Shown: positions 1 through 64,000 of the stretch, piece by piece
How the letters are laid out: each line of letters starts with the position of its first letter
Numbering within the stretch: position 1 is the stretch's first letter
NCBI RefSeq assembly: GCF_026151205.1
Contig: NC_087080.1
Span: 1,668,879-1,732,878 of the forward strand
Reading direction: 5' to 3'
Length of the DNA: 64,000 nt
Source: Bolinopsis microptera
Lineage: Eukaryota > Ctenophora > Tentaculata > Lobata > Bolinopsidae
Program-made: the position numbers and the translations under genes
Notes under the pieces: model-generated
The model's input: the letters and a program-made list of their open reading frames with translations, nothing else
Told to the model about the DNA's origin: nothing
Database searches by the model: none

Positions 1-1390
1 ACTAAAATTACTTGGATTTCTACCGCTTTGATAAATGACTACATGAAGATGGGGAGTTAATATTGTTGATTTATATAATATAGATTATTTATTCTTTAGT
101 GTAGATTAACTTTATTTTTATATATTTTACCAAGTGTGAAGGATCAACCATACGTTATTGATATTTTTGAAATATTTAATGATACATTGATATAATAATA
201 AATGATTGTAATATTTTTATTGAGGCACATGCCACCCCATCGCGGGTTTACTACTACTACTACTACTAAGCTATCAAATTTATGCCGAACAAAGTTATGG
301 TAAGAAAACTTAATAACATATTTTAATACCATATTTTTTAGGTAAACCTCAAAATCTTGTAGTAAGCAAGGATGGCTAAACAATACTGACATTCTGGTGA
401 CCAATATCACAATATGTACAATCTGTAGCAGTTACTCAGTTGCTGTCCGATAAAATTGAAACAGAAAAAGCGGAACAACGCACAACTTATCGGACGTTAT
501 TTGACCGGACATTGCGTGAACGGACATTAAAATGAACGCTAGGGCCTCCAGCGTCCAATTAATGTCTGTTCGAACAAGATTACGGGTAAAGCTACTGGAC
601 ACTGACAAAGGCTCAAGAGATGGTTCTATATATTGTCACATTATTATTATTTAATGATGACTTGTTAATTGATTTTAACAATCACAACACTACATATCCA
701 AACTAATGGCATGGCATAGCAATATCTACGATATCCTAAATCAGTCCCTAAAAAACTTTGCGCGAGTCTGAAAGGCTGTTGGAAGCACAGAGTGCTCCAT
801 ATTTTGTTTTATCAATAAACCTTTCTTTTTTCATTTTCTTTTTTTTTTATGTATCAACTGCGTGCAAATTTCTGTTTCAGATTTGATCTATTTATGATAT
901 ATATTTATGATTATGTAATAAAGTTATTATATTCGTAAACATTGGCTGGCTTACAAACCAGTCCCCAAACGAAACGAAACAAACGTTCTGATTTTAGCTC
1001 CTCATGAAGTCACCAAACAGAAAGTTCGTTTGTTCCACAGTTAATTTATGTGATTGGCTGATACATTAAACACGTAACTAATAAAAGTAGCTCAATTTAT
1101 TTGAAAATTGAACTTTGTAGATAGTAAGACGTAGATACTATTACGACTTTGACAACCTCAACGTTTGATTTTAATCCCTATCATTAAAGATTGAAATTAT
1201 TATTATCATATTTATTGTTATATTTAACATTGCAACTCATCTGACCGTTGGGAGGATTTCTAAAAGAAGGTGTAAACCCTCTGTAGTAATGGACCAGAAC
1301 ATCGAAACCAAGCACATTTATTAGTGTCTTGGATTTAGTAATGTATGATTTCAGCTGCAGATGTTCACTGTGTTCATTCTCTACGTAACT
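1..1390. other. No gene recognised; LINE-tail-like microsatellite
   Basis: AT-rich sequence without a supported coding exon. A short run of ACT/TAC triplets at about 249-268 resembles the trinucleotide tail of the LINE at 22.3-28.3 kb (same triplet at 22344-22362) and may mark the 3' end of a truncated LINE copy. Nothing else is identifiable. Confidence 0.4.
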
Positions 1391-1544
1391 TTACACATCA
1401 CTTAAAACTACATATGTTAGGCAAAGGATAGCATTAATGCCATGCTGCCATTGCAAGCGGAAGAGCAAGTGTGATTTCTGTATCCTAATAGCTTGGCAGT
1501 ATTGACAATTATGACAATTAAAAAAAATCAAACTATATCATTAC

Positions 1545-4500
1545 CTTGCAAGAGGAAGAGCAAGTGTGAAGCAAGTCTGTAGCACTTTAAAAAATCAAAC
1601 TACCTGATCCGTTCGAGTATTTGCTGGCAATGCGCTGAATATCGCTCTGGTACTTGCAGCTTGTGTCCTCGTTGTCACTGTCAAACTTGTCCAACATAAA
1701 GTCCAGCTCTACGTTAAACGAGCTGCTGTCTCTGAGAGATAGTTACTAGTTAGGATCAGTTAGGTCAATCAAATAGTTTTTAGTTTTAAAAAGTGTGTAT
1801 CCCCATCTTCTATTTGCACATGTTGATTTAAAAAACACCGAATACTGGGGGGGGGGGGGGGGGGGGGGTCCAACTACATTTTTGTACACTAATTTAGCGT
1901 ACATTTGGCAAAAATCTGATGGCCATGTACATTAATGGTCATAAAAAATGTAAAAAAATCGGAAATCCCTGGAAACGGAACAGGAAAAACAGGAATAAAC
2001 ATATTTTGTACATTTTTGTACATGTACATATATTTGGCAAAAATCTGGTGGCCATGTACAAAAATGTAGTTGGACCCCCCCCCCCCCCCCCAATACTTAC
2101 GATGATTTGGGCGGTAGCACCATAGGGTTTTTGGAGGTTTGATAAGCGGTATCGTGCTCGTACACATAACATTCCTCTGCGTTAAACGTTCCATACCTGG
2201 GCGTACTTAGGTTTAAGTTAAAGCACTGGTTAAACGTTCCGTACCTGGGCCAACTTAGGTTTAAGTTAAAGCACTGGTTAAACGTTCCGTACCTGGGCCA
2301 ACTTAGGTTTAAGGGTTAATAGGGCAAACAGCGACCACCGCTTAAGAGCCGGTTAAGAGCCGTTTAAGAGCCGTTTAAGAACCGCTTAAGAGCCGCTTAA
2401 GAACCGTTTAAGAACCGGCTAAGAACCGCTTAAGAACCGGTTAAGAACCGGTTAAGAGCCGGTTTAGAGCCGGTCAAGAGCCGGTGAGCGGCCGCTTAAG
2501 AACCGTCTAAGGACCGCTTAAGAACCGCTTAAGAACCGTTGAAGAACCGCCTCTAAAACTGCATTTAAACAACCTAAGAACCAACTTAGAGCCGTTTAAG
2601 AACCGGTTAAGAACCGGCTAAGAACCGGTTAAGAGCCGGTTAAGAACCGCCTATAGAAAACAGATTTATAAATCTACTAATAAACTTAGATCCGGATAAG
2701 AACCGGCTCTTAACTGGTTAAGAACCGGTTAAGAACCGCCTATAGAAAACAGATTTATAAATCTACTTATCAACCTAGAGCCGGATAAGAACCGGCTCTT
2801 AACCGGTTAAGAACCGTTGTAGAACCGTCTCTAAACACCCTACACCCGGCCCCCCTCTTGTCTTTGCCCCCGCTCCCGACCCAGCACCTCTCCACTCCCC
2901 TGCTCCCTCTCTTGTTCTTACCCCCGCTCTCGGCCCAGCGCATCTCCACTCCCCTGCTCCCTCTTTTGTCTTTACTCCCGCTCCCAGCCCAGCACCTCTT
3001 CACTCCCCTGCTCCCTCTCTTGTCTTTACCCTCGCTCCCGGCCCAGCACCTCTCCACTCCCCTGCTCCCTCTCTTGTCTTTACTCCCGCTCCCGGCCCAG
3101 CACCTCTCAACTCCCCTGCTCCCTCTCATGTACTCATGTTTCATATAATGTACATTATATATGTATCGTATCTAGTGCTTAATTAGATATCCACATTCCA
3201 GTTGATCAGGTCTGCATGCGAAGAAGTCGGCTTACATTAATTTGGTATATAATATGGCGTGTCACATGACGGCACGCGCGATTCAGCGACGTTGCAGCTA
3301 GACGAGCGGTCGCTGGTAGCGATCGCTAGCAGCAACCACGGTGGTCATATATTTATAGTATCCCATAGCTTGTTATTGTCAAGTAGCGGGAGTGCTGGAT
3401 GCATACAACAAGATGGTGTCAGATCTTGTCATCAGATCACTTTCTAAAATGTAATCAGAGCACGACATACCGTTTTCGTCAACGCGAATGTGATCTGATT
3501 CAATACCTATCATTAGGTGTATCTTGCTAATCGGTACAGTGATATCATATTAACACTGGATCTCGTATCCTATCACGCGACAATTATGTTACAATACGCT
3601 TAGCTCAATTAACCCGGTAATTTGAAACTATTTTGGGTTAACCCAAAGTTCTCTCCAGTGTCCGAACGGGATCCCGGCGCCGGGATTGTGATTTTAATCC
3701 CGGCCCCGGCCAATTTTTCCATTTTGACCGGGAATTTAGCCGGGATTTTTTACAAAAAATAGCTCGGTAATTCTGGAGTTTGTGATAAAAAATTGGCTCT
3801 GCCAAAGCCCGAAATTTAAAAAATTAATCGAAGGATTGAAATTTTAGTTTATCATTGATCATTCATGTATACATTTTGAAAAGCATGTTGTAAAGTATAA
3901 TCAATTGAGTACTGAAGCAACACTAATTAACATATTATACCATAAAAATTCTAGAAATCCCGGCCAAATATCCCGGCCCGGGCAAAATCCTGCTCCCGGC
4001 CAAATCCCGGCCGCGGCTAAAAAATGCTAATCCCGGCCAAATCTTAAACCCCGGTCGGTTACAGGTTCTCTCAAATAATAGCGTTAGGGTATGCCAACAC
4101 GTCGCGAAGCATTGCTATTATGTACTATTTAGGGTATAGAATACCCGACTATAAGAGTATGAATACCTTATCGGTGGAAAATTTTCCGTTGAAAAGTTTG
4201 CCTCAATCTCGATTTTGCAAAAATAGGTCAATAATTAGCAAATAAGATTTTTTAGCGAATTTTCGATGAAAATTGAATTGGATTTCTAAGTTTTAATTTT
4301 ATTGAAATAAAACATGTTAATAACATGATGAGTATAACTAAGAAATGCTGACAGCCAAAATCATAGAAATTCATCGGGCGGTAGAAAATTTTCCAGCCAA
4401 AAGTTTTCCGGTTAAAAGTTCTCCGGTTAAAACTCTTGATTCACGAGTTATAACCGTAAAACTTTCTGCACCGATAAGGTAACTTAAAACCGTAATATGC

Positions 4501-7500
4501 AATAAGACCCCCCTGTTTCGCGGATTTTGGAAGGAAATATTTGTGCCTCAAAACCGCGAATCCATGACCCAAATATATTGGTCTAACTGGTAACACAGGC
4601 CACGATAATACCTTGCTGCACTACAAAACACCTCAATATGCTTTCATTTATACAGAGTGGGCCAGAACATCGCGGCCCGATTATCAACCGTGGTCCCAAA
4701 ATTTTCAAAATGAAAAAAAAATCAAAGTTTTTCTAAAAATTGTATTTCTGCATGTTTCATGTGATTCCAATCATTTTGAGCAAAAACTTTTTTTTTCAAA
4801 TTTTCCAAATTTCCAATCGAGGAAAACTTTATTTGGTAATTAACGATAGAAGAAGTTGTGGTCCTACAAAAGAAGCAAACTACGAGGGGACGGGGTATAA
4901 TTGCATTTATTAACGATTTTGACTCATTGATTATTCTGCGTGTTATTTAATAACATATTAACCACTCTAGCCGGTGGTTAATAAAATATTAACCACTCCA
5001 GCTGGTGGTTAATACAATATTAACCACTCTTCCCGGTGGTTAACGCTAAAAATTAACTCACCCTGGGAGTGGTTGAATACTGGCGTGGAGGGGTGTTGTG
5101 GAAGGGTGTTGTGGGGGGTGTGGGGGCAGGGGCCAGGGCGGGGGGGGGGGGGACTGGGTTCAGGTACATGCTATTTGGTAAACACGTTTGGTATATATTT
5201 TATATTCTTTACGCTTTACGTTTATTTTTTTAGTAATTTTTCCCGATCTGACACGATTGTTATTGTAAGATCTTTTAATTTGAATCTTGAATCTTGAATC
5301 TTGAATCTATATATTTTGATAAAGTTTTTAGATTAGGCGTTTTGTAGTGCATTGAGGTGCTATCATGGTCTGTCATGCCAGTTAGACTAGTATATTTAGG
5401 CCATAGGCTGCATCCCGGTTTTTAAGACCCAAAATTTTCCTCCCAAAATCGGCGAAACAGGTGACAGGGGGTCTGACTGTATAACTATAAATACAGTTAA
5501 AGTTATACCACACTGCCACCCTCCCCCACCCTTCGTGCGCGGTTTATGAGGCCCAAACTTTTCATCCCGAGATATTTTCTTGGGAAGACATTGTCTTTTG
5601 GTGGTGAAGACATTGTTCAGGTTATCATAACGTTAGCTATAACCGCTTATATAGTATACACCTGGCAAACTTTCGTCATAATCACTAACTCCTGTGTAGG
5701 TGCTACCTTGCTGATACGTGAACCAAAGGCATTCCATCAGTGATTGGGTGTGAGATATAGCTCATATGATTGCTCATCTAAACGCAATAACATATTTTCG
5801 GCGATTCGTATCACGTGACGTGACTGTGTGCAAATGATTGGGCTGGCGAATTTTGACCGATGACATGCTGTACGTGGCTAATTACCGATTTGATGGGTTT
5901 AAAAGGACACTGAAACTTGTATTTATCTATTACACATTTACTACATCAAGATGACATCTCCTCACTTCCTCTCTTGGAACGACCTCGATAGAGCTAACGT
6001 GCTGGCAACAGAAGAGAACTGTATACAGTACTGCGTTGACGTTGGGATACTACGAGATCGCAGATACTGTACCACCTGCCAACAATGGATGACGATAGTG
6101 AAATGCTCGACTCAGAAGTTTAAAGATGGCTGCTGCTGGCGATGCCCTGGTGGAGCTCACTTCGTGTCCATCCGCACTGACTCCCTCCTGGCCGGGAAAC
6201 AGATACCTGCTATGAAGTTTCTACACCTACTTTGGCTCTACTGTACCTTTAGCAGCGTCTGCCAAGCTGCAGTTACCCTCTCTATGGATCCTAAGAAAGT
6301 CCGGGGATTCTTTAAAGCTATCAGACAGTGCATGGCGGAAGACTTGTTCTCTGGTGACGTGATGATCGGAGGTCCTGGACAGATAGTAGAAATTGACGAG
6401 TTTATGTGGATGAGAAAACAAGGTCTCACTCGCTCTGATCCTGATTGCCGGAGACTTTTCAACAGAGAACTACCACTTTTGATGAAAAGACTGTTTGCAT
6501 AGTTATAACGTGTGATAGCGAAGTACTGAATGGATTGATATAATATTTTAATTTATCTGTACATTAAACTCGTTCTGTAATTCAACGTTGTATCTCAGAC
6601 AATAATTGATGTACTATTACTATTCGATTAATCATTTATGTAATTTATTAATCTACCTATGAAATTTGATTCGAAATAAATTGAAATTCTAACAAAATTG
6701 AAGTCTTAATAATTGCATCTGCGCACTATAAGACATGCATCATGAAATATTATGATTTGCATCGCGATATTGGGTCGAGCCGTCAGGCGAGATGCTAATA
6801 GCAATACAATTATAACAAAAGCGAGGTGCTATTGCCAACATTGTTACGTACGTCAAAAACTACTAACCTAGTCTAAAATGGGGAGGGAGGGGAGTGGAGA
6901 GGTGCTGGGACGGGAGTGGGGGTAAAGACACGAGAGGGAGCAGGGGAGTGGAAAGATGCTGGGGCCGGGAGCGGGGGTAAATACAAGAGAGGGAGCAGGG
7001 GAGTGGAGAGGCGCTGGGGCCGGGAGCGGGGGTAAAGACGAGAGGGAGCAGTGGAGAGGTGCTGGGCCGGGAGCGGGAGTAAAGACAAAAGAAGGAGCAG
7101 GGGAGTGGAGATGCGCTGGGGCCGGGAGCGGGGTAACGACGAGAGGGAGCAGGGGAGTTGAGAGGTGCTGGGCCGGGAGCGGGAGTAAAGACAAAAAAGG
7201 GAGCAGGAGGGTGGAGAGGCGCTGGGGCCGGGAGCGGGGGTAAAGACAAGAGAGGGAGCAGGGGAGTGGAGTGGTGCTGGGCCGGGAGCGAGGGTAAAGA
7301 CAAGAGAGGGAGCAGGGGAGTGAAGAGGTGCTGGGCTGGGAGCGGGAGTAAAGACAAAAGAGGGAGCAAGGGAGTGGAGTGGTGCTGGGCCGGGAGCGAG
7401 GGTAAAGACAAGAGAGGGAGCAGGGGAGTGGAGAGGTGCTGGGTCGGGAGCGAGGGTAAAGACAAGAGAGGGAGCAGGGGAGTGGAGAGGTGCTGGGCGG

Positions 7501-9959
7501 GGAGCGGGAGTAAAGACAAAAGAGGGAGCAGGGGAGTGGAGAGGCGCTGGGGCCGGGAGCGGGGGTAAAGACAAGAGAGGGAGCAGGGGAGTGGAGTGGT
7601 GCTGGGCCGGGAGCGAGGGTAAAGACAAGAGAGGGAGCGGGGGAGTTTAAATGTGCTGGGCCGGGTGTAGGGTGTTTACATGTAGTTTTAGAGACGGTTC
7701 TTCAACGGTTCTTAACCGGTTAAGAGCCGGTTCTTATCCGGCTCTAGGTTGATAAGTAGATTTATAAATCTGTTTTCTATAGGCGGTTCTTAACCGGTTC
7801 TTAACCGGTTAAGAGCCGGTTCTTATCCGGATCTAAGTTTATTAGTAGATTTATAAATCTGTTTTCTATAGGCGGTTCTTAACCGGCTCTTAACCGGTTC
7901 TTAGCCGGTTCTTAACCGGTTCTTAAACGGCTCTAAGTTGGTTCTTAGGTTGTTTAAATGCAGTTTTAGAGGCGGTTCTTCAACGGTTCTTAAGCGGTTC
8001 TTAAGCGGTCCTTAGACGGTTCTTAAGCGGCCGCTCACCGGCTCTTGACCGGCTCTAAACCGGCTCTTAACCGGTTCTTAAGCGGTTCTTAGCCGGTTCT
8101 TAGCCGGTTCTTAAACGGTTCTTAAGCGGCTCTTAAGCGGTTCTTAAACGGCTCTTAAACGGCTCTTAACCGGCTCTTAAGCGGTGGTCGGTCTTTGACC
8201 TAATTCCCGGTTTAAGTTAAAGCACTGGTTAAACGTTCCGTATCTGGGCCAACTTAGGTTTAAGATAAAGCACTGGTTAAACGTTCCGTACCTGGGCCAA
8301 CTTAGGTTTAAGTTAAAGCACTGGTTTAACATACTCTTATGATACCCTACCTGTGTGAAAATACCGACGGAAGAGCTTTTAAATGAGCCAGAAACAATTT
8401 TGGGGTCGGGGATGGTTCTCCTACCTGGGAACCAAGACATTACGTTGAGATCTCTGTGTGACAGTGGTACCCGGCACGTTATAAGCTCCACAAAACTGGG
8501 CAGACAAACACTTGTACTTCGTCTGAGGAAGTGAATAATTAATAATTAAATTAGTCACTTGGAATATAAATTAACTGCTGAGAAGATTCAAATAAAAATA
8601 TCTGCTTATCTCAGAAAGTTTGTAGTTACCTCTAACATGTTCACGTTGGAGCTCTTCCCCACTGTTATAAGTCGAATTGGAGCCAAATTGTTAGGGTTCA
8701 TAACTGTCTCTGAAATAGTTTTAATCGTTTAAACAGGTTACAATTTCAACATGGTTCGTCACTCGGTACCATAACTTCATCTCTCTAGTACTATAATAAT
8801 CTGGTACGGGAAGTATTCTGATTTGTGTGTACTGTGCAAATCAGGCTTAACGCTAGTAAAGTCTCATCCCAGCATTAAATGATTCAAAATGGACAATGGT
8901 GCACAATGCACATGACAGGTCATGTTGGCACAGGAGGAATCTATACGGACAGGCTTTTCACGTGGGAAATTTGCAAGCAATGATTAGATAGCAAAAGTGG
9001 CAATGCGCGTACAATTTGCGCCTTGTCAATCACGAAATATTGGATCGGTAATGCGCGTAACAGACATGACACGACTTCCACGAGGCAATTCCTTTTCGTA
9101 GGTCTACGACTCATTAACAATTGGCGTGCAAAGATGGCCATTTCTCAAATTGCAACACTCAAAAACATCGAAATGTATAACACGATCACCTCTATCAAAT
9201 AATGTGTGAAAAATATTCACGCAACGTACAATAAAATATTCCATTAAGTTGGCGGTTACAGCATAAAAAGGTTGTGTGTTACATCGTCAAGCAGAGCAAT
9301 TTGAAATCCAGCTGTTTGAGAGTTTAACGCATGCAGCCATACGTTTTAATATAGAATATAAATTTAAACCGTACCTTTTCTGTAGGGTTTTTTGTAAAGC
9401 GTCTCAGCAGCGCTAGTCGGAGTTCTGGGAGACGATTCCTGAATTGACAGACAATCAATTTACTTGTATTTAATGTTTACGTGTGAGAAAATAATGTTTA
9501 AAGTTAAGCTAATTTGTGGTACCAACATAATATGTTCTATGTCAAAAGGTAATTTACAGAGTGGATCGGAACTAACGCAATGATTCAGCAGTAAATGAGC
9601 TCTGAATCCTAATATCTTGGCAGTCATCCAAGTTATGACAATTATGCACCAAATAAGATATAACTATACATGAAGATTGTTTTGTCACGTGGTGTTCAAC
9701 ACAGCCAGTAAAACTGTTCTAATATCGTCACGTGATGAGGTTTGTGATCAGTATAACATTCACGACATTGACCACAGATCACGATTGTATATGAGAACAA
9801 GTACAAACCATATTATAACGAATTGATCAATAACAAAAACATCTTTCTGTATAGTCAAAATATAAAGAAAAAAGATATAAACAAAGAATCTAAAAAGTAA
9901 GAAAATATATTTAACCTGGCGAGTCGGAGATTTCGTTTTACCTTCGACAGAACTTTCAA
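1545..9959 (-). CDS. Multi-exon gene of unknown identity (partial)
   Basis: I do not recognise the product. Seven consecutive minus-strand exons fit together with correct GT-AG borders and matching phases: 9916-9959, 9375-9438, 8630-8709, 8425-8495, 2101-2196, 1604-1731 and 1545-1576. Each joint preserves one open frame. The predicted segment is hydrophilic and Ser/Thr-rich, with an acidic stretch (LDFMLDKFDSDNED) in the exon at 1604-1731, a Tyr/Glu-rich stretch (NAEECYVYEHDTAY) in 2101-2196, and no membrane segment. This suggests an intracellular, possibly scaffold-like protein, but that is inference. The 5' end lies upstream of 9959 (a 17-nt micro-exon near 10313-10330 is possible but unproven). 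A terminal exon 1391-1477 ending in TAA is possible; it repeats part of exon 1545-1576. The 6.2-kb intron between 8425 and 2196 contains the minisatellite and the Merlin-like transposon. Confidence 0.55.
1841..2097. mobile_element. MITE with G-tract termini
   Basis: A 245-bp element at 1847-2091 begins with 22 G and ends with 17 C. Inside these, the inverted termini read TCCAACTACATTTTTGTACA. The flanks carry a 6-bp direct repeat AATACT (1841-1846 and 2092-2097), consistent with a target-site duplication. No coding capacity: it is a non-autonomous DNA transposon of unknown superfamily. It lies immediately intronic to the donor of exon 2101-2196 on the minus strand, so the intron begins with a normal donor followed by a long G run. 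Confidence 0.75.
2165..2313. repeat. 48-bp minisatellite, left part
   Basis: About three units of a 48-bp repeat containing AACGTTCCGTACCTGGGCC. The unit matches the acceptor and exon start of the minus-strand exon 2101-2196 (reads cccag|GTAYGGAACGTTTAA on that strand), so it is a tandem duplication of a 3' splice site. The array continues at 8209-8335, on the other side of the inserted Merlin-like element. Confidence 0.8.
2326..2830. repeat. Left TIR subrepeats of TTAAGAACCGG type
   Basis: Degenerate tandem 10-11-mers, all variants of TTAAGARCCGG/TTAAGAACCGC, forming the outer part of the left arm. The same sequence occurs in inverted order at about 7685-8196. Many units are internally near-palindromic (CCGGTT..AACCGG), so single strands could fold at many registers. 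Confidence 0.85.
2845..3127. repeat. Left-arm 53-bp minisatellite
   Basis: About five C/T-rich units (GCTCCCGGCCCAGCACCTCT core) in the inner part of the left arm; inverted counterpart at 6880-7660. Frames are open on both strands only because the unit lacks stops; not coding. Confidence 0.85.
3660..4500. repeat. Two MITE-like inverted-repeat remnants
   Basis: A copy rich in ATCCCGGCC motifs (3665-4060) has CCGG-rich ends in opposite orientation around an AT-rich core. Immediately after, 4160-4490 has ends CCTTATCGGTG and CACCGATAAGG in inverted order. Both look like short non-autonomous elements nested inside the Merlin-like element. Target duplications were not identified. Confidence 0.45.
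4504..5478. mobile_element. Nested inverted-repeat element (~0.97 kb)
   Basis: The first ~150 bp (AGACCCCCCTGTTTCGCGGATTTTGG...TCTAACTGG...CACTACAAAACACCTCAAT) recur in inverted order at about 5335-5475, ending in a C/G-rich AGACCCCCTGT-like terminus. The interior has three copies of a TAACCACTC...GGTGGTTAA palindrome at 4957-5043 and a G-run at 5139-5152. No coding potential. It lies inside the Merlin-like element and is therefore younger than it, or was carried with it. Confidence 0.6.
5890..5925 (+). promoter_or_regulatory. Possible core promoter of the transposase ORF
   Basis: A TATA-like TTTAAAAGG at about 5898-5906 lies roughly 50 bp before the ATG at 5951, a plausible spacing for a short 5' leader. 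Motif inspection only. Confidence 0.3.
5951..6502 (+). pseudogene. Merlin/ISXO2-like transposase, C-terminally truncated
   Basis: A 183-aa ORF with the layout of the N-terminal half of ISXO2/IS1595-like (Merlin) DDE transposases: a zinc-ribbon-like Cys set (CTTCQQW at ~38-44, then CCWRC at ~61-65), a helical linker region (LHLLWLYCTFSSVCQAA), and the block GGPGQIVEIDEFMWMRKQ at ~140-157, whose Asp (EIDE) corresponds to the first catalytic acid. Full proteins of this family usually approach 250-350 aa and need two more acidic residues. These are absent here because the frame stops about 30 residues after EIDE. The copy is therefore probably inactive by itself. It is the only recognisable gene in the 5.9-kb element. 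Confidence 0.75.
6880..7660. repeat. Right-arm 53-bp minisatellite, expanded
   Basis: About 14 units of a ~53-bp G/A-rich repeat (GGGAGCAGGGGAGTGGAGAG core), the inverted counterpart of 2845-3127. Unit length varies by a few bases (GCTGGGCC versus GCTGGGGCC; one unit is shorter near 7040). Long open frames on both strands are low-complexity artefacts of the repeat. Confidence 0.85.
7685..8196. repeat. Right TIR subrepeats
   Basis: Inverted counterpart of 2326-2830: tandem variants of CCGGTTCTTAA and GCGGTTCTTAA. Order and spacing of variants, including the ATTTATAAATCTGTTTTCTAT spacer, are conserved with the left arm, so the arms were homogenised or the insertion is recent. Confidence 0.85.
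8209..8335. repeat. 48-bp minisatellite, right part
   Basis: Two to three further 48-bp units identical in register to those at 2165-2313. The first 8 bases (GGTTTAAG) are the right copy of the transposon's target duplication. Confidence 0.8.
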
Positions 9960-11040
9960 CTGAAACAAGGCTTGGGTAAGGATTTTTAGAAATTAGAAAT
10001 TTGCGAAGGAATGTACACTGAAGGAATTCTATTTTCACGAATCGATCTGGATATAGAATTATAGAATAAAAAAATTATTTACCTTGAGTTTATTGTTTAT
10101 TACAGAGTTGGCACTTCAACAATCAATACAGACTTTGAAATTCAGCGAAATAACTTTCACTCTAACAGAAAATTCCTATCCATAAAATTCCATATTTATT
10201 TTAAGGATCAAACAACACGAACATAGCACGCAAGAAAAAAAGAAAAACGCATCCAAGTACAACGCAAGAATATGCAATATAAAATCCATCCTTCTCACAT
10301 GATAACGCAAAGAAAACTAACCTTGATAATTTGTTACTCTGTAATAAAACAATAGAAAACACAAAGAGGACGAGAGGTGCGACATGCATTTGATCTGCAT
10401 TTGATCTGACACAGAGCTCGGCTGTATCATGATGAAGGCCAGCCAGCGCCTCCCCTCCCAAGTAATGAGACGCTGAACACATGCCACCCTTCCTCACAAC
10501 AAATGCCACCTTCTATAGTTGAATTTTTCAATCGATCACTGGTGGTGTTGGCTAGATTTCTTTTTTTCAGTACTCGAGGACATACTAGCGTGACATGTGC
10601 ACTATTTGGCATGCACTGAGTTTAGTAATGCAGACTCTACGGATCTTTTGTGTGAGATGAAGTTCCCCACGTGACAGGATTTAGAGACATGGTAAATTAA
10701 AGGCAGGCGCTGAACATATTAGATCACTAGTGGACGAGTATTTTGCCAGGCAAAACATCCTTGGAATGTATCTAATGATCTGTTCGAGACAGTTCTATTA
10801 TGCTCATAATATCACGATATAATGTAATTAGGTCGATGACTCTTTTGATGATTCAAATAGGCTCGCTGCACAATTCAACAAGTAGGAAACTGATACGTGA
10901 ACAGTGAACACTACATAATATTGCAACCCTGGGTTGTTTCTTGAACTGCTTAATTTGGTTTCGAAAAGGAATTGTTTAAAAACAACAGCATATTCTACAT
11001 ATTAATATGTTATCGACCAATACAGTCTGTACAATGACTG
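9960..11040. other. No supported gene
   Basis: AT-rich sequence. Presumably contains upstream introns or exons of the minus-strand gene ending at 1.5 kb, but only a doubtful 17-nt micro-exon (about 10313-10330) can be suggested. Short frames here lack domain similarity. Confidence 0.4.
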
Positions 11041-11339
11041 CTCTTACTTTTGTTTTAAATCAGAGTTATTGATATGGAATATTCCATGCAGCCATCTAGC
11101 AAGGTCACTGAGGAATGAGGATGGCACAAGACACGATTGAGGTACTAAAAGTTCTATTCCCAAAGAAAGCTTTGATAAACGGAAAATCATCAGAATACAA
11201 AAAGAGATTTTTGAAGAAGAGCTTTTCTGCCGGCCCCGTGATTGAAATTTCGTGGTTTTGACTGATTTTTACCAATGACCAATCAGTGAGAGTGACACAA
11301 GTCGCCATCAAGGTACTGGAAGCAGTATATCCGGAGAAA

Positions 11340-11750
11340 ACTTTGATGCAAAACTTTGATACATTCTTGGTGAATGGGGAGGATTTACGCTTGGATTACA
11401 GACTCAATTGCAAAAGCAACAGCATATACATTGCACGGTGTACCCTTTGTAGCAATTTGCCCCAAAAATTGAAGGAGGACACATATTTTGGACAAACTGT
11501 TTCCCCCATGCATGTGCGGATGAATGGCCATAGAAATAAATTTAAGATAGACAGTTCTTTGACTTATGAGAAATCGGCCCTTTCAATGCATTGTTTTTTG
11601 ACTCATAAATCCTCCTTTAACATGTCTTTTTATAAATTAGGAATTGTTAAGAAAGTGAAGCCGCTGAATTTAGATAGAGAAGAGGTCAGACTGATTGATA
11701 AATTTAGGACTAAGATTTGGGGCTTAAATAGGATAGTAGTTGTTAGATGA
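11340..11750 (+). pseudogene. Penelope-like element GIY-YIG endonuclease fragment
   Basis: The frame contains SIYIARCTLC, YFGQTVSPMHVRMNGHRNKF and a C-terminal segment ending in LNRI. This arrangement is that of the GIY-YIG-type endonuclease at the C-terminus of Penelope-like retroelements: a Tyr-x-x-x-Cys-x-x-Cys strand, the (Y/F)xGQT strand, then an Arg helix ending in HR. The reverse transcriptase that should precede it is not visible upstream, so this is a 5'-truncated or decayed copy. An alternative is a stand-alone GIY-YIG protein, but the short length and repeat context favour a retroelement remnant. Confidence 0.65.
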
Positions 11751-12027
11751 TTTCATATTTATATAGTTTCATTTTCATGTTTCTATGTGTTGTCGCTGCT
11801 TTTTAATATTGAGTTCTGATGCTTTGTACATGAATTTCCCCGATTGAATTTTGATTCCCTGATTTGCAAGTTTTCAGACATTGGTCTGTGTTATTTCATA
11901 AAAGTTTTCTGACTTACGTATATTCAGGTCTAATGATGTAGTTTTTCTACGAAGATTTCAACCTGAACCTTGTGTGTTTATTTACTGTGTGTCCAAACAA
12001 ATAAAGATTTGATGTAATGAAGATATT

Positions 12028-12055
12028 GAATATGTCCTACCGGTAGGACATATTC
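12028..12055. repeat. Perfect 28-bp palindrome
   Basis: GAATATGTCCTACC followed directly by its exact reverse complement. It lies between the Penelope-like fragment and the second copy of the flanking repeat, so it could be a hairpin at an element end. Confidence 0.8.
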
Positions 12056-12559
12056 GAATTTTAGCTTTCCGCGACCCAAATTTCACTGTGTTGACTGAAT
12101 TTTTCTAGAATGACCATCTTACAGGGTCACTGAAAATGGCACAAGACACGATTGAGGTACTTAAAGTTCTATTCCCAAAAATAGATTTGATAAACGGAAA
12201 ATCATCAGAATACAAAAAGAGATTTTGAAAGATTTTTGAAGAGGAGATTTTCTGTCGTCCCCTTGACCGAAATTTCGCAGTTTTTACTGACATTTTTACC
12301 AGTGACCAATCAGTGAGGTCGGTGAAAGTGACATAAGCCGCCATCAAGGTACTGGAACCTGTCTATCCGGAGAAAACGTTGATGCTGAAATTTCTACCGG
12401 TAGCAGCGTAGGACTTTTTCAAATTTCAGCTTTCTGTGAATTTCACTGTTTTAAAGTTTTAATTTGTCTGAATTTTTCTCGAATGACCAATAAATGGGTT
12501 CTCTGTGGGTGGCACAAGACACATTTGAGGTACTATCCTATTACTAACCAGATCAGCCC

Positions 12560-14950
12560 TTGTCAGACTTCCAGCTGCAACTACTAAATATAATTGATGA
12601 GTTACTGTGACCAGCTGTCAGAGTTTAGAATTTAATTAGTTACTTAGTTTCTTAGTTAATTAGTTAATTAGTTAATTAGTTCCTCGGACCTCATTACAAA
12701 ACCGGCCTCCCGATAAAGAGTAATATTGAATTATGATATCTTAAACAAATATATTTTAAACGACAGTATAATTACTGTAGATCACTTTAACCACTGTTAT
12801 TCCAAATCTAAAAATGACTCTGTATTTCGCGTGCATCAAAATTTACAAGCGGGTCAGTAGATTTAAAAAGATAGAACTGCAGAGTAACAGAAGACAGTGT
12901 TAACCGAGGTAGGAAATCCACACAATAGCGGGCAGTACTTGGCCACAAGCTTCAAACTTACATTTTTAAGGGAATGGAGAGCTGAAGATACCTCACAAAT
13001 GTTTTGTTAACTATTGATTCCAACGAAGTTTTTTTCAGGGAGTCAGTCCCAATAACTGAAGAACTCAAAAACCATGGATACACGTACATTAGGGTGGAGA
13101 ATAACCAGAAGGGCATTCTAAAGATCCACTAGATATCGGAATATCGCCCTTCAACATGTATAAGCCAATACAAAGTATAGCATTTTCCAAGTAATTCCGG
13201 ACTCACTGTTCTACCTTGTGGTTTAAAACTTATAAATCCCACTCATTCTTACATATATATTCTGGAATATGATTGTGCAGTGTGCCCCCGGAAGGGAATT
13301 TTCCACGTTTTTGGAGCACTGTCTCCCATTTCATAGCATCGAACAATGACACTATACCTCAGCTGCTAAAATCTCAAATTAACCAGAATAGCTGAAACAA
13401 GAATTGCGCCCGTTGTTTTGTTTTGGCGGACGCTAGATTTCCATTTCACATTTACTATAAATTTAAGTATAAGCTCCAATCAGCTCACTTCAATCTTCAT
13501 GATAATAATATTGATAAATTAATACGAGAAACACTTGAAATTCAGTTCAAAAACACTCGAAATTCAGTTCAATTGCCGTATAACTTAACTTGTATCTGTA
13601 ATTCAAGAAATTATCAGCAAAGGTAAACTATACTCGTGTACACATCAATACACTATGCGTGCCACGTACAAATTGGGCGTATTACCTAATAGTAATATTA
13701 TACATTACATGCATCATATACATTAAAACACAGTCGCGCCGCGCATTCATAGATCACAGGCTATCTATACATCACATCTCCGCAAGCAATCCTCGCGTGC
13801 GCGCAACTTTTTCGTTGCATGGTAACGGACGGAATGACATCATATTCAGACCCGCCTACTGCTATCTCCAAAATCCACGTTTTTCTGCAAAAACCTCCAT
13901 TCGTAACCTTTCACTATTGCCTTTTTTCAAAAGGGTGAAAAGGAAAAAATAGGGGCCAGCTTTTCGTGGCTGAAGTACAGGATGGAAACTGGAATAGGTT
14001 AAATCACAGTAGATGTTGAAACTTATTCGGAACTTTAAACTCATAATGACCACTCACTATAGAAAGATATGTCAGGATGTGAAGGTTGGAAGTTAAAATT
14101 GCTCTGCACCACAATTCATCAATATGTGTCAAGATTCCAATAATATTTTAAATACACTATTGTCCGACTTTTCCATGTCTCGTGCACAGCAAAACATGCA
14201 ACATTGCAGAATATTCTGAACTTGCAAAGGTAGTTACAGCGTGTAAGTGGACTGCAGGAAGAGAACCTGAAGTTTTGCACGTGTGCAGTTCACCCCACTT
14301 CAGTGATCAACAAAATAACTGCTTAGCATGCTGCTAAGGTGTAGGATGCTGGATTATCATAGAATATTTACCGAGTATATATTTACTGAGTTTAGTGTTT
14401 ACATTAAGCAATCTCAATTAAACTTGAATAAAGGAAATTGAGAGCATCTGTTTTTATCTTTGTACCTGAGTTTTTTCCAGGGTTAGACTTGCCGCTGTGT
14501 CCGGGCTGAAAAGATAGGATAATCTTTACTTCACTTAGTTATAAGAATGTAAGATTATTATAGAGGATTACTCGCAGTCGGTTTAACATGTAGACAATTA
14601 AAGTGATTGTATCTAAATGTAACACGTATAAATAACTGATACAATTATAAGATTATAGACATCACCAGTTTTAATCGTAGCTGTGAATTCTAGATTATCT
14701 TGGTATAGATTTATCGCATTTGAGTGGAGAAATGTGGGATGTATATAGTACATATTATTCTCTACTATAATTCAGAGAATTCTTTCTGCTGTCTGTACGA
14801 CCGCCCACGTGCAAATTAGATGAAAAATAGGTAGTTGCGTAGTAACCATAGTACCTTAACGAGGATTGTTACACGCACGTGCACGTGCAATGATTGTTTT
14901 AACGTCATTTTAATCGGTTTTGTTGATATTACGCTGTGTTTAGTACGAGC
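12560..14950. other. No supported gene
   Basis: AT-rich region. It contains a TTAGTTAA microsatellite (12640-12690) and an isolated exon-like frame (about 13045-13130) without convincing partners. Frames at 13423-13952 have no recognisable domain and read like repeat translation. A minus-strand exon-like block at 14466-14505 has good splice borders but cannot be linked to a gene. Confidence 0.35.
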
Positions 14951-15262
14951 AACATTTTATTTGGCTGTATCTTCGGTTGTGTAGGATATTTTTTGACGCG
15001 ATTTAAACTTACTAACAAAGAATACTATTAGCGTCCTCCCTGTGACCACGGCTTTTCTAGTTTGTTATATAGTAGTGTTGAAAGTATGAACACATGAAAA
15101 CATGTGCATCCACATCCACACCCACTTCCACTGGTCTTTATTGTGGGTGGCCGGTGGTGACGACACAATGCGACACACATCTTAACAATAACATTAACAG
15201 AATAAGTTCTCGATTTAAGTCGATATTCAAAATTTCTATAACGTTTCAATTTGTTTGCTGCA

Positions 15263-16159
15263 ATGAGGACTGTAATCCTGATTATAAATTTCTCTACTCT
15301 TTTCATTTTGGTAAATGCAAACTGTGGCTACACATACACTGACCCTGTCCATGGTGTTCAAAAGGTGATAACAGCAGCTTGGCAGCAGATTACAGGACAA
15401 CTTACCAAGATCTCGAAAGGAGATTCAGGAGTGTGGGGTGTCAATAGCAATGACAAAATCTACCAGCTTAATACTAATGGAAACAGCTGGACTCAAATCG
15501 CTGGTGGATTGGTGCAAGTTTCATCTGGGGCATCTGTTTGGGGGGTCAACAAAGCCGATGCAATCTACAAGTACTTGGGAGACAACAAATGGAGAAAGAT
15601 CGGCGGACTACTGACAAACGTAGATGTGAGCAACAAGGATCACGTGTGGGGAGTGAACAGAGGACAGAATATCTACAGAAGGACTGGCGGCTCATGGCAG
15701 CATATCGGCGGGAAACTCATCCAAATCAGTGTCGGGGAATCTGGGGTGTGGGGAGTGAATTCGGCACACGATATCTACTACCGAGTGGGAACGTACGGTG
15801 ACGCCGACACTGCTGGAACAAGCTGGACACAGGTTTCTGGAAAACTGCAATGGATTAGCTCAGGAACGGACCTTGTTGTTGGCGTAAATTCTGCTAATGA
15901 AATCTTTTACCGCGAGGGAATGACAGCAGATAACCCTACAGGCACAGGATGGGTAAAGGTATCTGGAAAGTTGATGCAGATCGATGTGAACAGAAAAGAA
16001 GTAGTTGGAACTAACTCTGGGCACTCAATCTACAAATCTCCAGTCGGAGATGAATATGTTCAAAAGGTGATAACAGCAGCTTGGCAGCAGATTACAGGAC
16101 AACTTACCAAGATCTCGAAAGGAGACTCAGGAGTGTGGGGTGTCAATAGCAATGACTAA
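15263..16159 (+). CDS. Secreted tectonin-repeat lectin (six-bladed propeller)
   Basis: The ATG at 15263 opens a hydrophobic signal peptide (MRTVILIINFSTLFILVNA), followed by six tectonin repeats of ~36-45 residues. Each starts with W-x-x-[IV]-x-G-x-L and contains VWGVN or VVGVN and IY or IF near its end (blade starts WQQITG, WTQIAG, WRKIGG, WQHIGG, WTQVSG, WVKVSG). This is the fish-egg-lectin/tachylectin-1 fold family, secreted beta-propellers that bind glycans and act in egg protection or innate recognition; ligand here unknown. No intron interrupts the frame. After blade six, a 702-bp tandem copy begins (16058), but a TAA at 16157-16159 ends translation one third into its first blade, giving 298 aa. 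The product would be one complete propeller with a short tail. Confidence 0.85.
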   Translation: MRTVILIINFSTLFILVNANCGYTYTDPVHGVQKVITAAWQQITGQLTKISKGDSGVWGVNSNDKIYQLNTNGNSWTQIAGGLVQVSSGASVWGVNKADAIYKYLGDNKWRKIGGLLTNVDVSNKDHVWGVNRGQNIYRRTGGSWQHIGGKLIQISVGESGVWGVNSAHDIYYRVGTYGDADTAGTSWTQVSGKLQWISSGTDLVVGVNSANEIFYREGMTADNPTGTGWVKVSGKLMQIDVNRKEVVGTNSGHSIYKSPVGDEYVQKVITAAWQQITGQLTKISKGDSGVWGVNSND

Positions 16160-16759
16160 ATCTACCAGCTTAATACTAATGGAAACAGCTGGACTCAAAT
16201 CGCTGGTGGATTGGTGCAAGTTTCATCTGGGGCATCTGTTTGGGGGGTCAACAAAGCCGATGCAATCTACAAGTACTTGGGAGACAACAAATGGAGAAAG
16301 ATCGGCGGACTACTGACAAACGTAGATGTGAGCAACAAGGATCACGTGTGGGGAGTGAACAGAGGACAGAAAATCTACAGAAGGACTGGCGGCTCATGGC
16401 AGCATATCGGCGGGAAACTCATCCAAATCAGTGTCGGGGAATCTGGGGTGTGGGGAGTGAATTCGGCACACGATATCTACTACCGAGTGGGAACGTACGG
16501 TGACGCCGACACTGCTGGAACAAGCTGGACACAGGTTTCTGGAAAACTGCAATGGATTAGCTCCGGAACGGACCTTGTTGTTGGCGTAAATTCTGCTAAT
16601 GACATCTTTTACCGCGAGGGAATGACTGCAGATAACCCTACAGGCACAGGATGGGTAAAGGTATCCGGAAAGTTGATGCAAATCGATGTGAACAGAAACG
16701 AAGTAGTTGGAACTAACTCAGGACATTCTATTTACCGATCTGCAGTCGGACAAAAATAA
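16058..16759 (+). pseudogene. Second tectonin propeller copy after a stop
   Basis: Near-identical repeat of 15356-16057 at an offset of exactly 702 bp (234 codons), so the frame is kept. The only serious lesion is AAA to TAA at 16157-16159 (copy 1 reads NDKIYQ, copy 2 ND-stop-IYQ). After the stop the frame is intact to 16759 and codes blades 1-6 again, with few substitutions (N to K, E to D, K to N). It could be read only by readthrough, from an allele without the stop, or not at all. Confidence 0.8.
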
Positions 16760-16799
16760 GTTGGCTGTTTGAAGAGCAATTCGCCAAGAAAAGGACTGT

Positions 16800-19700
16800 A
16801 GTTGATTTTATGCTCCTCGTGCATGCGTTATTGATTATTCTTTATTATTTGAAAAAAAATTAAACAGATTATCTCAAGATTGTCCACAAAAAAAAGTGTG
16901 TGCTATAACATTTTGTTTCGGGATCGGTCACATATTACGTACACCGAATTTTGTGCACTTCGAACCACTCCCATCCCTTTCATAGGCCACTTTACCGAGC
17001 GATTGTGTGAAAGGCTTAGCTTTTTCAAACCATCTTGCGTATTATGTGAACTATCCCTCAGTTTATAAATTTTCTCACCTATTATATGTAATTATTAGAA
17101 CCAGTATGCTCATCTTACTCTTGGCCTTGAATTTATCTTTTTAAGTAGTTACACAATAACATTTAATAAAATGGGTATGATATACATCTTTTTTTTGGTT
17201 TTATCCTATGAGCTAAAAAACGATATCTTGTCATATTATAATATATAATATATAATATGCTATATATTAATATATAATGAATTTATCTCACACGATCAAA
17301 ATTTAGTGAAGTATTCTTAAAAGCTTAGTAATATCTTTCCATTTTAATAAATTATTCAAGATCATTAGTTTCAAATTAAGAAAACCACCGTTAATTCAAC
17401 ATTATCACATTAAGTATTACATTAAGTATTACATCAGCATTACATTAAGTAGATTTATTTAGTATGTGTACTGCCTCCCCCGCACTATAACCGACAAATA
17501 AACTGGTTGCAAGATGACTGTTTACATCACCATGGCAACACAAAGGTAACTAGATACCCTAAATCTAGTTAACGACCACCCTTGACATTCTTTACATTTT
17601 CGTGTTAATGGTTTAAGGGTCCAAGTGATATGATGGTTTTTTAGCGAACATATTTTAATCATGCATAAGAAGAAGAACACTGCATGATCATATTGAGTGG
17701 ACTTATGATAATTGGTACTGAAATGCTCAAGCCTAATTTCTAACCAAGTTTTAAATTAAAAATAACTAATATAAACCAATACAAAACAAACGGGGTTAAT
17801 AGATAATAATATGATCACTGATCATGGTGGGTTAGACAGTAATCAGGATAGAAATGTTTTGTAATTATACTCAAAATAACAAACCTTAGCATGTTTCCCA
17901 GAGTGAGAGCTAGAATTATCTCCGTACGTTGTGGAAGGAATGTAACGGTTCTGTCTGGGTCCCCTGCAACACCCTACTATACCCTTACATTCCTCAATAG
18001 TTGGGTTCCCTGTTTTCTGATGTACAACCAATGGTTGCAACCTGAGGAAATATTATTCAGTGGTTTTGTTTGTCTGTTTTGTAAATACTGCAGTAATACA
18101 AACACTTATTTATAATATCATTAAGTGCCAGTTTTAACTGTGCATCAATCATGTGCTAACCGTGTGCTTACCGTGCGTTAAGATTTGTGCGTTATCTGTG
18201 TCTCAAGTTATCATATTAGTGCCATTTTCATTTACCTTACTCGATATTATTATCACCGGGATTAATTAATTTACGGGTTTTTGAAAATTTCGCCTTATTT
18301 TCCCGGTACATAATTTTCCTAGCCGTTACTGAATCCGTCACTCTCGAGTAAGGTAAATCCAGTAACTTATATAATAAATCTGATAACTTATATATTAAAA
18401 TTTAATGATGGCTTCACAGGCGTTTTGTTTACCTCCCAGCGGTCATCCACCGCTTTTCTAGGTCATTTTTATCTTGAAGCTCCACCATCGATCTGTTATG
18501 GGTATGTAGAAAACATACAAATCGCTATACTCACTTTATTATTAAAAATCATAACAATTTATAATTTTTCGATCGTTTAAAAATCGCGTTACATACTCAA
18601 TACATCATACTGTATTAATTGACAATATTTTTCATTTGTCGATGAAAATGAGGTCTTCAACTAAACTACTCTGCTGTTCATAAAGGAACCAAAAAGAGTA
18701 GTGTGAACTGTATAGTAACCCACCTTGCTTTCAGGAGCCAACCAAAATACTGCCCAGTGTCCTTCCGCTTGTGGTTAGTTTCTGTCATTCTGTTTATAAC
18801 AGCACTTTTAACCCTCTTTACACTCGCATCTATATTTGAAATCATTTCCTTACTCGGACTCGGTATCTCCTGATAGTGAACAAGTATAATTCAAATTACC
18901 TTACCTTAAAACAATAAAACTGTTAACTGCCTTCCTTAAATTACATCATCTTTCCTAGACGCCCTAGTGTCTTGTTTAGTCTAGTTTCTTATTTAGTCTA
19001 GTGTAGCATGATTGAGAAGAATGATTTTTACCATGACGTCCCTCCCACACCTCATTTTAGAGACACCTCCTTCCCCAAGAACAATACTTTATTGCTGACA
19101 ATTGTGAAAAGCCAACTTTTGCATGATTCGTACTCGCTCATTTGATAATTCATTCCATGAGAAGTTTCAATTGGCACACTTATATTCTGCACATTAACAT
19201 AATATTCTATTATCAACATCTCCAATGGCTTGCACAAGAATTACAGCATTGCAAGAGACGGCACTGGTCTTTAAAATACATTAAACATTATGAAAACGTT
19301 TTTTAACACACAGGATATATTCATAATTCTGTAAAGAACCACTATCCAGTGCATCAGCAGAACTTAATAAAGTAACAATGATAACTGAACTAACTCTGTG
19401 TCTTCTGTAAGCAGAATCAGCTGCAGGTATCTGTTTAAAGGGCTGCTGAACCGGAGAAATGAGAGAGTTGTGCCGAGAAAGTGAGAGGAGAGGGATAGGT
19501 TTGATCATACAGTGAGGCTGGTTCACGGTTCTTGGAAACGTTATGTACTGGGTTGTTGCCCTACTTTGTACCATCTGTCTTCTTGTATCGATAATGCTAT
19601 CAAGATATTTTTGAATAAGTGAAAATTATTGATGAATTTCAGGATTTAACAGCCATTGGCAGTCAAGTTTTGTCTTCAGACAAGTTTTGTATAGATATTT

Positions 19701-20180
19701 TAGTTTTGCAGCAAATAAGAGGACTAGCTGGTAAAAGCAAAACATTCAGTTTTTTAAACCTGATTGTAGCTGTCATGAGAAATTCATAATGAATCTAAGA
19801 CTGAAATATGATATTTCTCTGATTCAAACTGATGCTGCTGTTTTCTGACAGAATTGCTTAAAGACCACTCAAAAATCCGAGGTTTTCAAGCACTTTTGAC
19901 ACATTCATGACAACTTGTGGCATAATAATCGGCTTCAAAGGGGGTTTCTGATGGTTTTCAGGAATAGTTCTTGACCTAAAAAAGAAATTTGGGTTAAAGA
20001 ATTCAGAATTTTTTAAATGATCTTTAAGCATATTTGTTAGAAAACGGCAGAATTATCCTTATCATAATATTCTGATTTCATTAATTTCTCAGCTGTGCAT
20101 CCTTGCTTTCAGTGGGGCAAAATTTATTTCTGTCAAATGAATAAATGATAATCCAACATTCTTACTACCTTCTTATATAT
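16800..20180. other. No supported gene
   Basis: AT-rich intergenic sequence with TATATAATAT runs near 17240-17275 and polyadenylation-like AATAAA signals downstream of the lectin (for example about 17165). No frame shows domain features. Confidence 0.45.
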
Positions 20181-20182
20181 TT

Positions 20183-20845
20183 AAAGTCATTATTGTGACG
20201 GTACATTAGAACTAGACAGAAACGAAGTGTGAAGGGCCTGAACGGAACCCCTCGGTTTTAGTTGCTTGTTTAACACTGCCGCACAGCAAGGACATCCACC
20301 GCCGGTGGATTCCATCGGGTTCTCCAAGGATGGGCACATAGCTCACTCCACACTTTGCTCTGTCAAATGTTGCTTATATACCAAGGATCTACAGGAAATA
20401 TTTCCTTGTGAGTTTAGAGGGCCATCTGTGAACAGACAACTACCTCATTCCCAACTATAGGAACTAGCATTCCTATACTATCCCAACGAGCTACACCAAG
20501 CATAGTTTCAGATGAGAACAGCCGCGATAAATCAGCAGGCTAGTACTCTTGTCTCTTGATTATATATTTAAAGTCTCTATTGTGACGGTACATTAGAACT
20601 AGACAGAAACAAAGTGTGAAGGGCCTGAACGGAACCCCTCGGTTTCAGTTCCTTGTTTAACACTGCCGTACAGCAAGGACATCCACCGGGTTCTCCTAGG
20701 ATGGGCACATAGCTCACTCCACACTATGTTCTGTCAAATGTTGCTTATATACCAAGGATCTACAGGAAATATTTCCTTGTAAGTTTTTTTAGAGGGCGAT
20801 CTGTGAACAGACAACTACCTCATTCCCAACTATAGGAACTAGAAT
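20183..20845 (+). repeat. Two tandem copies of a ~375-bp dispersed repeat
   Basis: Copy 1 (about 20183-20557) and a shorter copy 2 (about 20563-20845) begin TATTTAAAGTCxxTATTGTGACGG and share GAACGGAACCCCTCGGTTT, GGACATCCACCG and CCTCATTCCCAACTATAGGA blocks. Copy 1 ends CGATAAATCAGCAGGCTAGTACTC. A third, inverted copy lies at 32356-32727. No open frame; a non-autonomous mobile repeat or the remnant of a larger element. Confidence 0.75.
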
Positions 20846-20899
20846 TCCTAGAAAAGTTACCACAGGGATATGTTATAAATAAATACTAGAAATCTAAAA

Positions 20900-22320
20900 C
20901 GAAATTTATTCCCACTTAGTATGAAATGAAAAACCTAGCTTCTGTGGGGCGCATGAGTTTTTTCCAAATTCTTCAACAAACAAGTTTACAATTATATAGT
21001 TACCCAAAGTAGTTAATAAATGCTTGCATGACTGTGATTCACAACACTTTCTTAGAAGATTGAGAATTAAAATGACCAACATGATTCACATAATGTTGAT
21101 TTTGCAATTTCTCAAGTACTCTTAGACCACATTCAAGCAAATATCAGTAAACCAAATATCAGGAAGTTTAGAAAATATAATTATATTCAATAGATTAATG
21201 GAGCTTAAGTCAATATTAAAGCGTGGAGTAACTGGAAGAAATTTAGTAAACACCTTACTTCTGTGGAGTACCTTGCTTCTGTGGGGCATATACCTGCAAT
21301 CTAACAATTATTTCAATTAATACACCAACCTGATACAAAAGTAAAATACAATTTTAAGTTCAATCACTGAGAAATACGATACTGATTGTCGATAAATGAC
21401 CATTCAAAAATTGTCTTTTCTCAACTTCCACATAACAAAGATTTAGTTTAAATAGAGTATTCGACTATGCTGCGTACGCAATTAGTATTAATATATTTTA
21501 AATATTACCTACCATACTATAATGATGAAAAGCATAAAATAACTGGCTACAATGAGCATTTCATTAATAATAAATATTAGAGATCAAAAATTTTAATTTC
21601 AAACAGACAATTTTGAATACCCACCTAACAAATCTATACCTTAAATGTTCATAGAACATAATATTTGACTGTACCAATCACTTGACGTTTCAAAATGAAA
21701 GTTTGGTTAAAGATGCAGTTATACCAAATAAAAGGCCACTGTTATACCAAAGGTAACTGGTTCTCAAAGCACAAAGGTTACTGAAACAAACTTTCTTCGA
21801 GATATAAATTAAAAACAGTCCATATATGTTTAGCTTGACTGCATTTTAAATTCATATTAACAAACTCACCGATTAAAAGTATGTGCAGCGCTGTTAATTA
21901 CTTATGCGAGTGGAAGAGTCAATATTTCTTTGCTTCATTCTCTCACAGGAGTGTGTGCAAAGGAAATAGCGCACCAAGTAAATTGAAATACTTAAAAGAC
22001 AAACAACTGAACTTTGAATTCTGTTTGGGTTTAAACAAAATGAATAAATTGTAATACAAACAATATTTTGACGGATGTTACTCGTCTAAATTTCTTCGAA
22101 GTAGCGCGCGCCGCTTTCTTCTCGATGGCAAGTGCTACGAAGTAGCGCGCGCCGGGCCTGGTCATTAACAATGGTCAAACAATATTTAGTCCTTGGGCAT
22201 GAAATTCGTTTTTGTTTGGCGATTGGCATGCATGGATCTTTTCTAAACTAAAAATAATGTGAAGGCAGCTCAAAAGCTTACTGGGCTTTAAAAACAAATT
22301 GGTTTTTAAAGTTTTTTCCT
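20900..22320. other. No supported gene
   Basis: AT-rich. GAAGTAGCGCGCGCCG occurs twice at about 22098-22113 and 22138-22153, a small local duplication. No coding evidence. Confidence 0.45.
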
Positions 22321-22447
22321 TTTCAATGCCATTTATTTTTATAGTAGTAGTAGTAGTAGTAAATCTTTCAAAGTACGAAATATCTCTTTAAAAGAGCATC
22401 CTAGGCACCTTATAGATATCAAAACGCATAAAAAGAAAACAAAAACA

Positions 22448-24306
22448 TCAACCATCTTCTAACTTCTTCCACTCCTCCCTATCTAAAGCTAAAAATCTAA
22501 GGTCTTCGAAATCAGTCAAATTCTTAAGTCTAATATCAAGATTTCTACTAGTCAAGTCTTTTCTAATAACATCTAATAAGTTTAAACATGGTCTACCCCG
22601 TCTCCCTTCCATAAAAATATCAGAATTTATAGCAAATAACATAGAGGTGTATGCTGGTGAGTCTTCCTGTCCTCTTAAGATATGTCCTAACATTCTCCAT
22701 CGAAACTTAGAGACTCTCACAGACAAGGGAGTGACATAACAACGAGCATAGAGTGCCTCATTAGAAATAACCCCAGTAGGCCATCTGATGTTGAGGATTC
22801 TTCGGAGGTGTTTGCGATGAGCAATATCAAGTTCATTCAACGAAGCTAGTGGTGCAGCCCAGGAGTTGCAGTTGTAGAGTAGAATAGAGACTACTTGTGC
22901 CTCGTAGATTTTGATCTTCCTTTGGACTGAAATCTTGCTCTTCATCCAAACTTTCTGAAATTTACTAAAGGCGACATTACCAAGGAATATTCGATTCTTG
23001 ATATCCTTAACAGTGCACATCAACGATCCTAAAGTTTTGTTAGAGCGCCACTCTTCATCACCTCTATACACTTTTCCAACAATCACCTTGCGTTTAACAG
23101 TGGGTTTAGGATCTGCTAAATAAAAATGGACAAATTCAGTCTTGGAAGAATTGATATGAAGGTCCCACTGCTGGAATATATCTTTAGCGATAGGAAGCAT
23201 TTCTTTGAGTGGAGCAAGTTCAGTGTTATTAAAGTCAATATCATCAGAGTATCCTGTTTCGAGTGGCATGAATTCTTCTGAGATAGGAGGATTAGGGATT
23301 GGATGATTCACTGGGTAAGGTGTTGATGATACTTGGGAGAGTACAGATCTGAGGTGAATAAGTGCAGCGGCTTCAACAACAGTAAATAGATTACCTGATA
23401 GTGCATCTCCTTGAAATGCTCCAGTTGTGCTTTGGAACTCAATTGATACAGTATTATTGACTTTTACTTTCAACACTGTGTTTGATAGTAGGAGCCGTAC
23501 CATCCTAATTTCATCACTAGTACAGCCAGCATCTTCAAGAACATTGAGTACTGTTTCTCTGCTGATGGTGTCAAAGGCACTTGACATGTCTATACTCATT
23601 CTGTGGTAGCTCCAATGCTTTCTAAGTACCACTGAGGTTAGCATACGTTGAGACCAAATTATATCGCCACAACTTCTACCTCTCTTGTAAGCACTTTGTG
23701 TAGGACCGGTGTACTGATCTAGCTTGCCTTGGATACGTTTTAGGGTAATCATTGACAGTAATTTTCTGGAGCAGTTTGAGAGGGTGAGAGGTCTGATGTT
23801 TGCTGCTGGACCAAGTGGTTTCTTAGGCTTTTGGAGTGGAGTAATGTTGCCTTTTCCAATAGATGTTATGGTGGTGTTTGTTTCAAATGCGGTATTTATA
23901 CAGTCTGCATATTTCTGAAATACACTTCTGTTTGCATACTTAATCAATTCACTTGGGATATCATCAGGCCCAGTGGCTCTACCATTCTTCAAAGCTTTAG
24001 CAGCTATCTCAACTTCAATAGCGGTAATAGGGTCAGCGAGAGGACTAGGTTGATCAAAGAAAGTGTCAATAGGCTCAACTGTATGTTTTGCAGTGAACTT
24101 CTCTTCAAAGTGGTTCTTTAGTGTAGCAGCTTTTCCAGTGTCTGTACCTATGAAGTTAGAGTTTTCATCATGCACACTTATGGTTGGAGCACGTTTGATA
24201 CCTGCTAGTTGGCGAGTGGCTGCAAAGTATGCTCTAGAACTGTCAGTTTCGTTTATCTCTTCAGCAAGAGTGTCTGCATGCTCTTCTTGAAGGAGCTTGA
24301 TTCTCT
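22448..24306 (-). pseudogene. LINE reverse transcriptase half of the split ORF
   Basis: Frame with the RT palm blocks in order: RPLTLSNCSRKLLSMI, AYKRGRSCGDIIWSQRM, IDMSSAFDTISRETVL (first catalytic Asp), GAFQGDALSGNLF and GYSDDIDF, where YSDD corresponds to the FxDD catalytic box. A C-terminal region with RRGRPCLNLLDVIRKDL follows. No internal stop is present. The frame runs 70 bp further into the foldback element by chance (to 24376), so its apparent Met start is not the real one. Before the insertion, RKRIKLLQEE followed directly on the endonuclease segment ending NRIQNDT. Confidence 0.85.
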
Positions 24307-24345
24307 TACGAAGGCCCCGTGACAGCATGGACATTTTTTCGTAAT

Positions 24346-24562
24346 TCGCATCTTTTGGCGTTAAGCTTAACTCCAAAAGATGCGATTTGACGTCGTGTCA
24401 AATAATTTTGACTTGAAATAATCGAGATTTATCCCCAAATTGCATCTTTTGGCGCTAAGCTTAACGCCAAAAGATGCCGTTTGACGGATAAAGTCGTAAA
24501 ATCTTAAAATGCGTTTTCAAATGGCATCTTTTTGAGTTAACCTTAACCCCAAAAGATGCGAT
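24346..24562. repeat. Left array of hairpin-forming palindromes
   Basis: Three units at about 24346-24383, 24441-24478 and 24523-24560. Each is a near-perfect palindrome with arms GCATCTTTTGGCGTTAAG and its complement, centred on AAGCTT or ACCTTA. Spacers are about 60 and 45 bp. Confidence 0.85.
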
Positions 24563-24934
24563 TTGGGAAATACTTTCGCGCGAAATTTCAAAATTCTTCT
24601 TCCGAATTCTTGAATTGCTGCATTTTGCAAATCAGCTGATATTTGTAACTTTAAAAAATAACTGTAACTTATATATTTATACAGGTCCCCGGTTTAACAA
24701 GCATTCAGGATAGAACCAGCAGCGGTTAATGACACTGAAACAGAGATGAAACACAGTAAGAACAGCAGAAAGAGTGGAGTGCGATAAATATCTTCTTTTC
24801 TTCTGCAGTCTGCACTGGTTACTGATACTGATTACTGGAATCGGTTATCTAATCGAAGCCTAGCCTCTTTGTAACTGGCAAGTGATTTTCCGGATTCAAT
24901 TTTCAGATAGTCCTTTTTAGCTAGTCGTGAATTC

Positions 24935-26272
24935 CGTCTTTACTCCATTGTATTTGTACACTGTACAGACAGTTCTAATTAAATGCAGAAGAGTTGTTCC
25001 CACTTCCCAATTACAATCATGACCAACTCGAAATTGAGGATTGTATGCGGTACTAATTTCTGTAAAATAAGCACGGTTCATGTCTTGCAAAAATATAGTG
25101 ATCAAAATTTTAGTCCACGTAACACAGCAGTGGCGTGCATCCTAGAGCGCCAGCATTGAAGCCGACGATCGCATGTTCAACTCTGCGTACTGGCATGTTA
25201 ATTTTTTTGCTCAGATCACTCTGAGCAAAATCATTTTTCATGATAAATATAACATAAACAAAACTGACACGGGCCTTGCTAGGTAACTCGAGCAGCGGTA
25301 ATTTGCCGATGAATTTTAGCAAGCTAGTGAATAAGTAGATAGTGTATTAAAGATACAAAGATAGTAATCTTGATTTAACCTGGATTTCAGCTATTTTGGT
25401 ATGGGCGTGGCCCCTGGGAGTGGCCTGAGTGGGTTGGGAGGTTGAAACTTGATTTTTCTGATGGTTTGGGACAGGAACTAACTATTTAAACCCCTAAACC
25501 TGTTACAAATACCCCGGAACATAAATCCCCTACAGGGGTAAACATTTTAAAACTTGATTTGACCTGGATTTCAGCTATTTTGGGATGGGCGTGGCCCCTG
25601 GGATTGGCCTGAGTGGGTTGGGAGGTCAAAACTTGATTTTTTCTGATGGGTTGGGACAGGAACTAACTATTTAAACCCCTAAACCTGTTACAAATACCCC
25701 GGAACATAAATCCCCTACAGGGGTCAAATCCCCTACAAATCCCCTACAAAAATCAAGGAAACGTGCTAGTTGTATTAGATATGATTGATAGACTATTTAC
25801 CTTTACTTGATCCCTTCCTATTAGTAAGTATCACTATGCTATCTTTGTATCTTAAATACACTATCTACTTATTCACTAGCTTGCTAAAATTCATCGGCAA
25901 ATTACCGCTGCTCGAGTTATCTAGCAAGGCCCATGTCAGTTTTGTTTATGTTATATTTATCATGAAAAATGATTTTGCTCAGAGTGATCTGAGCAAAAAA
26001 ATTAACATGCCAGCAAGCCGAATTGAACATGCGAATTGCGATCGTCGGCTTCAATGCTGGCGCTCTAGGATGCACGCCACTGCTGTGTTATTTGGACTAA
26101 AATTTTGATGACTATATTTTTGCAAGACATGAACCGTGCTTATTTTACAGAAATTAGTACCGCATACAATCCTCAATTTCGAGTTGGTCATGATTGTAAT
26201 TGGGAAGTGGGAACAACTCTTCTGCATTTAATTAGAACTGTCTGTACAGTGTACAAATACAATTGGGTAAAT
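24935..26272. repeat. Large inverted repeat with direct-repeat loop
   Basis: Arms of ~430 bp (24935-25367 and 25838-26272) are highly similar in inverted orientation. The loop holds two ~185-bp direct copies (about 25372-25545 and 25553-25740) with GATGGGCGTGGCCCCTGGGA-like and CCCCGGAACATAAATCCCCT blocks. Each arm contains short open frames (for example one with KLPLLELxSKAxVSFVYVIF) read outward from the loop. Both arms keep them partly open, but coding function is unproven. Confidence 0.8.
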
Positions 26273-26568
26273 ACAAAGGTTGTGTACACTACTGTGCTGA
26301 TATGGAAAACTCCCGACTAGACTATATGTTGCTACAATTCATTCGGGGGCGTGGATGAGGTTTGTAATTTAGCTATTTAGGCATTTGCTTTTGACTGATT
26401 TATCTTCTGGACAGTTCTTGGAACATTGGAAGTTCAATAAAAATCAGTGCAGTAGAGGAGTAAACTTGCACGAGAGTTAAAATGGTACTATTATAATCTG
26501 TGTTGTCAGGTAAGATTTCAGTTTTAACTTTTTAGTGGCGTTTTCAATCAAGATAAACTCCCCTTAAA

Positions 26569-26911
26569 TCGCATCTTTTAGGGTTAAGCTTAACTCAAAA
26601 AGATGCGTTTTAGCGACGCATTATAAAATTTTCAAAATATTTGTAAAACCGCATCTTTTGGCGTTAAGCTTAACTCCAAAAGATGCGATTTAGCGACGCG
26701 TTATAAAATTTTCAAAATATTTCTTAAACCGCATCTTTTTGAGTTAACGACACGAATTACGATTCTAGCTTTCGGTTTAAAGCGCATCTTTTGGCGTTAA
26801 GACTAACTCCAAAAGATGCGAGTAAAGAATCGAAAGATGCACGTTCACGACTCGGGTTTTTTAAGAAATTTTAGCGTAGAAATGCATCTTTTGAGCTTAA
26901 GCAGGCATCTT
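26569..26911. repeat. Right array of hairpin-forming palindromes
   Basis: Units at about 26569-26606, 26650-26688, 26783-26820 and partial units at 26731-26752 and 26884-26911, same palindrome as in the left array. CGACGCGTTATAAAATTTTC-like spacers repeat between units. Confidence 0.85.
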
Positions 26912-26956
26912 TTTTGCGCCAAAGCGCAATGTCCAGGGTGTCACGGGGCCTTTACG

Positions 26957-28255
26957 AGTGTCATTTTGAATACGATTGATTTTGGTACGTATAACTGATC
27001 TATCTTCAGAGGTGTTGTTCTGATTGATTAGAGCTTGTAGAACTTTCTTTTCATCAGACATCTCTCGAATTTCAAGGTCATTACAAAAGTTTTTAGGGCG
27101 TTTCCTAGGAAGGTATCCAATACTAACCTCAGCAGCTTTATGTACATTGTGAAACAAACTATTCATTTCTTCCTCAGGGTTAGGATTAACAGGGCTGTCT
27201 GTTAGAATATCATTCAATGTGTTGTTGTAATGCATTTTAGCAGCAGGATTACTGACAAGGGTTGTGATATCAAAATGCATTTTAGGTTTCTGTTTGGGGA
27301 AGACAAGGTGAGCGTCACTGAAGTTGAAACGTGTAATAACAATTTTGTGATCAGATTTAACAAGAGTACCCCCATAACTTCGAGAATTCACTAAAAGTTT
27401 CTTCAATCGACTGCTACATAGGACATAGTCAATTTGAGAGTAGTAGGGTAAAGTGCGATGTGAGTTTTTAGGAGCTGAGTAGTCTTTCATAAAACCAATT
27501 CTTGTTGTTATATGACGGACAGGGTGCTGGAAGCTAGTGTTGCAAGCAAAAAGTTTTTTATCAACAAGAAAATTAAGAAGATGCTCTCCATTTGAATTCC
27601 TCTTTCCAGACCCATACATACCCATAAAGTCATTATACCCGAAAACAATATCTGAATGAGACAATTTACCGAGTCGAGAGTTGAAATCTCCAAGAATATA
27701 TAAGTCCCAACTTGATGGGATATCAACAGCTTTGCCAAGAAACTTGTAGAAATAATCACGTCTCTGCGGATACTTATCACAATTTACTTGAGTGTGTCCA
27801 TAGGCATTGATAACACGGCAAAGTCTTGGTTTACCTGATTTACTTGGTATCTCAAGATCTAGATAAGCAACCCTGTCACTGATACTGTTGTAACACTTGA
27901 TGTAGTTGGTATAGACTGAATTTACAAGAAAACCAATACCTGCTTGCCACTTATTGTCAAATTGCTGAAAGTTTATGAAGCGATATTTGTGTGATTTCCC
28001 ATCATCATCTGTAAAATGCAAAACTGAATCCTCAAAGTGACGACATTTTGTTTCTTGCACAGCGAGAATGTCTATTTTACGATAATAGCAATCTCTCAAA
28101 AGTTCATCCCGTTTAACTGGAGAAGTAATACCCAGGACATTAAAAGTAGCTAGAGTGAAGATTAGTGCTGTGCTTCTTCTTTTGCGTTCTGATGTAGATA
28201 ATCTACTCTGTACGTTGCCGCCAGAGCATCTGCCGAAATCACTCGAACAGACCAT
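26957..28255 (-). pseudogene. LINE APE-like endonuclease half of the split ORF
   Basis: The frame starts at ATG 28255 and shows the exonuclease-endonuclease-phosphatase motifs of LINE endonucleases in order: LATFNVLG (Asn), LAVQETKC (Glu), VINAYG, ILGDFNSRLG (Asp-x-Asn) and SDHKIV (Ser-Asp-His). These residues bind metal and cut target DNA. The frame then enters the linker toward the RT and is broken at NDTR by the foldback insertion, reaching a chance stop at 26897. Confidence 0.85.
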
Positions 28256-28299
28256 CCTAATTTTATTTTTATAACTCGAATAAAATGAAGAAAGCCAAA

Positions 28300-29140
28300 T
28301 ACAATTTTTTATAAAAAGTATGTAATGTAATGTTATAAAATAAAACTTTTAAAATTAAATTAAACGTTGCCTGGCGCGTCATTCCTTTTTTGCTTTGAAG
28401 ATTCATTAAATATTTTACATAGTTTGCTAATTAATTTGCATTATATTTTATGAAATGTTTTACATCTTTTTATTCTGTAAAATATGCTAAATGAAATTTC
28501 TTGTTTCATTGAATTTTTTGTTTCATTGAGATCCTTCTTTTCAGGTGAACACTTAGACTTACATTTCAAATTTAGAGCCACAAGGCCAATTTAATTGTAT
28601 ATTAATGTACTACATTTTTGACGGTTTCATTTAGGGTCATTGTGATTTTATGTTTATATTGTTTGAATACTTTTTATTTTACTTTATGGTGAATTACACA
28701 TGAATCATAAATGAAGACATTTCTGATCGAACTTTTGAACAGGAAATGTATAGTTGTTATGAAAGTTTTGTATCCACTCAGTTTCCTTCAAACCAATTAG
28801 ACCCGTTCGTAAATTATCATCTGATTAGAAAATAGGTTCAGAGGAAAAAGTTGCAGCACTGGAGGCTGACGGACCAAAAAAGCAGTGCCACACGGTTTGA
28901 CACTTCATCAAATATTCTCATTAAATTATTTAATCTCGTCCTTGACACTGGTTTACGAAAACGCTGCAACAATATGTTAGGATAATTTGCAGTTTTGCTG
29001 AAGGGCATAAATAATTTGTTTCACTTACTATACTTTGGTTTATTATTGCAATTCATGTCATCACTTATTTTAAGGTAACTAAGATGTGTTACAGAAGTAT
29101 GTGGCCGAAATCATAGGACTCTAAGCTGTTTACATCAAGT
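28300..29140. other. No supported gene
   Basis: AT-rich sequence between the LINE and the IMMP-like gene; it may hold the promoter of the latter. No motif is distinctive. Confidence 0.4.
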
Positions 29141-29144
29141 TACG

Positions 29145-29876
29145 ATGAGACGTTGTAGTATAGCTATTGGCGCTGGAGCAACATTGGTCTTGTCCCAATT
29201 GTTCCATGTATCTGGAAGATCAATGTCTCCAACAATTAACAGAGAAGGACGTGACTCCCTCTTACTATTGAACAAGATATCAAGTTGGTTTGGGATGTAC
29301 ACCCCAAAAGTCAACGATGTTGTAGTTTTTGTGAAGCCAGGGGTTAATAAAAAATCAGTTGTTAAAAGAGTCTTGGCTACAAGTGGTCATTCAATCGTGG
29401 CCCGGGATGGAAATGTGATCCTTGTCAAACCTGGTAAGCAACCTGTTCTGTATTTCAGCTCCATTTAATGTTAAGATGGAACACAATTGAACTAATTGGC
29501 TGAGATGGATTAGTGCTCACAGAATGATTAATACACTGAGGAGCAATTTGTAATTATAAGAATGATAACGTTTCCTATCATTGTTACTCATATTAAGGTT
29601 AAATATTTTTTATGTCTATGTAGCGCAATGAATACTAAGGGTTGTGAGAGTTATTCAGAGTAATGATAAAACGGATGATTGATTATTTACTCCGTACTTT
29701 GCACTATTTTATCTTCATTCAGTAATTTTCTTGAACTTGATAGTCAATTAATTTCATACATAATTTGTTCTGTGATATCAAATTACACTCAGGTCATTTT
29801 TGGGCTGTGGGTGACAATCAAAAGTGCTCTGTCGACAGCAACGATTATGGTCAGGTTCCTACAGAGGCTCTGATTG
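29145..29876 (+). CDS. Mitochondrial inner membrane peptidase-like, 5' exons
   Basis: Two exons, 29145-29433 and 29793-29876, join in phase 1 with GT-AG borders. The product starts with a short hydrophobic segment, then GRSMSPTIN (SMxP box with the catalytic Ser), VVKRVLA (box with the catalytic Lys) and GHFWAVGDNQKCSVDSNDYG (GDN..SxDSR/N-YG box). This is the signature of S26 peptidases of the IMMP1L/IMMP2L type, which remove intermembrane-space sorting signals. The internal spacing seems closer to IMMP2L, but I would not fix the orthologue. The second exon ends at a GT donor (GTAAAT) in phase 1. The final exon, expected to code ~25-40 residues, was not identified downstream. Confidence 0.85.
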
Positions 29877-30185
29877 GTAAATGTTTGTGGATTTTACCTC
29901 TGCACTTACAGTTTTTAAAACGATGTGTTGGACTGCTGTGAAGTTCAATTGACGTTAATTAACATAAAATCGGAAAGCTGAGTTTACAGCTAGTGTCAAA
30001 ACTCTATTTACTGCATGAAAATTGTGTAGATATTTATTTTATTTGTATCAAATCCTTTATTTTTACATTATTTATAACATGATCATTAAATCATATATTA
30101 CAGTGGTATGGCAAGTTTCCGCCAACATGGCTCCAATCGAATAATGATAAAAAACATAATACAGTGATTAAAGTATTTTTCATGA

Positions 30186-30390
30186 TACAGTAAAACCCTG
30201 AATTACTGTGCCCTAATTTACCGCGCCCCGATTTACCTCAAACCCTGATTTACCGCGGCCATCTCCTTTCCCCAAATAAGGCTTAACATGTACATTGTTA
30301 AATAAAACAAACCCCTGATTTACCGCAAACCCTGATTTACCGCAGATATTTCCTTTTCCCAAACTCAGCGGTAAATGGGGTTTTACTGTA
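30186..30390. mobile_element. Tc1/mariner-superfamily MITE (TA target site)
   Basis: The 201-bp element 30188-30388 has inverted ends CAGTAAAACCC(C/T) and is flanked by TA on both sides (30186-30187 and 30389-30390). The interior is tandem variants of CCCTGATTTACCGC. Such ends are typical of pogo/Tigger-like MITEs. A similar end (CAGTAAAACCTCGGGG) occurs alone at about 39841. Confidence 0.75.
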
Positions 30391-31864
30391 ATTGGTGATG
30401 TCACAGTAAACTGATTTCGTTTTTTTTAAACAACTATTGTATTTTAGTTTTAAAATGATGATGCTACTCGGGTTTAAATAATTTATTTCTTATCAACCAA
30501 ATGGAAAATGGTTTTATGTTTCCATTTTAAATAAGAATACATGTTAAAAAATCATCTATTCATTTCATTTCAAAGATTGCTTCAATGTGAATTTTTTCTT
30601 CTTTCATAGTTATTCTTCCATATAAATAGTAATTTAAGTTGCAAATCAGTTAAATCCTAGTACATGTACCAATTTCAAATAAGCAACTTCTGAATAGGCA
30701 ATAGATTATATAGACCATTCCTCTAGCTTAATATCGTATATTATTTACGTATATATCGTATATAAAGATCTGAAATTGTATGCTTTTTTGTTGATACTCT
30801 TTTAATATTGGCTGATAAAATTTGTATATATATATTCCTGTTCAGTTAGCTCAACTCATGGCGTTACATGTGCAAGAGATAAAGAAGCCAGGACATGAGT
30901 CAGGTAACGTTACTGTCAGAACTTGTACAAATCCTTCCATTAAGATGTGTCAATCAGGCGGAGGGGAAGTAATGGGGTTCTCATGAAGACTATGCAGGAG
31001 GAGTCTACCCCACAACTGCAGATCATCCGTGTAGGTAAACACTGCAAAAGGGAATAGGTACTCAACACACTGATGCTGACAAGATATGGAGGATTAGAGC
31101 AGAGGTAGGACAAGAGTTCTGCAACGTTACGGTTAAGTGTTGAGCAGATTGTGTGGTCGACAAGTCCTGCAACAACTCTGTCCCATATACAAGAAGAATT
31201 GTTGGATAATGCACCTCAAAGGTAGATTTTCATTACTTACACTTACTGCTGGTACTATTTATTGCCAGTTCTACTCAGTTAAACAAAAATTTCAGTCAAA
31301 CAAAAATTTCAATTTTATGCCATTTATTACAGATTAAACAATTTTACAATAAATCAATTTGATATTTAAAGGAATCCTAATTCAATGTGTAGTATGGTTG
31401 TCACTCTTTAAATAGATTAGATATAGGTTGACGGGGCAAAGGAGTGTGCGTGCTGTTTGCTATTGCTCACACCAAACGGCAACCTAGTAAATGTTACTAC
31501 TTCTACTTGTAATGCAATTTATTATTTTTCACATTTAGAACAGACAGGCCCTCAGCTCTTCAAATTCACTCCTACATATTATTGTATACACACTATCCCA
31601 TTCAGGTGCCACTTGAAACTGTTCCACGTGCGACAAAGCAGCAAGACAGGATTTCTGTAACGTTACGGTCAACAAACCAGTTTTCTGCTACTGACAAGGT
31701 TTGGAGGAATACCTACCGTAGCTAGCTAACATGCTGTTGTAACGTGGTTACCGCTGGAGTAAAAAAACCTACTTGCTCTTCCACAACATTCGTCAGGTAA
31801 TTATAGATTAGTACACACAGCGTTATTATCTAAGGTAAACTATGAACAAATCACAATAAGACAG

Positions 31865-31980
31865 CGTTCACATATTACGTCAAGCCATTTTTACACCCCT
31901 CCGTCAGCTATTGACAGCATTAAGCAACCCCCCCGGCCCCCCCCCCCCCCTTCTTCTACATTGGTGTAATATAGAAATAA
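31865..31980. repeat. C-tract repeat fragment
   Basis: CACCCCTCCGTCAG then a C-run at 31928-31950. Part of a family with copies at 44040-44200 and 62109-62888. Confidence 0.45.
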
Positions 31981-32355
31981 TAACGTACATTATTCCGTAC
32001 AATGTCTTGGGGAGACACGTATAACGTGCAGAGCCAAGAATAAAACATGAAACTCTAACATCGGAGACGAAATGCTCGATTGTATCAGTTTGTTTACATC
32101 CAAATAAGGAGATAACATTGCCTGGTAGGTTGAAACATGTCTGTGAGTAGATACCTGCCCTTAGCTGTATCACATCAATACGAAACTCTGAATACAGTTA
32201 CCTGATGCTATTGCTAACCTGTTTACTCCGCTTATATATAGCCAGTAGATCCAGAGGAAGGCATAATTTTCGAGTAATCATAACCCGGTGACTAAGTTAC
32301 TCTTTATTCTTGGGACGTTTACTCGTATATTCAGCACAATTCACAATAGTGACTT

Positions 32356-32727
32356 TAATATATAATTAAGAGTACTAGCCTGCTGATTTATCGCGGCTGT
32401 TCTCATCTGAAACTATGCTTGGTGTACCTCGTTGGGATAGTATAGGAATTCTGGTTCCTATAGTTGGGAATGAGGTAGTTGTCTGTTCACAGATCGCCCT
32501 CTAAACTTACAAGGAAATATTTCCTGAAGATCCTTGGTATTATATTAGTAACATTTGACAGAGCATGGTGTGGAGTGAGCTATGTGCCCATCCTTGGAGA
32601 ACCCGGTGGATGTCCTTGCTGTACGGCAGTGTTAAACAAGGAACTGAAACCGAGGGGTTCCGTTCAGGCCCTTCACACTTTGTTTCTGTCTTGTTCTAAT
32701 GTACCGTCACAATAGTGACTTTAATAT
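32356..32727 (-). repeat. Third copy of the ~375-bp dispersed repeat
   Basis: Inverted relative to the copies at 20183-20845; it retains both ends, CGATAAATCAGCAGGCTAGTACTC and TATTGTGACGG on the minus strand. Divergence is mostly point changes and short indels. Confidence 0.75.
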
Positions 32728-32734
32728 GTAACAA

Positions 32735-33360
32735 TGTTACGTTCGAGCAACTGCACCTAACACCACCCAACAACCAATTAGAACCCGTAGGGCGGACCCA
32801 ACATTTAATGTTCAGGTTTCCCTGAATTCGGGCTGGCCTCGTGAGGTCTGCGTTGCAAATAGCGGAGATGCCATCGACCGTACCTCGGCATCCGTGCCTA
32901 TCTCACTACGAGATAGCCGGATTGTCGGGGACATTATAATCTCCTCGTCTGTGACGGGAGCTCACAGAGCGCAGTGACAGAGCTGCTCGGGACCAGGGAC
33001 GACCTTACAGTCGTAACTTGGCCCATGCAGCGACGTTACGCATTCGAAGGTCCCGGGTACCTCACCAACCGGACATGCCTGCCGATTCTCTAACATTTGT
33101 GTCGATAAATCTAGGGGGCTGTAGCCGACAGTGTACGTGGATGTTAATGAGGCTGGCCATACCTTTCTAGGTAGGAATGGCTATAAACTCAAGACAAAAC
33201 TTCTGTCACGCTGCGACCAGCCAAGACAGCAGTCAGCTCACTAAGGTGACTGACTCACTCTGGCCATTTCGTATGGCCAGAGCTCGAGGACCCCATCTTC
33301 GAACACAAACCCATTAATTTTACCAATTAAAACACCCGCTATCCTTGGGGCGGCCAAAAA
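32735..33360. other. GC-richer island, probable mobile-element leader
   Basis: About 600 bp clearly richer in G+C than the flanks, with several short palindromes (CTATCTCACTACGAGATAG near 32898-32916; CTGGCCATTTCGTATGGCCAG near 33261-33281). It has no open frame and does not match a tRNA, 5S or other structured RNA I can fold by eye. It directly follows a dispersed repeat copy and may be the 5' non-coding part of a retroelement. Function unknown. Confidence 0.45.
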
Positions 33361-34854
33361 ATCGGCAAAAACTTAAGGTGAGAAAGATTTATCTCAAAGT
33401 GTTATTCACCAGGTGCTAGGTATGGCTTTGTTTTAGTTCTCGAAAAAAATACCAACAAAAATGTAATTTTGGAGTGTACCGTGTACACGATACACTGGGC
33501 CTTGTACTCTTCGTCCTGTGCATTTAAATACATTTAACCTTCAATATTCTCAATATATCTTTAATTATTCACATATTAAGCTAAATTAATAACACATTTA
33601 TATGTTGCCATTGGGCGATGTTAAAGGGACTATAATTATGTAATATTGAAATAAAAGTTATTCAAATGTAAAGTTATTTATCTATTCATCTATTCAGGAA
33701 TGCAGCAGGAAAAAAGTTCTGTAACGTTACTGTCACGTGACTAAACACGTGTCTTGTGTGCCAACTCACTCTGCAGGGACACAGACAATATATCTAGATC
33801 CTGTACTAACGGCATCAGTTGACTGCCGGGGTGGTTTATACTCTCCCTGCAGTTTTATAACGTTACGGTCACTTATAGATATCGGATATCCAATGTAAAA
33901 ACGAGACTGTAACGTTACGGTTGAAATTAGGAGAACAGGTTTACAGTCAATAATTTAATTAGTTTAATTATTTTTTGTAGTAGTATCCACCCGGCCAAGC
34001 ACTCTGCTGGTCCATGAATTTTTCGAATTATTTATCAGTGAAAACCAACTCAATGACTAGAACTCTCTGATCGAATACTATTTGTTATTTTATTCGCTAC
34101 ATACAAAGTAGACCATGAAATTGAAAGATTTCAGGCCTTACTAAGTTCTAACTGCTACATTGCTTCAGTTACACGCGGTTTAACAATGCTTGAGCACTTC
34201 AAGGAAAGGTAAAAACTAATTTATCAATAATTATTCATTTTATTTTATTCATTTACTAAAAAACATATTCTATTACTTTCCCTTTGAAGTAATCGATTCA
34301 AAGAAATACAATTTGCATTTGTAAAATTACGAATGATATCAAAACTCGGCTTTTGTCTTTAAACCTTTTATTGTTACTTACTTAATCACTTTATAACTAA
34401 CCACACCTACTAACCTAATATTCACTGGCCAGGTTATTCTACAACTAACAGAAGATAACGACAAGATTTCTATAACGTAACGGTCAAGTTACACAGCAGC
34501 GAGACATCATGTGGATCTATAAAAAATGCACGGAACAAATGGTCGAAAGTAAGGATCTAGAGTTATATAACGTTACGGTCATTTATCATCGGAATTCCAG
34601 AAGGTTGCTTAGAATTATTAGTAATATTACTAGTGACAAATATATTTCTATCTTATCTGGACAAGAGATTTATAACGTTACGGTCATTTATCACGTTAAT
34701 AACAGTAGCTTTAAGTTTATTGAAGTATTGTAGTTAGTACCTTGGGTGCTTTCTTAGATATTTTTACGGATGTTTAGAAGTTTAATCTTGTTACTTGTGA
34801 AGAAATACATTACGTTGTGAAAATTTACTTTTAATTTTACAACTTATTATTCTA

Positions 34855-35640
34855 CCATTACGTTGTGCACATTTACTTTTAATTTTACAGCTTATTATTC
34901 CTACCACTATTTGCTATTTTCTTAGAATAATATTCTTAAATCTGCGGCTGGATTAGAGATTTATAACGTTACGGTCACGTGGAATTTAAAAAAACATAGA
35001 CAGATCTTCGGATGTATAACTTTACCATTACGTTGTGCACATATACTTTTAATTTTACAACTTATTATTTTACCATTACGTTGTGCACATATACTTTTAA
35101 TTTTACAACTTATTATTTTACCATTACGTTGTGCACATATACTTATAATTTTACAACTTATTATTTTACCATTACGTTGTGCAAATATACTTTTAATTTT
35201 ACAACTTATTATTTTACCATTACGTTGTGCACATTTACTTTTAATTTTACAACTTATTATTCTACCATTACGTTGTGCACATTTACTTTTAATTTTACAG
35301 CTTATTATTCCTACCACTATTTGCTATTTTCTTAGAATAATATTCTTAAATCTGCGGCTGGATTAGAGATTTATAACGTTACGGTCACGTTGAATTAAAA
35401 AAAAACATAGACAGATCTTCGGATGTATAACTTTACCATTACGTTGTGCACATATACTTTTAATTTTACAACTTATTATTTTACCATTACGTTGTGCACA
35501 TATACTTTTAATTTTACAGCTTATTATTCTACCATTACGTTGTGCACATTTACTTTTAATTTTACAACTTATTATTCTACCATTACGTTGTGCACATTTA
35601 CTTTTAATTTTACAACTTATTATTCCTACCACTATTTGCT
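34855..35640. repeat. 48-bp tandem repeats in higher-order units
   Basis: ACCATTACGTTGTGCACATA then TACTTTTAATTTTACAACTT then ATTATTTT forms a 48-bp unit: about 6 copies at 35024-35320, 4 at 35434-35640 and 1-2 at 34855-34900. Each array is preceded by an AACGTTACGGTCACG motif and followed by a CTATTTTCTT and TCTGCGGCTGGAT block, giving ~410- and ~317-bp larger periods. Because 48 is divisible by 3, frames stay open on both strands; this is not evidence of a protein. Confidence 0.85.
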
Positions 35641-35974
35641 ATTTTCTTTGACACGTATTATTTTTAATCTGCGGCTGGATAAAAGACTTATAACGTTACG
35701 GTCACGTGGAATACCACGTGTTAGTGAGATATTATCTTTAGAACGTGGTGAACTAATACATCCCTTAATTTACAGAAACACTCACGTTAATAACAGTATA
35801 TTAAATTATTTAAGTATTTAATGTTGCTTTGTTTGTTGAGCATTACTATTGATTAAACTTAAAATTGTCGCCATTTCTGATTTCATGATCTTTTGTTGTT
35901 TTATTTTCTCAAATCTCATATATATTCGATAAATTGTGAATATCAATTATTTCCGTTTTTAAGTTAGAAGAACA

Positions 35975-36020
35975 GCTAGGTAACGTACAGCTAGGTAACG
36001 TACAGCTAAGTAACGTATAT
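35975..36020. repeat. Three short GTAACGTACAGCTA repeats
   Basis: Three ~16-bp copies of ACAGCTAGGTAACGT in tandem, followed by a G8 run. They share TAACGT with the motif cluster just upstream. Confidence 0.6.
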
Positions 36021-36577
36021 GTGGGGGGGGAACACATTGCTTTTAAATTTAATGAGGGTGACCTCACAAAGTCACAACTTCACAAGTTTGTGTCAATTGA
36101 AATTTGTAAGTGCTGATATTCATATCCTTTATAATTTACATTGTCATAGTGACATGACACATTGTATTTTATTCTATTTATTGATCCTGACATGTCTCAA
36201 ATTTATTCGATTTCTGTTAAAAGCCTCGATTAATGTAATACGGTTATTCATTCAAGATACACAGTCTGTAAAAATTAAAACATGTCTTTTTTAAAGATTT
36301 GAGAGTAAAATAACAAAATTATCTTACATTTATAATTTATTAAAAGTTGTAATGTAACGATGATAATTACAATACCCCGAAATAAAAAACTTGCTAGTTC
36401 ATAAAAAATATCAATCCCAATGCAAGATAATATGATGAGATAAGATAAGATACTAAGATAATCGAAATTTAAAATAACCTGGTACAAAAAGTGATCATGT
36501 TCACTTCCTATGTAAATTAACTAGTAAATTCCTATGTAAATTAACTAGTAAATTGATTGATAAATTAACCAATTAAA

Positions 36578-37240
36578 TTAGTGAATAGCAACGAAGACAG
36601 CTACGACCATCATCACCACTGCACTGCTGAACACTCCTCCTGCACTACTACCCTCTGCAATCTCATACTCGCTCATATCAGCCCCCTCCGCGATCTGTCC
36701 CACGTTCAAAACATACTCCGGAGTCCTCCCAAAGTTACCACGAGGAAAGTACTGGCAGACTACGTAGTGGGAGTTGTAGTCGTTCTCAAACTCCGCGTAT
36801 CCACAGTTCATCTGCTTGCTTTCCTTCCATACCAGCTGGGTGAAGTGACCTGTTACCCCTCCTTTAGCCTTGCTCTCCGCAAAGTTCCAGTCCTTGATTT
36901 CACTGTACCAAGATTTAGATGCCAGGATGTAAGCTTGTTCCTGCCCCACCCTGTCCCCGGATGAGCCCTTGTAAGCCAGGTTCTCTCCGTACTCTCCGGA
37001 ACTGTGGTGCATGTTCTTCTCCTCCGCCATGCTGTCAGCCCAGGCTTGGGAGATGAAGGTTACATCCTCCCCACTCTCAGCGTAACACAGATCCTCTGTT
37101 CCCTCGTGGTTAGCGCGCAGTGCGTTGTGCGCGTCTAGAATTGTCTGCTCGAGCGCAGTCAGCTCCCCTTCTTTACAGATACTTTCTACTGTACACACCA
37201 GGGCACCAAGGAACAGGAACACTTTCATTGCTGTGTTCAT
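36578..37240 (-). CDS. CAP-superfamily secreted, probably GPI-anchored protein
   Basis: A 220-aa intronless frame. N-terminal signal peptide (MKVFLFLGALVCTVES from the second Met), then a complete CAP/SCP domain at ~30-170: LDAHNALR at the start, NMHHSSGEYGENLA with the conserved His/Glu, the CAP1 signature GHFTQLVWKESKQMNCGYA, and the CAP2 signature YVVCQYFPRGNF. The tail SSAGGVFSSAVVMMVVAVFVAIH has a small-residue site followed by a hydrophobic end, as in GPI-anchor signals. CAP proteins bind sterols or lipids or act extracellularly in defence, reproduction and secretions; the specific role here is unknown. Within the family, the short domain without a Cys-rich hinge is closest to the GAPR-1-like/SCP core. 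Confidence 0.88.
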   Translation of the reverse strand: MNTAMKVFLFLGALVCTVESICKEGELTALEQTILDAHNALRANHEGTEDLCYAESGEDVTFISQAWADSMAEEKNMHHSSGEYGENLAYKGSSGDRVGQEQAYILASKSWYSEIKDWNFAESKAKGGVTGHFTQLVWKESKQMNCGYAEFENDYNSHYVVCQYFPRGNFGRTPEYVLNVGQIAEGADMSEYEIAEGSSAGGVFSSAVVMMVVAVFVAIH

Positions 37241-37244
37241 TGCT

Positions 37245-40200
37245 GAGATTGTGAGTTAATTAATTAGTTAATTAATTAGTTAATTAATAAAATTTCAAAT
37301 GTCATCCCAGATAAACTTCAACAGTAACATTTAGCAATCTACTCGTAAATATGGAGAGTTTGAAGTATGAGCAACAAAATATGGACTACCTAAACAAATA
37401 ATGATCGGAACACTAAAGGTAGGGTAACAACTTGTTCCTAGGAATTCCTAATAAAATCCACCCTGCAAAGATATGATAATTTGATCTTATCTGTAGCACA
37501 CAATCAGAATGCTAGGGTCTCTTTTATATTTGATTGAAAAATCCAATCACTACAGCAACGATATATACAGGAATGAACCATTCGGATATCATCACTTAAG
37601 GAATTAAGGTTAGGACTTAGGAAGTTAAACGTGAATATTTCCAGGAAATATTAGGTCATAATCATATATCCCTCACGTGTAAAATATAAAAGAAGAGAGA
37701 TCAAAGAACCGCAGTACAGCAGCTCGTCTTACAATTAATGACTAATGATTGATTTATTATAGATAACAGTTAATGCGTTGCAGTTTTAAAATATCAGGAA
37801 GTTGTATTACAGAAAAGGCACTGATAAAGTGCAAGTGATGAAAGAAATAAAACGCTAAATAAGGTAATTCAATTGGTTAAATTTAAGGACAAAATCTGAA
37901 ATTTCATTCATATTAGCGACAAGAGAAACGCCATTGTTGGACGTGAGGAGAGTGAGGACTCCTCAAACTCCTCAAAAATTCAGCATTGTTCATTCAAATG
38001 TAAGAGAGCGAACAATTTAACACTACTAGGCACTAGCCGATATATCAATGTGATTTATTGAAACATTGTCGTCTTTAGCCCAATTAATGACAGGATTTTT
38101 AATTATTTAAAACTATCTAGTTTTAATAACAAGAGCTAGAAATGAGAAATCATGAAAGATAAATAATGCAAAAGAATTGGTACTCTGAACTCGTCCCATG
38201 TACAATTTACAACTTCAAAAACATTATCAAGAAATGCTTACTAGCGCTGAGGGGGTTGATCTTTAATAGGGGAGCAGTGAATCGTCTAAAGTTCTTAATT
38301 GGCAGTTTTTGGTATTTCAGGAATTTTTCGAACCATTGTTGGTCCGGCGTACGTTTTGAGCACATATATTTGTGTAAGACTGCTGTCCCTCAATTCCTCA
38401 AGTCTCCTCTGATCTGCAACTATTCTACAAGAGCAAGTAGAAACAATAGCGGTTGCCACTAATTCTAAAGAATGTGATAATGTCCACTAATGGTCCACAC
38501 AGTTTCTACTGAGCTTCTCAAACAGAGGGGGACAACATTTACATGTTACATTTTGAAGCTTTGTCCATTAGTGCTGAGGAGGTAAGTGCTGATGAGGTTC
38601 TGCTGAAATACTGCTGAACTACTGTAAGTGCTCTAGAGAATTCCTCGGAACTCTAAAGGAGACAGACTAGTTCCTAATGGTCGGTAACCGCAAAAAAAAC
38701 TTGACTAAGATAAATCACATGGTATGTGTTGCTCGCAAAACAGACCTTTTTAAAGAGGTGCCTGGTGCTCAGTACTTGACTTTCTGTATCTATATTTCTA
38801 GATTGATTAGAACACAACCAATCCTGGTATTGTATTTCGTCTCACTGTCAGTATTTGGGTCAATTTTGCGATTTATTGCTATATCCTATACCACCCCCTG
38901 CACGTGGGAACCCGGAACACGTTATAGTGATATGCTCAATGAGATGGTAAAAGAATGGTTAAATCATGAAAAGAAAACACATGAGATCAGCTAAAAAATA
39001 GTTATAAAGAATGCTAAAAAGCTAAGATGTTACTGTACTGGGAACTATACTAATACGAACTGAAATTAGAAGTGACCATGATACCGGGTTGGTATCACGA
39101 ACCACGTACTGGTATGAACCACGTACTGGTGATATGGGTTGTTATCTCATCTTCATATCAATTTACCGTACAAATGCAACTGTGACGACTGCTACGTGGC
39201 AAACTGACATCAACCCATCCGGAATCCGCATTGATTGGATCGAATATAACTTGCAACAGTGTTGATGGCATAGACTAAGGATTTTATCGTTGATGTTATC
39301 AACAAGACAGAAGGGGGTCACCGTTGATGAAGCAGCATTGACGAAGATCATTTCTCGATATAAAAAAAAGTAGTAACTCTTAAGTTTGTACGTGGAAAGG
39401 CAAAGAAGGCATAGACCGCCCCTATATCAAATGTGTCCTTTAACCTGATCCCTGAGGAGAAGAGCTACGAGGGATAGATGAGATCATGATTTATGATTGT
39501 GCTCTACCAGTTGATTTTATTTATTGTACATATTATATATATTGTTTGAATGACCTTTTCCTGAAAAATTTCCCAAGTATTAACAAAAACATTTCGTGTG
39601 GAGGCAATGTTTGAGGATACAGGAATGTTACCGATTATATGAGAAATGCAATAATCTACACTATTATAGCTCTTGGTATCTCTTACACCACATTGTATTG
39701 CTGCCACTAAGCGCTATTTCCACATTGGAACTTATGACGGTGGTTACAGCCGTATGTGGCATAAACTAGGGCAACTTATTGTACCTGGCATATAGAGCTA
39801 TATATATAGCTATTATATATACTAAGGATAAAACTTAATACAGTAAAACCTCGGGGGAGTATCTTGTAAAATGTAAAATCTCTTGTGAACTTGTTAAAAA
39901 AGAAAGATTTTAGTTAAAGAATCCTGCTAGTATAGTAAAACTAATAGTAAAACTAATTTATAATGCACAAAATATCTTATTTATATTTATAAACAGAACC
40001 AGCGCAAAATTATAACTAATTCAAATCGCTACACAACACCCTTGTGATATTGAAATATAGAATTAAGCAGCTTTTTCTCAAACAGTACATCTAAGAATGA
40101 GGGCTGTGTTCTTCCTATCCGGATTTTACATGTGTACTTCCTATCCGGATATATTACATATTGTGTACTTCCTATATATTTAACATTATTGTGTATAGCA

Positions 40201-40500
40201 CAAATTATTGGGGTTAACTACGGTACAGAAAAGCCGCATACGGTATATTATGTGGTACGTGGTAATGAAACTGCTCGTATTAGGGGTATATTAGTTGATA
40301 AAAGTTGTGGGAAGTGAAGTCACTGTTTAGTGTTTAAACAGAATGATCTTCAAATATGTTCCTATGTTTATATTAAGAGCCTTGATAAGTAATATTATGA
40401 ACAATAAACAATAAACATAAATCACAGTTATCAGATCACTGTTAGTTATTGTTAAATAATGGCGGATACGTTATATTTGAAACCTTAAAACCCCCACCCC
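37245..40500. other. No supported gene
   Basis: AT-rich. TTAATTAATTAG microsatellite at 37255-37290. A 105-aa frame at 38677-38994 with one hydrophobic segment (PILVLYFVSLSVFGSILRF) has no recognised domain or splice context and remains doubtful. CACGTACTGGT is duplicated at 39101-39130. A lone CAGTAAAACCTC end at 39841 is a probable MITE fragment. Confidence 0.4.
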
Positions 40501-40510
40501 AACTAGGAAG

Positions 40511-42048
40511 ATGTTAGCTAAGCTAGTAGATGGTTACTACTTGTACTGCAGTGATCTGCGAACTGATCTGTTAGCAACTAATGGGGTATCTGCGTGGTCT
40601 TGTTCCAATAGAGTTCCTAGTGAGGTGTTGGAGTGGTTCCGGTTAGGCAGACCTTTCTCTGGTTAGTGGCGGCTTATAAGATTACCTTTTTTAAGGTTAT
40701 TTTTCTATGACAATTATGTCTGTAAGCTAAGGTTCCATAATAATATAATTGAATGTAAAAGTAATCATCTGCTGCTTCAAGGTTCAACTCATATGGAAAA
40801 TGTTTACTTAAAGGGTTGAACCTTGTATCAGTTCACAAGATTGTGGTGGCGTTATTGAATTCTTAGATTTATCAGTACTGATTAAATGTAAATACTTGTT
40901 ATAATTCAGGTTATCAGATTGAAGAGATAGACTCTACGCTGTCATTAAAGATAAAGAATTTACCTGAAATTATCTTGAAATCAGCTGAGCCTGTCAAAGT
41001 TATCCCTACTATTCTTACTGAGCTTTCGTTGAGAGAAAACAAGAGAGAACTTAACGCCAAACAGGAAGCAGCTCGAATAGCAAAAGAAGCCAAACGCAAG
41101 GAAATATTTCGTACCGCAACCCTTAAAAACGTAGCTCTAAAAGTAGCCTATTTGGGTTGGAAATACGATGGTTTAGCTCGTCAGATAAACACGAATGATA
41201 CAATAGAAGAGATATTACTGCGGGCATGTGAGAAGTGTGCCCTTATCTACACTGCCAGAGACTACAAGATAACACGATGTGGTCGCACAGACAAAGGGGT
41301 CTCCGCTTTCACACAGGTCATCTCACTTTACCTCAGATCTAAAACTGCGGAGGGTGAAACAGATCCGGAGAAGGACTACGATTACGTGACCCTGATAAAT
41401 AATGTTCTGCCTCCTAAAGTTAAACTGGTTGCGTGGGCGTATGTCGGGCTGGAGTTTGATGCGAGGTTTCAAGTGCTGTATCGCTCCTACAAGTACTACT
41501 TTCCTAAGTGTGATCTGGATATCGAGCTGATGAGGGGCTCTTTGGAACGGTTTGTGGGGACTCATAATTTCAGGGGCTTCTGTAAAGCCGATAGAACTTT
41601 AGAAAGTCAGAACTTTGAGCGGACGATTACTTATCTTGCTATTGATTTGGTAACTGAAGACCGTGATGATGATAAATTATCTATCTACTGTATAACCATA
41701 TTAGGGCATGCCTTTCTTTGGCACCAAATCCGTAACATGGTGAGCCTTCTATTTAGGATTGGCCTGCAGTTGGAGTCCCCAAAAGTCATCTCAAGTATGC
41801 TTGAAACTGGTGTTAAGTACAACTACGGAATGGCGTCTCAAATACCTCTGGTTTTGTTTGACTGTGAGTTTGAAAATATAGATTGGAACGAGGGCAGGAT
41901 AGATTTAAGTCAGACTTGGTTTGAATCTGTGGTGAAGACAACACTTATCAAGCAGCTTATGTCAACAGAACTGTTATCTGTAAAGAATATCGGGGTACTT
42001 TGTGACACTAAACAACAGTCTATCATGAGCCGACCTTTTATAACATAA
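40511..42048 (+). CDS. PUS3: tRNA pseudouridine(38/39) synthase
   Basis: Two exons, 40511-40661 and 40910-42048, join in phase 1 across a 248-bp GT-AG intron to give 429 aa. The TruA-type catalytic domain is complete: YLGWKYDGLARQ near the start, then RCGRTDKGVSAFTQVISL with the catalytic Asp in RTDKG, the NNVLPP loop, LEFDARF and the Lys/Arg-rich YRSYKYYF, FVGTHNFRGFCKAD and HAFLWHQIRNMVSLLF. The Pus3 enzyme modifies U38/U39 in the tRNA anticodon stem. The N-terminal extension rich in charged residues (KRELNAKQEAARIAKEAKRK) is usual in this subfamily. Exon 1 codes an unfamiliar 50-residue N-terminus (LATNGVSAWSCSNRVPSEVL). Phase and borders support it, but it could belong to a different transcript. 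Confidence 0.92.
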
Positions 42049-42054
42049 CATTAA

Positions 42055-43640
42055 TTATTTAGATACTGTACTTAAATTATTTTTAAAGGTTTTAAATACA
42101 TTTATTGGACAGTTTCGGTTCACCAGACAGATACTTCTTTATTCAAATGACACTGAAAAACATGATAAAAACAGCTCAAATGATATGGTAAACATCACTG
42201 AACACACAAAAATAACACTATTATAAAGTACGCTTGTAACGTTATCCGGAGGACGAAGAGCACGGTGGACACAAGGGGTGGAGCACACGAGTCACGAGGG
42301 CGGTACTTTCCCAAAAGAGCAGACACGTGGGCTGATCACGTGTTCTACACGTGGGCTGATCACGTGTTCTATACCCCTATAAACAATACATAAGATATCA
42401 ACATATCTCCCTGTTAGAATGTAGAATCAGGAAGAAACAATGAAATTTTGAAGAGAGCTAATAAGAACTTGAGACTTGTGGCACCAAGATATTCAGGTAA
42501 TAGAGAGGTTTGACTAATTGAATGTACATTGTTTCTCTAAACTCCATACAAGTTTCATTCTCATGAGGCTTGTTGCGGTCAGTTTCTATGATAAAACACA
42601 ACAAAACAATCAAATTACTGATAAGTTTAAATCTAATGTAAAAAGTAAGTCAACACATTAAGTTTACTGTCGTGTTCGCAAACTGTTTAAAAACTGGTCA
42701 AACTGCAAACTGAAAGTTACACAAGTGAAATGTGTAGAACAGCACCTATCCTGTCATCCTCACGAAGACCTTGAAAAATATTTGTGGACAGAAAACACTC
42801 AACACCCGAAATTATCTGATCACGAAGACTATTAAAGTGTAGGTCAATATTCCGGGTATTACATTTTAGTGCATATTCTCAAATAATATACAATAATATA
42901 GTGTGTACTGCTTATCCACTTTCATATTGTATAGCAGCCACTTGAATATATTTCAAATTCGGAGGGACTTGCCACTGGATTCTCTCTAGCTGCCTGCAGG
43001 ATAAATATTAGATATTTATCCACTTATCAAACCTACTCTTTGCTATTTGGAGACGTGGCAAATTAAACCTTTATCTTGACTATAAATTACACTGAGATGT
43101 TATTGTTTATTATTGACTATTTCTGGTGAACTGTTCTGAATCCCTGCATCCTGTTTGACTTAATTTATTTTTTAGGGGAGGTTTAATATTACATAGATTT
43201 TTTAAATGTTGATTTTTATGGATACCTCGTTTTACTCATTCTTGTTGAAAATGTAAATAATTTTGCCTTAATTTCATTTGGACACATTTCACATGTCCTT
43301 ACAGGTCGCTAGGATAAGGTTAAGTTGTAAGTTGTAGGATAAGGTTAAGTCGTACGACTTGCACAGTCCAAGCTACTGACAAGAGCTTAAGCCCCCCGCC
43401 CCCCCCCCCCCCCCCCCCCCCCGGCCCCCTGCGTAATTGTGCATCTTATTATTCATCCAACCCGTACTGATCATAGATAATTCATTAAATTGGGCCAAAT
43501 ACATAAACCATAGACCTTATTCTGTGTAACTCATTAGTTATTCACAAGATCGTTTAAGTGATGACTCAAACGGACCATGGATTATCAAATAATTAAAAAG
43601 TATACACTTTACTTGTTACAAACTTTAACCATTTGTAGAT
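42055..43640. other. No supported gene; G/C tract
   Basis: A direct duplication of ACACGTGGGCTGATCACGTG lies at about 42324-42375. A long C tract with flanking G is at 43388-43427. The NIFK promoter is presumably just before 43647. Confidence 0.45.
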
Positions 43641-43646
43641 ACAGTT

Positions 43647-46048
43647 ATGGGTAAGAGAAAGCTAAGTACACCTAAGAATCCTGATGTAATGTCCCTGGAG
43701 ACTCCGAGCAATGATCAGACACTTGACAAGGTAAATAGTTTTTAATTTCTTATAATGTTTTAAAAGTTCCTCAGCTCAATGACGATCGGAATATTCATTA
43801 AAACTCGATGTCAAAGCTTAAATAGTCTCACGGCTTGATTCTACTCTTAAAAACCGCAGTCGATATATTATCGAATTTTGGTTCGGCATGTGTAATAAGC
43901 ATATTTATTCATTCTGAAGATAGTAATTGATATCATTTTATTTAGTGATTATTATTAAATTATTAGCCTACTTGTCCTACTAATTGCACCCGTAAAATGT
44001 TGTTGAAAGACAAAATATAAACCTATCACTATAATATGGGGTCGTGGACAATTTTTAACCCCCCCCCCCCCCCCCCTCCGTAATCAGTTTTACGCATAGC
44101 TTTTGAGTCAAAATCACACTAGTGTAATCATTTGGAAAACCCCTTCCCCCCTCGGCTGATGTGAACTGGCCCTCGTAATATGTGAACGACCCCTATGTAA
44201 CATATTATTTAAATATATATATATTATAATGTTGAAGAGTGTAATAAATGTTATAAGTTATTTATCTATTAATTAATTCTCCCAGGACTATAAAGGTATG
44301 GGTGTAGTGTACGTAGGACACATTCCAAACCACTTCCAAGAAAAAGAGATGAGACAGTTTTTTGGACAGTTTGGTGACATTCTGAAGCTAAGAATATCTC
44401 GCAGTAAAAAAGTTTGTTGGCTTTGTTTCAAGTTTTCAATTGTGCGCGTGTTTCAATCATCACTAGAGTTGAAATTTTAAATTTTGTATCCTATTTGGTG
44501 ACTTTTTTATTGTCCTAATAATTAACTGCTGGACTAATTCCTTTATTTATTCATTCAATAATCCATCTTAAAACTTTACGTAACAGTATAATACTACTTC
44601 AGACAGCTAATTCTAAAGGATACTCCTTTATCTTGTATGAGAATGAAGAAGTCGCGAAGATTGTGGCGAATACTATGAACGACTACATACTATGTGGCAG
44701 ATTATTAAAATGTGAGTGAATACTAATTCTTACTTACTAATCTTATATTTCATACTAATTCTTACTTACTTATCTTATATTTCATACTAATTCTTACTTA
44801 CTAATCTTATATTTCATACTAATTCTTACTTACTAATCTTATATTTCATACTAATTCTTACTTACTTATCTTATATTTCATACTAATTCTTACTTACTAA
44901 TCTTATAGTTCATACTAACTCGGCTCGGTGTAGACTATAGTTTGAACAAAAGTAATTTAGCATTTGATATCCTTTGATGACGTCCTGTCGGACATGTTGC
45001 AATGGCCCAATGGGGCAGATTATCTTTATTTTTACTAATCTGGAAACTGTCGTACATTTGTTTTGGAGCCCGTTGCGCCAACACGTTTTTAGCGCGCCGC
45101 GCCTTTATGCGCGCATCGCCTTATCACGCGATCACGCGATGACGCGACGACTAATGTAATGTATTGGACCTTAAGATGTGATGAAGTGTGTGTGTTAACT
45201 CTAACAATGTACTGTTAGTGTGTGGCGAACCGCCCCATGTACACGTTGTGCCCCGATTTCACTACAGATTAAACCAGCTAGCCTTCCTCCTGGATATTGA
45301 TAATGTATGATTCATGAGTGAGGAGCTCTTGGTTTTTAAAGGAAAAGCTAGGAAGTCGATATATCACTTACACGATAAATGCTTACACTTCAATACCTAC
45401 ACCCACTTAGTTTTAAACAGATGATTCTGTGCGGTTCAGGTGGTGGCTTTCACATTTAGCTAGATAAAATCGTACACTCCAAATGCCATTAAGCTAATTG
45501 GTGGCTATAATTCGCAATCCAGAAGATCCTGGAAATCCGATATCAGTTCATGTTACTTGATTCGGTACCGTACTACATAAGTTTAACAAGATTGCAGCCT
45601 CAAAATGTATAGGAAAACTGCACTTAACAGGAGAACATTGGGATTATTATTCTCAGCTTGATCATTCCTTCAGGTCAGTACATACCAATGAGCAGAGTCC
45701 ACAAGGACACATTTAAAGGTGCCAGCCGACCCTTCAAGAAAATAGACTGGCAAGGCAGAGCTAAGGTTGAGCGCAACAGGGTGAGTCTTGTGATGAAATA
45801 CCTATTCCAAAAGTTGTTTGCTTAATTCTGTTCTCTGATTACACTTTAAATGAGTTGACCCTAAGATGAATTCCGAAACTTTATCTTTCAAAGCTTTTTG
45901 ATTAACTCTTTAAGTTTGACAAACTGATATTCTGTAGGTGAAGACAACAGAAGAACATCAGAAGAGTGTTAAGCGACTTCTTAAGAAAGAAACAGAAAGG
46001 AGGAGGAAGATCGCTGCACTTGGAATTGATTACGATTTCGCTGGATAC
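43647..46048 (+). CDS. NIFK: Nucleolar RNA-binding protein NIFK (MKI67IP)
   Basis: Five exons with matching phases: 43647-43730, 44286-44411, 44603-44711, 45674-45780 and 45938-46048. An RRM spans exons 2-4: [20 protein letters not shown] (RNP2 region), [15 protein letters not shown] and [10 protein letters not shown] (RNP1 region), then [20 protein letters not shown]. After it comes [15 protein letters not shown] and a basic helical stretch ([28 protein letters not shown]), which is the conserved NIFK C-terminal extension (GIDYDF). In vertebrates the protein binds the Ki-67 FHA domain and pre-rRNA in 60S assembly. Exon 2 ends at a weak donor, GTTTGT. A last exon after 46048 must exist within the following ~750 bp but I could not place it. 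Confidence 0.9.
44035..44205. repeat. C-tract repeat in a NIFK intron
   Basis: A ~160-bp copy bounded by GGGGTCGT and ACGACCCC with a C18-type tract at its left. It is homologous, in the opposite orientation, to the right part of the element at 62109-62888 (shared TAATCAGTTTTA..CATAGCT and TGATCATTT-like blocks). Confidence 0.65.
44717..44915. repeat. 32-bp minisatellite in a NIFK intron
   Basis: Six copies of CATACTAATTCTTACTTACTAATCTTATATTT with A/T exchange at one position, directly downstream of the exon 3 donor. Confidence 0.85.
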
Positions 46049-46049
46049 G

Positions 46050-46812
46050 TAAGTATAACCTATATTTGTAATCTGAAAGTAAATATAGTCACTAGATTCG
46101 ACTTATATCAGTGAAATTATGGTATGGTCAGAAGACAAACTTGATAGAAACGAAAATAGAGAACTTTCAGACGTAAGCCTCAAAAATGCCAATTCCTAGC
46201 TGTGCAAAGACATACTGGAGAATTTATCAAAGTTCTCTCTTTGTTCTACAAAACCGGGTATATTTATAATACACCTCAGTTATTTAAAGATGCCATATAA
46301 TTTTGCATATTTTGATCGGGTACATAAATACTATAGCTATTAGCAATTATAGCCTGACAAGTGACAAACGTTAATAAGATAACAGTTAGTGTAAGGAAGG
46401 CGTGTAAACTGTATCTCATTTTCATATTTTATCGAATACATAACACCCCATTTTTCTCAACAATTTATTGAAATACGAAAAATATCAATGTGACAGAGTA
46501 CTGCTATACATTATAATTTTTGATAAACTATACACATAACATCAGCTTCATCTCTGGGTGATAATTAATGGTGATGGAAAAAAGCAAGAATTCATCGTAC
46601 AAAAATACTGCTGAGCGCTTGTCCCTTGGGTCATATGTTTAAGTTGGTACGGTTAAAATCTCAATATCTTCGCCGTTCCATGGGAATACAACTCAATTAG
46701 AAGATAGACCTTTATTTTAAATTATAAACAGTCTTAGTAGACTCACTAAACTAGCAAAGCTAAAACTAAAGATCCTGTGGTATGCCCTCCATTATAAGTT
46801 TGTTCTGCCCGA
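46050..46812. other. Intergenic between convergent NIFK and BTB-like genes
   Basis: AT-rich. Expected to hold the last NIFK exon and both 3' ends; no feature can be fixed. Confidence 0.4.
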
Positions 46813-48979
46813 TTAGGTTTCTTCTAACAACGCATACACCTCTAACCTCCTACTACAAGCCTGCAAAACACTACACATAGCCTCATAGTCATTCACCAGC
46901 AGGGACATGAACACTGGTCCCTTCGTCGTCCTCTCAAACATATTCCACAAACTGAAGCTCTCCAGCCCGACTATAAACCAGTGAACTACTTTGTGGGATA
47001 TCTCCAGATCATCTCCGGTAGTTTTATCAGTTTCATAGGATACCCCGGTGTGGGGGTCTCTCTCCACTGACAATCTCAGTTTGAACGCGGGGTTCAGGCC
47101 TGGTTTGCTGGTCATAGGGAAGGTGAAGGAGGCGTACTTTCCGTTTCGTAGCTGCTGGACTAGATTTGTGTTACATTTGTAGCAAACTGTCGTGTGGTTG
47201 TTTTCTACTAGGGGAGCTATCAAGGGAATATTGAACTTTGACATGATGAATTGTCTCAAGTACTTTATTTGAATCGGGGAGGTGTTCGGGAGATCTAGTT
47301 CTTTCCAAATTTCCATAATATCAGACTTTTTTGGCTCGGCGTGCTCTGTCCAGTCCAGGAATAGTTCAATAAACAGGTATTCAGGAAGATTGAGAGATTT
47401 CTTGAGCTCCACAAACTGTCTCCGGTCAAACGATCGCCAAACTTTGTTATTGAGTGTCTCTTGTATTGAAATTACAGGATTATTGATGTCGACTGCCTTT
47501 ATCATCTGGGTATTTCATGATTATTCAATTGTATAACATGAACAATGAACATTTTATTTCTAAAATGGATACTATTACTAAGAGCAATTGTAACCAAATA
47601 TAACCACGGTTAATTCAGTTAATAACAGTTATTCATACAATCACTTGAAAAGTAACAAACATGTAATGAACCTGGTTCATAACTCTCTTCATCAGGCCAC
47701 TCTCCAACTTTCTTATCTGTTGGGTAGTCTCTCGTGGCAGTTCAGCTAGACTGTCCATCAGATCCAGTAGGTCACTCAGCGCTTCAGAGTGGAGCACTAC
47801 ATCCTTCTGTTGGGTTTCTAACAGGGTTGATATACACTTCAACATTATGTTTACCCTGGTAAAAGGTGGTGGTGGTCATTTAGTGGTTAAATTAGATTGT
47901 TGTATTAATCCGCCTGAACCAGACATTAATAATACATATTTCTAAAGTCGGTTGCAAAAGCAAGGAAAGGAAAATAATTTAAAATACTCGTTCACGGCTG
48001 GTCTGATTGGTACAATCACCTCTTTGACGAGTTGATCCAAACTTGTAGTACATTGTACAGCGACGAGATAGTATCTAGACCAAACAGGAAGAGAATCATG
48101 TTATCTGGTAGTGAACCTGCTTCTGCTAAGAGATGTTCCATCGTGTCTTGTTGGTTATTGGACTGCACTAGTGTCTTACGACACTCTGAAATGCTGGGTA
48201 TCATTCTGGGATTGTCATTCTGCTGTGATGCTCCCTACAGCATATTAATTATATCATGTGAACATTAAAATATTCACTACAACACTGTAGATTTGTTCTG
48301 TTTCACTTACCTCGCAGCAGATCGTTATGATCGAACATGTCCCTCCAACAAATTGACAACAGTTTAGTTCCAGATCTCCCTCCCTCTTCATCCCAGGAGC
48401 TCCCTCCGCAGTACTCCGCCAACTCACTATTTCCCAGAATAACCGTCGCTGCTTTCAACAAACTGGCCACATCCTTCTCTACCTTTACCCAGCTCAGACA
48501 GAGTTCTGGGAACTGGGGAACTTGGAAGAAAACCCCAAACTTTAGGAGATCAGTGAAGTTGTGGAGGTTGAGTGTTATTGATCCGCCGTGTAACAGCCTC
48601 AAACAGTCCAGCACCCCTTCCCTTGTGAAACCTACTAGACTCAGCGTGTCTGAACTCTTCACCGCATCCTGTAAAATTAATTAACCTTTAACCTTATCTA
48701 AACAGAATGGAACGTTATAATTGAATCAGGACAAAGATAAAAGTGTAGGTAATCCAGAATAATCATCAGCTTACAAAGACCTGCCTCCAAATGTTGTGAG
48801 GTATTAGCGAGAATGAGCCCAGAACACAGTATAACATCCCCTTCTCCAAGATCCAGCTTTGCAGTGTGTTTAATCGAATCATCGTCCACAAATCTGGACA
48901 AATCCTCAAACAAACTTAACTTGTAACCAGATGGGGGTTCCTCCATGAATAAAAAAGCTGCCTCAAAAAATGAGAGCAT
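46813..48979 (-). CDS. BTB/BACK-like protein
   Basis: Five minus-strand exons: about 48979-48785, 48668-48311, about 48230-48020, 47855-47672 and 47505-46813. The third-to-fourth and fourth-to-fifth joints match in phase. The N-terminal part (LGEGDVILCSGLILANTSQHLE, then LSLVGFTREGVLDCLRLLHGG and FTDLLKFGVFFQVPQFPELC) has the order of a degenerate BTB/POZ fold, followed by a BACK-like helical region (SWVKVEKDVASLLKAAT). The C-terminal ~230 aa (YLFIELFLDWTEHAEPKKSD, CYKCNTNL) is unfamiliar. No Kelch or zinc finger is evident, so the family cannot be named. The first intron fits only a GC-AG donor at 48784-48783, and the exon 2 to 3 acceptor is uncertain. The start could be upstream of 48979. 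Some BTB proteins of this layout are ubiquitin-ligase adaptors; that is inference. Confidence 0.7.
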
Positions 48980-48984
48980 AAATC

Positions 48985-49285
48985 AACGTATGCAGCTGAA
49001 GTTATGAAATTTTGTCTACATCAAATACATGTGATGAAATTTGCCTGCCCACTTTATATCTAACAGCAGTGATTTTGTGTAAATTAGATGTATACTGCAG
49101 TCCTGCTATTTAAACTAAAAATAATGTATGTCCTGAAAAATACGGTTTTTGTGAATCAGAAAGAGACAAATTTAGAATTTGTACTTGAGTAACTCGATTA
49201 ATATAATAGGTTTTACAAAATTCAAAACATTTGTTTAATGTCTACCAATGAATCACACGAATGTTTAATATACAAATCATCAGTA
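48985..49285. other. Intergenic, AT-rich
   Basis: Between the start of the BTB-like gene and the end of the transporter, both on the minus strand. Nothing distinctive seen. Confidence 0.4.
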
Positions 49286-52168
49286 TCACGCTAAAATTGG
49301 AGCTCCTTTATTCTCCAACACCTCCCCCAAATTCTCCTTCTTCTTCTTCCTAGCTAGCAACTCCACATCTTCCGGTGTCTCAGGAATGGACCTGTTGGTG
49401 GTATCAGGTAGAAACCATATAGCAACACACGACATAAGTGATAGTCCAGCAGACAGAGCTAGTGGTACCCTCCTATCAGTTACGCTGTACAGTAAGTTAG
49501 CGTAGGGACCAATAATACTGCCAACTCTGGCAGCACTGGAGCTAATGCAGAGGATCATGCCCCGGTGGGAGGTCGGAGCTAGTTCAGCTGAAACCAGCCA
49601 CATCATCTGGAACGCGGAGGTGGTGGCTACGTAGCCTATCAAGCCGGCCACCAGCTCCAGACTCCACTCTGGGGAGAAGTTGACGTCCAACATGGCCAAC
49701 AAGCTCATCAGGATCATGATTACTAGGTAGGTTAATGTGGCTCTTTGACGACCCAGCAGCTGACACACGAACACGGAAGTAATGAAAGCTACGCCCTCGC
49801 CCAGTGCAGAGAAGGAGTAAGTGCTGAACAGGTCTCCGCCCATTTTACCCCAGCCATATGAGGAACTGTACGAAATGAGAGCCACTGCGAACCAGGCCCA
49901 CAGACCTAGCAGGGTCTGGTTTAACAAGTTAGGGTAGGTCTTCAAATCCTTGACTTGGTTTAGATAAGTGAACTCTTTCGTTTCTTCAAATACCAGATCT
50001 AAAGTATCCACGTTGACGTTGCTGTCTGTAATTCTAGCGAGTTTCTTCAAAGTCTCCCTGGCTTCTTCCTCCTTTCCTTGAATCAAAGAGAAACGTAGAG
50101 ATTCATGGAGTGGGGTTAAGAAGTATGCAAGGAGACTGAGAACGTTCACTCCGGCAAGACCTAGAAATATGTTCTGCCAGTCATTTAAAAGATAACTCAA
50201 AGTTATAGTAACGAAGAGCCCAACTACCCACCCTAGTGATACAAAACCACTTATTGGAATTCTCAAATTTGTTGGTGCAAACTCAATGGCCCAGCAGTAT
50301 GTTCCTGTGAAGTTGACGAAGATACCAAATCCGGATATTATCCGGAGTAGGAGTAGGACCTGGTGGTTAGGAGCAATCGAACAAGCTGCCACAGAAAGGG
50401 TAGACAAGATGCTACCCACAATTCCACCCTTTTTCTTCCTATTTTTTCGTAGAGTCCGTTTGATAGTGTCAGTCCGAGCAGGGACCCAAATCCTATTCCA
50501 CTGTTAATCAAGGAGAAAACAGCTTCATCCCCGCAGTACAAGTGCCAATCCATGGAGAATGTGTGCATCTTTGAGGTCCACTGGAAATCAGAACCTGCCA
50601 CTAAATCATTGCTGCACATCGTGTCGTACGAAATGAACTTTTCAGTGTCCTCTGCCTTTTTCTGGAGATCAAAACACTTTATCGAAGCACATTCCCAGTC
50701 ATTGTAAGCCCAGTGGCAAATAGTCAGGCGTCCAGGAATTTAACACCTAGTCAAAATTTGTTGATAACCGGTAAAAAAAGATTCTTGTGGAAAAAATATT
50801 CACATTAATTTAAAATTAAATCAAAATTGGTCGCTCTCAGGGCTAACGCGATGTTACATCATTTTATCGACTCGAAGTTCGAATCGAGCGCATTCCTAGA
50901 TTCCATGACTATTTCTTACCTATAAGATTGCTTGACTATTTTTTGCGCATTCAGACACCAAAAAACGCGCAGAAAACGCGCGCTATCCATTCCTCCTTCC
51001 TCAACATCCCGGAATATGAAAAAATAGTCATGTAAAATAGTCATTTGAAATAGTCATGCAAAATTTCAGCTCTGATACGCTAAAATATCAAGTTAATCTT
51101 AAACAATCGACAATCTAATATGAATTCTCCCAATCCTCCCAGCCATATTAACTGGTGAACGGTGTAAATATAGAGCGGTATTTTAAAATGTAGCATTCAA
51201 AATTTTATGGATTCAAGTTGGCTCCTTTAGTCTAGATTCATTTAGAAAATTCTCGAAGTTCGAGTAATACAGTATTCTCAGGGTTTGGCGCTTAAGGAAG
51301 CTTCACATCCGAGACCGATTTCCACGAATCAATTTAATATTGTAGCTACAAGTCAACAACAGTGCAAGTGGGAAGGAAGTGAATCTAGCCATTGCTACTA
51401 TATCAGGGGAACTCGTGTGTTCTAGGCTTAAGCAAGCTTCACATCCTAGATCATCTAGAGTACAGTGCAGACAACCCCCTCCATTATACATCCCTATCCC
51501 GCTTTAAGTCCGAAGTTTGTCATTGTTTATTGTCCAATATTGTATCTAACCTGGCAGAAGCAAGCTTCAGATCCAAAGTCAGGCCATAAATATCGACACA
51601 AGGTCGAAGCCACTTTCAGAGTGGCGAATCGTTCATCATGCTGGTGAGAGACAAATCTTAGAACTCGATCTACCGAGTCAGTATGTAGAATAGTACGAAA
51701 ATATCTGTGGGCTAGGCTGTATACTTCTTTTAAAAAATATTTCCTTGCGTTTCAAATAAATTAAAGAATTCTCAGAAATTTTTTATTTAATTTCAAAATT
51801 TGCAATTGCATATTCATCCGGTAATTATTCTAATGGATACGCTAAGCATTTCAAACTAATCTTGACCTGGGAGAAGAGCTGACCAGTGACAAGTCGGCCG
51901 CAAAGCGGCCGAAAAATATATAGCCTTTTTTTCTTCCCAAACTGGATTCCTAGTCATATTTAAATTTTATTTCCGGGGGATTGTAAGGAATGTATCCAGT
52001 AAAAATGGTCGCGCAGCTCACTGCCCCTGTGTTTATCACAGTACACAGCATGGCAGCAAATGTAAACACCAGCTTTAAGTTTATCTTATCAACTGTAAGG
52101 TCGACTGCCTGCTCAATCGTCACTGACTGTCTTATCGTAGTTGTGGGGTTGCCAAGTTCACCTGACAT
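49286..52168 (-). CDS. SLC22-like major facilitator transporter, frame broken
   Basis: The large block 50745-49286 codes the MFS core. Upstream side: CHWAYNDWECASIKCF in an extracellular loop, then GSLLGLTLSNGLYEKIGRK (the helix 2-3 loop signature), several membrane helices, PLHESLRF with the long central loop, and a second set of helices ending LPDTTNRSIPETPEDVELL. That last motif (PET..) is typical of SLC22 organic-ion transporters. An N-terminal exon at 52168-51950 codes the cytosolic start and first helix (MSGELGNPTTT..VFTFAAMLCTV). One missing A in the A5 run near 50430 separates two overlapping frames (...YEKIGRK and GGIVGSILSTLS...). The join between the first exon and the core has no clear donor. 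Either this is a recent pseudogene or a sequencing error. Substrate unknown. Confidence 0.75.
50760..51949. other. Intron or intergenic with spaced repeat
   Basis: Motif AAGCAAGCTTCACATCC and variants occur at about 51294, 51430 and 51562, roughly 133 bp apart. CATGTAAAATAGTCAT-type short repeats lie at 51028-51062. No coding exon other than the transporter's. Confidence 0.45.
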
Positions 52169-52504
52169 CCCTGTAGATGTACAAAAAATTATATTTTTAC
52201 AAAAGCAGATCAATCAAAATATAGATATCTGAGCTCTTCATGTGCAAACGGTTGTTCCAGTTGCGATAATCGATTTACAACCCTGGTTCAGATTTCGTTC
52301 CAGATATTCTCTGCTCATTTAGGGGACTCACAAGTTATGTCGTTTTGAGCAAAAGCGGAGGGGGAAACTTAACACTTAATAAAAATACATTATCCCTGAT
52401 GAAATGAAATCTTTTGGTCTACTACGCTGCTCCAAATAATTATTTTCCGAGAGATAACTTGATGATATGTAAATTGTAATCATCAATTAAGAAATGATGG
52501 CCAG

Positions 52505-52850
52505 TTGGTAGATCACCGACCGGCTATAAGCCGGCTACTAACCGGCTATAAGCCGGCTTATAGCCGGCTACAATTTTTATAGCCGGCTTATAGCCGGTTA
52601 GTAGCCGCTTACATTTGTTGTTGAGCGACGGCTATTAGCCGGTTATAAGCCTGCTATTAGCCGTTTTGGTATTAAAAGTGGTTATAAGCCGGTTATAAGA
52701 TATTAACTCAACTACATCGTACTGAACGATAGTCAGGAGCCGGCTATAAGAAATTCAGTGAAAACGGCTATTAGCCGGTTATAAGCCGGCTATTAGCCGT
52801 TTAGGTATCGAAAGTGGTTATAAGCCGGCTATAAGCCGGTTATAAGATAT
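52505..52850. repeat. Left-arm TTATAGCCGGC subrepeats
   Basis: Degenerate tandem 10-11-mers with GGCTATAAGCC palindromes, interrupted by ATCGTACTGAACGATAGTCAGGAGCC-type unique pieces. Mirror image at 56445-56880. Confidence 0.85.
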
Positions 52851-53274
52851 TAACTCAGTTCAGTACTAGTTAGGGCAAGAGTTGATTTTTCTGTGAACAA
52901 ATTCGTAACAAAGGTTTGTCTACTGGAATGTGTTGTCCATAGTCCCAGGAACCACAAAAAAAAACCGTCCAGCTGAAACTTTTGGGCAAAAATTTTTATA
53001 GTCATTTTTCTCCAGGAACCCATAGGCCCCACCCCCAATATTGGTTATTCGGCTCCCGAAGGTCTTGAGATCTCCATAGGGGGTGCAAAATGACTGCAAT
53101 GGCCACATTATGGTAGGCGAATGATAGTTTCAGAACGATTGGAGCTTTATTTTTCGAAATAAATGGAATTTTTCTCAATTTTTCTCAATTTTATTGAAAT
53201 TTCGAAAAAATACACCAAATTATTTTTAACGCTTATTTCAAATCTTACTCGGGAAATAACTTCAATTAACAAAT

Positions 53275-55940
53275 ATCAAGGTTAACTAACAAACAACAGA
53301 TTATTGACCAACCCCCAGACAGCTATTCGACGGTACATACTACTCTGGTTGAATGTCTTAAGTTATCCTACAGTGAGCCGATGATAATCACATTCGATTT
53401 GCCATTGTGGATTAAGGCCACCCGAATAGTACTGATAACTGGGATGCCTATTGTGGTCAGGGTTGGGGGCTTCCACACTCTCACGAGTTTTCTTGGCTGC
53501 ATAGGCTATATAATAGCAGACTCGGGTTTAGAGGAGCTCATCAAACTTGTGTATCCTGGAGACGTCACGCATATATCGGATGGAGGATCTTACTATATAA
53601 AGCGTTGAGAGCCCACTTTCTGATCGACGCCGCTCTTTGTTGTTTCATTATAGAGGAAGAAGTTTACGACGATGAACTAGTAGACTTGGAAGGTTACATC
53701 AACAAATGTGTGAACGAAAATCTAGGTGTTAACTTTAAGACTAAATCTTTTCAGGATCTATCAGAGAAAATAACTCTGCTTCTAAAGAACCTGTTTTCCA
53801 ACAGTAGAACAGCAGCTTTATGGGTTACTTACCACAACATGATAACACTAGTAAAGGACTTCATAAGAGCAGAGAGGTTGCACGACTACAATATGCATTT
53901 ATCAGCAGTAGCTTTGATGCTGCCCTACTTCGCAGCAGCTGGGAGGGGACAGTATGCAATAGCTTTAAGACTGTATTTGGAGCAGGATGCTATTTTAAAA
54001 GTCAAGTATGGGGCGCTTTTAAAGACCTTTAAAGTAACTGGGCTTCACACGGTTTGTGACAACGACCACGAGTGGGCCGGGGTGTGGACTGACCTCTCCA
54101 TAGAGCAGAGTCTTATGAGGGCAGCTAAATCTAGTGGTGGATTAACAAGTGGAAGGATGCGTAATCGTGAGTCCGCCTACAAGTTATGGGTGGCCACCCT
54201 GAATCAGATGGCTTTAATAAATCAGTCTTTTGGAGATTCATTAGCTAATTCATCGAAGCGAGGAGTACCAACTAAAGCTGCCATCCACTCAGATCTTAAC
54301 AAGTAAAGTCATCAATCAAGAAAAACTGTGATGTATTTGGAAAATTATTAACTTGGTTTAAAGTTACTGTCGACTTTACAGAATCCGAAGATAAGACTAA
54401 GTTAATATCTTTTTCGACTGGTCTTATATCACAGCCTGGGAACAATGAATTCCGAGGAATGTTTGGCCGTCGGGGCTGTCCTTCAACGTGAGCTAGATGG
54501 GTTGACATTCATCGATAAGATAAGTATCAAAGGTAAAGCAAAGAACTTGACACAACTGAGAAAGCAGGTTAAAGTGAATAATAAAAGCGTTGCAGTCGAT
54601 CCGTTGAAGTGTTTTAGCCGTCTAGTCTTGGTTGCTGATAGAGAGACTTCAATAGAGGAATGCCTAACATACGAGTTAACTGTGGTGCCGATGAGCTTAT
54701 TTGATCAATATCAGATGATGAGGAAATCTAATAAGGCTGCTCTTGGTATAAACCAATCTACACTTAAATCTTGCAGCTTCACGATCCCACTAGTCATTGA
54801 TGGAGGTTGGCTAATTCACCAACTAAGCTCATTTAAAGGGTGTGACAATTATGGTGAGGTAGCAATGGAGTACTTGAAGCTTATCCCTAAAAATCGGGAA
54901 GTTACTGTGATTTTTTATGGATATGAGCCTTCTACTAAAGATCACGAGCACAAGAGGAGAGTAAAAGCGTTCTGTGCTAATATTGCTGTAAAGAAATCCA
55001 CCTTTTGTACTGTCACCAAAACAACATTTCTGAGCAACAACAATAACAAAAAAGAACTGATCGACCTTATGTCAAGCATTTTTACTGTAAATGGTATTGA
55101 AGTGATCAGAGCTTGTAACGATGCTGATACTTTAATTGCAAAGAAAACATTGGAAATGTCATTCCTTGGCGATGTTGAATTGAATGCAGAGGATACCGAT
55201 ATAGTTCAAGTCTATTAGTACATCATTTCAACAGTGACCATCACAATGAAGGGTATAGGTACATATTCAATCAAAGAAATATCAAGTCATCTAGATCATA
55301 AAGAAAAGGAGATACTTCTTCTAATTCATAGTATTTCAGGTTGTGATAGCGTCAGTGGACTGTTTGGTTTTAACAAGGTTAAAGTGCTAAAGAAAGCTCT
55401 CACCTTTGATGAGCAAGGTCAGTTGGCAACATTACTTTCGGTGAGAGAATCAAAAGAAAAGATTATTGAGGCAGGCCTCTATTTCTTGCAGTACATTTAT
55501 GGTGACAAGAAAAAGACTCTTTCTGCTTTGAGATTCCTAGCATACAATAGGATGGTAGCGAAAAAGAGTCTCAATCCGAATAGGATACCTCCAACAATAG
55601 CTTCAGCAACGGAGCACATCCTTAGAGCTTACTTACAGTACCATAACTGGGTAATACTTAACGCTGACAGTCTGAATCCCCTTGACTACGGCTGAAAATT
55701 GGCTCCTGGTGGCAATTACGAACCAGTTGCAACAAAAGCTATAATTGCTCCAGAGTCTATTTTGAACCTTATATGTTGTAACTGTTCTGTCGTCTGTCGA
55801 TGTGGAACAGGCCTGTTTGACTTTCAGATGTTCATGTAGGAAATATGGCTTCAATTGTTTGCCAGCTTGTGGACGACGCCATGGTATGAACTGCACAAAC
55901 ATTAGACATGATGAACCTGAAGAACAAGCGAATTTTGATT
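53275..55940 (+). pseudogene. Transposon-borne protein with FEN/XPG-like nuclease motifs and Cys-rich tail
   Basis: One decayed reading frame, recognisable as an unnamed, multicopy invertebrate protein family. Pieces: 53275-53608 (ends in the wrong frame, ~1-nt shift near 53590), 53605-54306 (alpha-helical: TYHNMITLVKDFIRAERL, LPYFAAAGRGQYA, HEWAGVWTDLSIEQSLMRA), a shifted stretch to ~54445, 54445-55215, a TAG at 55216, and on in the same frame to a TGA at 55693-55695 where relatives have Trp. The tail is Cys-rich (CCNC, CSCRKYGFNC) in a further shifted frame and ends near 55940. In 54445-55695 acidic motifs follow the order of flap-endonuclease folds: VIDGGW, ACNDADTLIAKK, NAEDTDI, ISGCDS. 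I infer a FEN/XPG (PIN-like) nuclease fold. Catalytic activity and role in transposition are untested, and this copy is dead. Confidence 0.65.
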
Positions 55941-56444
55941 AATATTAACTGTGTATTAATAATTGTCATGGTATTTACTGAGAATACACATTTTAGATTG
56001 ACTGTATTTGTTATTTGTAGATGAGTTTTTAAATAGATTTGAAATAAGCGTTAAAAATAATTTGGTGTATTTTTTTTCGAAATTTCAATAAAATTGAGAA
56101 AAATTGAGAAAAATTCCATTTATTTCGAAAAATAAAGCTCCAATCGTTCTGAAACTATCATTCGCCTGCCATAATGTGGCCATTGCGGTCATTTTGCACC
56201 CCCTATGGAGATTTCAAGACCTTCGGGAGCCGAATAACCAATATTAGGGGTGGGGCGTATGGGTTCCTGGAGAAAAATGACTATAAAAATTTTTGCCCAA
56301 AAGTTTCAGCCGGACGGTTTTTTTTGGTGGTTCCTGGGACTATGGACAACACATTCCTGTAGACAAACCTTTGTTACGAATTTGTTCACAGATTGACCCA
56401 TAAACAGCAATTCTTGCCCTAACTATACGATGAAGTTAAGATTA

Positions 56445-56880
56445 TATCTTATAGCCGGCTTATAGCCGGCTTATAACCACTTTCGATACCTAAACGGCTA
56501 ATAGCCGGCTTATAACCGGCTAATAGCCGTTTTCGCTGAATTTCTTATAGCCGGCTCCTGACTATCGTTCAGTACGATGAAGTTGAGTTAATATCTTATA
56601 ACCGGCTTATAGCCGGCTTATAGCCGGCTTATAACCACTTTCGATACCTAAACGGCTAATAGCCGGCTTATAACCGGCTAATAGCCGTTTTCACTGAATT
56701 TCTTATAGCCGATACCTAAACGGCTAATAGCCGGCTTATAACCGGCTAATAGCCGTCGCTCAACAACAAATGTAAGCGGCTACTAACCGGCTATAAGCCG
56801 GCTTATAGCCGGCTATAAAAATTGTAGCCGGCTATAAGCCGGTTTATAGCCGGCTTATAACCGGCTTATAGCCGGTCGGT
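56445..56880. repeat. Right-arm TTATAGCCGGC subrepeats
   Basis: Inverted counterpart of the left array, slightly longer because blocks containing CTAATAGCCGTTTTC..GAATTTCTTATAGCC are repeated three times. Confidence 0.85.
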
Positions 56881-56899
56881 GATCTACCAATTTCCCTAA

Positions 56900-57790
56900 T
56901 CGATAATCATTAATTAAAAAATCTGTCGCACCTAGCCTGTAAGTCACTGCTCCCTGCATTTGGGAGCACTTTTCTGAAGAAATTGCAAAACTTCTTCAAA
57001 TTTCACAAAAAATTAATTCATAAAAATAGCGTACACACGAACAATCTAGAATATATTATGGGAATTACGGTATAATTTCACATTCTGTGATGCTTCGAGC
57101 ATCTAGAAAGCCGCTAAACTTTATTAAAATTTTTAAATTATAAAGTTGATTGAAATTACAATAAACCCTTATCAGTTTAAAAAGGGCGCCGGTAGTCACA
57201 TTATCACATACTTCCATGTAGCCAAAGCAACTAATATGGTAGACTTCTACAGCACTTCCCAGGACTAACTCTGCAACAGGGAGTGGTTACCAGTGAGGAG
57301 TTCAAGAAGGGGTAGGTACCAGTTACTGACTTTTCACCACTTTCTGTTGTGAACATTGGTTGGGGTTGGCGAAAGAGTTTCACTTTTGAGTGAAATTTCG
57401 ATTAAGTAGTTTCGTTGTTGTATTTTTGTAGTTTATTTTCTTTTATTTTGGTGAGTGATTATTCATCTTTTTAAAAAGATATAGATAAAGTGTTTTTAGC
57501 TAGTCTTTAGATAAAGTTAGCCACGAAGTTGTTTATTTATGTTGTATTTTTGTAGTCATTTTATTTTATTAAAGTATCATAGGTTTTAGATATGTATTGT
57601 TTACGCCTAAATTATTTGGTCAACTATGATTTAAAAAACAAGGCGTCAAATCAATAAAAAATTAATGAAATTTAATTGTAAACTATAAATGGAGATAAAT
57701 ATTTAAGTAATTGTTTGTTGCTCTAAAACATACTTCTCTCCAATCTCTTTTCTTTCAGGTGTAAGAAAACGGTACACTAGACAAGAAAAG
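56900..57790. other. No gene; presumed 5' region of next gene
   Basis: AT-rich with direct TTGTATTTTTGTAG repeats at about 57419-57432 and 57542-57555. A polypyrimidine-AG (CTTTTCTTTCAG) at about 57748-57759 precedes the ATG at 57798, so the first coding exon may follow an untranslated exon. Confidence 0.4.
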
Positions 57791-57797
57791 AAAACAC

Positions 57798-58915
57798 ATG
57801 GAGGACGACTCGAAGTTATCTCAGTGCTATCACATGACATCGTGTGTGAGTACTCTGGAGAGTATGGGAACAGACCCCACGTCAGAGGGGGATGTCAACA
57901 CCCCACCTCCAGTGTGTCATGTGTCAGAAACAAGTGAGTTGTGGTGACGTTCACGTGGTGTTGGTGGTGACGTACGTGGTGTGTGGTGACGTCATTCTGC
58001 GGTTAAAGTTATTTAACTTCATATGTGGTGCAAATTAATATAATACATTCATCCGATTACCAAATGTATCTTGGAAAATAAATTATTTTATTTTCAGCTA
58101 TTTTTGTTACGGTACTAACGCTATGGGTCTCTGATGGACTTCTTAATATCCCGCGGTCATACTTGATGAGGATAGCTGGGCTCAATCCTTTTATGAGGGT
58201 GAGTTAGAAATTAAAAACAACCGCTGTTTCTTCTCTTTATTTGTTCTTCTTTTTATTTGCTGAATTAACACTCTTTCTAACATGACACGGTTCGCCGGTT
58301 TTCATAATAAAAAATGGCGGTTATGACTTTAAAAAAACGCCTGTTTCTTCTTACTGCAAAATGAATAAATTCATCTTTCTGAATTCACTAGTTTTTTGAC
58401 TCCCCCCCTCCCGTGTCAGGATATTATCAGCGGAAATGTCCTATCTCCACGAACCTGGAGGTATTCCACAGAGACCTAAAAAACAGCGAACATTCTAGTG
58501 GGTAGCAGGCGGTACCAAGACGGGAAACTCCTTGCCCTTTTAAAATTGGTGGTGTCCGACTTTGGGCATAGCTCAAGGAAACACAGAAGGGACTGTTATG
58601 TCAGGTTGGTTAGTTATAACTCGATCCAGCCCTCCACAATTATGTAACTGAGAGTCCGGCTCCCAAATGGGAATTTGTAATGGATTATCGTTGCACAAAT
58701 ATGTAATCCACCCTCTCATCTTAGTGAAATAGTATTTATAAATTATGAATATTATTTCAATATTATTATTTTGTTTTTGATACCTTAACACCCTTCTCCC
58801 CAGGGACGGTAGCGGAGGCACTCCCAATACACGCCCCAGAAGTGTGCTCTCCACAGGAGTAGATAGGATAAACCTCTACAAAGCAGCGTTGTTGTACCAG
58901 TATGTCCTTGTTTAG
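57798..58915 (+). CDS. Small spliced orphan protein with one hydrophobic segment
   Basis: Four exons with consistent phases and good borders: 57798-57933, 58098-58198, 58420-58460 and 58804-58915, giving 129 aa. The N-terminal ~45 residues are hydrophilic (MEDDSKLSQCYHMTSC, then EGDVNTPPPVCHVSET). A hydrophobic segment TIFVTVLTLWVSDGLLNI follows, then a basic C-terminal half (PRSYLMRIAGLNPFMR, TPNTRPRSVLSTGVDR). No family recognised. If exon 3 is not spliced at 58460, the frame instead ends at 58479 with ...WRYSTET. Possibly a type-III single-pass membrane protein; that is inference. Confidence 0.5.
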
Positions 58916-60335
58916 TTGGGAGCTGCTGTCTTATGTGTGCTGCAGCACATGAGCCTCACAATCGACACGAGGAGAGTGGTGGTGTTGCTGATGACGTCAC
59001 GTGTTGGAAGTGGTTGACGTCACGTGGTGAAGTTATGACGTCACGTTGTGATATGGTGATGACGCTACTTTTTTAACTTGTGTTAACGCGTGTTGTTTGG
59101 TGACGGGACTTGTTTGATTATATATATATTCATGTTTTGCTACGTCTTCATTTGAAGATGTTCTATCTATCTGCTAACACTCACCTCTCCTTCAGACCTC
59201 CAAGATGAGCCCCAGTTCCGCCCCGCACCCCTCAGGACTACACCACACCACCATACCCGGGGTAGATACAGAACATAGCCGTACGGGGCTCATACCTGTT
59301 ACATAGATTCACTGATATTAGCTCACTCCACCTCGTTCGCAGTTAGTGAGTAGTTCCCGAGGTGTTGTGATGAGCGTCACGTGGTATATGATGACATCAC
59401 GTGGGTGCTATGATGACGTCACGAGCATTATATGAGTATGTCTACTATAATGATACAAATTTGTGCTTCAAATTTCAAACATTCACTATCTCCAGGTTGT
59501 TAGAGACTCCATGCGCACATGTACAGGATAACATTAATTCAGACGCATCGCAGCACACTGGACCACCATATCTCGATCATTTCAAATCGGTAGCTTCTTC
59601 CTTTATCTAATTTTTGTTATAAATTCTAGTTTATTTTCCCTTTAGTTTGGCAGATGACGCCGTATTTTGATGGTTTTTATTTTCCACCTAAAATCCAAAC
59701 CTTGCCATCTGAGAAGAAACGAAGAATTTCATGTTTCGTTTCCAAATTATGTTCAAATAACGTTCCCAAAAACGTTCCAAATAAACGTTCCAAATTGAAA
59801 CTTACAATTTCAGTTATAGTGATAACGAATAAGATGTGGCACCAACAGACCCGCACGAGAGAATCAGTTAAGGCAACTATGTGAATATTTAATCTTCCTC
59901 GTTACTAATTCCCGACTGTCACTGGTAGTATATATGCGATATATGATTAATTTGATATTATTATTACTTTCGTAATAATATCATGGGATGTTGATGTATA
60001 ATTTCACTATATTCAGCCCAAATACTGAATGATCAAGGGTTAGTCTGTTCAATCCGTCAGCAATAGTGATTCTGCTTTCTGTGATAAGAGTAGCGTATCA
60101 ATTCTCTGTCTTTGATATTTATGTTAATTTTTCTTCAGTTTCTGTCGAACAAGAAAACGTTTCAAACACGAATTATCAGTCCTGTGTATGAACAGCGTGC
60201 CACGTGACAAATGAAGCCCCCCCACCCTCCACGTGATAACGCCGCTGCGCGCATCACGTGACTCCTGCAAACGCATCACGGGATCCATAGCACGCATCAC
60301 GTGACTCTATAGCAACAAATCACGTGATAAATAAC
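57940..60335. promoter_or_regulatory. Clusters of TGACGTCACGTG-like sites
   Basis: Four clusters: 57943-57996, 58985-59070, 59363-59425 and 60195-60330. They contain about fourteen sites combining a CRE half or full site (TGACGTCA) with an E-box (CACGTG), many followed by GTG. They occur in introns and downstream of the orphan gene. Could be bZIP/bHLH enhancer sites or a diverged minisatellite. Confidence 0.45.
59196..59884 (+). CDS. Possible further exons of an orphan gene
   Basis: Exon-like blocks: 59196-59266 or to a stop at ~59306; 59496-59589 (LLETPCAHVQDNINSDASQH..., donor GTAGCT); and 59654-59884 with a stop (MTPYFDGFYFPPKIQTLPSE...). The last two join in phase 0. They cannot be phased securely to the exons before 58915, so they may be a separate transcript or alternative 3' exons. 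No domain recognised. Confidence 0.3.
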
Positions 60336-62100
60336 AATGCCTGTCGGAGTTATCAAGAAAGGACAAGAAAACTATGGATAATATCAGCTGTTTGTTGTGA
60401 GATGTTAGAAGAGATGAATTCTTAGAGAAACACGTGTCAATTTGTTCGCGGTTATTGCTTATGTCTAACGATGAACTTTAATTAGGAGGGGACGTAGGTT
60501 AATTGCAAGCCTATTTGATGATTTTTTTTTGTAATGAATTAATGTATATGGACAATTTTAGCAGTGAAGATATTTTCGAAGTAGTTTGATTTAATTAATT
60601 GTTTCTTCAGAGAATTTTTTGTAGGGTATCACGATTAATAAATTTCGTGCCACTGTCCGATGAGCCAAGTACATTAGAAAATTAGTGCTACGAATACGTT
60701 TAAGGTGAGAGGGATGCTTATTTGGTATCACAATTTGTATTAGTATCACGGTTTAAAAAATACTGGGGCCACTGGTCGATTTAGAAAAGTACGAGATATC
60801 AAATATAGGAATACATAAATAGTTATAAATTGAGAAATGTAGACTTGATTAATAGACTGATGGACGATGGTGGGTTGAGCCATATTTTGAGAAAGATAAA
60901 TCAATCTTACAATTTAAAACATCGATAAAACATGCCCATCTTTACCGTCAAAATGCAGAAGAATGTTAGAAATTATGATTCTGAAACAGTATATGTCTGA
61001 ATACTTCATAATTAATTTTAAGAGATATTCTGTAGAAAATAATACATGGCTCACGCTTAACAGTATCCGGGTGTATAGACAAAGTTGGGAAAGATCACGT
61101 GCTGATCTTTTGCTCACTACTCAATGGACACTTAAAGAAGGTGTATTCATGGAAGGAGGCGTGCACAGTTAGGGTCTGCATGCCAAGGTACGTGGGCCTT
61201 ATTTATATATTATCGGTCAGAAGGCAACATTTATATTTAATTTAAATCGGGCGTTGATAGTCACTTTTAGATTTAAGATGAAAGATATTTGAGAGATGTG
61301 AAAATAAAGTGAAATGATCTTTTGTAAATGTTTTTAAAATGAGCAGTTAGTTATACGCTCGATCCCAATTAATTAATTAATTAGGATTTTAAGCACTAAT
61401 AAATAATCGCTATTATTGTTTAAATGCACAATTTTCTCGGAGTTTTATTGAAAAATGTTGTTTCTTTTCTGAACATTCTACTACAGACTACAGTAAAGAT
61501 TTCGAATTGAAATGGAGGCTTGAGTTTGGAGTAGACCTATTAGGATTTCTTTTATCAGCCGGATAAGATACGCGGCAGTACTGTGGGACCTTCCAGTTAT
61601 GTTGACCGAGGCACTCGGTAGTGTTTAACTTGAAACACGTTTGCAACCCCTCTTTTTCGCGCGCCGGCGACAGAGGTTATCCGTATACATATCATTTAAC
61701 GTTTGTTGTTAGCAAATGTTTAACAGAGAAACTGTGAGGCTTTGGTACGAAGAGCAGAGAAAAAAATGTTTTTTCAAAGTCAACATTCCGAGTCTCAGGA
61801 GATGTGCTACAAGATTATTTTGGCTGTTTAAAATGTACTGAATCACGCCTTACGTAGTAATATTGAACCTATTATTGAAAATATGCATTAAACCTTCCCA
61901 TACTCAGGTAGAACATTTTGCCTACGTGCGGCTCGTGTGGTGCCTTTAACCTAGAAATGAGAAAAATGAGTAGACCGTGTGATTGTAAGGAAAGTCGTAT
62001 TTTCAACAAGACTGAAGAAGTAAAAGAAAAAACTCCGTATTTATTTTAATTTATTGAACGATAAACGCACACATGCAATGTACCAAATTTCGTACATTTT
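59890..62100. other. No supported gene
   Basis: AT-rich except for the CACGTG cluster at 60195-60330. Overlapping opposite frames near 60914-61172 have no domain signal. Confidence 0.45.
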
Positions 62101-62106
62101 ACAAGA

Positions 62107-62890
62107 GGGGTCGTTCACTATTGTCACCTACAAATAGAAAGGGCCTTATGTCGAAAAAAAGTCGTTTTGAGGTAATGCATAAAAACCTATTTATGGAAAT
62201 TAATTGTTAGGATAGGCATTTGGATTTGATTCTATGTATCCTAAATGGGAAAGAATGACTGGCCTTACACTCTGAAACATGTTCCTGAAGTTTTCGACTT
62301 ATTGGGGTAATTGAATTTAATTTTGACATAGGCCTATTAAAACACATTCGATACATTACATAGGCCCTGCCCCCTCTTATTAATTGAAACCATCTTACAT
62401 GTGAAGCTCTGGTACACTGTTACAGGCGTATAGTGTACAATAGGTCCTTTTAACTTTCAAAGTTATTCTTTGAGCATCCCATTCCAACAATTTGTTTAGT
62501 GCCTATGTTCGACATGTGCCCTTTTATTTTATCAATATCCGTAGCGTCAGTTTATTGAACAAGGACTATGTACTATATAGGCCCTTTTAACAAATTAAGG
62601 ATATTCAATTTTCACCCAATTGACTTTGTATTTGGGATGTGGTAGGTATGGTTCACAAGATTTTCCGTGCTGGTTATAGTTTTTTAAAAGGGCCTAGTCG
62701 ACAATAGGCCCTTTCTATTTGTAGGTGACGATATTAGTATCAGCGAGGGGGGAGGGGGATTTCCTAAATGATCACGCTCGTTTAATTTTTGACAACAATA
62801 GCTATGTGTTAAAACTGATTATCGAGGAGTAGAGGGGGGGGGGGGGGTAAAAATGTCAAAGTGTTTATTAATATAGTGACGACCCAAATT
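62107..62890. mobile_element. MITE-like element with GGGTCGT ends and nested inverted repeat
   Basis: Ends GGGTCGTTCACTAT and ATATAGTGACGACCC are inverted. A second inverted pair, GTCACCTACAAATAGAAAGG at about 62125 and its complement at about 62710, lies inside, with four to five TAGGCCCTTTT-like repeats between. The right part carries G tracts (62738-62757 and 62834-62848) and is homologous to the copy at 44035-44205. No coding frame. Confidence 0.6.
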
Positions 62891-64000
62891 TATGCAATAT
62901 TTTTTTCAAATTAATCTCTTGAAGAAAAATTTTTCCATTCAAACAAATTACTTTAATATTGAATTATAATCGAATTGTATTATGAAAGCAGTTGCTGAAA
63001 TTGTAGTAGTTGTACACTCATCATAACAAATCCCATCAGACCTGCGGATATTTCATTTAGATTGGCTCATATAATTCTTTGTAAATGTAAAAACCGATGG
63101 TCATGTGACATGGACTAACTGAAAAAATACCGGGTGTAAAAATTGGGGATTGGTAAAGCAACGAACTTCAGTTTATCAATTGTAAGTAGCTATAACACTG
63201 TATAAAGTGATTGTTGTTTGTGTTAAAGACGGCTCTTACTAATTCGCTCGCCCGCAAGAATTTCACGTTAGACTTTGGTTTTTACGGTTTTGCAGCCGAA
63301 CAAAACTTACTCATGCCTGTCATTCCGCCAATCTCTATTCATATGTTTATAAACATATAATAGCCTGAGGTCCCCAAGGTAAAACAAAACGGTTTTAAAT
63401 AACTCTTATCCTAACAATAACCCGAAGCTATCCATAAACCCTAAACCGAGCCCTAAGTAATCGAATTTTGTGTTTTACTAGCCTGTCCGTGACCAAAATA
63501 GTTTTTTGCCCATAACTCTCTAGGGAAGCATTTTTACCCTACGTATGGGGACCGGGGGTGATTCGAAACGTCTATCAGCGTTCTCCAAAAAATTACACCG
63601 AACCAGATTTACTTTCACACCCTCAGGCGCCTGTTCCCGAGAATTTTTAATAAATTTGGGGCTATGCTAGCGATTTAAGGGGAGACAATAACTCGACTGA
63701 AATCTATATAATATAATGTACAATGTAGCCGGATTGGATTCCATTGAAATGAAATTATGTCAAGTCCAACAAGTAGTTATTTATAAGGACAATTAACAAC
63801 TTCTTTCACTTACTAGCAGATTCCGTATAAGTTGGACATAACTTACGATGATGAAGGATGGCCTCACTGTAGGAGATAACCATATGGGGGCTTTCAGCTC
63901 TCGAAGCTTTAGAACTGTGATAAACAGGACTTTAACTAACTTTAAATTAAGAATCAATCAACCTAAAATTATTACTAATACTTACTTGCTTAAATCTTGT
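62891..64000. other. No supported gene
   Basis: AT-rich sequence to the window end; no frame of note and no recognisable repeat structure. Confidence 0.45.

Follow-up and report, generated by a model that had tools for sequence, protein, structure and literature searches.

The window, which is the whole 64,000-nucleotide stretch of Bolinopsis microptera DNA that was analysed (G000:C9:1668879-1732878), comes from a genome of 264.7 Mb in 232 contigs. At about 52.5-56.9 kb there are two sets of inverted arms, an outer and an inner one. The inner element, which carries the remains of a gene, is inserted in the outer one, and TAC was duplicated at the insertion (Table 1). The locus is two nested DNA transposons, and the inner one jumped into the older outer one. 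This follows from the separate ends of the inner element, its own 3-bp duplications, the existence of an empty site and the lack of outer arms around other inner copies.

Table 1. Positions in the window of the two elements and of the gene remnants
Feature	Position	Strand	Remarks
Outer foldback element, putatively Merlin-like	52499..56896	.	Ends GGCCAG-TTGGTAGATCACC...GGTGATCTACCAA-TTTCCC
Left outer target flank GAAATGAT	52491..52498	.	5/8 bases as in right flank
Left outer arm	52499..52866	+	11-bp CCGGCTATAAG/TTATAGCCGGC units; takes in left TAC
Inner target duplication TAC, left copy	52864..52866	.	3 bp
Inner gene-carrying element	52867..56425	+	3,559 bp, TAGTTAGGG...CCCTAACTA
Inner left terminal inverted repeat	52867..53245	+	
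Gene remnant, residues 448-547 of L001 frame	53297..53596	+	Frame 3
Gene remnant, remaining core, with D..xEQ motif	53597..54303	+	Frame 1
Gene remnant, linker and first FEN-like part	54406..55215	+	Frame 1; FDG reads FYG
Gene remnant, second FEN-like part, GCD motif	55219..55692	+	Past in-frame stop and shift
Gene remnant, Cys-rich CXC tail	55793..55933	+	Frame 2
Inner right terminal inverted repeat	56035..56425	-	
Inner target duplication TAC, right copy	56426..56428	.	3 bp
Right outer arm	56429..56896	-	11-bp units
Right outer target flank TAATCGAT	56897..56904	.	

Outer and inner elements

The first-pass annotation had described a single foldback transposon with long inverted arms made of short subrepeats around one decayed gene. 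The long arms are present, and units of 11 bp make up the outer ones (TRF periods 11 and 22). A single decayed gene is also enclosed, and its pieces were recovered in several frames between 53297 and 55933. The ends of the element, which had been placed at 52505 and 56890, are corrected to 52499 and 56896.

A query with the outer arm gave at least 367 matches in the genome. Seventeen outer copies, 16 sisters and the window copy, were compared, and their ends read GGCCAG or GGGAAA followed by TTGGTAGATCACC. The 8-bp target duplications are exact in 15 of the 17 and imperfect in the window copy (5/8) and L020 (3/8). Four longer sisters (L081-L084) were also compared; their 8-bp duplications are exact in two, 7/8 in L084 and absent in L083. 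One frame inside L084 matches the ISXO2-like transposase domain PF12762 (E 4.3e-10, 40.2 bits, cut-off 27); it is a fragment only and was found in one of the four longer sisters. No enclosed frame of 90 aa or more was found in L082. Other long frames lie within L081 and L083, as judged by eye only.

Merlin transposons have GG- termini, which the outer element shares. The 8-bp duplications and the ISXO2-type transposase piece in L084 point to a Merlin-like outer element related to Merlin/ISXO2 (IS1595), and 8-bp duplications are given for Merlin in PMC10045372. It differs from Merlin/ISXO2 in its very long arms of 11-bp subrepeats and in that the window copy has no Merlin gene.

The inner inverted repeats are about 380 bp long and do not contain TTATAGCCGGC units. 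The inner arms share exact inverted matches of up to 96 bp, versus at most 12 bp in 200 mononucleotide shuffles. In the gene copies L003 and L004, the gene-side inverted part stops at TAGTTAGGG and the flanks diverge beyond it. Target duplications and an empty site were both found. Exact 3-bp duplications flank 23 of 23 inner copies (the window copy, L003, L004 and L021-L040), the 22 from outside the window being drawn from 36 hand-matched end pairs with the other 14 left out. A longer inner duplication was rejected. With the boundary fixed, not one of the 23 copies shows an exact duplication of 4 or of 6-10 bp, and a single copy shows one of 5 bp. The empty site is an uninterrupted 20-bp sequence that is present exactly in 7 of the 16 outer sisters, with three edits or fewer in eight more, and is absent in one.

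The foldback arms had been taken for part of the gene's element, with TTATAGCCGGC arms expected to bracket the gene in most copies and their absence from other family members counting against the idea. The arms and ends of the outer element were found in none of the 23 other inner copies (L002-L004 and L021-L040). In this count, L021-L040 were examined with 60-bp flanks, where outer arms would already begin. For L002 the count covers the left side, and L040, at 934 bp, retains little of the gene. The family members do have inverted ends, which are other and shorter ones. The foldback arms were rejected as the gene's own ends at this locus on the empty site and the separate duplications.

The gene family and its protein

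Two parts of the window gene, used as protein queries, gave at least 144 and at least 141 matches in the genome. The L001 lineage has 55% identity to the window remnant over 753 residues and 61% to L003. A complete copy of this lineage (C7:12447076-12454769) is 7,694 bp long, has inverted ends of about 385 bp and a duplication, AAC, and its last frame is 1,342 aa. Shortened sisters of L001 (L044-L047) share its TAGTTAGGG ends and likewise have 3-bp duplications. Their arms are inverted copies of the 3' end of the gene (aligned over 639, 1,121, 863 and 354 bp), and arms of this kind, 354 to 1,121 bp long, suggest an origin of foldback-like forms.

More divergent groups were reached with L041 as the query (at least 84 matches), and six loci were examined. 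The ends of L041 itself were sought and not found. Long open frames in the relatives are 1,342-1,568 aa, and full-length family members are about 7-7.7 kb with one large protein. All 11 further copies in which both ends could be placed, from five lineages, have exact 3-bp duplications. These 11 weigh less than the 23, since boundaries were set by eye in groups with one or two copies and one terminus is shortened in the L079+L072+L078 copy.

The window copy is frameshifted, has in-frame stops and reads FYG for the FDG motif. No match to residues 1-447 of the L001 frame was found in the window, so that the core also lacks two of its acidic residues, D312 and D315. Divergence from the consensus is 0.54-1.44% in 19 of the 22 aligned inner copies; L003 and L035, in which the ends lie swapped with respect to the gene, were set aside, as was L025, which has little gene. 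In these 19 copies (173 N and 59 S changes), the nonsynonymous/synonymous ratio stands at 1.02 times that expected under neutrality. The window subfamily is young and is now without selection as a gene. With residues 1-447 missing, the frame shifted and the subfamily neutral, it probably moved in trans. Between lineages the gene is under purifying selection. For L001 versus L002 and L003, pN is 0.22-0.23 and pS is 0.80-0.82, and at such pS values dS is saturated.

The protein has a Cys/His-rich N-terminus, an acidic core, a FEN/XPG-type nuclease domain and a CXC tail, in this order. The Cys/His-rich N-terminal stretches of L070 and L072 were read as zinc-finger-like. The Cys-rich tail that had been noted after the nuclease is a CXC domain, matched by PF03638 in L072 (24.6 bits, just above the cut-off of 23.5), and other domains do precede the nuclease. 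In L074, a match to PF20231 (DUF6589) reached 19.2 bits, which is below the cut-off of 27.

Five acidic columns of the core are invariant: D312, D315, D481, D712 and E716 (L001 numbering). An invariant column is one that never varies among 5-6 letters in the alignment of six divergent proteins. A GxxH motif, with G in the first position, follows D481 at 504-507. No profile match was found for the conserved residues of the core, GxxH included, and neither core nor nuclease has an above-cut-off match in Pfam, PHROGs or PDB sequences. No relative was found in scans of viral contigs. Read from the conserved residues only, the acidic residues of the core appear to be in a DDD/E-like order. The first-pass annotation had found no known transposase in the element, and the core of the relatives, with these invariant residues, suggests that one is encoded.

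The order of acidic motifs (IDGG, FDG-type, DAD, DTD, GCD) is real. In divergent relatives it is kept as ID, FD-Y-xxS-K, xAD, D-T/A-D and GxD, which is the FEN order, with E replacing D in the FD motif of L074. Comparison of a family profile (35 rows, 13 after filtering) with the host FEN1, EXO1 and XPG gave P 5.2e-6 and a probability of 86%. None of 300 full shuffles and none of 200 block shuffles reached the score, and the reversed reference gave P 0.49. Eight divergent rows compared with the same host proteins gave P 1e-6 and a probability of 91%, with 0 of 150 shuffles reaching the score. Against each host protein alone, the family profile gave P 0.00056 (FEN1), 0.049 (EXO1) and 0.16 (XPG). 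Single-sequence comparisons were weak (P 0.15 with XPG and 0.011 with FEN1), and no Pfam XPG model matches the domain. The FEN/XPG-like nuclease domain proposed from the window is supported by the profile comparisons.

The family domain resembles host FEN1/EXO1/XPG in having seven carboxylates in the same order, in the spacing of Lys and Arg after FDG and in a GCD followed by a G-rich helix-turn motif. In L043, Lys stands at +7 from the FDG Asp and Arg at +7 from that Lys, as in host FEN1, which was joined from the exons of L049. The domain differs from the host proteins in being fused inside a transposon protein and in its low identity to them, 19-20% where aligned. A scan of bacterial and archaeal contigs for FEN1 references gave none that was confirmed; this is a miss of the method, because FEN family models do match in archaea.

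Relation to known transposons

Academ transposons, a known group that has received little study, have a fused XPG nuclease and a Cys8 finger. The family is most likely a member of the Academ superfamily, in its AcademX lineage, an assignment made by traits and not by sequence comparison. Its 3-bp duplications and FEN-like domain are the reason for this fit. In PMC10045372, AcademX has duplications of 3 or 4 bp and AcademH of 9 or 10 bp, and the length seems tied to the encoded nuclease and helicase. The 3-bp duplications of 23 of 23 and 11 of 11 copies fall in the AcademX range, and the FEN/XPG-like domain found by profile comparison would be the encoded nuclease. The first-pass annotation had allowed for an undescribed transposon class. 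This is not supported, since the duplications and the nuclease match AcademX as PMC10045372 describes that lineage. Terminal inverted repeats, a nuclease within the transposase protein and a size of several kb also resemble AcademX as described. Academ elements average 5,565 bp in a mollusc library, according to PMC10294476.

Among the literature matches listed, none explicitly described a transposon that has a FEN or XPG nuclease. Kolobok transposons, which make TTAA duplications, appear similar to the family in that a DDD/E transposase is associated with a nuclease; they differ in the nuclease folds, which are lambda-exonuclease-like, His-Me and DnaQ. KolobokE, KolobokP and KolobokD are the lineages for which PMC9587614 gives a DDD/E transposase and an accessory nuclease.

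Mobility of the inner element

It is likely, taken as a whole, that the locus arose from a Merlin-like element and an AcademX-type element whose full-length protein binds, cuts and joins DNA. The Merlin-like foldback element, with its 8-bp duplications, was there first and was later struck by the 3.56-kb inner element. The latter is a 5'-deleted, frameshifted and non-autonomous copy from a family with a large protein. In the full-length protein, the Cys/His-rich N-terminus and the CXC tail may bind DNA at the inverted ends. The DDD/E-type core could make the 3' cuts and join the ends at a stagger of 3 bp. The fused FEN/XPG-like domain could act there on the 5' strand or flap by cutting or trimming it. 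Since the gene is bracketed in six lineages by inverted ends and 3-bp duplications, its product very probably forms part of the mobility enzyme.

A separate, unnamed superfamily outside Academ, in which a divergent DDD/E core and a FEN/XPG-like nuclease would go together with 3-bp duplications, is unlikely. It would fit with the lack of a match to any named family in Pfam, PHROGs and PDB and with a link to Academ that is drawn from traits rather than sequence, but Academ too has a fused XPG nuclease and a Cys-rich finger. PMC10045372 bears on it in both directions, since 3-bp duplications are also given there for Zator and other superfamilies, whereas 3-4-bp duplications with a nuclease are its description of AcademX. 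If such a superfamily exists, the nuclease would make the second-strand cut at the ends, and several of its lineages would still have long open frames within a single animal genome.

The first-pass annotation had also left it between a mobility enzyme and a passenger. The six lineages and their 3-bp duplications favour the enzyme. That the FEN-like gene is a passenger and another transposase moves the inner element is very improbable. Its neutral decay in the window subfamily (N/S 1.02), by which the 3.55-kb copies are independent of their own gene copy, would agree with a passenger, but the same gene stands between such ends in divergent lineages and is kept by purifying selection between them. 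Nor was another long frame found in the full-length L001+L052 copy among frames of at least 55 aa; for the divergent loci, the comparison covered the two longest frames of each. A single foldback element that owns the FEN-like gene is a scarcely credible reading of the locus. Arms and gene do occur together here, with the outer arms enclosing the gene, but the outer arms are missing from all 23 other inner copies examined, the inner element comes with ends and a duplication of its own, an empty site exists and the outer sister L084 carries an ISXO2-type transposase piece instead.

A tempting error is corrected with the nested reading of the locus, as hairpin arms and an adjoining gene can stem from two unrelated elements. 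Six lineages of one transposon family are present in a single genome, several of them with long frames and clean duplications. They offer a place to test the role of what appears to be a transposase-fused flap nuclease.

Foldback ends and what they enclose

Four shortened copies of the L001 lineage of the putative transposase-nuclease gene family (L044, L045, L046, and L047) possess long arms that are the gene's own 3' end in inverted copy. Arm length differs in each of them (639, 1,121, 863, and 354 bp, respectively), which suggests that foldback-like ends formed repeatedly and independently in these short copies. Two sister copies of the Merlin-like, outer-type foldback element, L081 and L083, enclose other long frames (see table). 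Thus, later insertions often sit between such arms.

Other frames in the window

A decayed frame is present at window 5903-6502. Its C-terminus is similar to the final part of the Merlin-type frame enclosed by L084, another sister of the outer-type element (tblastx, E 2e-5, 19 residues aligned); a Pfam search of this decayed frame gave no match. In addition, the tectonin-like gene in the window appears by eye to have its repeat duplicated, with an in-frame stop between.

Features in the window and elsewhere in the Bolinopsis microptera genome
Feature	Location	Strand	Basis
LINE-like reverse transcriptase and endonuclease frames	window 22448-24397, 26897-28348	minus	by eye
Tectonin-like repeat gene	window 15242-16759	plus	by eye
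LINE-like reverse transcriptase, long frame inside outer-type copy	L081:1061-2983	minus	by eye
GIY-YIG-like, long frame inside outer-type copy	L083:680-1630	minus	by eye
Decayed gene relatives, same spacing	C10:7610894-7673368; C12:1376434-1438908; C13:15331204-15393678		among matches listed
Related copies with long open frames	C1:17562609; C11:9124125; C2:22480422; C6:3333607; C7:10451084; C5:1991395; C12:13745805		among matches listed

Relatives of the gene across the genome

Among the matches listed in protein searches with parts of the window gene, several contigs carry decayed relatives separated by matching distances. On C10, C12, and C13, for example, the offsets are in each case about 12, 49, and 62 kb, and further such relatives were listed on C5, C6, C8, and C11. 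They sit as though inside one large repeated unit, tens of kilobases long.

The core of a divergent relative, L074:168-3368 (minus strand), matched PF20231 (DUF6589) at E 5.6e-4 and 19.2 bits, below the cut-off of 27. This core is possibly linked to that family of unknown function, whose name was not found in the literature searched.

Seven related copies among the matches listed have open frames of 1,438 to 1,568 aa, three of which (L070, L071, and L072) were extracted and read. These copies suggest that other lineages of the gene family have recently been active.
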